Source: Prevotella sp. (lineage in GTDB: Bacteria; Bacteroidota; Bacteroidia; Bacteroidales; Bacteroidaceae). Taken from it: a DNA stretch of 42,468 nt. Under the pieces are notes generated by a model. The model saw only the letters and a list, made by a program, of their open reading frames with translations, searched no databases and was not told the DNA's origin. The translations under genes were made by a program, and so were the position numbers. The stretch lies in contig JAFPVW010000115.1 of assembly GCA_017395215.1 (NCBI GenBank), positions 1-42,468 of the forward strand, given 5' to 3'. This document shows positions 1 through 42,468 of this stretch, one piece after another. Position 1 is the stretch's first letter; the number at the start of each line of letters is the position of its first letter.

Positions 1-4
1 AACT

Positions 5-457
5 ATGAGAGCAGTCGTACAACGAGTCAGTCACGCCAGCGTCACCATCGACGGAGCAGTGAAAAGCCATATCCAGCAGGGTTTCCTCATCCTGTTGGGC
101 ATATGCGACGAGGACACGATGGAGGACGTAGAATGGCTGGTGAAGAAGATAGCCAACCTGCGCGTGTTCGACGATGAAGCGGGTGTAATGAACCGCTCCA
201 TCCTCGATGTCGAAGGCGAGGCATTAGTGGTAAGCCAGTTCACGCTCTATGCGAGCTACAAGAAAGGCAACCGGCCCTCGTGGTTCCGTGCTGGCAGCCA
301 CGAGCATTCTATCCCCCTCTACGAGGCCTTCTGCACACAGTTGTCAGAAGCTATTGGCAAGGCCGTCGGCACAGGCGAATTCGGAGCCGACATGAAGGTC
401 GAACTGCTGAACGACGGTCCCGTCACCATCTGCATGGACACCAAAAACAAGGAGTGA
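5..457 (+). CDS. dtd: D-aminoacyl-tRNA deacylase
   Basis: This 150-aa protein hydrolyses D-amino acids (and mischarged glycine) from tRNA in the cytoplasm. It opens with MRAVVQRVSHASVTIDG, the standard start of DTD, and carries the SQFTLYA motif near residues 78-84 (SQxT active-site signature) and the cross-subunit NDGPVT motif near residues 137-142, the latter matching the GP motif that enforces D-chirality. Length equals the family's usual 145-150 aa. The ATG follows only four bases from the window edge, so the promoter is not visible. The stop is one base before the next ATG, so it leads a tightly packed set of small genes. Identity is certain from family motifs. Confidence 0.97.
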   Translation: MRAVVQRVSHASVTIDGAVKSHIQQGFLILLGICDEDTMEDVEWLVKKIANLRVFDDEAGVMNRSILDVEGEALVVSQFTLYASYKKGNRPSWFRAGSHEHSIPLYEAFCTQLSEAIGKAVGTGEFGADMKVELLNDGPVTICMDTKNKE

Positions 458-458
458 T

Positions 459-749
459 ATGATGCCAAAAATCATCAACATATTAGAGACTGTCGGTGCC
501 CTTCTGATTGTGGCTGCCTTTACACTCTGGCGCGGTGAGTGGTGGCAGCTTTCTAACAAACTGTGGTGGGCTGCCTTACTCATTATAACACCAGTCATCA
601 TCTGGAAGAACCGCTCAAAACCGGCTTCCGAAAAGGTGCTTGTGGCCGTTTTGTTCTGCTGCCTTCTTGTAATCAGCAGCTGGTGGTTCGGCAAGAAAGA
701 CATCAACGTGAAGATTCCATTTTTACCCAAAAAAACAATCAACAGATGA
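459..749 (+). CDS. Small membrane protein, unknown function
   Basis: A 96-aa protein that I do not recognise. It shows three hydrophobic stretches (about residues 9-23, 36-48 and 59-75) separated by short Trp- and Lys-rich segments and ends in a basic tail, so it is likely an inner-membrane protein. Two ATGs stand in tandem at 459 and 462; either could be used. It starts one base after the dtd stop and its own stop overlaps the next start, so it is translated as part of the dtd-mazG cluster. Function is unknown; the tight coupling is the main reason to regard it as real. Confidence 0.7.
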   Translation: MMPKIINILETVGALLIVAAFTLWRGEWWQLSNKLWWAALLIITPVIIWKNRSKPASEKVLVAVLFCCLLVISSWWFGKKDINVKIPFLPKKTINR

Positions 750-994
750 AAAAATACCTCAGAGAAATCCAGATTTCAGGTATCATTCTGATGCTCATCG
801 GCTGCATTATGGTGCGCTTCTTTGCCATTCAGTCGGGAGTAATTGCCTGCGGCATCGGTATTGCACTATGGCTGCTGGTAGTCATTTTCAAAGCCTTCCA
901 CTGGCAGGAATACGAACGCGACAACAAGCAGAATATCGTGATGATACTGCTTATCATCGCACTGTTACTAATCATAATGTTCTCATGGCGATGA
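746..994 (+). CDS. Small membrane protein, unknown function
   Basis: An 82-aa protein with three predicted membrane segments (about residues 9-25, 29-45 and 64-79) and a charged loop between the second and third. The ATG at 746 overlaps the upstream stop as ATGA, the usual sign of translational coupling, which is why I chose this start over a longer reading frame that would run back over the preceding gene. Its stop in turn overlaps the MazG start. I recognise no family. Together with the preceding gene it may form a small membrane pair, but nothing in the sequence states a role. Confidence 0.7.
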   Translation: MKKYLREIQISGIILMLIGCIMVRFFAIQSGVIACGIGIALWLLVVIFKAFHWQEYERDNKQNIVMILLIIALLLIIMFSWR

Positions 995-1317
995 CGATAC
1001 GAGAGGCACAAGAAGCTGTTGACAGCTGGATTCGGGAGTACGGCGTACGTTACTTCTCTGAGCTCACTAACATGGCCATTTTGACCGAGGAAGTGGGCGA
1101 GTTAGCACGCGTAATTGCCCGTAAATACGGCGACCAGAGCTTCAAGCAGGGCGAGCGTGAGAACCTTGGCGAAGAGATGGCCGACGTGCTGTGGGTACTC
1201 ATCTGCCTGGCTAATCAGACGGGCGTCGACCTGACCGAAGAGCTGCTAAAATCGATAGAAAAGAAGACCCGCCGCGACGCTCTGCGGCATATTGAAAACC
1301 CAAAACTTAAAGCATAA
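991..1317 (+). CDS. MazG-like nucleotide pyrophosphohydrolase
   Basis: A 108-aa single-domain all-alpha NTP pyrophosphohydrolase of the MazG/iMazG type, which cleaves (possibly non-canonical) NTPs to NMP and pyrophosphate. The metal-binding signature is visible as EEVGELARVIAR (about residues 31-42) followed by the second EE..D motif in GEEMADVLW (about 64-72). Length fits Bacteroidetes single-domain MazG proteins. ATG 991 overlaps the preceding stop as ATGA; an ATG two codons upstream at 985 is an alternative. It sits six bases before deoC, and both act in nucleotide metabolism, so joint transcription is likely. Substrate cannot be read from sequence. Confidence 0.9.
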   Translation: MTIREAQEAVDSWIREYGVRYFSELTNMAILTEEVGELARVIARKYGDQSFKQGERENLGEEMADVLWVLICLANQTGVDLTEELLKSIEKKTRRDALRHIENPKLKA

Positions 1318-1323
1318 AAAACT

Positions 1324-2214
1324 ATGGCAGAAAAAACAATCTATGAAGAGGCTCTGTCGAAGTACAACCTCGAAATCAGCGACCAGGAAGTACAGGAGGC
1401 CGTGAAGAAAATCATAGCCGAGAAAGTACACGAGAACGACACGCCCGAAGTAAAGCGGTTCCTGATGGGCAGCGTCGAGCTGACAACCCTGAAGACCACC
1501 GACTCGGACGAGAGCGTGCTGGCCTTTACTGAGAAGGTGAACCAGTTTGAGGAGGCCTACCCTACCCTACCCCATGTAGCAACCATCTGCGTCTATCCGC
1601 GCTTTGCCAAGATCGTCAGCGAAACCCTTGAGGTCGATGGCGTTGAAATAGCTTGCGTCAGCGGCAGTTTCCCGTCGTCTCAGGCACTGATTGAGGTGAA
1701 GACGATAGAGACAGCCCTGGCCGTAAAAGACGGCGCTACAGAGATTGATATGGTGCTCTCAGTGGGTGCCTTCCTCAGCGGCGACTACGAGACCGTCTGC
1801 GACGAAATCCAGCAGATGAAGGAGGCTTGCGGCGACAAGAAGATGAAGGTTATCCTTGAAACGGGCTGTTTAGGCACGGCTGCCAACATCAAGACGGCCT
1901 CAATTCTGGCCATGTACAGCGGTGCCGACTACATCAAGACATCGACCGGCAAGGAGAAAATCAGCGCTACGCCTGAGGCTGCCTACGTCATGTGCCAGGC
2001 TATCAAGGAATACTACGAGGAAACGGGCATACAGATTGGTTTTAAGCCCGCTGGAGGCCTTAACAGCGTGATGGACGCACTCATCTACTACACCATCGTC
2101 AAAGAGGTGTTAGGCGAGAAATGGCTCACCAACCAGTGGTTCCGCATGGGCACATCGCGCCTGGCTAACCTGCTACTGAGCGAGGTGGTTGGCGAAGAAA
2201 CGAAGTTTTTCTAA
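1324..2214 (+). CDS. deoC: Deoxyribose-phosphate aldolase
   Basis: A 296-aa class I aldolase that splits 2-deoxyribose-5-phosphate into glyceraldehyde-3-phosphate and acetaldehyde in deoxynucleoside catabolism. The Schiff-base lysine is K205 in DYIKTSTGK, the proton-relay Asp is D142 in EIDMV, and the second active-site Lys is K241 in GFKPAGG. It is longer than the E. coli enzyme by an N-terminal extension, which is common in Bacteroidetes. It starts six bases after the MazG-like stop. Its stop overlaps tail-to-tail with the polyprenyl synthetase stop through a shared CTAA (2211-2214), the same arrangement seen at hepT/pgeF. Confidence 0.97.
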   Translation: MAEKTIYEEALSKYNLEISDQEVQEAVKKIIAEKVHENDTPEVKRFLMGSVELTTLKTTDSDESVLAFTEKVNQFEEAYPTLPHVATICVYPRFAKIVSETLEVDGVEIACVSGSFPSSQALIEVKTIETALAVKDGATEIDMVLSVGAFLSGDYETVCDEIQQMKEACGDKKMKVILETGCLGTAANIKTASILAMYSGADYIKTSTGKEKISATPEAAYVMCQAIKEYYEETGIQIGFKPAGGLNSVMDALIYYTIVKEVLGEKWLTNQWFRMGTSRLANLLLSEVVGEETKFF

Positions 2215-3188
2215 TAGTTACGCTGAATGACGTATTCGAGATAGGCTGTCAGGGCTTCCTTGACAGCCTTTTCCTTGACGTATTTATCAATGAAGACGCG
2301 GGCTTCGGCAGCTATCTCCTCCATGCGCCGCTCAGCATATTCAATACCGCCCTGCTCCTTGGTGAACTCCACTAACACGGCGATTTCATCGGGATTTACG
2401 GTGCCCGCCTTCACCTTACGCGCCAACGTATGCATCGATTCCAGATGCGAGTTGTTCAGGGCATAGATGACGGGCAGCGTCAGCTTGCCTTCAACCATAT
2501 CGTTGCCGGTCGGCTTGCCGATTTCCTTCGAGTCAAAATAGTCGAAGATATCATCACGAATCTGGAAAATCATGCCGATGTTTTGTCCGAATTTTGCAGC
2601 GGCAGCTACCTCCTCGTCAGTAGCGCCTGCCGAGATGGCTCCGATTTTGGCACAGGCCTCAAAAAGTGCAGCCGTCTTATTGTTAATTATCTGATAATAA
2701 ACGGATTCTGAAATCTCCTGATTCTGAATGTTCGACAGCTGGAGTATCTCACCAGCAGCCAACGTCCGGCCGAGCTCAGCCAGCAATTGTATGATTTTCT
2801 GATTATCAGTCAGCGACACGCGTAACAAGGCCGTCGACAGAATGTAATCACCCACCAGCACAGCCACCTTATTATCATACGAGGCATTCACCGATGCCTG
2901 GCCGCGACGCTCCTTGCTCTCGTCGACCACATCGTCGTGAACGAGCGAGGCCGTATGCAGCAGTTCGAGACCAACGGCAGCATTCTGCGTAACTTCAGAC
3001 ACCGTTCCGAAGTTCTTGGCTGCCAGCAATATCAGCATCGGGCGCATACGCTTGCCACCACGCTGACGGATATGTGAAAGGGCCGAACCCAGAAGGCCGT
3101 CAGTATGGGTAAGCGACTCATTAAACAAGTCGATAAACAGGCTCAAATCCTGCGCTATTGGCTGCTTGATAAGTGATAAATAATCCAT
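2211..3188 (-). CDS. Long-chain polyprenyl diphosphate synthase
   Basis: A 325-aa trans-prenyltransferase that elongates allylic diphosphates with isopentenyl diphosphate, probably to make the side chain of menaquinone. Both Asp-rich motifs are present: DDVVD at residues 85-89 (first) and DDIFD at 212-216 (second), together with the GGKRMRP substrate-binding motif near 44-50. Small residues upstream of the first Asp motif fit a long-chain product, but chain length is an inference. I start at ATG 3188 because a TAnnTTTG promoter box lies at 3207-3214, so a longer reading using TTG at 3209 would begin inside the promoter. It is divergent from polA. Confidence 0.93.
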   Translation of the reverse strand: MDYLSLIKQPIAQDLSLFIDLFNESLTHTDGLLGSALSHIRQRGGKRMRPMLILLAAKNFGTVSEVTQNAAVGLELLHTASLVHDDVVDESKERRGQASVNASYDNKVAVLVGDYILSTALLRVSLTDNQKIIQLLAELGRTLAAGEILQLSNIQNQEISESVYYQIINNKTAALFEACAKIGAISAGATDEEVAAAAKFGQNIGMIFQIRDDIFDYFDSKEIGKPTGNDMVEGKLTLPVIYALNNSHLESMHTLARKVKAGTVNPDEIAVLVEFTKEQGGIEYAERRMEEIAAEARVFIDKYVKEKAVKEALTAYLEYVIQRNY

Positions 3189-3206
3189 CTTTGTTGAATT
3201 TTGATA

Positions 3207-3214
3207 CAAAATTA
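3207..3214 (-). promoter_or_regulatory. Promoter -7 box for the polyprenyl synthetase
   Basis: TAATTTTG on the minus strand matches the Bacteroidetes -7 consensus TAnnTTTG and lies 18 bp upstream of the ATG at 3188. No convincing -33 box was seen. On the plus strand the weaker TAATTTTA at about 3247 could serve the divergent polA. Confidence 0.65.
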
Positions 3215-3275
3215 GCTAAAATCTTTCGATTATCAGAATTTTTTTAGTAATTTTACGCGAAAATTCTCACTTGTT

Positions 3276-6041
3276 ATGGATAAAATATTCCTTTTAGACG
3301 CTTACGCGCTCATTTACCGGTCGTATTACGCCTTCATCAAGAACCCGCGAATCAACTCCAAGGGTCAGAATACCAGTGCCATCATCGGCTTCTGCAACAC
3401 GCTGAACGAGGTGCTGCAGAAGGAACAGCCCACGCACATCGGCGTGGCTTTCGACCCTCACGGACCAACATTCCGCAGCGAGGCCTTCCCGGCCTACAAG
3501 GCACAGCGCGACGCTACGCCAGAGGACATTCACGCGGCTGTTCCTATTATAAAAAACATACTGAGAGCCTACCGCATTCCCGTGCTGCAGGTCGATGGCT
3601 ACGAGGCTGACGATGTCATCGGAACGCTTGCCAAAAAGGCTGATTCCATCGGCGTGAAGTGCTATATGCTAACCCCCGACAAGGACTACGGGCAGCTGGT
3701 TACGGAGCATGCCAACATCTACCGTCCGCGTCACGGCGGCGGCTACGAGGTGATGGGTCCGCAAGAGGTCTGTCAGAAATATGGTATCTCCTACCCTACC
3801 CAGGTCATCGACCTGCTGGCGCTGATGGGCGACTCTGCCGACAACTTCCCGGGCTGCCCCGGTGTCGGTGAAAAGACTGCCGCCAAACTCATCGCCGACT
3901 TCGGCTCCGTCGAACAACTGCTGAGTCGCACGGCAGAGATCAAAGGTAAACTGCGCGAGAAAATCGAGGAGCACGTTGACGATATCAAGATGTCGTACTT
4001 CCTGGCAACCATCAAGACCGATGTTCCCATCGAACTCAACATGGACGAACTCCGACTCGTGGAACCTGACGAACAAGAACTGGGCAAAATCTTCACCGAA
4101 CTGGAGTTCAAGCAGCTCGCAGACAAGATTCTTAAAAAACCACAAAAACCGCAAACGCCCGTTAACGGACAACTCGATTTGTTTGCAGAATTTCCCGCCG
4201 ACGGTGCGAATTTGAGCGAAAATTCGAGTTTTGAGACGCTAAAAACCACTCCTCACAACTATAAACTGGTTGAAAATGAGGAAGAAATGCTGAAACTTCG
4301 TGATTATTTCTTGACAAACGAAATTCTCAGTTTAGACACGGAAACCACTTCAACCTCAGCCATCGATGCCGAATTGGTGGGTTTGAGCTTCGCCGTACGC
4401 GAATTTGAGGCGTTTTATGTCCCCGTGCCAGCCGAACGTGAAGAAGCCTTAAAAATAGTCAATATTTTCAAACCACTCTACGAAGACCCCAAAATCTTGA
4501 AGGTCGGACAGAACTTGAAGTACGATTTAGAAGTTTTAAGAAATTATAACGTTCAGTTACAAGGCCCGATGTGGGACACCATGATTGCCCACTACCTCAT
4601 CCAGCCCGAGCTTCGTCACAACATGGACTACATGGCTGAGATATACCTTAACTATAAGACCATACACATTGATGAGCTCATTGGTCCGAAGGGAAAGAAC
4701 CAGCGCTCGATGCGCGACCTCTCCCCTACCCTCGTCTACGAATATGCCGCCGAAGATGCTGACATCACCCTGCGGCTGAAAAACAAGCTGGAGCCCGAAC
4801 TGAAGAAGTTTGAGTGCGAGAAATTATTCTACGATATTGAGATGCCGCTCATGCCCGTGCTCGCCGAAATGGAGATGAACGGCGTGTGCTTAGACGTTGA
4901 TTCGCTGAAGGAAACGTCAACAATTTTGACTAACCGAATGAACGAATTAGAGGGGCGTATCTACGAGTTGGCTGGCCAACAGTTCAACATTGCCTCGCCG
5001 AAGCAAGTGGGTGAAATTCTGTTCGACAAACTCAAAATCGTTGAAAAGGCCAAGAAGACCAAGACGGGGCAGTACGTCACCTCGGAAGAAGTGCTACAGC
5101 AACTGCGCAACAAGCATGAAATCGTGTCTGACATATTGGAACACAGAGGATTGAAGAAACTCATCGGCACGTATATCGATGCCCTGCCCAAGCTGATAAA
5201 CCCGCGTACCGGACATATTCATACATCGTTTAACCAGACGGTGACAGCCACGGGAAGACTCTCGTCGAGCGACCCCAATCTGCAGAATATTCCCATTCGG
5301 GGCGAAGACGGAAAGGAGATTCGCAAGGCGTTTGTTCCTGAGCCTGGTTGTCTGTTTTTTTCAGCCGACTACAGTCAGATTGAACTGCGCGTGATGGCTC
5401 ACCTATCGAACGATCCTCAGATGATTGCCGTCTTCCGTGAAGGTAAGGACCTGCACGCTGCCACCGCCGCCAATATCTACAAGAAACCTATTGAAGAAGT
5501 AACGCGCGACGAGCGTACGAAGTCAAAGCGAGCCAACTTCGGCATCATCTACGGCATCACCGTCTTCGGCCTCGCTGAGCGCTTAGACATCAGCCGCGAT
5601 GAAGCCAAGCAGCTCATCGACGGCTATTTTGCCACATTCCCCGACGTTCACGACTATATGGAGCAGGCCAAGCAGACGGCTCGCCAGCGAGGTTATGTCA
5701 CTACCCTATTCGGCCGTCGCCGCTATCTGCCCGACATCAACTCGGCCAACGCCACCGTGCGGGGCTTTGCTGAGCGTAACGCCATCAATGCGCCCATTCA
5801 GGGCACCGCCGCCGACATCATCAAGGTGGCGATGATTCGCATCCACCAGCGCTTCAAGGCCGAGGGAATCCGCAGCAAGATGATTCTCCAGGTACACGAC
5901 GAACTCAACTTCAGCGTTTACCCGGAGGAGAAGGGTAGGGTAGAGGCCATCGTTCTCGAAGAGATGCAGCGTGCCTTCCCCCTTAACGTCCCCCTCGTGG
6001 CCGACTCCGGTTTCGGCGACAACTGGCTGGAGGCGCACTAA
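3276..6041 (+). CDS. polA: DNA polymerase I
   Basis: A 921-aa three-domain family A polymerase for Okazaki-fragment maturation and repair. The N-terminal FEN-like 5'-3' exonuclease covers about residues 1-290 (LLDAYALIYRSYYA, YEADDVIGTLA, GDSADNFPG). The 3'-5' exonuclease retains its acidic residues in SLDTETTS near 352-358, so proofreading is probably active. The polymerase domain has motif A DYSQIELRVMAH (about 697), motif B KRANFGIIYG and motif C QVHDEL (about 871). Full length for the family. It ends with Glu-Ala-His-stop, and the 12 bases of that end are repeated exactly at the end of hepT downstream. Confidence 0.98.
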   Translation: MDKIFLLDAYALIYRSYYAFIKNPRINSKGQNTSAIIGFCNTLNEVLQKEQPTHIGVAFDPHGPTFRSEAFPAYKAQRDATPEDIHAAVPIIKNILRAYRIPVLQVDGYEADDVIGTLAKKADSIGVKCYMLTPDKDYGQLVTEHANIYRPRHGGGYEVMGPQEVCQKYGISYPTQVIDLLALMGDSADNFPGCPGVGEKTAAKLIADFGSVEQLLSRTAEIKGKLREKIEEHVDDIKMSYFLATIKTDVPIELNMDELRLVEPDEQELGKIFTELEFKQLADKILKKPQKPQTPVNGQLDLFAEFPADGANLSENSSFETLKTTPHNYKLVENEEEMLKLRDYFLTNEILSLDTETTSTSAIDAELVGLSFAVREFEAFYVPVPAEREEALKIVNIFKPLYEDPKILKVGQNLKYDLEVLRNYNVQLQGPMWDTMIAHYLIQPELRHNMDYMAEIYLNYKTIHIDELIGPKGKNQRSMRDLSPTLVYEYAAEDADITLRLKNKLEPELKKFECEKLFYDIEMPLMPVLAEMEMNGVCLDVDSLKETSTILTNRMNELEGRIYELAGQQFNIASPKQVGEILFDKLKIVEKAKKTKTGQYVTSEEVLQQLRNKHEIVSDILEHRGLKKLIGTYIDALPKLINPRTGHIHTSFNQTVTATGRLSSSDPNLQNIPIRGEDGKEIRKAFVPEPGCLFFSADYSQIELRVMAHLSNDPQMIAVFREGKDLHAATAANIYKKPIEEVTRDERTKSKRANFGIIYGITVFGLAERLDISRDEAKQLIDGYFATFPDVHDYMEQAKQTARQRGYVTTLFGRRRYLPDINSANATVRGFAERNAINAPIQGTAADIIKVAMIRIHQRFKAEGIRSKMILQVHDELNFSVYPEEKGRVEAIVLEEMQRAFPLNVPLVADSGFGDNWLEAH
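6030..6041 (+). repeat. 12-bp direct repeat, left copy (end of polA)
   Basis: GAGGCGCACTAA at the very end of polA, including its TAA. The identical 12-mer recurs at 6773-6784 at the end of hepT, 743 bp downstream. The toxin-antitoxin pair and its promoter lie between the copies. Confidence 0.9.
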
Positions 6042-6057
6042 TTTTCCAGCCTTTTCC

Positions 6058-6088
6058 TTTGTGGTTTCAGAAATAATCATTATCTTTG
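6058..6088 (+). promoter_or_regulatory. Promoter of the mntA-hepT pair
   Basis: TTTG at 6058-6061 and TATCTTTG at 6081-6088, separated by 19 bp, match both boxes of the Bacteroidetes primary sigma factor promoter. The start codon at 6106 follows 17 bp after the -7 box. The promoter lies wholly between polA and mntA, so the module carries its own promoter. Confidence 0.8.
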
Positions 6089-6105
6089 CCAGCAGAAAAA
6101 GAAGA

Positions 6106-6405
6106 ATGCTTATGTTGGACAGGACACAGACAATAGAAAAACTGAAAACTACCCGCCAGTACCTCAGCGAGCACTACGGCGTCAGTTCGATGCTACTCTT
6201 TGGCTCCGTTGCAAGAAATGAGCAGAAAGAGGGTAGCGACGTTGACGTGTGCGTGGAGATGGTGCCCAACCTCTTCAACCGAGCTGGCGTGAAAATCCAT
6301 TTACAGGAGGTACTTGGATGCGATGTTGACGTGGTACGTATGCGGGAAAACATGAACCCTTTGTTTAAACAGCAAATCTTGAAATATGGAATTAGAGTCT
6401 ACTGA
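6106..6405 (+). CDS. mntA: MntA-type nucleotidyltransferase antitoxin
   Basis: A 99-aa minimal nucleotidyltransferase. The catalytic signature GSX10DXD is exact: G33-S34, then D45 and D47 (GSVARNEQKEGSDVD). In characterised MntA-HepT systems such a protein neutralises the HEPN ribonuclease by adding AMP to its Tyr in the RX4HXY motif; that activity here is inferred. ATG 6106 is preferred for its distance to the promoter, with ATG 6112 as an alternative. Its end overlaps hepT by 20 bases. The pair is an accessory module wedged between the core genes polA and pgeF. Confidence 0.9.
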   Translation: MLMLDRTQTIEKLKTTRQYLSEHYGVSSMLLFGSVARNEQKEGSDVDVCVEMVPNLFNRAGVKIHLQEVLGCDVDVVRMRENMNPLFKQQILKYGIRVY

Positions 6406-6784
6406 GAAACTTCAGATGGTCTATGAGACCCTGAAAAATATTGAGACGGCCATCACTCGGTTGCAGGAGCGGACAGTGCAGATTCATACTGTTGACGATT
6501 TCCTCCTTTCACCCTTTGGTATGGAGAAACTCGATGCGGCCTGCATGGTAATCATTGCTTTGGGCGAAGCAGTGAAAACACTCGACAAACTCACCAACAA
6601 AGAGCTGCTTCCCACTTATCCCTCTATAGATTGGAAAAAAGTCATGGGAGCAAGGGACATCATGGCCCATCATTACTTCGAGGTTGATGCAGATGAGGTG
6701 TTCAGCATAGTAAAGAACGACCTGGAACCACTAAAGAAAGCCATAAACTTTTTTAAGGGGCAACTATTCCCAGAGGCGCACTAA
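6386..6784 (+). CDS. hepT: HepT-type HEPN ribonuclease toxin
   Basis: A 132-aa all-alpha HEPN (DUF86-like) protein. The RX4HXY active-site motif is intact: R90, H95, Y97 in RDIMAHHY. Members are RNases whose active-site Tyr is AMPylated by the cognate MNT partner. ATG 6386 gives a 20-base overlap with mntA; ATG at residue 11 (6416) is possible. The last three codons and stop (Glu-Ala-His-stop) lie inside the 12-bp repeat shared with the polA end, so the C-terminal tail may derive from the insertion target rather than the original toxin. The stop overlaps the pgeF stop through CTAA. Confidence 0.88.
   Translation: MELESTEKLQMVYETLKNIETAITRLQERTVQIHTVDDFLLSPFGMEKLDAACMVIIALGEAVKTLDKLTNKELLPTYPSIDWKKVMGARDIMAHHYFEVDADEVFSIVKNDLEPLKKAINFFKGQLFPEAH
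6773..6784 (+). repeat. 12-bp direct repeat, right copy (end of hepT)
   Basis: GAGGCGCACTAA identical to 6030-6041. It contains the hepT stop and, on the opposite strand, the pgeF stop (TAG at 6781-6783). If the segment between the repeats is removed, polA and pgeF end tail to tail with a shared CTAA, exactly like deoC and the prenyl synthetase. Confidence 0.9.
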
Positions 6785-7539
6785 CCCATCACGATGCCAG
6801 TGAAGATGCGCCCGGAATTTATGCTGAGACGGCGGGCGGAGAAATAGAGGTCGGGATGCTGGTAGGTGCAGATGGGGGAGACGCTGATTTGGGCTTCGGG
6901 AATGCCGGTGGCGAGGAGTTGCTGACGATTGCACTCGGGGAGGTCGATGTGCCATTTCTCACCATAGCGGCGGCTGATGGTTTCCATAGCGAAACCTGCG
7001 GCGGTAAAGGCGTCGTAGACCTCGTCGCCCACCTCAAAACTCTCAACGTGAATGCCTGGGCCTATCTGGGCAATCATGTCGGCAGGACGGGAGCCGTAAA
7101 CGACGGTCATCTGTGCTACAGCCTTTTCAGCGATGCGCTTCACGGTGCCCCGCCAACCAGCGTGAATAGCGCTGACAACTTGATGCGCTTTGTCGTAGAG
7201 CAGTACGGGGATGCAATCGGCCGTAGAGACACCAATGCAGATGCCCGAAACATTGGTTATCAGCGCGTCAACACCCTCAAGTTGAGACTCCCGCGAGGTC
7301 TCGTCAACAGCCACAATCTTCGTCTCATGAACCTGATGCGGCATCAGCAGGCGTTTGTCGTCAATCCCCAACACGCCACAGAGAAGTGTACGGTTCCTGC
7401 TGATGGCCTCCTCGCAGTCACCACAATAGCGGTTGATGTTGAACTCGCCGTAACTGTCCTTACTGAAGCCGCCTCGCCGCGTCGTGCTGAACGCCGTCAC
7501 ACCCTCGCCGAACTCATAGAAATGTAGTACTGGTAGCAT
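6781..7539 (-). CDS. pgeF: Multicopper-polyphenol-oxidase family / purine nucleoside phosphorylase (YfiH, LACC1)
   Basis: A 252-aa protein of the YfiH/YlmD family, which acts as a purine nucleoside phosphorylase/adenosine deaminase and has been linked to removal of misincorporated L-Ser from peptidoglycan precursors. The zinc ligands of the family are visible: His in MPHQVH (H71 of this protein), Cys in STADCIPV (C109) and His in IHAGWRGT (H126). I start at ATG 7539 because a full promoter (7548-7579) lies inside a longer upstream reading. It converges on hepT with overlapping stops. Which family activity applies here cannot be decided from sequence. Confidence 0.9.
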   Translation of the reverse strand: MLPVLHFYEFGEGVTAFSTTRRGGFSKDSYGEFNINRYCGDCEEAISRNRTLLCGVLGIDDKRLLMPHQVHETKIVAVDETSRESQLEGVDALITNVSGICIGVSTADCIPVLLYDKAHQVVSAIHAGWRGTVKRIAEKAVAQMTVVYGSRPADMIAQIGPGIHVESFEVGDEVYDAFTAAGFAMETISRRYGEKWHIDLPECNRQQLLATGIPEAQISVSPICTYQHPDLYFSARRLSINSGRIFTGIVMG

Positions 7540-7547
7540 CACTGCTG

Positions 7548-7579
7548 CAAAAGTACGCAAAAAAAGCGACACCTCCAAA
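7548..7579 (-). promoter_or_regulatory. Promoter of pgeF
   Basis: On the minus strand TTTG (7576-7579) and TACTTTTG (7548-7555) are spaced 20 bp apart, matching the -33/-7 consensus. The -7 box ends 8 bp before the ATG at 7539, which fixes the start codon. Confidence 0.75.
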
Positions 7580-7642
7580 AGAAATGCCGCTTTTTCGCCT
7601 TTTTGAGGGAATCTTGTTGTTGACGTAGAATAAGGTTGCCTT

Positions 7643-9892
7643 TTACTTCGCCGTCAGGTCGTCAATGATGATGACAATGTCGAGGATGTTGAAAACGCCG
7701 TCGCCGTTCTGGTCGGCGGCCACAGGGTTGAAACCGTCGGGAGCCTGCCCGGCGACATAGTCGGCGGCAGGTGCCACCGGGACCTCACCCTCGGCGACGA
7801 TGGCATTGAAGCCCTTCCAGACGGGCGCATTCCTATAGGCACGCACCGTACCACGGGGCACGACGAGCTTGGCGTTGTCCTGCACCACGTAGCCCAGATT
7901 AACGTAATGGGTATCATACAATTCCGGGAACAAAGCACCGTGCTGTCCGGCATCGTCGGTGGCTACCAGTGGCAGTGGCACGGCATTCATACATTGCACA
8001 GTGGTAATGTAGGGACTATTAATACTGAAGCCGCTCACGTCCTTGACGTTGGAGCCGATGATAATGGTCTTCAAGTTGGTATAGTCATAACCGTCGTAAA
8101 TCGAGAAAGAATTAGCCACGTTACGGTCAATATACAGTTCCTCGCCAATATAGCCGTAGTCCCCCATCGTCACGGGTGTCTCGCCGTATGCCAGCGTCAC
8201 CCGTTTCAGATTCTTGCATCCATCGAAGGCATAACTACAGAGCTTGGTGACATTGGTGGGAACAGTGAACCCAGTCAGACCCGTGCAGTCCTTGAAGGCG
8301 TAAGTGCCTATCGTCTCTAACTTCGGCGCGTCGAGGAAGGCTTCCGTCGTTAAGCCAGTGCAGCCCGAAAAGGCCGCCTCCTGAATGACTGTCGCCTTCG
8401 GCAGGCTGATGCACCCATCCTCAGCTAACGACGTGCAGCCAACAAAGCAGTTCTTCGGCACCTCCTCCAACATCGGCATACTGACGCTCGTCAGCTTGGT
8501 ACATTTGGCAAAGCTGTTGACCTGCAGCGCCTTCACCTTCGTCAGCGTCAGCGTCTTCAGATTCGGTATAAAGCTCGTCGAACTTGAAGTGGACTTGAAC
8601 TGCAGCGAGGTGGCATTACTGCTGGTGACGAACTGGTCATCGTGGCCGATGGGCCGCCCGATGTAGAGCTCCTCAAGCGAGCCGCTGATGAGCCATCCCG
8701 GGTTGTTGTAGCGCTGCTCGGGCTTGCTCTCGTCAACGCTGGTGTCAAGTCCCAACTCTATCGGCTCGTCGCCGTCCTCAATGCGGAGCACCCTCGTATT
8801 GGTGTTGCTGAAGGCACTCTTCTGGATGGACTTCACCGCGTTGGTAATGACTATCTCGTCGATGGTGGCTTTGTAGAAAGCCTCCGTGCCGATGTCCTCA
8901 ATGGTGAAGGTAAACGACGGCAGCACACTGCTCTGGAACGCACGCTTGCCAATGGTCTTCAGCTTCGGGGCTATGAGGGTGATGTTCTTGCTGTTGGCGA
9001 AGGCATTCTCGGCGACGTGTACCACATTGGGAGCCTTAACGGTCATCTCCGACGCCATATAGCCGAAGAGGCTTTTGGGGATGGTGTCTATCAGCTCGCC
9101 CAACTCGAACTCCGTGATGGTGGTGTGCTTTTGGAACAAGATGCCATTGGCGAAATTCGAAGAATTGTTATTGACCAACTTGCGACCGAGATAGACTTTC
9201 TCGACAGGGCAGTTATAGAAGATGGATGTAGTAGAGTTAGCAAGGCGAATGGGCGTCTCAGTATCCTCGAAGCGCACGGTTTTCAGATTTGTGCAGCCGC
9301 TGAAGACGCTCGACACTATCTGCGTGATGCTTGGGCTGATGCTCACCGCCTCTAACGCCGTGCAGCCTTTGAAGGCATTCATCCCGAGACTATCGACCAC
9401 ACCCCAGTCGTCGATGCCAACCAGCGCCGTGCAGCCACCAAACGCTTCCTTATCTATCTGACTGATGCTTGACCCGCTGAAGTCGAGCCGCTCCAAAGCC
9501 GTGCAGTTCTTGAAGGCACCGTTTGGGATGATGGTCATCTGGCCGTCGGCAAAGGTGACGGTCTTGATGTTGGCGTTGCCGGAAAACACGCTTGGTTCCA
9601 TCGCCGTCACGGGCATACCATTGACTTCGGCGGGTATTTCGTAGCTCTCCTCGGTATATTTGGCAATGCCCACCTTTTGAGTCTTCGTAACGTTGGTAGC
9701 CGTCAGTCCCCACTCGTCCAAGTCACCTAAGTATTCGGTCCTCTGGCTCGCCTTGATGAGCTTCATCGTATTGTCTTTCTGCCGCTCGAAGTTCAGGCCG
9801 TTGGCGGTGAAATACCTGGTCGTCCAGTCCTTGGCCCATACTCCCGTGGCTGTCGTCAGGAGAATGAGTAAAGATAGAAATGATCGTTTCAT
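7643..9892 (-). CDS. BspA-type leucine-rich repeat secreted protein with dockerin-like tail
   Basis: A 749-aa protein with a signal peptide (residues 1-20, cleavage after GVWA) followed by many LRR_5/BspA-type repeats of about 23 residues, recognisable by the recurrent pattern F-x-x-C-T-x-L-x-x-V (for example SVFSGCTNLKTV). Such proteins are surface or secreted adhesins in oral and gut Bacteroidales. The last ~25 residues (DQNGDGVFNILDIVIIIDDL) form a single EF-hand/dockerin-like calcium-binding motif, as seen at the C terminus of other Prevotella secreted proteins. It has its own promoter at 9936-9943. Exact ligand is unknown. Confidence 0.88.
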   Translation of the reverse strand: MKRSFLSLLILLTTATGVWAKDWTTRYFTANGLNFERQKDNTMKLIKASQRTEYLGDLDEWGLTATNVTKTQKVGIAKYTEESYEIPAEVNGMPVTAMEPSVFSGNANIKTVTFADGQMTIIPNGAFKNCTALERLDFSGSSISQIDKEAFGGCTALVGIDDWGVVDSLGMNAFKGCTALEAVSISPSITQIVSSVFSGCTNLKTVRFEDTETPIRLANSTTSIFYNCPVEKVYLGRKLVNNNSSNFANGILFQKHTTITEFELGELIDTIPKSLFGYMASEMTVKAPNVVHVAENAFANSKNITLIAPKLKTIGKRAFQSSVLPSFTFTIEDIGTEAFYKATIDEIVITNAVKSIQKSAFSNTNTRVLRIEDGDEPIELGLDTSVDESKPEQRYNNPGWLISGSLEELYIGRPIGHDDQFVTSSNATSLQFKSTSSSTSFIPNLKTLTLTKVKALQVNSFAKCTKLTSVSMPMLEEVPKNCFVGCTSLAEDGCISLPKATVIQEAAFSGCTGLTTEAFLDAPKLETIGTYAFKDCTGLTGFTVPTNVTKLCSYAFDGCKNLKRVTLAYGETPVTMGDYGYIGEELYIDRNVANSFSIYDGYDYTNLKTIIIGSNVKDVSGFSINSPYITTVQCMNAVPLPLVATDDAGQHGALFPELYDTHYVNLGYVVQDNAKLVVPRGTVRAYRNAPVWKGFNAIVAEGEVPVAPAADYVAGQAPDGFNPVAADQNGDGVFNILDIVIIIDDLTAK

Positions 9893-9935
9893 TGTCGTTG
9901 TTGTTTAAGTTATTGAATAATGTTTTGAATAGATA

Positions 9936-9943
9936 CAAAAATA
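9936..9943 (-). promoter_or_regulatory. Promoter -7 box of the BspA-like gene
   Basis: TATTTTTG on the minus strand fits TAnnTTTG and lies 43 bp upstream of the ATG at 9892. No good -33 box was found; the 120-bp palindrome starts 26 bp further upstream. Confidence 0.6.
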
Positions 9944-9969
9944 AAACGTGAGCAATTATCATCGCTTAC

Positions 9970-10089
9970 GTATTCTGAGGTATCGCCAAACACCTTTGCT
10001 GCTTAAACGAGTAAAAGCCCACGCCAACGGCGTGAGCATCCGAGACTTTACTCTTGCAGCATTCTTTAATTTGGCGAATTTCAGAATAC
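9970..10089. repeat. 120-bp multi-stem palindrome
   Basis: Five nested inverted segments pair in order from outside to inside: GTATTCTG (9970-9977) with CAGAATAC (10082-10089), TCGCCAAA (9983-9990) with TTTGGCGA (10070-10077), GCTGC (9998-10002) with GCAGC (10056-10060), GAGTAAA (10009-10015) with TTTACTC (10047-10053), and CACGCC (10020-10025) with GGCGTG (10029-10034). The whole could fold as one long interrupted hairpin in RNA or cruciform DNA. It lies between the divergent BspA-like and Fic genes. It may be a small mobile palindromic repeat or a structured RNA. The rest of 9893-10265 holds no convincing gene. Confidence 0.75.
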
Positions 10090-10265
10090 AAGATTCAAAG
10101 CGGACGCTTCAACGTATATATGTCTGAATATCAGTTGCTATTTAACCATTGGCAATACTGTTTAAAGGGTTCAACATTCGTTTGTCGGTTGCAAAAATAC
10201 GAACTTTCTGTGGATTATGCAAGAATATCGGTCACTTTTTATGAAGAATGAGCTTATCTGATGGG

Positions 10266-10324
10266 GAATCGGCTCAATATTTGAAAGAAATCGGCTCAAA
10301 TGCTTGCATATTTGAGCCGATTTC
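10266..10324. promoter_or_regulatory. Operator-like palindrome array upstream of the Fic gene
   Basis: A perfect 14-bp inverted repeat, GAAATCGGCTCAAA (10287-10300) and TTTGAGCCGATTTC (10311-10324), is separated by 10 bp. A direct copy of the half-site, GAATCGGCTCAA, precedes it at 10266-10277, and a degenerate half-site (GAGCTGATT) follows at about 10336-10344. The array covers the promoter of the Fic gene, whose protein has an N-terminal winged helix, so autoregulation is a natural inference. Confidence 0.75.
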
Positions 10325-10326
10325 TG

Positions 10327-10334
10327 TACTTTTG
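10327..10334 (+). promoter_or_regulatory. Promoter -7 box of the Fic gene
   Basis: TACTTTTG fits TAnnTTTG; a TTG at 10304-10306, in the loop of the palindrome, is 20 bp upstream and may be the -33 box. The ATG follows at 10356. A protein bound to the palindrome would cover the -33 region. Confidence 0.7.
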
Positions 10335-10355
10335 TGAGCTGATTCTATTTTGAGT

Positions 10356-11378
10356 ATGGATAAGAACAATGTTTTAGCCTTTATCAAAGAGCACCCTGGT
10401 GTCAGTTCTAAACAGATTGCCGATGCCTTGGCTGGCGAGGCAAGTCTGGCAACCATTAAGCGTGCCATTAGTGAACTGGTTAGCTCATTCTACATCAATG
10501 TGGAGGGCAAGGCCAGGGCAACGAGGTATTTCGTCTCGCCACTCTTTGCGCCAGTCGATATGGAGGAGTATTATAGTAAAGAGGTGGATGAACGCCAGGT
10601 ACAGACGGGCTATAACTTTGACCTGATTCCCTACGTACTGAACGGAGTTAGCCTGTTTACTGAACAGGAAATGGCTGAGTTGAATGCACTACAGAATCAA
10701 TTTGCCAAGAACTTCGCCTCGCTCCCTGACGAACAGAAACGAAAGGAGATGGAGCGATTGGGCATTGACCTCAGCTGGAAGTCGTCGCAGATAGAAGGCA
10801 ACACCTATTCGCTGCTCGAAACGGAACGGCTGCTAAAGGAGAAGCTGACTGCCGCAGGAAAAACCAAGGAGGAGGCTATTATGCTGCTAAACCACAAGGA
10901 CGCACTTGACTTCATCGTGGCCAATCCCGACTATATGGAGCATCTAACCATCTCGCGTATTGAGGATATCCACAGCTTGCTGGTCAAGGAACTGGGCGTT
11001 GACCGAAATATCCGTACTCGCCGCGTGGGCATTACTGGTACCAACTATCGACCTATCGACAATGAGTTCCAGATACGTGAGGCTCTCCAGCAGACTTGCG
11101 ACTTGGTGAACAGCAGGAGCAATGTGTTCGAGAAAGCACTGTTCGTGCTGGTTTTATTGTCGTATATACAAGCATTCAATGATGGCAACAAGCGTATAGC
11201 CCGCATCACAAGCAATGCCATCTTGATAGCGAATGGCTACTGCCCAATATCTTTTCGAACGGTTGACAGCATCGACTACAAAAAGGCAATGCTCTTGTTC
11301 TATGAGCAGAACAACATATCTGCGTTCAAACAGATTTTCATCGATCAGTTCCGCTTTGCCGTAGAGACATACTTCTAA
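10356..11378 (+). CDS. Fic-domain protein with N-terminal winged helix and altered active site
   Basis: A 340-aa protein. Residues 1-65 look like a winged helix-turn-helix (VSSKQIADALAGEASLATIK), and the Fic fold follows. The class II inhibitory motif (S/T)xxxE(G/N) is present as S143-SQI-E147-G148. The Fic core motif HPFxxGNGR is changed to QAFNDGNKR: the codon at 11169-11171 is CAA, so residue 272 is Gln where AMPylating Fic enzymes have the catalytic His. The GNK-R phosphate-binding part is kept. It may be a non-AMPylating or regulatory Fic. ATG 10356 is chosen over TTG at 10350. The stop abuts an inverted-repeat element. Confidence 0.9.
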   Translation: MDKNNVLAFIKEHPGVSSKQIADALAGEASLATIKRAISELVSSFYINVEGKARATRYFVSPLFAPVDMEEYYSKEVDERQVQTGYNFDLIPYVLNGVSLFTEQEMAELNALQNQFAKNFASLPDEQKRKEMERLGIDLSWKSSQIEGNTYSLLETERLLKEKLTAAGKTKEEAIMLLNHKDALDFIVANPDYMEHLTISRIEDIHSLLVKELGVDRNIRTRRVGITGTNYRPIDNEFQIREALQQTCDLVNSRSNVFEKALFVLVLLSYIQAFNDGNKRIARITSNAILIANGYCPISFRTVDSIDYKKAMLLFYEQNNISAFKQIFIDQFRFAVETYF

Positions 11379-11799
11379 AAAAACAATAGGTGACACCTCT
11401 TACACCTGGCACTTAACCGTCTGATTTTCAGAGTGGTTTTTCTCGGTGGTGGTCGCACCAGAGGTCGCACCAAGTGGTCGCACCTAATGAATAATATGCC
11501 GTTTTCTGCAAGAATATGCAGAATGTTTCACGGTGGACGGTGGCTTGGGCGAAAGGCGGCGGGTTTTGCCAAAAAGGCGCCACGATTTTTTCAAAACCCG
11601 GCGCCTTTTGGACGAGACGCGGCGGTTTTTTGACTGTGCATATTTATTCGGTTTCACACTGCTGCCACCAAGTTCAAAGTTTTCGTCGGCAGGTGTAACC
11701 ATTAGTGCGACCTCAGGTGCGACCTAGATTGTTTTCAAAGATGCTGACGATCAAGCAGTTAAGTACCAGGTGCGCCGGGTGTGGGTGTTGTGTTTTTTT
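11377..11799. repeat. Inverted-repeat element 1 (outer arms, iterated inner arms, hairpin core)
   Basis: The 518-bp gap after the Fic gene is mostly one near-symmetrical element. The ends are AAAAAAACA (11377-11385) and its complement (11791-11799). Outer arms 11403-11431 and 11744-11772 match in inverted orientation at about 70 percent (shared CACCTGG and ACTTAAC blocks). Inner arms 11462-11489 and 11700-11725 are nearly perfect inverted copies and contain the word GGTCGCACC, present on the left at 11451, 11463 and 11476. The core holds a GC-rich hairpin, CCAAAAAGGCGCC (11569-11581) with GGCGCCTTTTGG (11600-11611). No protein is supported inside. Confidence 0.75.
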
Positions 11800-11847
11800 C
11801 GTTTCTAAGAATTACCCAAAAAATTATCGAAAAAATAATTTGCGAAG

Positions 11848-11879
11848 TTTGCGGAATCGGGAAATAATTAGTAACTTTG
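11848..11879 (+). promoter_or_regulatory. Promoter of the bcp-SNF2 operon
   Basis: TTTG at 11848-11851 and TAACTTTG at 11872-11879, 20 bp apart, match the Bacteroidetes promoter. The first start codon of the operon follows at 11897. Confidence 0.8.
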
Positions 11880-11896
11880 CGCCGAATAATTTCACG

Positions 11897-12361
11897 ATGA
11901 CTATGAATATTGGAGACAAAGCGCCCGAAATACTGGGCAAAGACGAGCAGGGACGGGATATCCGTCTGAGTGATTACAAGGGACGCAAATTAGTACTTTA
12001 CTTTTATCCGAAGGACAATACCAGCGGTTGCACGGCCGAGGCTTGCAGTCTGCGCGACCATTACGGAGAACTGCAGGGTAGGGGATACGAGGTGGTTGGC
12101 GTGAGCAAGGACTCGGCTGCCTCGCACGTAAAGTTCAAGGAAAAGCACGAACTGCCCTTCCCGCTGATTGCCGATGTTGACAAGACGCTGATGGAGGCGA
12201 TGGGCGCCTGGGGCGAGAAGGTGATGTACGGCAAGAAGACGATGGGCACCATCCGCACCACATTCATCATTAACGAAGAGGGCATCATCGAGCAGATTTT
12301 CGCCGGCAAACAAGTGAAGACCAAAGAACACGCCGAACAGATTCTGAAGAATGGAGAGTAA
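11897..12361 (+). CDS. bcp: Thioredoxin-dependent peroxiredoxin, BCP/PrxQ type
   Basis: A 154-aa peroxiredoxin that reduces hydroperoxides. The peroxidatic Cys is C45 in NTSGCTAEAC and the resolving Cys is C50, five residues on, the spacing of the PrxQ subgroup. YFYPKDNTSGCT is the family signature. ATG 11897 is placed 17 bp after the -7 box; ATG 11903 is an in-frame alternative. It is the first gene of an operon whose next gene starts 11 bases before its stop. Its link to a helicase and repair operon suggests oxidative-damage defence, but that is inference from neighbours only. Confidence 0.94.
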   Translation: MTMNIGDKAPEILGKDEQGRDIRLSDYKGRKLVLYFYPKDNTSGCTAEACSLRDHYGELQGRGYEVVGVSKDSAASHVKFKEKHELPFPLIADVDKTLMEAMGAWGEKVMYGKKTMGTIRTTFIINEEGIIEQIFAGKQVKTKEHAEQILKNGE

Positions 12362-15152
12362 CTTCCTGAGCCAATTCCATAAGACCGCGTTCCGGACGAC
12401 CGATACGCCGAAGGGACGGGGTAAGACAACTGTGCTGTTCAGGCTGACGTTCGAGCGCGGAGCTGCTGTGAGCATCGTCGATGAGAGCGGCAACCCCGTC
12501 GCTCCCGACTACAAACAGTATCAGGGCGAGACGTTCAACGTGCTGCGCATCATCGACAACATCCGGCAGGAGCAGGCCATGCGCATCAGCTGGGACACCG
12601 ACGAGGACAACGGCATTCGTCTGCACGACTATCCCTACCTGCTGTTCGCCCTGCTGCGCTGCGACAACCTCGTAGACGGCAAGCTGAAACCCCTGAAGGT
12701 CAGCGATACGCCCGCCACCGTGCTGCTGCAAATCACTACCGAAAACGGTCAGTGTACGCCTTCGCTGTTAGCCCGCTGCGAGGGACAGTCGCCTCAGCCG
12801 TTCGAGCTGCTGAGCGACGTCTTTGCACTGGTTGGCGACACCATCAGCCCCATCGCCTCGCTTGGCGAGAACTACCTGCGCATCGGCTTCTTCAACGAAA
12901 AGTTCCCACGCACGCTATTAGAGCAATACCTCTCAGTGTTCTACTCCTACATCGACAACGTCGACCTCGACTTCGAGGACTACCAGCTGGTGCGCTCAGA
13001 TCAGAACATTGAGACCGTACCCACCATTATCATTGAGAAGGTAGACGGCGACATGGCCCTCTACCTGCGGCTGACATACACGCTGCCAGGTACCGACACC
13101 GAATTTGCCGAACGCTTTGACCTGACCTGCTTAGCCACGCTGACGATGGAGCACCAGGTGCTGCTGCGCCGCATCGTTCACACCGACGAGGCCCAGGACG
13201 AAGCCGAGCTGCGCAAGACCATTCTCAGCTACGCTCCAACGAAGACGGCCGCCAAAGACGTTTGGGAAGACGGCGGCGAGTTCATCATCCCGCAGGACGT
13301 AGCCGGTCCCTTCCTGCTACAGGCCCTACCGCAGTTAGTGCGCCACTACCAGCTGCTCGGTGCCGAGCGACTGAAAGAGTACAAGGTGAAGCCCATCGTG
13401 CCGAAGATGAACCTCAAGCTCTCATCAGGCATCGACTTCCTCGAAGGCTCGGCCACCATCAACATCGAGGGTGAGGAAATGTCGCTCCGCTCGTTCCTGC
13501 AGCAGTATAACAAGCAGAAATACGTCACGCTGAGCGACGGCCAGCGCGGACTCGTCGACGAGCACTACGTGAAGCGCTTGGAGCGCATCTTCCGCAAGGT
13601 GGAGAAGGGCGACAAGGTCAAGGTGTCGTTCTTCGACCTGCCCGAGATTGAAAGCCTGCTGGCCGAGAAGCTCGAAGGCCAGACCTTCAAGCACTACCGC
13701 GAGTTCTACGAGGGCTTCAACCAGCTGGCTTCGAAACGGCTCTCTACGGCGGGCGTGAAAGCGAAGCTGCGCAACTACCAGAAGGAGGGTGTGAAGTGGA
13801 TTAACTACCTCTACGACAACAACTTCGGCGGCTGTTTAGCCGACGATATGGGACTTGGTAAGACGCTGCAGACCATCACGATGCTGACGAAGGTGTATAA
13901 GAGACCCACCCCCAACCCCTCCCTTTCTTCTTCCCTCATCATCATGCCCCGCTCGCTGCTCTTCAACTGGCAGGACGAGCTGCAGAAGTTTGCGCCCCAG
14001 CTGGCCTACTACACCTACTACGGCCAGCAGCGTGACTTGCAGGAAGCCATGAAGCAGCAGCTCATACTGACCACCTACGCCCTGGTGCGCAACGACATAG
14101 AGCAGTTCCGCGAGCAGGAGTTCCACTACATCATCCTCGACGAGTCGCAGAACATCAAGAACCTCGCCTCGCAGACCACCCAGGCCGTGCTGCTGCTCAA
14201 CGGCCGCCACCGCCTGGCGCTGAGCGGCACGCCGATAGAGAACAACCTGACCGAGCTTTACTCGCTCTACCGCTTCCTTAATCCCGCGATGCTGGGCTCA
14301 CTCGACGACTTCAACCGCCAGTATGCAGGCCCCATACAGCACGGCGCCGACAAGGAAGCCACCGAGGCCCTGCGCCGCAAGATATTCCCCTTCATGCTGC
14401 GCCGCCTGAAGAAGGACGTGCTCAAGGAGCTGCCCGACCGTACGGAGCAGACGCTCTACGTCGAGATGGAACCCAGCCACGCCAAGTTCTACGAGGAGCG
14501 CCGCCAGTACTACCAGATGGCCATCCAGCAGAGCATCAAGGCGCAGGGACTGGAGAAGTCGCAGATGATGATGTTCCAGGCCCTCAGCGAGTTGCGCCGC
14601 ATTGCCTCCGTACCCGAGAGCCTCAGCGACGGTGCCATTGCCTCGCCGAAGATTCCGCTGCTCTGCGAACAGGTGGAGGAGCTGGTGGCCAGTGGCCATA
14701 AGGTGGTCATCTTCTTCAACTTCATTGCCGGCATCGAGCTTGTCGGCGAACGGCTGACGGAGCTTGGCATCGACTACACCACCATGACCGGCTCTACCCG
14801 CGACCGCCGTGCCGTCATTGAGCGCTTCCAGAACGACGCAGGCTGCCGCGCCCTGCTGATGACGCTGAAAACGGGTGGGGTAGGGCTGAACCTCACCGTG
14901 GCCGACACCGTCTACATCTTCGAGCCGTGGTGGAACAAGGCCGCCGAAGAGCAGGCCATCAACCGTCTGCACCGCATCGGCCAGAAGGCCAAGGTGCTCA
15001 GCTTTGCTCTCATCACCCGCGACACCATCGAGGAGAAGATCCGCCTGCTGCAACAGCAGAAGCAGGACCTGGCCGACAGCCTCATCACCGGCGACGCTGC
15101 CATCACCAAGCGGCTCACTGAGGAAGACATCAAGTATATCTTTGGAAAATAA
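12351..15152 (+). CDS. SNF2-family DNA translocase/helicase
   Basis: A 933-aa protein with a ~460-residue N-terminal region without recognised motifs and a C-terminal SNF2 two-lobe ATPase. Motif I is DDMGLGKTLQT (about 497-507), motif II is DESQN (about 596), motif III is LSGTPIENN, and lobe 2 has GGVGLNLTVADTV and NRLHRIGQ (about 845-880). It is likely to translocate on double-stranded DNA. The start overlaps bcp by 11 bases. Between motifs I and Ia a Pro/Ser-rich loop is encoded by a C-rich tract at 13904-13935 that looks unlike its surroundings. A second SNF2 gene lies at 36962. Confidence 0.92.
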   Translation: MESNFLSQFHKTAFRTTDTPKGRGKTTVLFRLTFERGAAVSIVDESGNPVAPDYKQYQGETFNVLRIIDNIRQEQAMRISWDTDEDNGIRLHDYPYLLFALLRCDNLVDGKLKPLKVSDTPATVLLQITTENGQCTPSLLARCEGQSPQPFELLSDVFALVGDTISPIASLGENYLRIGFFNEKFPRTLLEQYLSVFYSYIDNVDLDFEDYQLVRSDQNIETVPTIIIEKVDGDMALYLRLTYTLPGTDTEFAERFDLTCLATLTMEHQVLLRRIVHTDEAQDEAELRKTILSYAPTKTAAKDVWEDGGEFIIPQDVAGPFLLQALPQLVRHYQLLGAERLKEYKVKPIVPKMNLKLSSGIDFLEGSATINIEGEEMSLRSFLQQYNKQKYVTLSDGQRGLVDEHYVKRLERIFRKVEKGDKVKVSFFDLPEIESLLAEKLEGQTFKHYREFYEGFNQLASKRLSTAGVKAKLRNYQKEGVKWINYLYDNNFGGCLADDMGLGKTLQTITMLTKVYKRPTPNPSLSSSLIIMPRSLLFNWQDELQKFAPQLAYYTYYGQQRDLQEAMKQQLILTTYALVRNDIEQFREQEFHYIILDESQNIKNLASQTTQAVLLLNGRHRLALSGTPIENNLTELYSLYRFLNPAMLGSLDDFNRQYAGPIQHGADKEATEALRRKIFPFMLRRLKKDVLKELPDRTEQTLYVEMEPSHAKFYEERRQYYQMAIQQSIKAQGLEKSQMMMFQALSELRRIASVPESLSDGAIASPKIPLLCEQVEELVASGHKVVIFFNFIAGIELVGERLTELGIDYTTMTGSTRDRRAVIERFQNDAGCRALLMTLKTGGVGLNLTVADTVYIFEPWWNKAAEEQAINRLHRIGQKAKVLSFALITRDTIEEKIRLLQQQKQDLADSLITGDAAITKRLTEEDIKYIFGK

Positions 15153-15159
15153 CTGAAAC

Positions 15160-17052
15160 ATGGCACAGACAAATCTATTCGGAAACAGCGTACCCACACT
15201 GCCCAACCTCGTGCTCGAAGAGCCTACTGCCGACCAATGGGTTGCCATCACCGACTTCCTGGAAAGCCGCTCCACCAAGAACCAGCTGCTCAACTACGCC
15301 GGAGCGCTCGCCCCATGGTTAAGCCAGTACGGCAAGGTGATGCGCACTACCAGAAACGGCCGCGTCGTAGAAGCTACAGAAGCCATGCTGATGTCGAAAT
15401 CCAACTCCACGAAACGTAACATCGCCCAAGGGCTGGCCCTCGTCCTGGCCAGCGAACAGAACTTGAAGATGTATGTCGACTCGATGAGCCAAGAACTACA
15501 AGAGCTGTGGCGCACGCTGCTCTTTAAGCTGTTTGTCACCCAGAAGGAAGCCAAACAGATACTCAAGACCACCAGCGACCTGTTCGGTCAGCAGCGTTCG
15601 TACTATTACTATAGCGACAATATTGTCTGGAACAAGCGCGAGTTTGGCTGGTTCACTACCGGCAACTTCCGCTCCGCCGAGGTGGGGCGCTATGGCTACC
15701 GCGACTATGAGGCCTACATCACCGTCAGTCCGGCCATTCACGCCCTCTTCCTGCCCGTCTTCTTCCCGGAGACCTTTGACCAGGAGGTAGGGCTCAACAA
15801 TCTGCCCGAAGGGCACTACCGCACCATCAATCTCGAGGCTGACAGCTACGCCCATTACCAGCTCTTTTGCGGCCTCTATCAGCAAGGCGAGTTTCCCCTG
15901 AAGAAGAAAGGTGTAGGCACCGCCGACATGAAGCGGGCCCAGAAGAAATTGTCACTGGCTGAGTTCTTCCCTGGCGACACGACGGAGTTCCGCACCAACC
16001 TCCGCGCCTTCTCCTATATGCAGCTGCTGACCCTTGCCAAGCAGTTCCTAATCAAGGGCGGCAACCCCACGTACGAACAAACGGTGCGTCAGTTGCTAGG
16101 TGAGTTTTCCCATCTCCACTTCTGGTTAGTCGGCCTGCTCTATCCGCACATCAAGGGACTGCGCCAGCAGATGACCGAATACGGCCGGCACGGCAAACTC
16201 TGCAACACCATGTTCACTTGGCTTCGCGAAGAGCCTGACCGCTGGGTGAGCATACGCGACATCTACCTGAAAATCTATGGCATCGAGAACGGTGATAACA
16301 CCCAGCGCTTCACCACGCTCGTCTTCCACCCCAACGACGAGCAGTCGAGCACGCAGATGACCAATGAGTACACGGGCAACACCATTGCCGCCAACAGCTA
16401 TGCGATGGAGTTCGGCTACACGGGCCTGCAGATGTGTGCCTTCCTTTTGGCCAGCGTCGGCGCTGCCGAGATTGCCATCAACGAGGACAAGAACCCAGGA
16501 TTGTCGCCCTTCGATTCGCTTGAGTTCATCCGCCTGACGCCCTTAGGCCGATACGCCCTCGACCTGACCGACGAATACGAAGCACCCGAGCAGGAGCACG
16601 TCGCCTACTTCGAGCTCGACCCTGAGCGGCTCATCATCCGCTCGCTCGTCGAGCCCAACCCTTATGCCCAGCTGCTGATGGACACCTCGCACGCTATCTC
16701 CCGAAACCGCTTCGAGACGTCGGCCCTCTCGTTCCTCGCCAGCTGCCACACCAAGGCCGACGTGGAGTCGAAAATCAAGATCTTCCGCCAGTTCATATCC
16801 AGCGACCTGCCCCCGCTTTGGGAGCAGTTCTTCAAATCGCTGCTCCAGCACTGTCACCCGCTGAAGGAAGACAAGACTGCCTACAAGCGCTACACCCTCG
16901 ACCCTGAGAACCGCGACCTCATCCAGCTCATCACCACCGACCCCGCACTGCGCCAGCTGGTCATCCGCGCCGAGGGCTACCGCATCATGGTTAAGAACGA
17001 CGACCTCAAGAAGTTCGAAACTCAACTCAAAAAGCACGGCTACCTGTTATGA
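15160..17052 (+). CDS. Conserved-looking protein, possible helicase-associated (XPB/Ssl2 N-terminal-like) domain
   Basis: A 630-aa soluble protein I do not recognise with certainty. The C-terminal part (about 470-630), with a basic Leu-rich segment, a FELDPERLIIRSL strand, a region rich in SRNRFETSALSFLA and a final LVIRAEGYRIMV followed by DDLKKFETQLKKHGYL, resembles the XPB/Ssl2 N-terminal-like domain that accompanies helicases in bacteria. The middle (about 360-400) could be a winged helix. It lies seven bases after the SNF2 gene and overlaps the next gene by four bases, so it is probably a partner of that helicase. The domain call rests on pattern memory and needs a profile search. Confidence 0.6.
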   Translation: MAQTNLFGNSVPTLPNLVLEEPTADQWVAITDFLESRSTKNQLLNYAGALAPWLSQYGKVMRTTRNGRVVEATEAMLMSKSNSTKRNIAQGLALVLASEQNLKMYVDSMSQELQELWRTLLFKLFVTQKEAKQILKTTSDLFGQQRSYYYYSDNIVWNKREFGWFTTGNFRSAEVGRYGYRDYEAYITVSPAIHALFLPVFFPETFDQEVGLNNLPEGHYRTINLEADSYAHYQLFCGLYQQGEFPLKKKGVGTADMKRAQKKLSLAEFFPGDTTEFRTNLRAFSYMQLLTLAKQFLIKGGNPTYEQTVRQLLGEFSHLHFWLVGLLYPHIKGLRQQMTEYGRHGKLCNTMFTWLREEPDRWVSIRDIYLKIYGIENGDNTQRFTTLVFHPNDEQSSTQMTNEYTGNTIAANSYAMEFGYTGLQMCAFLLASVGAAEIAINEDKNPGLSPFDSLEFIRLTPLGRYALDLTDEYEAPEQEHVAYFELDPERLIIRSLVEPNPYAQLLMDTSHAISRNRFETSALSFLASCHTKADVESKIKIFRQFISSDLPPLWEQFFKSLLQHCHPLKEDKTAYKRYTLDPENRDLIQLITTDPALRQLVIRAEGYRIMVKNDDLKKFETQLKKHGYLL

Positions 17053-18014
17053 AGAACGCTCTTACGCTCATCCTGCTCTGTCTCCCCTATGCTGCGACAC
17101 TGTCGCAGCCATCCCTCCCAGCGGCTGTCGAACCCCTGCTTACTTCGACATGGGGCCAGCGCGCACCTTACAACTTCATGTGCCCGCTGAAGACACCGAC
17201 GCCCTGGGGCGGCTATCAGCCCGACGAGCAGCACTGCCGCGTGGGCTGTGTAGCGGTGGCTATGGGGCAGATTATGCGCTACCACCAATGGCCCGCTCAA
17301 GGCGAGGGCAGCAACAGCGTCGTCTACCCCGTTCTCAGCACCAGCGCCAACACCTTCAGCGTGGATTTCTCAGAGGCACGCTACGACTGGGACAACATGA
17401 TTGACGACTACAGCGGCGACTACACCGAAGCCGAAGGGCGCGCCGTGGCTGAGCTGCTCTACCACTGCGCCGTGGCCAGCAACATGCTGTTCGAGAAGAC
17501 TTTCTCGTTCTCCACCAACTTCACGGCGGGCGACGCTCTCGTGAAATACTTCCACTACGACGGCAGCAGGATGCAGACCCGCATGCGCAGCGACTACAGC
17601 CGCAGCGAGTGGCTACAGATGATTCGCGAGGAACTGTCCGCCGGCCGCCCCATCTTCTACGAGGCCATCAGCATCAGTCTCACCGAGGGCGTCTACGCCC
17701 ACTCGTTCGTCATCGACGGCTACAACGCCGACGGGCTGGTTCACGTCAACTGGGGCTGGTACGGCCACGAGGACGGCTACTACGACATCGACCTGCTCGA
17801 CCCGCCGGGCTATCAGTTCAACTTCTACCAGGACATGATTGTCGGCATTCAGCCCACCGGTCACGACACGGGCATCACCGACCACCACGCCACCACGCCG
17901 TCGGCCAATGTCTATACGCCCGACGGTCGCCTCGTCCGCGCCGATGCCACTTCGCTCGACGGTCTGCCCCGTGGCCTATACATCTGGAAAGGCAAAAAAG
18001 TAATGGTCAGATAA
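17049..18014 (+). CDS. C10-family (streptopain-like) secreted cysteine protease
   Basis: A 321-aa protein with an N-terminal signal peptide (about 1-19). The C10 active site is present: catalytic Cys C67 in VGCVAVAMGQIMRYHQWP and catalytic His H218 in YAHSFVIDGYN, followed by the HVNWGWYG motif. It lacks a long pro-domain, so the mature catalytic domain starts close to the signal peptide. The C-terminal ~35 residues (VYTPDGRLV to GLYIWKGKKVMVR) resemble a short Por-type sorting tail. The ATG overlaps the upstream stop as ATGA. An exported protease inside an operon with a SNF2 helicase and an AlkD-like protein is unexpected. Confidence 0.9.
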   Translation: MKNALTLILLCLPYAATLSQPSLPAAVEPLLTSTWGQRAPYNFMCPLKTPTPWGGYQPDEQHCRVGCVAVAMGQIMRYHQWPAQGEGSNSVVYPVLSTSANTFSVDFSEARYDWDNMIDDYSGDYTEAEGRAVAELLYHCAVASNMLFEKTFSFSTNFTAGDALVKYFHYDGSRMQTRMRSDYSRSEWLQMIREELSAGRPIFYEAISISLTEGVYAHSFVIDGYNADGLVHVNWGWYGHEDGYYDIDLLDPPGYQFNFYQDMIVGIQPTGHDTGITDHHATTPSANVYTPDGRLVRADATSLDGLPRGLYIWKGKKVMVR

Positions 18015-18857
18015 ATGATGACAGCTCAAGATATCATTCACTATATGGAGTCGCAGCGCAACGAGCAACAGCGCACGATTCTCATGAGGTTCTTCAAGAC
18101 AGGCCCCGGCGAGTATGGCTTTGGCGACGAGTTCCTCGGCCTGAAAGTGCCGCAGACGCGGGAGGTAGTAAGAAGTGTGGCTTCCGACTTCCCATTAGAG
18201 GAAGTGCCCCGGCTGCTGGACTCACGCTGGCACGAGGTGCGCCTTTGCGGACTGCTGATTCTCGTGGCAAAGTTTGAGAAACTGGCCACGAAGCGGCTGG
18301 AGAACAATGCTGAGGCCATTGCCACGCGCGACGACATTGTGACGATGTACCTGCAGCATGCTGAGCGCGCCAACAACTGGGACCTCGTCGACCTGTCGGT
18401 CCACAAGATTCTCGGCCACTGGCTGCTGCTGCCAACAAACCTGGGCGACCGTAGCTATAAGATGGAGGTGCTCGACGGACTGGCTGCCAGTCCCTGTCTG
18501 TGGAAGCAGCGCATGAGCATCGTCTGCTCATGGAAGACGTCGCAGCAGGGAGACCCGTCGTGGTGTCTGCGCTACGCTGAAATCCATCTGCACCATCCCC
18601 ACGACCTCATGCACAAAGCCGTCGGCTGGATGCTTCGTGAGATGGGGTCGCGCGTCAGCATGGACCTTCTGCGCGAGTTCCTGCGTCAGCACGCGCACGA
18701 GATGCCCCGTACCATGCTCCGATACGCCATCGAAAAGATGGCCGACAGTGAGCGCAAGAAGTGGATGAAAAATCCGTCACATCCATCACCAAGCAGTAAT
18801 TATACTGATAGTCAGCGACTTACGGTGGTGACGGATAGTGTGACGGATGACGGATGA
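18015..18857 (+). CDS. AlkD-like DNA alkylation repair protein with element-derived tail
   Basis: A 280-aa HEAT-like repeat protein of the DNA alkylation repair (AlkD) family, which excises cationic alkylated bases. Typical segments are FFKTGPGEYGFGDEFLGL near the start, HEVRLCGLLILVAKFE, NNWDLVDLSVHKILGHWL and HKAVGWMLREMG. It follows the C10 protease without a gap. From about residue 254 (codon 18774 onward) the reading enters inverted-repeat element 2, so the last ~27 residues, rich in Ser, Thr and Asp, are encoded by repeat words rather than by the family domain. The original end of the gene seems to have been replaced by the element. Confidence 0.88.
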   Translation: MMTAQDIIHYMESQRNEQQRTILMRFFKTGPGEYGFGDEFLGLKVPQTREVVRSVASDFPLEEVPRLLDSRWHEVRLCGLLILVAKFEKLATKRLENNAEAIATRDDIVTMYLQHAERANNWDLVDLSVHKILGHWLLLPTNLGDRSYKMEVLDGLAASPCLWKQRMSIVCSWKTSQQGDPSWCLRYAEIHLHHPHDLMHKAVGWMLREMGSRVSMDLLREFLRQHAHEMPRTMLRYAIEKMADSERKKWMKNPSHPSPSSNYTDSQRLTVVTDSVTDDG

Positions 18858-19071
18858 AACACGCTGTATGATATACACTGTCCTTCTACGACAACTGAGC
18901 AAGTCGGGAGATTATTCACGGCCCGTGAATCTTTGTTCACGTAGGGTGAACAATGAGGCCAAGCCACAAGCCAACAATGAAATAGTGCATCCGTCACCCA
19001 TCACGCCATCCGTCACCACCATAAATGGCAGAATATCACCACGTTAGACAAACGGTGACGGAATGACGGAT
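18772..19071. repeat. Inverted-repeat element 2 (outer arms, iterated inner arms, hairpin core)
   Basis: Same design as element 1 with different words. Outer arms are 18772-18790 and 19054-19071 (ATCCGTCA...TCACC and its inverse with one gap). Inner arms 18824-18856 and 18988-19020 are 33 bases each and match at 29 of 33 positions in inverted orientation; they are built from the word GTGACGGAT repeated about 12 bp apart. The core has two hairpins: ATTCACG/CGTGAAT (18914-18930) and TTGTTCAC/GTGAACAA (18933-18953). It overlaps the 3' end of the AlkD-like gene. The 232-bp gap 18858-19089 holds only this element. Confidence 0.8.
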
Positions 19072-19089
19072 AAAAGAAAAAAACAAAGT

Positions 19090-19725
19090 ATGACACCAAA
19101 AGAACTACGTAACCAGCGGCTGGCAGAGCGAATCATCAAGAGCCTGAAGCGCCGCAACATGGAAGCCTTCTACTGCCCGACGGCAGCAGAGGCAGTAAGT
19201 AAAGTATCGGAACTGATAGCTGATGGAAGCAGCGTCACCTGGGGCGGCTCAATGACCATCCGCGACATGGGCATACCTCAGGCTCTGAGGGAGCGCGGAA
19301 CGCTGGAGGTGCTCGATCGCGACCTCGTGACCGACCGCGACGAGGTGGTTAAAATCTACGAGCGGGCCTTCACGGCCGACGTCTACCTGTCGAGCGCCAA
19401 CGCCCTCTCGGAGGACGGCGTCATCGTGAACATCGACGGCAACGGCAACCGCGTGGCCGCCATCACGTGGGGTCCGAAGATGGTCATCTTCGTCGTCGGT
19501 CTGAACAAGGTGGCGCAGACCGTTGAGGCCGCCCTGCAGCGTGCCCGAAGCACGGCTTCGCCTATCAATGCCGCCCGCTTCGACATCAAAACGCCCTGTC
19601 AGGTAGACGGCGTCTGCCACAACTGCAATTCGCCCGAGAGCATTTGCAACTACGTCCACTTCCTGCGCAATTCGCCCCATGGCCGCCACACCGTCGTACT
19701 TGTCGGCGAGGACGTCGGGTACTAA
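19090..19725 (+). CDS. LUD-domain (lactate utilisation type) protein
   Basis: A 211-aa LUD/DUF162 protein, a family that includes LutC and other oxidoreductase subunits. Signatures are VTWGGSMTIRDMG, VNIDGNGNRVAAITWGPKMVIFVVG and INAARFDIKTPC, with a Cys-rich end (CQVDGVCHNCNSPESIC) that might bind metal. The single-gene form in Bacteroidetes is of unknown role. I start at ATG 19090 (MTPKELRNQR) because a longer reading from ATG 19063 would take nine codons from the end of inverted-repeat element 2. No clear promoter box was seen. Confidence 0.88.
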   Translation: MTPKELRNQRLAERIIKSLKRRNMEAFYCPTAAEAVSKVSELIADGSSVTWGGSMTIRDMGIPQALRERGTLEVLDRDLVTDRDEVVKIYERAFTADVYLSSANALSEDGVIVNIDGNGNRVAAITWGPKMVIFVVGLNKVAQTVEAALQRARSTASPINAARFDIKTPCQVDGVCHNCNSPESICNYVHFLRNSPHGRHTVVLVGEDVGY

Positions 19726-19765
19726 CGGGGAAAAACCAGCAGTAAGAAATTAAAACGCCTATTTC

Positions 19766-19797
19766 TTTGGTTTTTTGCTCAGATTGCAGTACCTTTG
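19766..19797 (+). promoter_or_regulatory. Promoter of ychF
   Basis: TTTG at 19766-19769 and TACCTTTG at 19790-19797, spaced 20 bp, match the -33/-7 consensus. The ATG at 19827 follows 29 bp later, which rules out a longer upstream start. Confidence 0.8.
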
Positions 19798-19826
19798 CAC
19801 ACGAAATAAACGTTTATAAAAGAATA

Positions 19827-20927
19827 ATGGCATTAAAATGTGGTATTGTGGGACTGCCGAACGTCGGCAAGTCCACATTGTTCAACTGCTTGTCGAGTGC
19901 GAAGGCACAGGCAGCAAACTTTCCGTTTTGTACTATCGAGCCGAACGTGGGCGTCATCACCGTGCCCGACGAGCGGCTGACGAAGTTAGCAGAGTTGGTA
20001 CACCCCGGCCGCATCGTTCCCGCCACGTGCGAAATCGTCGATATAGCCGGCCTGGTGAAGGGTGCATCGAAGGGTGAGGGCTTGGGAAACAAGTTCCTCG
20101 GAAACATCCGCGAGACTGATGCCATCATCCACGTGCTCCGTTGCTTCGAGGACGAGAACATCACCCACGTCGACGGCACCATCGACCCCATCCGCGACAA
20201 GGAAATCATCGACACCGAGCTGCAGCTGAAGGACCTCGAGACCATTGAGAGCCGGCTGGCCAAGACCGAGAAGGCCGCTGCCGCAGGCAACAAGGAAGCC
20301 AAGGTGGAAGTCAGCGTGCTGAAGGCTTACAAGGAGGCACTCGACCAGGGCAAGAACGCCCGCGTGGTGGAGTTCGAGTCGAAGGACGAGCAGGACTGTG
20401 CCCGCCAGCTGTTCCTGCTGACGTCGAAGCCCGTGCTCTACGTCTGCAACGTCGGCGAACAGGATGCCAAGGACGGCAACGACTTTACCCGTAGGGTAGG
20501 GGAGCTGGCCCGGGAAGAGGGTGCCGAGATGATGGTCATCGCCGCGAAGACGGAGGAGGATATTGCCGAACTGGAGTCATACGAGGACAAGCAGCTCTTT
20601 TTGGAGGAGCTGGGTCTGGAGGAGAGCGGCGTGAACCGACTCATCAAGAAGGCCTACGCCCTGCTGAACCTGGAGACGTTCATCACCGCCGGCGAGATGG
20701 AGGTGAAGGCGTGGACCTACAAGAAGGGCTGGAAGGCCCCGCAGTTCGCAGGCGTCATCCACACCGACTTCGAGAAAGGATTTATCCGCGCTGAGGTCAT
20801 CAAGTACGACGACTACATCCACTACGGCTCCGAGGCCGCCGTCCGCGAGGCCGGCCGTCTGGCCGTCGAGGGTAAGGACTACGTTGTCCAGGACGGCGAC
20901 ATCATGCACTTCCGATTCAACGTGTAA
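19827..20927 (+). CDS. ychF: Ribosome-associated ATPase YchF/Obg-like
   Basis: A 366-aa YchF/OLA1 P-loop protein. G1 is GLPNVGKST (residues 8-16), G3 is DIAGLVKGASKGEGLGNKFL, and the G4 position reads NVGE, the NxxE form that makes this subfamily prefer ATP over GTP. A coiled-coil insertion (about 125-160) and the C-terminal TGS domain (about 280-366, ending GDIMHFRFNV) are present. Full length for the family. Its stop overlaps the start of the next gene by one base. Confidence 0.97.
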   Translation: MALKCGIVGLPNVGKSTLFNCLSSAKAQAANFPFCTIEPNVGVITVPDERLTKLAELVHPGRIVPATCEIVDIAGLVKGASKGEGLGNKFLGNIRETDAIIHVLRCFEDENITHVDGTIDPIRDKEIIDTELQLKDLETIESRLAKTEKAAAAGNKEAKVEVSVLKAYKEALDQGKNARVVEFESKDEQDCARQLFLLTSKPVLYVCNVGEQDAKDGNDFTRRVGELAREEGAEMMVIAAKTEEDIAELESYEDKQLFLEELGLEESGVNRLIKKAYALLNLETFITAGEMEVKAWTYKKGWKAPQFAGVIHTDFEKGFIRAEVIKYDDYIHYGSEAAVREAGRLAVEGKDYVVQDGDIMHFRFNV

Positions 20928-22558
20928 TGTATAGGCTCCTCGCCCTCTGTTGGCTGTACTGCGGCGTTGCCGCAGCCTTCGCTCAATGTCCTGAATCGAA
21001 ACTGCAGATAGAGCGTCTGCCCAATCTGCAGATTCCCCGCGCCGACCCCTCCGTGTTTGTGGTCAATGGCGAGCCGACAGTGGTGGGAGGTCATACTGAC
21101 GGCTTTGTGCCAACGGCCACGGCCGAATACTACAGTGACGGCGAGTGGCATCTATTGGAGACAGTCTATCCGCACGACCACGGCTTCAGTGTGCCACTCC
21201 GCTCAGGACAGGTGCTCATAGGTGGCGGCCACAGCGAACCGCTTGGCATCGGCCACATCTTCTCTGTCGAAATGTACGACCCCGCCCGCCATACCTTCCG
21301 GGGATTCGGCTGCTCAGACCGCAAGCGCTGCTTTGCGACGGGCATAGAACAGGACAGCGGACGGGTCGTCATCACGGGCAACTGGTTCAACGGCGACGGC
21401 ATAGAGCTGTTCGACGGGCAGAAGTACTTCACGCACGTGAAAGATGTGTCGCAGCCGCGCGCTTGTCCCTTTGTACTCCCCGTGGCCGCTGGCGACGCCT
21501 TCATCTTCGGCAACATGGACTATCACGCCGATGCCTTCGACACCGTCATCGTTGACCGTCTGCGGGGCGAACCGCTGCGTGTGCCGCTGTTCGACGAGTG
21601 GAAACCGCTAAGATACCTGACAGAGACGCGCGCCGAAGACTGCCACATCGGCAACCGAGTCTATCTCATTCCCGTCATCAACAGCGACGGGCAGGTGGCC
21701 GTCTGCCACGTCGACTCCACAGGCTTCTCGCTGCTGCCTACAGCCGGCCAAGTACCCATGACGTATCAGGGCGGCGCCATCAACTATTATCACAGTTTCT
21801 ACACAGACCGCCAGGCGCGCCGAGCCTATCTCTTCGGCTACGGCAGCGAGGACGGTCGGCTGTTTGTGCTCGCCGTCGGCTACGACACCACGCCGGCCTC
21901 CCTGACGCTGTACTACACCGACCCGATGGAGCCCCGCGTCTGGACTCACCCCGTGCTGACACCCGACGGCAACCTCCTGATTGCCGGGGGCGCAAAGGTC
22001 AACGCTGACGGCACCGTGGATAATTTCGCACCCGTGGCCACCACGCTGCTACTGTCCTTTGACAGACCACAAGCCGCCAACCAACCAACGACGGTTTGGC
22101 TATGGTTGTTGTTAGCTGCATTGCTGTTGTTGGCGACCGCCGTTACAGTACATTTCTGGCAACGGAAGCCTCTGCCTGTCGAAGAAGATGAAAATGTGGC
22201 CGATTCCGTCGAGGATTCTGCCGCAGACGAGGCTCTTATGCTGCGCATCTGCCAGCTGATGGACGAGGAGCGTCCCTACCTAAACAGCGAACTGAAGATT
22301 GCAGACATGGCCACTTTGTTGGGAACCAATGTCACATACATCTCTAACTGTATCAACAGCCAGAAAGGCTGCTCGTTCATACAGTTCGTCAACGGCTACC
22401 GTATTGACTACGCCAAACAATTACTGCGAAAACATCCCGACAAGAAGATTTCCGAGGTTTGGGCGGCCTCAGGCTTTGCCAACGAAACCTCGTTCTTCCG
22501 TAACTTCAAGGCCCTGACGGGTATGACTCCCAACGAGTGGCGGGCAAAAATCGACTGA
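20927..22558 (+). CDS. Transmembrane sensor-regulator: signal peptide, beta-propeller-like periplasmic part, AraC-type DNA-binding domain
   Basis: A 543-aa protein. Residues 1-19 form a signal peptide; about 20-385 look like kelch-type beta-propeller blades (repeated hydrophobic strand followed by GG and paired aromatic residues, e.g. GQVLIGGGH, NLLIAGGAKV); about 388-411 form one membrane helix; after a Glu/Asp-rich linker, about 445-543 form an AraC/XylS helix-turn-helix pair ending FANETSFFRNFKALTG...P.EW. The DNA-binding domain is thus cytoplasmic and the sensor periplasmic. It is not a hybrid two-component protein: no histidine kinase or receiver is present. Downstream BACON proteins are likely targets. 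Its 3' end is duplicated at 24999-25174. Confidence 0.85.
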   Translation: MYRLLALCWLYCGVAAAFAQCPESKLQIERLPNLQIPRADPSVFVVNGEPTVVGGHTDGFVPTATAEYYSDGEWHLLETVYPHDHGFSVPLRSGQVLIGGGHSEPLGIGHIFSVEMYDPARHTFRGFGCSDRKRCFATGIEQDSGRVVITGNWFNGDGIELFDGQKYFTHVKDVSQPRACPFVLPVAAGDAFIFGNMDYHADAFDTVIVDRLRGEPLRVPLFDEWKPLRYLTETRAEDCHIGNRVYLIPVINSDGQVAVCHVDSTGFSLLPTAGQVPMTYQGGAINYYHSFYTDRQARRAYLFGYGSEDGRLFVLAVGYDTTPASLTLYYTDPMEPRVWTHPVLTPDGNLLIAGGAKVNADGTVDNFAPVATTLLLSFDRPQAANQPTTVWLWLLLAALLLLATAVTVHFWQRKPLPVEEDENVADSVEDSAADEALMLRICQLMDEERPYLNSELKIADMATLLGTNVTYISNCINSQKGCSFIQFVNGYRIDYAKQLLRKHPDKKISEVWAASGFANETSFFRNFKALTGMTPNEWRAKID

Positions 22559-22585
22559 CAAAACGTGAATTGTCAGTCGATTTTT
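22546..22585 (+). terminator. Intrinsic terminator after the regulator gene
   Basis: A perfect 16-bp stem, AAAAATCGACTGACAA (22546-22561) and its complement (22570-22585), with an 8-nt loop and a T-rich 3' arm. It overlaps the stop codon of the regulator. Confidence 0.88.
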
Positions 22586-22618
22586 CTGTTTTGTAAGTCC
22601 TTTAACAGCTACATTTCG

Positions 22619-22626
22619 TATATTTG
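22619..22626 (+). promoter_or_regulatory. Promoter -7 box of the BACON lipoprotein gene
   Basis: TATATTTG fits TAnnTTTG and lies 37 bp before the ATG at 22664. The same box occurs at 25235-25242 in the duplicated copy. Confidence 0.7.
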
Positions 22627-22663
22627 CGGGCAGATTTACATATCAATTTTAAGAAAATAAACT

Positions 22664-24997
22664 ATGACAGACAAACTGAAAAATTGGATGTTTATGGCAC
22701 TCATGGTGCTGTGCATCGGCGGGTTGTTGACAGCCTGCGACAAGAAAGACGATGAGGAAAACCAGAGCGAAAACTCCAAAAAGCAACAGGACAACAACGC
22801 GTCAATGGAGATGAGCGACATGGAAAACTTCATCGAGATGAGCCTGAAGATGGAGAAGATGCGACTGCTCTTCACACGCTTCTGCAGCAACAACTATGAG
22901 GGCGACCTGCTGGCAGGTGCTGGCGACAAGAGCGACCCGACGGAGATGTACAAGCTCTTAGAGGAAATGCTCGACAAAAAGGAGAAATACCTCAAGGCCG
23001 TGAAACGGCTCGACCAGCAGGGGCTCTTCGACCATGTGACCACGCGCGGCGTGTGGCTGGCCGGATGGGACATGATCTACTACGGCTGGGGAGTCACCGC
23101 CCACAACCGCGAGCAGGACATCCTCGACGTGCTCAACAACTCGAAGATCATGGGCAACGAGGAACAGATGAGGGACCTGTTCAATAAATCGAGCTACAAG
23201 AAAGGCGAGACCGACTACAAAAAATGGTTCACCAACCTCATCAACCATAAGTACACCAACGCCTGCCCACGAATCTATCAGGAATGGTTCCATGACGGCG
23301 GAAACGTGTCGAAATACAGCGACGGACCCGGCGTGCAGACCTTCTATGACTACGTGGACAAGCACCACGAGGGCAACGGCAACCCCATCCACCAGGATGC
23401 CTACCGCGTGGGTGTGGAGCAGGCCCTGAAGGCCGCCAACTTCAACGTCGCCGTGTGGGACGCTGCCACGGGCGGTGTTGTGGGCAAGTGGCAGGATGTC
23501 AACACCATCATCGAGGAGACCAAGCGTCTGCGCGAGAAGATTCGCAAGGGCACAGCCACAGCTAAAGACTACCGCCGCTTCGTTGCCGGACTGGGCGGTG
23601 TGTGGACGAAGCAGAAGCTTGGCGAGTTCATTGGCGAAGACCTCGGAGTAGAGAACGGCGTGGTGGACGCCATGGTGGGCGAGACCGAGGACTGGCTCAT
23701 TGACAAAGCTATGGAGGAGAATACGGACGACGCCACGGCCAAGGCCAACAACGAGGCCATAGTGAAAGCCAAGAACACCGAAACCGAGGATGCGAACAAG
23801 CCCGCTGTGGTCATCGTCTATAAAGAAGACGGCGGTCTCACCGTGGCCCCCACCGACAAGAACGGCAACGCCACCATCCCCATGAAGCCCCAAAAGGCTA
23901 CCGTGACCACCGTGACCAAGGGCGGCAAGACGGCGAAGCAGCCTGCCGACGTGAAGCCCGGCGTACAGGAGATGGAACTGGAGTTGACGCCTCAAGACGA
24001 CAAGTACGACTGGGACATTGAGTTCGACCCCGAGGAACTTGTCGTCGAGGCCGAGGGCGACCAGCGTGTCGTCACCGTCATCACCATGTACAAGAACATC
24101 AAGGCCTCGACGGGTGCCGACTGGATAGACGTCGAGGTGAACGGCTACAACGTACATCTTGACATCAAGGAGAACACCACCGCCAAGGAGCGCAAGGGCA
24201 CCATCTACATTTATGCCTCGGACGACGGCAAGAACGTCCTGAAGACCGCCACCTACGAAGTGACCCAACTGCCCTACGACGACAAGAACGACGGACTCGG
24301 CTTCATGAACTTCAGCAAGCTGCGCATAGAGAAAATCACAGGCTCGGGACTCACCGGCACGATGAACCACATCTGGAAGGGCAACACGCAGTTTGACAAC
24401 GACGAGCTCACCATCACCCGCGTCAGCGAAACCGTCTACAAGGTCAGCGCACGCAGAGCCGACAACCAGCACATCTACCTAAGTGAAGAACAGCCAGAGC
24501 CCAACCCCAACTGCTACGTCTATCCCGACCGTCCCTACGGCGACTACTACGACCTCAAGTTCACCATCGAGGCTGCAAGCCCCTCCATTATGTTCGACAA
24601 GAACAACTTCCGTCTCACCGACCTCAGCGTGAAGGGATACTGCAAGTACATTGATGCTACAGGGCGCGACGACTACCTGGAGTTCAACTGCTACTACTCC
24701 GGACTGGGCATACAGGATCCTATGGGGTATGAAGACAGCAACTACAAACAGGCCATCATGGACACCGACAACCAGGACGGCGAGTTCTACGACTACGACA
24801 AAGGTGAACGGGTAGGCGGCAAATACCCCTTCTATGTCAAGTACACCGCTACTTCAAAATGGGTCAGCCCCATTTACGGAAAAGACGAGCAAGGACATAG
24901 CGTCATCATCAACTACGAGCCGGAAGAGGCTAAAACCGACAAGGAAACCACCGAAACCTACAACATCAACCTCATGATCAAGCTCCGCTGGGACTAA
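22664..24997 (+). CDS. Large lipoprotein with BACON-like domain
   Basis: A 777-aa protein with a lipoprotein signal: the lipobox is LLTAC with the lipidated Cys at C25. A charged, partly helical region (about 26-350, with an aromatic-rich ITRGVWLAGWDMIYYGWG type segment) is followed by a linker, a BACON-like immunoglobulin domain (about 440-545, EFDPEELVVEAEGDQ to TYEVTQLP) and a C-terminal beta-rich domain that has loose similarity in design to the end of the 1706-aa protein downstream. Probably exposed on the outer membrane surface. It ends two bases before the duplicated regulator fragment. Function unknown; possibly glycan or mucin binding, as suggested for BACON proteins. Confidence 0.82.
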   Translation: MTDKLKNWMFMALMVLCIGGLLTACDKKDDEENQSENSKKQQDNNASMEMSDMENFIEMSLKMEKMRLLFTRFCSNNYEGDLLAGAGDKSDPTEMYKLLEEMLDKKEKYLKAVKRLDQQGLFDHVTTRGVWLAGWDMIYYGWGVTAHNREQDILDVLNNSKIMGNEEQMRDLFNKSSYKKGETDYKKWFTNLINHKYTNACPRIYQEWFHDGGNVSKYSDGPGVQTFYDYVDKHHEGNGNPIHQDAYRVGVEQALKAANFNVAVWDAATGGVVGKWQDVNTIIEETKRLREKIRKGTATAKDYRRFVAGLGGVWTKQKLGEFIGEDLGVENGVVDAMVGETEDWLIDKAMEENTDDATAKANNEAIVKAKNTETEDANKPAVVIVYKEDGGLTVAPTDKNGNATIPMKPQKATVTTVTKGGKTAKQPADVKPGVQEMELELTPQDDKYDWDIEFDPEELVVEAEGDQRVVTVITMYKNIKASTGADWIDVEVNGYNVHLDIKENTTAKERKGTIYIYASDDGKNVLKTATYEVTQLPYDDKNDGLGFMNFSKLRIEKITGSGLTGTMNHIWKGNTQFDNDELTITRVSETVYKVSARRADNQHIYLSEEQPEPNPNCYVYPDRPYGDYYDLKFTIEAASPSIMFDKNNFRLTDLSVKGYCKYIDATGRDDYLEFNCYYSGLGIQDPMGYEDSNYKQAIMDTDNQDGEFYDYDKGERVGGKYPFYVKYTATSKWVSPIYGKDEQGHSVIINYEPEEAKTDKETTETYNINLMIKLRWD

Positions 24998-24998
24998 T

Positions 24999-25174
24999 AG
25001 TTCGTGAACAGCTACCGTATTGACTACGCCAAACAATTGCTGCGAAAATATCCCGACAAGAAGATTTCCGAGGTTTGGGCGGCCTCAGGCTTTGCCAACG
25101 AAACCTCGTTCTTCCGTAACTTCAAGGCCCTGACGGGTATGACTCCCAACGAGTGGCGGGCTAAAATCGACTGA
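24999..25174 (+). pseudogene. Fragment of the AraC-type regulator (C-terminal helix-turn-helix)
   Basis: In frame and without stops it encodes the last 58 residues of the regulator at 20927-22558, with only two or three amino acid changes (for example Gly to Ser and His to Tyr), and ends at the same TGA. There is no start codon or promoter in front; it begins two bases after the stop of the lipoprotein gene. It is therefore a partial duplicate carried along with the terminator and promoter. Confidence 0.9.
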
Positions 25175-25200
25175 CAAAACATGAATTGTCAGTCGATTTT
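25163..25200 (+). terminator. Intrinsic terminator (duplicated copy)
   Basis: AAAATCGACTGACAA (25163-25177) pairs with TTGTCAGTCGATTTT (25186-25200); the 3' arm continues into a run of T. It now ends transcription of the BACON lipoprotein gene. Confidence 0.88.
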
Positions 25201-25234
25201 TTTGTATTGTAAGTCCTTTTATAGACTCTTTTCA

Positions 25235-25242
25235 TATATTTG
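25235..25242 (+). promoter_or_regulatory. Promoter -7 box of the 25272-30874 unit (duplicated copy)
   Basis: TATATTTG, identical to the box at 22619-22626, 29 bp before the ATG at 25272. Confidence 0.7.
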
Positions 25243-25271
25243 CAAGCAGATTAACCAATACTATCTGCATT

Positions 25272-25757
25272 ATGAGAAAAATACTACCAATGCTATTGTT
25301 CTGGCTGACGACCCTCGCGCCGACGCAAGCCCAGGAAACCGTGACGCTGAACGACCTTGTGGTCTGGACGCGCGACGGGGCGAAAAACGTGTTTGAACTG
25401 AAGAACGACCCGCGCGTGGTCTTCGAGGAGGGCGCGCTCGTGGTGCGCGCCGCCGACGGCACCGAGTTCCGCTTTGCCATCAGCGACCTGCTGCGCTGGA
25501 CCTACCAGCAGCGGACGGTCGATGGCATCAGCGATGCCTCTGCCGACAAGACGCACCCCTTCATGGAGGGCGACCACTTAGTAATCAGCCAGCTGAAGGA
25601 GGGCACCACCGTCCGCGTCTATGCCACCGACGGCCGACAGGTGCTCCAACGCCAGATGAAGCGCGACGGTGCCTGCCGCATCCCCCTACAAAAACTCCCG
25701 ACAGGAGTCTATGTCGTACAAGTCAATACGCTCACCTATAAAATCCTGAAGAAATGA
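25272..25757 (+). CDS. Small secreted protein with Por-tail-like C terminus
   Basis: A 161-aa protein with a signal peptide (about 1-18, cleavage after TQA). The N-terminal half (LNDLVVWTRDGAKNVFELKNDPRVVF) and the C-terminal ~55 residues (TTVRVYATDGRQVL ... LPTGVYVVQVNTLTYKILKK) resemble the short proteins that end in a Por/type IX-like sorting tail in Prevotella. Its stop overlaps the start of the 1706-aa gene as ATGA, so both are coupled. Role unknown; perhaps an assembly partner of the giant protein. Confidence 0.75.
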   Translation: MRKILPMLLFWLTTLAPTQAQETVTLNDLVVWTRDGAKNVFELKNDPRVVFEEGALVVRAADGTEFRFAISDLLRWTYQQRTVDGISDASADKTHPFMEGDHLVISQLKEGTTVRVYATDGRQVLQRQMKRDGACRIPLQKLPTGVYVVQVNTLTYKILKK

Positions 25758-28700
25758 AGACACGTCGCTACAGCCTGCTGACGCTCGCCCTTCTGCTGAT
25801 GGTGAGTGTCCTGAACGTCCGGGCACAGGCGCCCGATGCGTTCTATATCTACAAGAACGACGGCACGACGATGCCCTTCTTCAACGACCTGGTGGACAGC
25901 GTGAAGTGGAGCAACTACGACCTCGACGGTAACTACCACCGCGTCGCCGTGGTGCAAGAGGTCTACACTACCGACTCCCTCTACCGCATACCTTTGGAGC
26001 TGATTGACAGCATTGGCTTCCACAAGCCCGAGAACAAGTACACGGCCGACGCCGTGCGCATGGAGCAGCAGCCCTGGTGGGAGTATGTCACCGAGTATAT
26101 CGACACGCTCAACGTCATCCTGCTACGGCAGGACGTTCCCGAATCCATTATGCCGAAAGTGGGCGACAAGTTAGTGACCGTGGTCCAAAACGACATCTTC
26201 CCCGGCGGCTTTATGGGAAAGGTAGTTCACATAGAACCCAATCCAGAGGATGGTCAGCAGGTCGTCATCTGCGAACGGCTGGACTTCAAGGACGTGTTCA
26301 CTGAGTTTACGGCCAGCGCTGGCTTCGTTGCCCAAGACCCGGCAACGGCTGCCGCCCGCGCCGAAGCCCCGCAAAAGCGGCATATCGACATCGACAAGAC
26401 CATCCACTGGCCCAAGGTCGACTTCCTTGGCGGCAGCTGGGGCTTGCAGGTGGGCGCCACGTGGGACTTAGGCGACGACAAATCGAAAACCTTAGGTGGC
26501 GGCATCACGTTTGGCTACGAGCCTGACTACGACATCGAGCTGTGGGTACACTATTCCATCGAGACCGGCCTGGAGTATCAGTACAAGCATCGCGGCACGG
26601 TCAATTTGAAGCGTACATACAACATTCAGGGCACGGGCAGCTACCACAAGGACCTGGACTTCGGCCACTACAAGTGGGCCATCCCCAACTGTCCGCTGCT
26701 CTGGTGGTACGTCGAGCCGGGCGTCTTCGTCGATGCCAGCGTCACAATCAGCCTCAACTGGTTCACCCAGCAGAAGTATCACGACTACGTGTTCGTCAGC
26801 TACAAGGAGTATGAGCCAGACCTGAATGTCTATACAGCCCGCACATGGGACGAGACCCCCGCCGAGTCGTCGTCAGCGTCGTACTCCCTGAGCGGTTCGC
26901 TCTCAGCCGGTTTCTACACCGAGATAGGCTTGCGCTTGCCGCCAGCACCCAGACTGGAAGACAACGATGCCAAGTACCTGATGGGACGTATACAGTTGGG
27001 CGCACGCATAGAGGGCAGTACTGAAGTGGATATAAAGGAAGCAATAGTCAAAGCCTTCACGGATGCCAGTGTATACCGCTGGCTGAACAACGAGGCATCA
27101 TTCGCTGTGACGGCGTTCCTCTCAGGCGAGTTGAAATTGCAGACACCTTTTGGCGGCAATTTCTTCTACTCCCTCCCCTTTGAGGTGACTGCCTCGTTGG
27201 GCACGAAGTTCGGCATCGTCCCGTCGTTCGACAACGTGGATGTCACCACGGGCAAGCTCGACAGCATCTACTACGCCATCTGCAAAAGCGACGTGGCCCG
27301 CAACCTCATTATCCCCGCCCGCAATATGGGCTTCACCGTACGCGACGGCAAGGGCAAGACGGTGAGCCGCGTGGGCAACCGCTTCTACTGGTTCTCCTCC
27401 TTCGAGAATATGACCGACACCATCCGTGGACTGGAGCCGGGCATCAATTACTCATTGCACCCCAGCTTCGACTTCCTCGGCGTCATCCCGATGTTAGGCT
27501 ACCCCAACAAGGACTTCACCGTGGGCGAACTGGAGCTTGACATCAAGCCACAGCCCATTGTGGCTACTCGCGAGCGCAATGTGCTGCGTCTGCCCATCCT
27601 GACCAATGCACGCCGAACTGGTGTTGAAGTGGTGGAAGGCGCGGGCTGGCTGCACGCCGTTACCGACTCGCTGACGCTGCTCGTGCGCACCGACTCGCTG
27701 CCAGGCAATCAGCCCCGAAGCGGCAAACTTATGCTGAAGGCCACCACCAGTGACGACACCAATGAACTACAGATAGAGGTTTATGTCAATCAGGGGACGG
27801 ATCGGATGATTGAACTGGAGCCGCAGTCGCTCGACTTCCTCGCAGTAGGCGGCACCAAGCAAGTGAAGGTCACGCTGAAGGAGCCTGACCGCACACTGAG
27901 CGTCACCGGCCAGCCGGAGTGGCTGAAGATCACGGTCAGCGGCACCACCATCAACGTGACCGCCGAGCAGAATCCAGACAAGAACCGTACACGCACGTGT
28001 ACATTGATTGTCTTGGCCGAGGACAAGAACGGCAGCCGCGTCGAACGGCCATTGACCGTCACGCAGCAGTGTGCCCAGCCGGCACTGATAGTCGAGCCGA
28101 AGGAAGTGGTGCTGGATGCCCTGCCGCCAACAGGCTCAAGCTGGAATATCGCGAATATGAATGTTTCCATACTGAAGCCGCTTATCAACACATATCGCGC
28201 CTATCGCAGCGAGGGTGATGATTGGCTGAAGACGGGAGGCTCCTTTGCAAGAGCCTCAGAAGAAGGCGACTATTATGTAGGCACTACAATGGTATATAGC
28301 GACCAGCCTAACACCAGTACGACGGAAGAGCGCAGCGGCGTGGTAACATTCTCGGTCAAGCTTGCAGACAATTCCACCGTGGAAGAGCAGGTTGTCGTCA
28401 GGCAGAAGCCGTTGGAACCCGTCTATAACCTGTCACCGGGCAAAATAACGTTAATGGACAAGGGCGACGGGGTAGGCGACTACAGCGACTATCAGCAGGT
28501 CACCGTCGAAACGAACCTTGCGGGTTACTTCACACTTGTCAAGAATGCGGAGATAACCGCGAGCGAGCCGTGGCTTCTGGTCAACAGCCCGTTAGGATGG
28601 CGTGGCCCCCTCACTGTCTATGCCTATATGAACATCGAACCCGACTCGCGTTCAGGAGAAGTCAACATCAAGTTGACGCTTACCAATGACGAGGTCATCG

Positions 28701-30874
28701 AGCGCACCCTCTATGTGACGCAGAAGGGCACGGCTGACAGCCGTAAGTTCAGCATCGACCCAGTACGCTTGGAGTTCCCGGGTGCCGGAGGCGAAAAGGC
28801 CCTGACCATCGTTCCCGCCCAGGGTGTTGAGATTGACCGCATCTGGGAGGTGGACTGCCACACCGCCGGCAACAGTTGGCTGAACGGCAGCGGTATGAAC
28901 CTGAAGCTCATCATGACCGCCGAACCCAACCCCAGCAAGGGGATGCGCCAGCGCGACTTCGCCGTCACCGTACTGCTGAAGGACGGCACGAAGGTGACCG
29001 AGAACTTCATCGCCTACCAGAAGCCGGCAGGCATCGACCTATATCCGAGCCAAATAGAGATGAGTCCCTTCGGCGGAATTGAGTATGCCAATATGGAAAC
29101 GTCGGCCGAACCCGTTACCATTACCACCGATGTTGACTGGCTCACCGTCACACGAAGCGGAAATGCCATATTCGTTGAGGCCGATATGTGGTGTGGCGAT
29201 CAGCGTCGTTATGGGCACGTCGATTTGCAGGCTACGCTTGATGATGGCACAGTCGTGAAGAATAGCCTGTTTGTCAACCAGCAATCCACCGGCGGGTTCT
29301 TCCGCACGGAACCCTCCAAGCGCACTGTTGAGGCTGAAGGTGGAAAGGAAGTCTTCGGCGGAACCATCTTCGTAAATAATAGCTATGAGCAGGCCAGCCA
29401 AATAACCGACATCTCCCTGTCGAGCAACGTGGACTGGATTACGCCTAAGCGTGGCGGCAACAGCGGTTTCCAGCTTTACTACGACATTGCTGCCAACCCC
29501 ACGAACAAGGAGCGTCAGGGCGAAGTATTCCTGACTGCTAAATTGAATAACGGAAAGGAGGTCACCGCCCACCAGCTTGTCACGCAGAAGGCCGGTTCGG
29601 CTCAGCCCATCACCCTGTCGCTCTCGCCCTCGTCGCTCAACTTCACCGATGCAGGCGGTTCGGGCAACGTCAGCGTCACCACCGACGCCAATGCCAACAA
29701 CATCAGCGTCAAGGCCTCAGCCTCGTGGATTCACGCCACGCGCAGCGGCACGACCATCACCGTGCGCGCCGATGCCAACACGTCCACATCGTCGCGCAGC
29801 GGTTCCGTCACCGTGACCGTCAGCCAGGACGGACAGACAGCCACACAGACCATCAGCGTCAGCCAGAGCGGGAAGAGTCAAGGCGAAACTACTGAGTTGC
29901 CTATTGACATCACTGGTGCATCTATCTACTTTGACTTGAATCCTGACTATATTGAAGCCACCAACAAGGAAGAGTTTAGCGGATGGGATGGCTATCGCGG
30001 AGGCCCGGGATTGTTTAGTGCTGCCGTCCCCTACAACGGATATCACTCCAGTTCGAACGTGAAACGATACAGTGAGAACCTTCGTGCATGGATGGAAGGC
30101 GACTATGTCATCGTAGAGGGTGAGCAGCATTCTGGTTTCGTGACTTCAGACGTGTCTGACTATATGCACGACGTGACAGACAGAATCCATCTGAAGTTCA
30201 AGGCCAGTAACCCCGCTGACCCCACGACGTATGTCTTGGTAGACGGAACCGTCAACCAGAAGGACTGGAACACAGAATGGTATGGCCCGGACAATTATAC
30301 GGCTATAGTGAATTACGAGTGTACAAACACAACATCGTTCAACATTAAAAGCAACATTCCGTTCTCGTCAGGATCCTACAATAGTGGCTTCACTTATGAG
30401 GTAAGGGGCAGCACGTTTAACTCCAACCACCTGAGCAACTACGAGTTTGACTTCAATCTTGTGTCGCACAATCATAACATCAGCGACAGAAAATATCACA
30501 TCTCAGGTGTGAAGATAATGAATTCCTCGTACAACTATATGAGAGTGGTGCTTCAGGCAAAAGAGCTGCCAAAGAACTACTCCGGTGCCTTCATTGGCGA
30601 CTGGCGGTCGATGGACAGCAGCAATCCCCTTACGGTGAACCTTGGCTCTGATGGCAGCTTCTATAAGAAGGTTGGCTCACAGGCCGCTGTGACAGGCTCT
30701 TACACCCTCATCTCCTACAGCTATGACGAGAACAGCAAAACCTACACGGGGAAGCTCCGCGAGCCCGATAGCCGCACGGTCAGCTTCAACGGCGGCTACA
30801 GTGGTTCTGGTTGGTCCTACGTCGAATGGATGGTCTACGACGGTGTCAAGGTCTCGACAAACTTTGATATGTAG
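25754..30874 (+). CDS. Giant secreted protein with about eight BACON-type immunoglobulin repeats
   Basis: A 1706-aa protein with a signal peptide (about 1-25). Residues 26-210 form an N-terminal domain (FYIYKNDGTTMPFF), 210-590 a beta-rich region with many aromatic-paired strands, and about 590-1375 a series of roughly eight BACON-like domains of about 90 residues, each opening with a pattern like I-x-x-x-P-x-x-L-x-F and closing with VTQ(K/Q). The C-terminal ~330 residues form another beta-rich domain. Likely surface-exposed and involved in binding host or dietary glycan, as inferred for BACON proteins in gut Bacteroidetes. It ends before a strong terminator. Confidence 0.85.
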   Translation: MKTRRYSLLTLALLLMVSVLNVRAQAPDAFYIYKNDGTTMPFFNDLVDSVKWSNYDLDGNYHRVAVVQEVYTTDSLYRIPLELIDSIGFHKPENKYTADAVRMEQQPWWEYVTEYIDTLNVILLRQDVPESIMPKVGDKLVTVVQNDIFPGGFMGKVVHIEPNPEDGQQVVICERLDFKDVFTEFTASAGFVAQDPATAAARAEAPQKRHIDIDKTIHWPKVDFLGGSWGLQVGATWDLGDDKSKTLGGGITFGYEPDYDIELWVHYSIETGLEYQYKHRGTVNLKRTYNIQGTGSYHKDLDFGHYKWAIPNCPLLWWYVEPGVFVDASVTISLNWFTQQKYHDYVFVSYKEYEPDLNVYTARTWDETPAESSSASYSLSGSLSAGFYTEIGLRLPPAPRLEDNDAKYLMGRIQLGARIEGSTEVDIKEAIVKAFTDASVYRWLNNEASFAVTAFLSGELKLQTPFGGNFFYSLPFEVTASLGTKFGIVPSFDNVDVTTGKLDSIYYAICKSDVARNLIIPARNMGFTVRDGKGKTVSRVGNRFYWFSSFENMTDTIRGLEPGINYSLHPSFDFLGVIPMLGYPNKDFTVGELELDIKPQPIVATRERNVLRLPILTNARRTGVEVVEGAGWLHAVTDSLTLLVRTDSLPGNQPRSGKLMLKATTSDDTNELQIEVYVNQGTDRMIELEPQSLDFLAVGGTKQVKVTLKEPDRTLSVTGQPEWLKITVSGTTINVTAEQNPDKNRTRTCTLIVLAEDKNGSRVERPLTVTQQCAQPALIVEPKEVVLDALPPTGSSWNIANMNVSILKPLINTYRAYRSEGDDWLKTGGSFARASEEGDYYVGTTMVYSDQPNTSTTEERSGVVTFSVKLADNSTVEEQVVVRQKPLEPVYNLSPGKITLMDKGDGVGDYSDYQQVTVETNLAGYFTLVKNAEITASEPWLLVNSPLGWRGPLTVYAYMNIEPDSRSGEVNIKLTLTNDEVIERTLYVTQKGTADSRKFSIDPVRLEFPGAGGEKALTIVPAQGVEIDRIWEVDCHTAGNSWLNGSGMNLKLIMTAEPNPSKGMRQRDFAVTVLLKDGTKVTENFIAYQKPAGIDLYPSQIEMSPFGGIEYANMETSAEPVTITTDVDWLTVTRSGNAIFVEADMWCGDQRRYGHVDLQATLDDGTVVKNSLFVNQQSTGGFFRTEPSKRTVEAEGGKEVFGGTIFVNNSYEQASQITDISLSSNVDWITPKRGGNSGFQLYYDIAANPTNKERQGEVFLTAKLNNGKEVTAHQLVTQKAGSAQPITLSLSPSSLNFTDAGGSGNVSVTTDANANNISVKASASWIHATRSGTTITVRADANTSTSSRSGSVTVTVSQDGQTATQTISVSQSGKSQGETTELPIDITGASIYFDLNPDYIEATNKEEFSGWDGYRGGPGLFSAAVPYNGYHSSSNVKRYSENLRAWMEGDYVIVEGEQHSGFVTSDVSDYMHDVTDRIHLKFKASNPADPTTYVLVDGTVNQKDWNTEWYGPDNYTAIVNYECTNTTSFNIKSNIPFSSGSYNSGFTYEVRGSTFNSNHLSNYEFDFNLVSHNHNISDRKYHISGVKIMNSSYNYMRVVLQAKELPKNYSGAFIGDWRSMDSSNPLTVNLGSDGSFYKKVGSQAAVTGSYTLISYSYDENSKTYTGKLREPDSRTVSFNGGYSGSGWSYVEWMVYDGVKVSTNFDM

Positions 30875-30892
30875 CGCGTCCGTGTCAATCAG

Positions 30893-30932
30893 AAACGCGG
30901 GCAGACGGTTTGGCTGTCCGCCCGCGTTTTTT
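30893..30932 (+). terminator. Intrinsic terminator after the giant BACON gene
   Basis: AAACGCGGGCAGAC (30893-30906) pairs with the segment 30916-30930 with one mismatch, then a T run. The loop contains GTTTGGCTGT, also found in the loop of the terminator at 33215-33255. A 15-bp tandem duplication (TTTCTGTATTCAAA type) follows at about 30930-30959. Confidence 0.82.
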
Positions 30933-31046
30933 CTGTATTCAAATTTTCTGTATTCAAAGACACCATCCACCTGTCTTTGGCAAGGCGAAAAAGAACTTTC
31001 CAAACCTTTCTTGAAAAAAAGAAAAAGACTTTCAAATATTTTTTTG

Positions 31047-31054
31047 TAACTTTG
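31047..31054 (+). promoter_or_regulatory. Promoter -7 box of the lgt fragment
   Basis: TAACTTTG fits TAnnTTTG and lies 19 bp before the ATG at 31074. Because the gene is truncated, the promoter may now serve the lipoprotein gene at 31353. Confidence 0.7.
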
Positions 31055-31073
31055 CCCCCTAAAACAAACCATT

Positions 31074-31331
31074 ATGACAAATTTACTGCAATACATCACC
31101 TGGAACCCGGCGGTCGAGGCCTTCTCCGTCGGCTCGTTCTCATTCCGCTGGTACTCCCTGTGCTGGCTCCTCGGACTGGCTATTGCCTACCTCGTGGTGA
31201 AACGGCTCTACAAAGAGACAACAAAAGACTGGGGAAAATCACCAAGAGAACATAATTACACATTGATTAATCATCGTGATAACATAATCTATTTGAAATT
31301 GACGTACAATTATACAACCGAAAAGAAATAA
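31074..31331 (+). pseudogene. lgt: Truncated prolipoprotein diacylglyceryl transferase
   Basis: The first ~46 codons read as the N terminus of Lgt, the enzyme that adds diacylglycerol to lipoprotein cysteines: NLLQYITWNPAVEAFSVG, then FSFRWYSLCWLLGLAIAYLVV, which is the first membrane helix with the conserved RWY motif. After KRLYKE (about 31215) the frame continues for about 40 unrelated, charged residues to a stop at 31331. The family is about 270-290 aa, so more than four fifths is missing. The gene is essential in most Gram-negative bacteria, so a full copy must be expected elsewhere in the genome. Confidence 0.82.
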
Positions 31332-31352
31332 CAAATTAAATACGTAACGATT

Positions 31353-32228
31353 ATGAAAAAGAATTCAATGAAATGGGTGGCCCTGTTCGCGGTTGCCGCC
31401 CTCATGATGGGAGCCTGCAGCGGCGGCAGTGGTGACACGGCAAGCCTACAGAGCCAGGTGGACTCGCTTCGACAAGCCGACGAGCAGCACAAGAGTGAAC
31501 TCAACGACATGGTCTCCTTTGTCGACGCACTGACCGAAGGTCTCGATGCCATCAGCGTACAGGAGCAGCAGCTTTTCGACGGCAGTTTAGAGAAGAAAGG
31601 AAACTCGCGTGAAGAGATGCTGAAGCGGTTGGAGACGTTCTCGCAGACACTGTCAAGCCAGCGCGACCGCATCAAGAACCTCACCGACTCTTTACAGGCT
31701 CGCGGCGCAAAAATCGGCAAGCTGCAGAGTCTGGTAACCCTTCTCAATCAGCAGATAGACGAGAAGGACAAGATGATTAGCGACCTGCGCACTCAGCTCA
31801 ACAACAAGGACGTTGATATTGCCAAGCTGAAGAGCCATGTGGGACAGCTGACGAAGGCCAACCAGGAGTTTGCTGAATACGTGGAGAACCAACTGAAGGC
31901 CGAGCAGGAGAAGACCGAGCGCGACAACGCCGTCTACGTGGTAGTAGGGTCGTCTGACGTCCTGAAGCAGGCCGGCATCACCAGCGGCGGCGGCTTCCTC
32001 TCCAAAAAGAAAGTCAGCAAGGATATGTCTACCGAGTACTTCACCAAGAAGGATATGCGCAACTTCACCCAACTGGAGATACCGTCGGCCAAGCCCAAGA
32101 TTATATCCAACATGCCCAAGAAGAGCTACAAGATAGAGAAGACAGGCAAAGACGTGTCGGTGCTGACCATCACAGACCCCGCCACCTTCTGGAGCCAGAC
32201 GCGCTATCTCGTTGTACAGACAAAATAA
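31353..32228 (+). CDS. Coiled-coil lipoprotein, unknown function
   Basis: A 291-aa lipoprotein with lipobox LMMGAC and lipidated Cys C22. About 30-190 is a long heptad-patterned coiled coil (LQSQVDSLRQADEQ through KANQEFAEYVENQLKAEQ), followed by a compact domain (about 200-291, VYVVVGSSDVLKQAGI to FWSQTRYLVVQTK). Family of hypothetical coiled-coil lipoproteins in Bacteroidetes; function unknown. It is followed after 36 bases by an outer-membrane protein gene, so the two may work in the envelope together. No clear TAnnTTTG box lies directly in front; transcription may come from the lgt-fragment promoter. Confidence 0.8.
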   Translation: MKKNSMKWVALFAVAALMMGACSGGSGDTASLQSQVDSLRQADEQHKSELNDMVSFVDALTEGLDAISVQEQQLFDGSLEKKGNSREEMLKRLETFSQTLSSQRDRIKNLTDSLQARGAKIGKLQSLVTLLNQQIDEKDKMISDLRTQLNNKDVDIAKLKSHVGQLTKANQEFAEYVENQLKAEQEKTERDNAVYVVVGSSDVLKQAGITSGGGFLSKKKVSKDMSTEYFTKKDMRNFTQLEIPSAKPKIISNMPKKSYKIEKTGKDVSVLTITDPATFWSQTRYLVVQTK

Positions 32229-32264
32229 AACTACCAATAATTAACAATCTAAAAATCAATCAGT

Positions 32265-33197
32265 ATGAAGAAGACAATGATTCTCGCCTTGTCGGCCATG
32301 ATGATGGCTGCCGGCTCAGTGACCGTCAACGCACAGGAAAAGGTGGTGACACTTGACCAGCTTCTGAAGAAGAACCAGGAGCAGAAGCAGGCTCAGACAC
32401 CGCAGAAGCAAGAACAGAAGGCTAAACCCGAGACCAAGCAGCAGACCCAGAAGCAGCCGAAGGAGAAAGCCCAGAAGCAGCCGAAGTCAAGCGCTGCAGC
32501 TGCCGGCCTGATGGCTCCCGTCGGCTTCAGCACCGTCTACCTGCAGTACAACTTCGAGTCTCAGAAGGTCAAATCGGGCAGTCACAGCGACAGCGAAAGC
32601 GGCAACTCTGTTTCCGCTGGCTACAACTACGCCTTCCCCATCAGTGGCACCCTGCCCCTCTATGTCGAGGCTGGCATTGCAGCAAAATACGTATGGCAGA
32701 ACGAAAACGGCCGGAAGTTCAATATGCTTTCAGCGAAAGTCCCTGTCAACCTTCTTTTCTCCTATCCTGTCAACGAGAGCTTCTCCATCGAGCCATACGC
32801 CGGTCTCTACCTGCGCGGCAACATCTTCGGAAAAATCAAGTATGACGGCCAAAGCGATGGCGGTTACAGCTATGACATCGATGATGACGATGACTACTGG
32901 GATGACGATGATATGGTCGACGACTGGGACAGCTGGAGTGAATCGAGAGCTTTAGCTTCTTCCGACGATGGCAATGAAAGCTTAGACATCTTCTCGAAGG
33001 ACGATATGGGCGACGCAGCCTGTAAGCGCATCCAGCTCGGCATGCAGTTCGGTGTACGTGCCCGCATCAACAAACAGTTCCTCATTGGCGTGGGCTACTC
33101 GATGGACTTGACGAACATCAGCAAATACACGTTATATAACACCGACATTACGAGCAAGTTCCACTCCTTCGACATCACCTTAGGATATTGCTTCTAA
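32265..33197 (+). CDS. Outer-membrane beta-barrel protein with low-complexity Gln/Lys linker
   Basis: A 310-aa protein with signal peptide (about 1-23), a Gln/Lys-rich linker (about 34-75, built from KQ, QKQ and KPK units), then a small beta-barrel (about 80-310) in which alternating hydrophobic strands end with a C-terminal Phe (DITLGYCF). One extracellular loop or periplasmic turn is strikingly acidic (DDDDDYWDDDDMVDDWD near 205-225) and could bind divalent cations; the linker could interact with peptidoglycan. It follows the coiled-coil lipoprotein closely. Terminator at 33215-33255. Confidence 0.8.
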   Translation: MKKTMILALSAMMMAAGSVTVNAQEKVVTLDQLLKKNQEQKQAQTPQKQEQKAKPETKQQTQKQPKEKAQKQPKSSAAAAGLMAPVGFSTVYLQYNFESQKVKSGSHSDSESGNSVSAGYNYAFPISGTLPLYVEAGIAAKYVWQNENGRKFNMLSAKVPVNLLFSYPVNESFSIEPYAGLYLRGNIFGKIKYDGQSDGGYSYDIDDDDDYWDDDDMVDDWDSWSESRALASSDDGNESLDIFSKDDMGDAACKRIQLGMQFGVRARINKQFLIGVGYSMDLTNISKYTLYNTDITSKFHSFDITLGYCF

Positions 33198-33214
33198 ATC
33201 TTTTGCTGATTTGT

Positions 33215-33255
33215 GAAAAAGCAGGCGGATTGTTTGGCTGTTCGCCTGCTTTTTC
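33215..33255 (+). terminator. Intrinsic terminator overlapping the next promoter
   Basis: A perfect 13-bp stem, GAAAAAGCAGGCG (33215-33227) and CGCCTGCTTTTTC (33243-33255), with a 15-nt loop. The TTTG in the loop (33233-33236) is also the -33 box of the following promoter. Confidence 0.9.
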
Positions 33256-33264
33256 GTATCTTTG
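33233..33264 (+). promoter_or_regulatory. Promoter of the TPR-like gene
   Basis: TTTG (33233-33236) and TATCTTTG (33257-33264), 20 bp apart. The -7 box ends 27 bp before the ATG at 33292 and overlaps a TTG that could otherwise be taken as an earlier start. Confidence 0.8.
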
Positions 33265-33291
33265 CACACTATCAACAATGCATGGAGACCT

Positions 33292-34230
33292 ATGACTGTC
33301 AAGGATATATTCGAGCTGCGCAAACAAGGGCGCATAGAGGAGGCCTACGAGGCTATCAGGCCGATGTACGCAGTACATAAAGGGCACTACACCACGCTCT
33401 GCATGTTCTGGACTGCCAGCGACATACTGAAGAAGCGGGCGCAGGAGAAAAGGGTAGGGGAGGCTCTGAAAATCTTCGAGGCTCTGCTGCGTATACTGCC
33501 CACCGTCGACGACCGCGACCACCGCGCTCACAGCAGCGTGCTCTACGATGCCGTCATGCTGAGCAAGGAGACGGCTGAGTTCAGCATGCTCAGCTTCCTG
33601 GAACGCTACGGCGTAGGAAATCTTGCCGAGGCCGACTGGCAGGGCATCACCACCCAGCCGCCGACACCCGGGCCCCAACACCCCGTACCGTCGGTTGCAC
33701 ACCAGTTGCTGACGCAGGCCTTCCACGAAATCCAGCAGCAGCCCACTGCCGACAATGCCCTCCGCATCATGCCACTGCTCGAAGAAGCCATGCGCCGCAC
33801 ACCACGCAACAAGAACTGCCAGCGCTATATGGCCGTCATCTACCGCATCATGGGCGAGCACGACAAGGCGGCCGGCATCTACCGCCAACTGCTCACACGC
33901 CACCACGACAGCTACCTCTATGCCGAACTGGCCGAACTGACCGCCGACACAGGCCAGAAGGCTGCCCTGCTCTGTCAGGCCATCCAAAACCAGCGTCAGG
34001 AGCAGTTCCGCACCGGCTACCGTCTCGCCCTCGCCCGGCTCCTCATTGGCCGAGACAACGCCCGCGCTGCCCACGAACTGCAGAAGGTTGTCGCCGCCCG
34101 CCGCGCCCAGGGTCTCGCCACAGGCCGTGAACTCCAGTCCCTGCTCGCACAGGTCGCCGATACCCAACCCACTACCGACACTGAGCAGCAGGACTTCTAC
34201 AAACGAATGGCCACGAAATACCCTGTATAA
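33292..34230 (+). CDS. TPR-like helical repeat protein
   Basis: A 312-aa protein of helical hairpins. Segments such as ELRKQGRIEEAYEAIRPMY, KRVGEALKIFEALLRILP, RYMAVIYRIMGEHDKAAGIYRQLL and LLIGRDNARAAHELQKVV resemble tetratricopeptide repeats with A8, G and A20 positions. A Pro-rich linker (about 125-135) splits the repeat array. It probably mediates protein interaction in the cytoplasm (no signal peptide). The stop directly abuts the mutS stop on the other strand. Not recognised more precisely. ATG 33292 is chosen from the promoter position. Confidence 0.72.
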   Translation: MTVKDIFELRKQGRIEEAYEAIRPMYAVHKGHYTTLCMFWTASDILKKRAQEKRVGEALKIFEALLRILPTVDDRDHRAHSSVLYDAVMLSKETAEFSMLSFLERYGVGNLAEADWQGITTQPPTPGPQHPVPSVAHQLLTQAFHEIQQQPTADNALRIMPLLEEAMRRTPRNKNCQRYMAVIYRIMGEHDKAAGIYRQLLTRHHDSYLYAELAELTADTGQKAALLCQAIQNQRQEQFRTGYRLALARLLIGRDNARAAHELQKVVAARRAQGLATGRELQSLLAQVADTQPTTDTEQQDFYKRMATKYPV

Positions 34231-36852
34231 TTACTTACCGCTGACTATCTTCTTGATGTCGTTCAGCTTGTTCAGCGCTTCAAGGGGCGTCAGGTTGTTC
34301 ACGTCGAGGCCGAGGATTTCGTCGCGCACCTGACAGAGCACGGGATCGTCCAACTGGAAGAACGAGAGCTGCATGCCCTCACGACTGTTAGCAATCTCGG
34401 CAGTTGGCTTGCCGACGGTGCCCACTTGGGCGTTGTCGTTCTCCAACTGCTTCAGGATGACGTTGGCGCGCTTGACGATGCTCCGGGGCATTCCCGCAAT
34501 CTCGGCCACATGGATACCAAAGCTGTGCTCCGAGCCGCCCTTCTCGAGCTTGCGCAGGAAGATGACCTTGCCGTCGACCTCCTTCACCGAGACGTTGTAG
34601 TTCTTGATGCGCGAGAAATTCTTCTCCATCTCGTTCAGCTCGTGGTAGTGGGTGGCGAAGAGCGTGCGCGGCCGGCCTGCCTTGGTGTTCTCGTGCAGGT
34701 ATTCAACGATGGCCCAGGCTATTGAGATGCCGTCGTAGGTCGACGTGCCGCGGCCCAGCTCGTCGAAGAGCACCAGCGAGCGGCTGCTGACGTTGTTCAG
34801 GATGTTCGAGGCCTCAGTCATCTCGACCATGAACGTCGATTCGCCGAGCGAGATATTGTCCGACGCGCCCACACGGGTGAAGATTTTGTCCACCAAGCCG
34901 ATTTTCGCAGCCTCTGCGGGCACGAAGCAGCCCACCTGGGCCAACAGCACAATGAGGGCCGTCTGGCGCAGCAGCGCCGACTTACCGGCCATGTTAGGAC
35001 CAGTGATGATGATAATCTGCTGGCGCTCGTTGTCTAAGAGGATGTCGTTGGGAATATACGGCTCGCCTATGGGCAGCTCCTGTTCAATGACTGGGTGGCG
35101 GCCCTGGCGGATGTCGAGCACCGTGCCGCTGTCGATGACAGGGCGGATGTAGCGGTTCTCCTCGGCGGTCTTGGCAAACGAGAGCAGACAGTCGAGGTGG
35201 GCCAGCAGGTTGGCATTGATTTGTATCTGCGGAATAAACTCCTGCATGGCCAGCACCAGCTCGTTGAACAGCTTGGTTTCGAGCGACAGAATCTTGTCCT
35301 CAGCACCGAGAATCTTCTCCTCGTACTCCTTCAGCTCCTGCGTGATGTAGCGCTCGGCCTGCGCCAGCGTCTGCTTGCGCACCCATTCCTGCGGCACCAG
35401 GTCCTTATACGTATTACGTACCTCGAGGTAGTAGCCGAAGACGTTGTTGTAGCCTATCTTCAGGCTCTGTATGCCCGTCAGCTCGGCCTCGCGCTGCTGA
35501 ATCTGCAGCAGGTAGTCCTTGCCGCTATAGGCAATGTGGCGCAGTTCGTCGAGCTCCTGGTTTACGCCGTCGCGGATGACGCCGCCCTTCTGAACCAGCT
35601 GTGGCGGGTCGGGCTGTATCTCACGCTCAATACGGTCGCGGAGCGATTCGCAGAGGTTCAGCCGCTCGCCGACGCGCTTCAGGGCGTCGTTCTGGGCGTA
35701 GAGGCACGCCGTCTTGATGGGGTGGATGGCCTGCAGGGCTGTCTTGAGTTGGACAACCTCGCGCGGAGAAACGCGCCCCACGGCCACCTTCGAGATGATA
35801 CGCTCCAAGTCGCCGACGCGGTGCAGCTGCTCGTCGATGCACTGGCGGAACTCCGGCTCGCGGTAGTAATACTCCACAATGTCTAAGCGCTCGTTGATGG
35901 GCCGCTCGTCCTTCAGCGGGAACACGAGCCAGCGGCGCAGCAGTCGGCCACCCATCGGCGAGACCGTCTTGTCGACCACGTCGAGCAGCGACTTGCCGTC
36001 TTCCTGCATGGGCTGAATCAGCTCTAAGGAGCGGATGGTGAACTTGTCAAGCCGGACGTACTTCTCCTCCTCGATGCGCTGTAGCGAGGTGATATGGGCT
36101 ATCTGGGTGTGCTGGGTCAACTCCAGATACTGGAGAATTGCTCCTGCGGCAATCATACCGTTTTTCAAGTGGTCAACACCGAAGCCCTTCATCGACTTCA
36201 CGTGGAAGTGCTTCAGCAGCTTCTGCATGGCACTCTGCTCCGTGAACACCCAGTCGTCGAGTTCAAACGTGAAGAGCTTCGTGCCGAATTGCTGCTCAAA
36301 GTCCTTCTTGCGCTGGCGGTCCACCAGCACCTCCTTCGGCTGCAGGTTGCCGAGCAGCTTCTCCACGTAGTCGTAGGTGCCCTCACCCGTCAGGAACTCG
36401 CCCGTCGAGATGTCGAGGAACGAGACGCCGCAGGCCGCCTTGCCGAAATGAACGGCACAGAGGAAATTGTTTTCCTTGTAGTTCAGCACATTGTCGCTGA
36501 GGGCCACGCCCGGCGTCACCAACTCCGTGATGCCGCGCTTGACGAGCTTCTTCGTCAGCTTCGGGTCTTCGAGCTGGTCGCAGATGGCCACGCGCTTACC
36601 GGCCCGGATTAGCTTCGGCAGGTAGGTGTCGAGGGCGTGATGGGGAAATCCCGCCATCTCGTCGCCCTTGTTGTAGCCGTTGTTGCGGTGGGTCAGGGTA
36701 ATACCCAGTATCTTCGCCGCCGTCACCGCATCCTCGCAGTACGTCTCGTAGAAGTCGCCGCAGCGGAACAGCAGCACCGCGTCGGGGTGCTTCGCCTTCA
36801 GGTCGAAGAACTGCTTCATCATCGGGGTCAGCTCCCCGTCTTTCTTTGCCAT
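34231..36852 (-). CDS. mutS: DNA mismatch repair protein MutS
   Basis: An 873-aa mismatch-recognition ATPase. The mismatch-binding Phe-x-Glu motif is in CGDFYETY (about 31-38), connector, lever and clamp domains follow, and the ATPase has Walker A GPNMAGKS, Walker B ([28 protein letters not shown]) and the conserved ATHYHEL. A C-terminal tail ([14 protein letters not shown]) is the normal MutS dimerisation end. ATG 36852 is chosen because a promoter box lies at 36882-36889. It is divergent from the second SNF2 gene. A 63-bp piece of its 5' end is repeated with 61 matches at 40256-40318. Confidence 0.97.
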
Positions 36853-36881
36853 CGTCGTTTTCTGTTTTTCTGATTTGAGCG

Positions 36882-36889
36882 CAAAGTTA
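36882..36889 (-). promoter_or_regulatory. Promoter -7 box of mutS
   Basis: TAACTTTG on the minus strand fits TAnnTTTG and lies 29 bp before the start codon. A similar box is in front of the mutS remnant at 40336-40343. Confidence 0.7.
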
Positions 36890-36932
36890 CAACTTTTTCC
36901 CGAAAAGCGGGCGGCGTTTCCCAAAAAAACCT

Positions 36933-36940
36933 TATTTTTG
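36933..36940 (+). promoter_or_regulatory. Promoter -7 box of the second SNF2 gene
   Basis: TATTTTTG fits TAnnTTTG and lies 21 bp before the ATG at 36962. It is divergent from the mutS promoter. Confidence 0.65.
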
Positions 36941-36961
36941 CAGGCTTAAAGCAAGAAAGCT

Positions 36962-39805
36962 ATGGACAACGACAGCCATATTATCCTAATTTTGCGCCCC
37001 ACGGGGAAGTGGGACATCGTGAAAGCCGAGCTGAAGCTGGTTGTCTCCACGGGGCGGTTCATGATGGTGGAACGGAGCGTCAGGAACAGCAGGGTGGAGG
37101 AGGGCAACGAACGGCTGCGGCAGTTGGCCACGGCCTGCGAGGACCTGGAGCCGCAGAGCCTCTACGTGCGCTATGCCAACCGCAAGATGTTCCGCCAGGA
37201 AAAGGACTTCTGGGCCAGCGACGACGCCACCGTCCGACGCCATGTGAAGCGCATGGCCGACCGCAGGCTGACGGAGGCCGTCAAGCTGGCCGACGAGCTG
37301 GACATACCGACACTCTATGCCGCCAAGGACACCACCGCACTCCACATTGACGAGCGGCTGCGGCTGCTCGTGGGCACAGAGGCAACACCGATCATGAACT
37401 TCAGGCGCCATGAAGGCGGCATCAGCTACAGCCTGCAGCTGCGCATAGGCGAAACGCTGTTGATGTCGCCATCGGAACACAAGATAACGGTGCTCACCCA
37501 CGAGCCGGGGCTCTTCATTGCCGACGGCGACATCATGACGCTGTGCCCGGGCTTCAGCGCCAAGCTGCTGCTGCCCTTCACGACAAAGGCCACCGTCGAG
37601 ATTCCGCCGCACATGGAGAACGAGTACTTCCGCAAGTTCATCATGCCTAACGTGACAAAGGCGGACATTCGAGCAGAAGGGTTTGAGATTGACGACATCA
37701 ACGAGCAGCCCCGGCCACAGCTGACCGTCGAGAATACCATCGACGGACGGCAGCAGCTGGCACTGTCGTTCCGCTACGGCAACATGGTTTACACGCCCTA
37801 TAGTACTGCCAGCGGCAAGGTGACCCTGCATGAAGACGGCAACGGGTTCAGGTTCTCACGCCTCAGGCGCAACAAGCCCGAAGAACAGCGCTTCTTCAAC
37901 CTGCTACAGCTGGCAGAGCCGCAAACATCGCCGCACGGCGAAATACGCTTCGCCGGGCTGCACTCGCTCATCGACTGGCTGCGCCAGCACGGTGAGGCAC
38001 TTAGGGCGCAAGGGTTCGACGTCGTTCAGCCTTCCGACCGTATCTACTATATCGGAAAACTCAGCGTGGAACAGCACGAAAACTGGCACAGCGACTGGCT
38101 ACAGACGGAGGTGACCGTCGTGCTCGACAACGGGCGCATGCGCATTCCCTTCGCCGATCTCCGCGATACCATTCTGCGCGGGGAGCAAGACTATATGCTT
38201 CCTACCGGCGAACGCCTGCTCATTCCTCAGGAATGGCTGAGCCGCTACAGCAACCTGATCCTGATGGGCCGCCGCAAGGGCACAGCCTTGTTGCTGCATA
38301 GCAGCCAGCTCCCCGCCGCCACGCCCGGCACTTCTCCGACGGGTACTGCCTCCACGCCTCCATTTCCCTCGGACTGCCACGAGGCTCCTCCCGCCTCCCT
38401 CCGCGCCACACTCCGCCCCTACCAGCTGACGGGCTATGAGTGGCTTTGGCAGAACCTGACCAACCAGACGGGCTGCTGCCTCAGCGACGAGATGGGACTG
38501 GGCAAGACGCTGCAGACCATTGCCCTGCTGCTGAATTACAAGGAAACGGCCAAGCAACAGAACCGGGCGATACCCCCGCCCGGCTGCCTCTTCAGCGACG
38601 AGGAGATGCGAGGCGTCGCCCCAACAGGGAAACCGTTGGGAACACTGGAATACCGCACGTCGCTGGTCGTGGCACCGGCCTCGGTGGTCCATAACTGGCA
38701 GAACGAGCTGAATCGCTTCGCACCGTCGCTTCTGGTCTGTAACTACACCGGCGACCCCGACCGCCGCCGCGACAAGCGCAAGGCACTGATGCAGTGGGAC
38801 GTGGTGCTGACCACCTACCGCACCCTGCAGAACGACATCGGCCACCTGTCGCGCTACGGCTTCGGCATCGTCGTCTTCGACGAGAGCCAGGCCTTCAAGA
38901 CCGCCACGTCGCAGATTCACGAAGCCGTCTGCCAGCTCAACGCCCTCCACCGCATGGCCCTCAGCGGCACGCCCGTTGAGAACAACCTCGGCGAGCTGTG
39001 GAGCCTGATGAACGTACTGAACCCCTGCCTGCTGGGCGACTGGCAGACTTTCCAGCAGTCGTTCGCCCTGCCTATTGCCCACGCCCTGGAGGAAGAGCGC
39101 ACACAGCTGCTGCGCCGCCTGATAGCCCCATACTTCCTGAAGCGCACCAAGGAGGAAGTGCTCACCGATCTGCCCGAACGGCAGGACGAAATCGTGGTCT
39201 GCCCCATGACCGAGCAGCAGGAGCATGAATATGCCGAAGAACTGTCGAAGGCCCGCAACGAATGGCTCGATACGGAGACGCGCTCCACCGTCAGCATGCT
39301 GGCCGCCATCACGCGACTACGGATGATTGCCAACGGCGAGGGAAAGATTCAGACCGTCTTCGAGCAACTGGAGCAGCTGCGCGGCACGCGCCACAAGGTG
39401 CTCATCTTCAGTGAGTACGTCACACTGCTTGATAACGTTGCCGGCAAGATGAAAGAGCGCGGCTGGCAGTATGAGATGCTGACGGGAAAGACGCAACGGC
39501 GCGAGCAGGTGATAGCCCGCTTCCAGCAGACTGCCGACTGCCAGTTCTTCCTCATCTCGCTGAAGGCCGGCGGCGTAGGGCTGAACCTGACGGCTGCCGA
39601 CTACGTGCTGCTGCTCGACCCGTGGTGGAACCTGGCCGCCGAGGAGCAGGCCATAGCCCGCGCCCACCGCATAGGCCAGCACCACCCGGTCTTCGTCTAC
39701 CGCTATGTCTCAGAAAAAACGCTCGAGGAGCAGATTCTCACCCTGCAGCAGCGCAAGCAGACACTCATTGACAGCGTTATGCCCTTCATCTGCCGCGAGG
39801 AGTAA
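36962..39805 (+). CDS. SNF2-family DNA translocase/helicase (second paralogue)
   Basis: A 947-aa protein with a ~460-residue N-terminal region and a C-terminal SNF2 ATPase: motif I SDEMGLGKTLQT (about 506-517), motif II DESQ (about 639), motif III LSGTPVENN, lobe 2 GGVGLNLTAADYVLLLDPWWN (about 865-885) and RAHRIGQ (about 898-904). The N-terminal part is different from that of the first paralogue at 12351. A Pro/Thr-rich tract (about 452-475) divides the two parts. Two such enzymes within 25 kb, one next to mutS, are unusual. Role unknown; chromatin-like remodelling is unlikely in bacteria, so DNA repair or protein displacement is the natural guess. Confidence 0.92.
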   Translation: MDNDSHIILILRPTGKWDIVKAELKLVVSTGRFMMVERSVRNSRVEEGNERLRQLATACEDLEPQSLYVRYANRKMFRQEKDFWASDDATVRRHVKRMADRRLTEAVKLADELDIPTLYAAKDTTALHIDERLRLLVGTEATPIMNFRRHEGGISYSLQLRIGETLLMSPSEHKITVLTHEPGLFIADGDIMTLCPGFSAKLLLPFTTKATVEIPPHMENEYFRKFIMPNVTKADIRAEGFEIDDINEQPRPQLTVENTIDGRQQLALSFRYGNMVYTPYSTASGKVTLHEDGNGFRFSRLRRNKPEEQRFFNLLQLAEPQTSPHGEIRFAGLHSLIDWLRQHGEALRAQGFDVVQPSDRIYYIGKLSVEQHENWHSDWLQTEVTVVLDNGRMRIPFADLRDTILRGEQDYMLPTGERLLIPQEWLSRYSNLILMGRRKGTALLLHSSQLPAATPGTSPTGTASTPPFPSDCHEAPPASLRATLRPYQLTGYEWLWQNLTNQTGCCLSDEMGLGKTLQTIALLLNYKETAKQQNRAIPPPGCLFSDEEMRGVAPTGKPLGTLEYRTSLVVAPASVVHNWQNELNRFAPSLLVCNYTGDPDRRRDKRKALMQWDVVLTTYRTLQNDIGHLSRYGFGIVVFDESQAFKTATSQIHEAVCQLNALHRMALSGTPVENNLGELWSLMNVLNPCLLGDWQTFQQSFALPIAHALEEERTQLLRRLIAPYFLKRTKEEVLTDLPERQDEIVVCPMTEQQEHEYAEELSKARNEWLDTETRSTVSMLAAITRLRMIANGEGKIQTVFEQLEQLRGTRHKVLIFSEYVTLLDNVAGKMKERGWQYEMLTGKTQRREQVIARFQQTADCQFFLISLKAGGVGLNLTAADYVLLLDPWWNLAAEEQAIARAHRIGQHHPVFVYRYVSEKTLEEQILTLQQRKQTLIDSVMPFICREE

Positions 39806-39815
39806 TGCCTACACC

Positions 39816-40208
39816 TCACACGGTGCATAGCTTGATGCCCGCCTCCTCGGCAAAGGCAATAGCGCCGTAGATGCGGTTATGCGCCTCCTCGTAGCTGCAC
39901 TCACGGAACTCAATGAGGTCGGTGGGCAGTTCGAGCAGCTCTTCCAGCTCATCATCTTCGAGCCAGAGCCTATAGAACGACTCCTTGACACCCAGACAAT
40001 AGACATCGACCATAAACAACGCCGCACTCACACGCCCGCCAGTGTGACGGCGGGTAACCACTACGTAGATGATGCCACTGTGGGGTATCTCCTCAGTCGC
40101 GTAGCACGTACCAATGGGCACCGTGCGCATACGTTGTCTGAGATACTGTTCGGGCGAGAGCTCCTGCTGGCTCCCTCCTGTCTGCTTTTTCTGTTTCTTC
40201 TTTGCCAT
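39816..40208 (-). CDS. Small conserved-looking protein, unknown function
   Basis: A 130-aa cytoplasmic protein that opens with a Lys/Gln-rich tail (MAKKKQKKQTGG), then LSPEQYLRQRMRTVPIG and TRRHTGGRVSAALFMVDVYCLGVK, with an acidic C-terminal part (about 80-110). I have a memory of longer Bacteroides proteins with such an N terminus, so this may be a short paralogue, but I cannot name the family. Its start lies 11 bases downstream of the stop of a 32-codon mutS remnant, and the box at 40336-40343 is the closest promoter. It ends close to the second SNF2 gene on the other strand. Confidence 0.7.
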   Translation of the reverse strand: MAKKKQKKQTGGSQQELSPEQYLRQRMRTVPIGTCYATEEIPHSGIIYVVVTRRHTGGRVSAALFMVDVYCLGVKESFYRLWLEDDELEELLELPTDLIEFRECSYEEAHNRIYGAIAFAEEAGIKLCTV

Positions 40209-40218
40209 AGCAACTGAT

Positions 40219-40317
40219 TTATTCTGTTGTCAACGAAGGGGAAACCCACCATCTCTTCGCCTTCAGATCGAAGAACTGCTTCATCATCGGGGTCAGCTCC
40301 CCGTCATTCTTTGCCAT
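40219..40317 (-). pseudogene. Remnant of the mutS 5' end in front of the 130-aa gene
   Basis: Starting at ATG 40317 the minus strand encodes [20 protein letters not shown], the first 20 residues of MutS with one change, then runs out of frame to a stop at 40219. The bases 40256-40318 match the mutS start region 36791-36853 at 61 of 63 positions. The next part, 40238-40261, matches 36642-36666 (the codons for MutS GDEMAGFP, residues 63-70) with a one-base gap and two differences. So it is a copy of the mutS start with about 125 bp deleted between short similar sequences. Confidence 0.85.
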
Positions 40318-40335
40318 CTCTTTTCTATTTTGCCG

Positions 40336-40343
40336 CAAAGTTA
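40336..40343 (-). promoter_or_regulatory. Promoter -7 box of the mutS remnant/130-aa gene
   Basis: TAACTTTG on the minus strand, as in front of mutS itself, 18 bp before the remnant ATG. Bases between the box and ATG resemble the mutS leader with a deletion, so the promoter seems to have been copied with the gene start. Confidence 0.7.
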
Positions 40344-40383
40344 GCTATTTTTCATGACTATCGTGATTATTTCCGCCAAAAAC

Positions 40384-40414
40384 TTGCAAAACATTGGCAT
40401 TATTTGTATTTTTG
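40384..40414 (+). promoter_or_regulatory. Promoter of the 165-aa protein gene and probable RT unit
   Basis: TTG (40384-40386) and TATTTTTG (40407-40414), 20 bp apart. ATG 40437 is 22 bp after the -7 box. No other strong box is seen before the reverse transcriptase, so this may be the promoter of the whole 40437-42305 unit. Confidence 0.7.
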
Positions 40415-40436
40415 CACCAACAAAAACGTAATAGCT

Positions 40437-40934
40437 ATGAGTTTGTTGAAATCTATTCTAAACACGGTGTTCAAGTCTGCCGTTGAGAGCTTTACCCAGC
40501 AAGAGGAGCGGCCTGTCAGGTCGGCTAACGTCACTCCTAAGTACAAACCCGAAGGCGAGGATATCATAGATTTCCCTGAGTATTTTGCTGAGATTCTCAG
40601 CTCGGAGTTCCCGCAGTACAGCACGAAGCGCGATGTGCCCGTGACCGACCTTGCTGGTTTTGCCACCGACGAGTTCAAACTCTACGAGACACGCCCGCTA
40701 CAGTCGTACAAGGCCGAATGGGGCCAGCCTTACACCTTTGTCCTTTACAAAGGCGGCACACCCGTGGGCGTCGTGATGCTTGGCTCGGGCAACAGCCACA
40801 GCAAGAAGGTGAAGTTCCTGATTTCCAGGATGTATGCCAAGAAGATGGGGCTGCCGTACATCAACTTCTACACGCAGCTCCCGAACGAAAGGGCTTACGT
40901 CATCAACCGCATCAAGGAATTTATGAACGCCTGA
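40437..40934 (+). CDS. Unknown 165-aa protein, possibly nuclease-fold related
   Basis: A soluble 165-aa protein. The N-terminal ~50 residues are amphipathic and low in complexity; the C-terminal ~100 residues (EYFAEILSSEFPQYS, then WGQPYTFVLYKGGTPVGVVMLGS, KVKFLISRMYAKKMGLPYINFYTQLPNE) have the strand-strand-helix order of restriction-endonuclease-like folds of the DUF2726 kind, but I see no convincing D-x(n)-ExK triad. Similar short proteins seem to occur in gut Bacteroidales, so the link to the RT may be only positional. It ends seven bases before the structured RNA, in the same direction as the RT. Confidence 0.72.
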   Translation: MSLLKSILNTVFKSAVESFTQQEERPVRSANVTPKYKPEGEDIIDFPEYFAEILSSEFPQYSTKRDVPVTDLAGFATDEFKLYETRPLQSYKAEWGQPYTFVLYKGGTPVGVVMLGSGNSHSKKVKFLISRMYAKKMGLPYINFYTQLPNERAYVINRIKEFMNA

Positions 40935-40941
40935 CGCTTCA

Positions 40942-41077
40942 GGGAAAAGGGGATGCAACTATTTGCGCCTGCGAAGGACGAAGCGGTGCCAACGGCTATC
41001 AAGGTCTTGCAGGCGGCCCGGCTCCGTACCGTCCCGTGATCGCCAACTTGGCGATTCAAACCAATTCCCCTTTTCCC
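40942..41077 (+). ncRNA. Structured RNA candidate upstream of the reverse transcriptase
   Basis: A non-coding 136-nt stretch is bounded by a perfect 12-bp inverted repeat, GGGAAAAGGGGA (40942-40953) and its complement (41066-41077), which would form a closing stem like the a1/a2 repeats of retron RNAs. Inside, CGCCTGCGA (40966-40974) pairs with TTGCAGGCG (41007-41015) with one G-U pair, and ATCGCC (41039-41044) pairs with GGCGAT (41050-41055) around a short loop. No protein is supported here on either strand. It ends 37 bp before the RT start; that spacer holds a CA/CCC-rich repeat tract. Confidence 0.55.
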
Positions 41078-41114
41078 TTTTACCAACACCTGTCACCCAA
41101 CACCCATCACCCCA

Positions 41115-42305
41115 ATGCAGAGCATCATCGACCTTCTTGGCGAACAGCAGACCTGGGAAGAGTTCCTGACCTACCGCCTACTGAAAGGCCGCTTCAACTG
41201 GTACGAATTCGACGAGGCCGACACCTACGTCTCTGAGGCACAGTACCGCGACGTCGTGGGACGGCTGCAGCGCGGTGAACCGCTGTCGGTTCCTTCGCGT
41301 CACCTGGTCAACAAGATGGGCAACGGGAAAAAGCGGGTGGTCTACAGCTTCCCGCCCGACGAGATGATTGTACTGAAGGCGATGACTTTTCTGCTTTACC
41401 ATTACGACTCACAACTCGCGCCCAACTGCTACTCGTTCCGGCGCGGACAGACGGCACACGAGGCCATCAGCCATCTGGTCCGCACCATCAACAACCGGCC
41501 GATGTGGGCCTACAAACTCGACATCCACAACTATTTCAACTCCATCTCCATTCCGCTGCTGCTGCCAATACTCAGCGAGGTGCTGGCCGACGACCCGCCG
41601 CTATACGCATTTTTTGAACGGCTGCTCACCGACGGCCGGGCACGCGTCGGCGACGAAATAATCAGCGAGGAGCGCGGCGTCATGGCGGGCACGCCCACGT
41701 CGCCGTTCCTCGCCAACATCTACCTGCGCGAGGTGGACCACCACTTTGCAGAGACCGGTGTGCTCTACGCCCGCTATTCTGACGACATCATCCTCTTTGC
41801 GCCCAACCGAGAGACGCTCGACCGGCACATCGGCGATCTAAACGCCTTTCTCGAAAAATACCGCCTCGAAGTGAACCCCGACAAGGTGAGAATCTACCAA
41901 CCCGACGAGGCGTTCGACTTCTTAGGCTTCAAGTGTAAGGGGCGCAACATCGACATAGCCGACGCAACAAGACGCAAGATGAAGGAGAAAATCAGGCGAA
42001 AGGCCCGCTCACTGCAGCGCTGGCGCAGTAAGAAGGGCATTGCTGCCGAAAAGGCCATGAAAGTGCTGATCCGTTATTTCAACAGGAAGTTCTTCGAGAG
42101 CGACGACCCCTCGGAACTGACCTGGTCAAGATGGTTCTTCCCCATCATCAACCAGACAGAGGGCCTTCGCGAGATTGACCATTACCTGCAATATAACCTG
42201 CGCTATGTGGCGACAGGCCGGCACAACAATGCCAACTACCGCACGCGCTATGACCTGCTAAAGCAGCTGGGCTATCGGAGTCTGGTTCACGAGTTCTATA
42301 GGTAA
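41115..42305 (+). CDS. Stand-alone reverse transcriptase
   Basis: A 396-aa RT with all palm motifs: catalytic Asp D136 in AYKLDIHNYFNS (motif A), YSFRRGQTAHEAI (about 106-117), GVMAGTPTSPFLANIYL (about 188-204), the YxDD box as Y221-S-D223-D224, and LGF in AFDFLGFKC. There is no maturase X domain with its usual length, no HNH endonuclease, no retron VTG motif in the expected form and no DGR-type LGNQTSQ motif. The C-terminal ~130 residues are basic (KMKEKIRRKARSLQRWRSKKG). It belongs to a non-retron, non-mobile RT lineage that I cannot name. A structured RNA lies directly upstream. Confidence 0.9.
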   Translation: MQSIIDLLGEQQTWEEFLTYRLLKGRFNWYEFDEADTYVSEAQYRDVVGRLQRGEPLSVPSRHLVNKMGNGKKRVVYSFPPDEMIVLKAMTFLLYHYDSQLAPNCYSFRRGQTAHEAISHLVRTINNRPMWAYKLDIHNYFNSISIPLLLPILSEVLADDPPLYAFFERLLTDGRARVGDEIISEERGVMAGTPTSPFLANIYLREVDHHFAETGVLYARYSDDIILFAPNRETLDRHIGDLNAFLEKYRLEVNPDKVRIYQPDEAFDFLGFKCKGRNIDIADATRRKMKEKIRRKARSLQRWRSKKGIAAEKAMKVLIRYFNRKFFESDDPSELTWSRWFFPIINQTEGLREIDHYLQYNLRYVATGRHNNANYRTRYDLLKQLGYRSLVHEFYR

Positions 42306-42362
42306 TATAGGTAAAAGGAAGCGAATTAAAATTCCGTGTGGTGATAAATGTATTAATGAAAG

Positions 42363-42468
42363 TTAAACGATTTCGTCCTCAGGCTGTGTGTAGTCTCTCC
42401 ACTTGATGTCAGAAGTATAACAGGCGGCTATTTTCACGAGCCTATCGAATAAATCGTACTTCGGATCA
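42363..42468 (-). CDS. Partial gene at the window edge (C terminus), unknown
   Basis: The minus strand is open from the window edge to a TAA at 42363-42365 and encodes about 34 residues ending KWRDYTQPEDEIV. The codon use is in keeping with the neighbours and the residues look protein-like, but no family is recognised. It converges on the RT gene, with 57 bp of AT-rich sequence between without a visible terminator. Confidence 0.45.
   Translation of the reverse strand, partial: DPKYDLFDRLVKIAACYTSDIKWRDYTQPEDEIV

Follow-up and report, generated by a model that had tools for sequence, protein, structure and literature searches.

The cassette described here, from a rumen Prevotella relative, lies in a window of 42,468 nucleotides (the whole stretch of DNA analysed) and consists of a small protein (SP), a pseudoknotted RNA and a reverse transcriptase (RT) of the UG26 group; judged from its sequence, it is most likely an ncRNA-dependent UG/DRT-like RT system. 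In our preferred reading, which as a whole we hold to be about 50% probable, the three parts are expressed from one promoter, the RNA would be a partner acting in trans, the RT would copy an unpaired bulge of this RNA into cDNA and the SP would handle or sense the product. It may be noted that each of the parts (UG26, RT-5 and RTasCOG2852) has been catalogued before; what is added here is a more complete structure of the RNA, counts of its linkage to the RT, and two negative tests. The promoter, the 165-aa gene, the 136-nt RNA and the RT with YSDD that an initial annotation of this DNA had described are all present (Table 1), and the 12-bp inverted repeat that closes the RNA is perfect, as claimed. 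The promoter element TATTTTTG was assigned on the consensus TAnnTTTG, which we take to be that of Bacteroides-type promoters. Of 86 loci, 63 have this consensus at most 120 nt from the small gene, where shuffling predicts 4.6, and the upstream TTG element is a reading by eye. The SP, RNA and RT thus placed look like one transcription unit. Both proteins are under strong purifying selection, with dN/dS values of 0.04-0.11 for the RT and 0.05-0.25 for the small protein in the 14 closest locus pairs, which are mutually not fully independent. Together with the Rfam match of the RNA given below, this puts the cassette beyond chance.

Table 1. Coordinates of the cassette and of its RNA elements in the window
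Feature	Position	Strand	Remarks
Promoter	40384..40414	+	TTG 40384-40386 and TATTTTTG 40407-40414, Bacteroides-type
Small protein (SP) gene	40437..40934	+	165 aa
Whole RNA (RT-5 core, closing stem P1, P2 and pseudoknot P3)	40942..41077	+	Rfam RF03026 match and covariation
P1 5′ arm	40942..40953	+	Pairs with 41066-41077; 6/11 pairs changed on both sides, 96.6% paired
P2 hairpin	40955..40966	+	40955-40958 with 40963-40966; helices 2 and 3; short loop variable
P3 5′ arm GCCUGC	40967..40972	+	Pairs with 41009-41014; 99.8% of cells paired, 3/6 pairs changed on both sides
P4a and P4 5′ arms	40976..40990	+	Pair with 41030-41034 and 41020-41027; 2/5 and 7/9 pairs changed on both sides
Variable single-stranded bulge AACGGCTATCAA	40991..41002	+	Candidate template; 5-19 nt across 90 parsed loci
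P6 hairpin GGUC-UUGCAGGC-GGCC	41003..41018	+	Loop carries P3 3′ arm 41009-41014; 3/4 pairs changed on both sides
P5 hairpin	41038..41056	+	5/8 pairs changed on both sides
Single-stranded joiner	41057..41065	+	Begins with invariant CAAA, 78/78 rows
P1 3′ arm	41066..41077	+	Pairs with 40942-40953; covariation
UG26 RT gene	41115..42305	+	396 aa, YSDD intact; PADLOC RT_UG26 E 2.5e-160

As assigned by profile scores, the RT is a full-length, intact UG26 enzyme. It matches PADLOC RT_UG26 with 531.6 bits, residues 3-396 aligning to positions 2-394 of the 398 in the profile, and the next best model reaches 127 bits. After the generic RT model the order is UG4, UG27, UG17 (DRT10) and DRT9, with DRT3a and DRT2 lower, which agrees with the DRT-like placement first suggested for it. 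The further suggestion of a separate lineage holds only in the sense of the UG26 group, since UG26 already has a name and Rfam already lists the RNA as a family. PADLOC itself classes the UG models under DRT. The YSDD motif, at residue 221, is common to all 93 homologues, and residues near the C-terminus are also kept (Y379 in 93, Y387 in 92 and S389 in 91 of the 93). Only RVT_1 among the Pfam families scores above its cutoff. A group II intron RT was rejected, as group_II_RT_mat gives 131 bits against a cutoff of 300. By profile, Drt2 (46 bits) and Drt3a (35 bits) rank in the PDB below the 'RNA-directed DNA polymerase' 8bgj, GsI-IIC RT, Cas6-RT-Cas1 and group II RTs, which are the nearest chains; this order weighs against our preferred reading.

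The RNA matches the Rfam family RT-5 (RF03026) at 40963-41068 with 80.8 bits against a gathering cutoff of 45.7 (E 1.2e-15). On folding the stretch 40935-41090 we obtained a stability z of -4.35, none of the 200 shuffles being equally stable. The covariance analysis proposed in the initial annotation was carried out over 78 loci and the RNA does covary: 29 of the 47 pairs, pseudoknot included, have changes on both sides, 95.9% are paired as compared to 85.4% after shuffling, and the covariation score is 0.331 against 0.135 for shuffled and 0.046-0.103 for slid versions of the structure. The same annotation had placed an internal stem at 40966/41007. Its pairing is real (GCCUGC at 40967-40972 with GCAGGC at 41009-41014), but it is not an ordinary nested stem; P3 is a pseudoknot because its 3′ arm lies within the loop of another hairpin, P6. 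Only a few cells (7, perhaps from three events) show double changes in P3, and P3 is preserved with a different sequence in L036/G184. P1, P2 and P3 are all supported over the 78 loci. As a side observation, the P5 loop UUU (columns 155-157) is mostly conserved among the homologues and absent from the window RNA.

The RNA is linked to the RT. Absence of the RNA upstream of RT homologues had been set beforehand as the test on which its link to the RT would fail; the RNA is present in all 91 distinct RT loci having at least 150 nt upstream. Of 398 genomes of the genus, 36 have the RT and these same 36 have the RNA, and among 199 relatives they are found together in 14, the fifteenth genome with an RT being G184. 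There the RNA is diverged and missed by Rfam, with 44 of the 44 pairs that were placed by eye kept; its fold gave a z of -1.11 (23 of 200 shuffles as stable) for a stretch that cut off the 5′ part of the RNA. Distances of RT, SP and RNA are correlated over 75 loci, with Mantel values of 0.66-0.76 against a maximum of 0.22 in 300 permutations.

The small protein may be a remote relative of RTasCOG2852, a fold assignment resting on one weak HMM match (PADLOC, E 4.9e-6) that covers residues 90-162 only; a match at E<=0.01 is seen in 47 of 51 members of the SP family, the window protein included. No Pfam family was found for the window SP at E<=0.1, and no PDB match up to E 10. The family has two conserved motifs, RPxQxYKAEWGxPYTFVL and VVMLGxG(H)SH-KYL-R, and for 106 of 113 loci tblastn places a hit ahead of the RT. 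Because one genome carries the RNA and the RT without SP, these two are probably the core of the system, and this single genome suggests that the SP is dispensable. Taken together, we propose that a single transcript from the one promoter would encode the small protein, the RNA of ~136 nt and the UG26 RT, and that the RNA, closed by P1, would serve as the dedicated partner of the RT, working in trans. The pseudoknotted scaffold would expose the unpaired bulge between P4 and the P6/P3 pseudoknot, with P4 acting as a natural 5′ stop for the RT and with a short or iterated cDNA copy of this bulge as the most likely product of the enzyme. Priming would probably start at a C-terminal Tyr/Ser of the RT itself, in the way reported for DRT9 and DRT10. 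The SP, perhaps a nuclease-fold relative that lacks the acidic residues, would then handle or sense the product.

The purpose of such a machine may lie outside defence, for example in repair or stress DNA synthesis on the chromosome. This reading is compatible with the proposed mechanism, and we regard it as tentative yet a real possibility. Patchy presence (36/398 genomes; in a phylum sample of 395 genomes, the window's own genome only) is what one expects of accessory genes, which often serve in defence, and speaks against it, as does the filing of the UG models by PADLOC. The genomic context, in turn, gives no support to a defence role. Only one of 120 flanking proteins (from 380 extracted flanking ORFs, those scanned being <=600 aa) had a PADLOC match at 1e-10, against 26 PADLOC families matched among 90 control ORFs, of which 2 to 27 had a match judging from the 25 families listed; these controls come from contig starts, where mobile DNA may accumulate at assembly breaks, in ten genomes that are all carriers of the system. 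Among the Pfam families found in the flanks, the 25 of 81 that were listed are of the housekeeping kind, and a defence island was rejected on these two grounds. Neighbours are kept in two locus groups, and one locus, L045, adjoins mutS. Carriage by phages or plasmids was also rejected, since phages gave no match at E<=1e-20 and plasmids none at E<=1e-40; IMG/VR has 3 remote relatives. A mobile element with precise ends was a further candidate. In eight loci from relatives of genome G258 the flanking genes are nearly adjacent (<=~30 nt) in 6, with ~480 nt between them in one and no match to the second gene in the other. The corresponding insert in L063, of ~2.95 kb, has no sharp ends, because ~720 nt ahead of the small gene and ~350 nt past the RT are extra to the cassette, and the candidate was dropped.

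We take the bulge as the candidate template from the analysis of the 90 parsed loci. It is at least 5 nt long in every one of them and is the longest unpaired variable segment of an otherwise conserved RNA, and its conservation is 0.07-0.25 bits over six consecutive columns. Columns 48 and 53 in the short P2 loop (0.11 and 0.09 bits) and column 173 are variable as well. Such a bulge could also be merely unconstrained, and the RNA may be an obligate structural cofactor or activator with the bulge as a linker, the DNA being untemplated or templated otherwise. This we consider unlikely. The near randomness of the bulge across loci fits it, and so does the fact that the conserved unpaired parts are just short motifs such as UUGCAGGC, GU and CAAA. 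Against it stand the length kept by the bulge in all parsed loci and the templating from the ncRNA described for DRT10 and DRT3a, which belong to related PADLOC groups, in the accessible parts of their reports (PMC12632851, PMC13174585). The lack of direct repeats in the bulge, by comparison, is in favour of the cofactor. Using 77 unique bulges (bulge only, with doubtful automatic parses such as L065, L084 and L099 retained, in which P4 bases are counted into the bulge), mononucleotide shuffles and a half-swap null, we found A-B-A′ repeats of at least 3 nt in 20 cases against 21.0 expected. Non-overlapping repeats were 18 against 15.5 (p 0.26), and repeats of at least 4 nt numbered 5, the shuffles predicting 4.6 and the half-swap null 2.6 (p 0.10). 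The 2-nt form, which has little power, gave 60 of 77 against 61.2. A telomerase- or DRT10-type A-B-A′ arrangement within the bulge was thereby rejected, and DRT10-style realignment is not supported because the direct repeats show no excess. When 130 position pairs were tested position by position over 73 bulges, z reached at most 3.6 for identity and 3.9 for complementarity. A single column, the first base of P6, accounts for six of the 12 highest identity values, a signal that we tentatively read as relatedness. A mini-hairpin inside the bulge was rejected as well (3-nt inverted repeats 4 against 3.3 expected, 2-nt repeats 23 against 24.8), and the unpaired segments of the window RNA contain no U run longer than 2. 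A further reading is speculative and on balance improbable: a stably inherited RNA-RT machine whose covarying pseudoknotted RNA carries a freely variable template or guide bulge of 5-19 nt, so that each lineage would write a short DNA word of its own, with no telomerase-type realignment and to an end other than classical island-borne phage defence.

The position of the RNA just before the RT also raises the question whether it might act in cis, as a leader through which translation or stability of the RT message is controlled. The median gap from the end of P1′ to where RT homology starts is 17 nt, with both apparently in one transcription unit, as a leader would require. Yet in 10 of the 87 measured loci this gap is 95-179 nt, and while the RNA adjoins the RT in the 90 parsed of the 91 RNA-bearing loci, in L049 two genes and ~3 kb separate the SP-RNA part from the RT downstream of it. 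This single MAG contig suggests that the RNA can lie that far from the RT. The pseudoknotted structure of 47 pairs is also elaborate for a leader, and we hold this explanation to be quite improbable.

Retrons have the order effector-RNA-RT and an RNA closed by an a1/a2-type stem. The gene order and the 12-bp closing stem here are similar, but the retron-like identity offered initially (an effector gene, an msr-msd RNA with such a stem, and a retron RT) is very improbable, as the retron hallmarks in the motif definitions of that annotation are seen in 0/93 (VTG) and 2/93 (NAxxH) RTs, the three listed NCBIfam retron models give at most 62 bits against cutoffs of at least 235, and there is no long msd-type hairpin, P5 being of ~8 bp.

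Among known groups the cassette is closest to UG26, sharing with it the full-length profile match and the intact YxDD. In the literature searched we found neither a characterised or experimentally studied UG26 member nor a mention of RT-5 or RF03026; with an RNA-RT pair, a pseudoknotted structure and one candidate template now fixed, the UG26 question becomes testable. The window RNA aligns to the RF03026 model end to end and differs in having P1, P2 and P3, which are missing from the structure line of the model. Like DRT2, as far as the available part of its description goes, it places a pseudoknotted RNA beside a single RT; unlike DRT2, it has no long looped template, and the Drt2 NCBIfam model gives 62 bits against a cutoff of 390. 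With DRT9 and DRT3a, both ncRNA-templated, it has in common an RT and a structured ncRNA, but the conserved poly-U or ACACAC tract, known from the accessible parts of those reports, is not found in the bulge. DRT10, in the part of its report available (PMC12632851), consists of a UG17 RT, a 137-nt ncRNA and a SLATT protein, has a template loop variable in sequence and primes from C-terminal S456/Y444. To the same extent our cassette resembles it in the three parts, the similar-size operon ncRNA, the poorly conserved loop beside a stable stem and the conserved C-terminal Ser/Tyr. It differs in that the RT scores only 105.9 bits with the UG17 model against 531.6 with UG26, the ncRNA lies between SP and RT and not upstream of the partner gene, and the partner matches RTasCOG2852 and not SLATT. 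The bulge without an A-B-A′ excess, together with flanks without defence-island context, sets the cassette further apart from DRT10 and cautions against presuming all UG RTs to be antiviral.

The best supported reading of the cassette is an ncRNA-dependent, UG/DRT-like reverse transcriptase (RT), where UG denotes named groups of RTs and DRT a defence-associated RT. The promoter, the 165-aa ORF of the small protein (SP), the 136-nt non-coding stretch and the YSDD-bearing RT were all located within 40384-42305 as the initial annotation had claimed, and they form an operon with an intact RT active site; the window is one complete contig (42,468 bases) of a 3.6-Mb genome. The best 80 named contigs, out of at least 527 relatives, belong to Prevotella, Prevotellaceae and other Bacteroidales, and rumen or other ruminant-gut names are frequent.

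Features of the cassette and the mutS gene in the window
Feature	Position	Strand	Remark
Promoter, Bacteroides-type, TATTTTTG	40407-40414	+	upstream of 165-aa ORF
SP ORF, 165 aa	40437-40934	+	
Non-coding RNA stretch, 136 nt	40942-41077	+	between SP and RT
Bulge of the RNA, AACGGCTATCAA	40991-41002	+	unpaired
RT, 396 aa, YSDD	41115-42305	+	
mutS	34231-36924	-	

In PADLOC the RT matched the RT_UG26 profile over its whole length with 531.6 bits, the next models among the best 25 of 93 being generic RT (127 bits), UG4 (123), UG27 (116), UG17/DRT10 (106) and DRT9 (96). It scored 131 bits against the group II intron model (cutoff 300) and fell under every cutoff of the retron and Drt2-Drt5 models among the matches listed, so that the retron-like RT suggested earlier is not upheld. 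The proposal of a separate lineage holds only in that the RT falls in a named group of its own, UG26, which is already catalogued. A profile built from 15 RTs and run against solved structures had an 'RNA-directed DNA polymerase' (8bgj), GsI-IIC RT, Cas6-RT-Cas1 and group II RTs as its top matches (102-90 bits); Drt2 (46 bits), Drt3a (35) and telomerase (31) scored lower. Both proteins are under selection, with dN/dS of 0.04-0.11 for RT and 0.05-0.25 for SP in the 14 closest pairs, several of which share members. The window SP matched PADLOC RTasCOG2852 weakly (E 4.9e-6); 47 of 51 SP family members, the window included, match this profile at E<=0.01 (best E 3.1e-8), and no Pfam family was found for the window SP at E<=0.1. 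The catalytic-acid places, located by the DUF559/Vsr-type motifs, hold the non-acidic Met114 (86/86) and Gly116 (85/86). Since these residues are invariant or nearly so, SP is probably not an active DUF559/Vsr-type nuclease, judging from sequence.

The sole above-cutoff Rfam match in the window was RT-5 (RF03026; 40963-41068, 80.8 bits, cutoff 45.7). Both the UG26 RT (E<=1e-60) and the RT-5 RNA occur in 36 of 398 genus genomes, and the 36 are the same, which ties the RNA to the RT as the initial annotation had proposed. In two genomes (G047 and G423) the RNA is at the end of one contig and the RT at the end of another. The RT is present in 15 of 199 relatives, and the RT-5 RNA in 14 of these 15; in the fifteenth (G184) Rfam missed the RNA, which keeps 44 of 44 pairs with its helices set by eye at consensus positions and differs from other loci in the sequences of helices P1, P3 and P4. 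Its fold test, on a stretch without the 5′ part, was unremarkable (z -1.11). In a phylum-wide sample (n=395) the window's own genome was the sole match. The RT, SP and RNA distances correlate over 75 loci (Mantel 0.76, 0.74 and 0.66; permutation maxima 0.15-0.22, n=300). We gathered 113 loci, of which 94 are distinct; 5 of the 7 loci without an SP match begin at a contig edge. As SP was not found by HMM in 18 kb in G184, while it was matched upstream of the RT in 106 of the 113 loci, the core is probably RNA and RT, with SP a nearly constant companion. G184 (L036 / L198), with the UG26 RT and a rewritten but pairable RNA, is a possible two-part form.

The distance from the 3′ arm of P1 (P1′) to the start of RT homology has a median of 17 nt and reaches 95-179 nt in 10 of 87 measured loci. 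In locus L049 (2228-6001) SP and RNA lie ~3 kb upstream of the RT with two genes, presumably trkA and trkH, between them. Both observations argue for an RNA acting in trans. L049, a single MAG contig, is a natural split of the cassette. The ~80-160 extra nt before the RT homology (L051, L061, L066, L068, L069, L073, L091, L104, L123 and L133) contain TTTGACACGAGAC-type sequence in several of these ten loci.

We extracted 380 flanking ORFs around 74 loci and scanned 120. Only 1 of the 120 had a PADLOC match at 1e-10, and housekeeping functions account for the flank Pfam families shown (25 of 81); a defence-island gene was therefore set aside. As a control, 90 ORFs taken from the contig starts of ten genomes, all system-bearing, were searched at 1e-10 and matched 26 PADLOC families, several probably by one protein. 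Two groups of loci have neighbours in common, and at least 2 are shared in 51 of 2775 locus pairs. No match was found in plasmid records (E<=1e-40) or phage records (E<=1e-20), and IMG/VR gave three remote relatives. Thus the cassette does not look defence-island-like, though its patchiness is typical of accessory genes. Just upstream of its promoter lies a 64-nt copy (40255-40318, 97% identical) of the mutS 5′ end (36790-36853); in another locus (L045) the cassette immediately precedes the start of mutS, so in the window mutS and cassette seem to have been parted by a segment of ~3.4 kb (SNF2-like helicase and a 130-aa ORF). The window has two SNF2-like helicase genes of similar size (12351-15152, 933 aa, Pfam; 36962-39805, 947 aa, PHROG helicase profiles), and a 162-nt portion of the first matches the second at 74%. 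Beside another cassette neighbourhood lies a ~40-bp dispersed repeat (L108:7908-7951), of which G258 and its relatives carry several copies, and the gene adjoining it is inverted relative to several genomes without the cassette at that site.

The RNA has a conserved pseudoknotted structure, with closing P1, hairpin P2, helices P4a and P4, the P6 hairpin capping P4, hairpin P5, and pseudoknot P3, in which GCCUGC (40967-40972) pairs with GCAGGC (41009-41014) of the P6 loop. On testing 47 pairs over 78 loci, the window included, 95.9% of cells were paired (85.4% shuffled) and 29 pairs showed both-side changes (17.1 shuffled). The upstream RNA covaries among RT homologues, with a score of 0.331 against 0.135 shuffled and 0.046-0.103 for slid versions; it may be noted that relatedness among loci can lift values above those of the shuffles and that the structure was derived from the same sequences. 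P3 is paired in 99.8% of cells, with double changes at 3 of 6 pairs (7 cells, perhaps three events), and the G184 RNA contributes one further event. The slid controls, double changes and G184 RNA carry the weight of the structural support. RNAalifold alone recovers P1, P2, P4a, P4, P6 and P5, pseudoknots such as P3 being beyond its drawing.

An unpaired bulge of 5-19 nt (commonest 9-10) separates the 5′ arms of P4 and P6, with 0-2 nt on the opposite strand in the rows printed. Variable unpaired parts also include the short P2 loop and column 173, but the bulge is the longest of them; six successive columns towards its 3′ end carry 0.07-0.25 bits, while the unpaired UU (columns 110-111), GU (143-144) and CAAA (166-169) are invariant or almost so. 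The bulge is G-poor (83 of 718 letters, 77 unique bulges). In DRT10 the template loop is poorly conserved and directly 3′ of a stable stem (PMC12632851); therefore we tested the 77 unique bulges for its A-B-A′ template repeat against shuffles and a half-swap null. Repeats of at least 3 nt occur in 20 of 77 (21.0 and 19.3 expected), i.e. without enrichment, and 4-nt repeats in 5 (4.6, p 0.50; 2.6, p 0.10); 2-nt repeats (60 against 61.2) are too frequent by chance to judge, and no clear signal came from a test by position. As 85-95% of DRT10 loops carry the pattern (PMC12632851), a similar share with A of at least 3 nt would have shown here. The bulge might be copied in a single pass, be iterated in some other way, serve as a guide or have no role.

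In the ncRNA-dependent RT so proposed, the RT would bind the RNA, the bulge may serve as template with P4 as 5′ boundary, and SP may handle the product. By analogy with DRT10, a precedent for priming from a C-terminal residue (PMC12632851), cDNA might be primed from one of the conserved Y379 (93/93), Y387 (92/93) or S389 (91/93).

The cassette is not a new kind, because its RT group, RNA family and SP profile are each already catalogued. No priority is claimed for linking UG26 with RT-5, which may already have been remarked on, most likely in a 2022 UG/Abi survey or a 2017 structured-RNA survey. Mention of RT-5 RNA or RF03026 was not found in the literature searched. UG26 is listed among RTs of cold-seep viruses (PMC10504277); a DRT overview of 2026 tabulates DRT1-DRT9 (PMC13213688). 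Compared with the structure line of the Rfam RT-5 model, which holds P4a, P4, P6 and P5 only, the window RNA adds P1, P2 and the pseudoknot P3.
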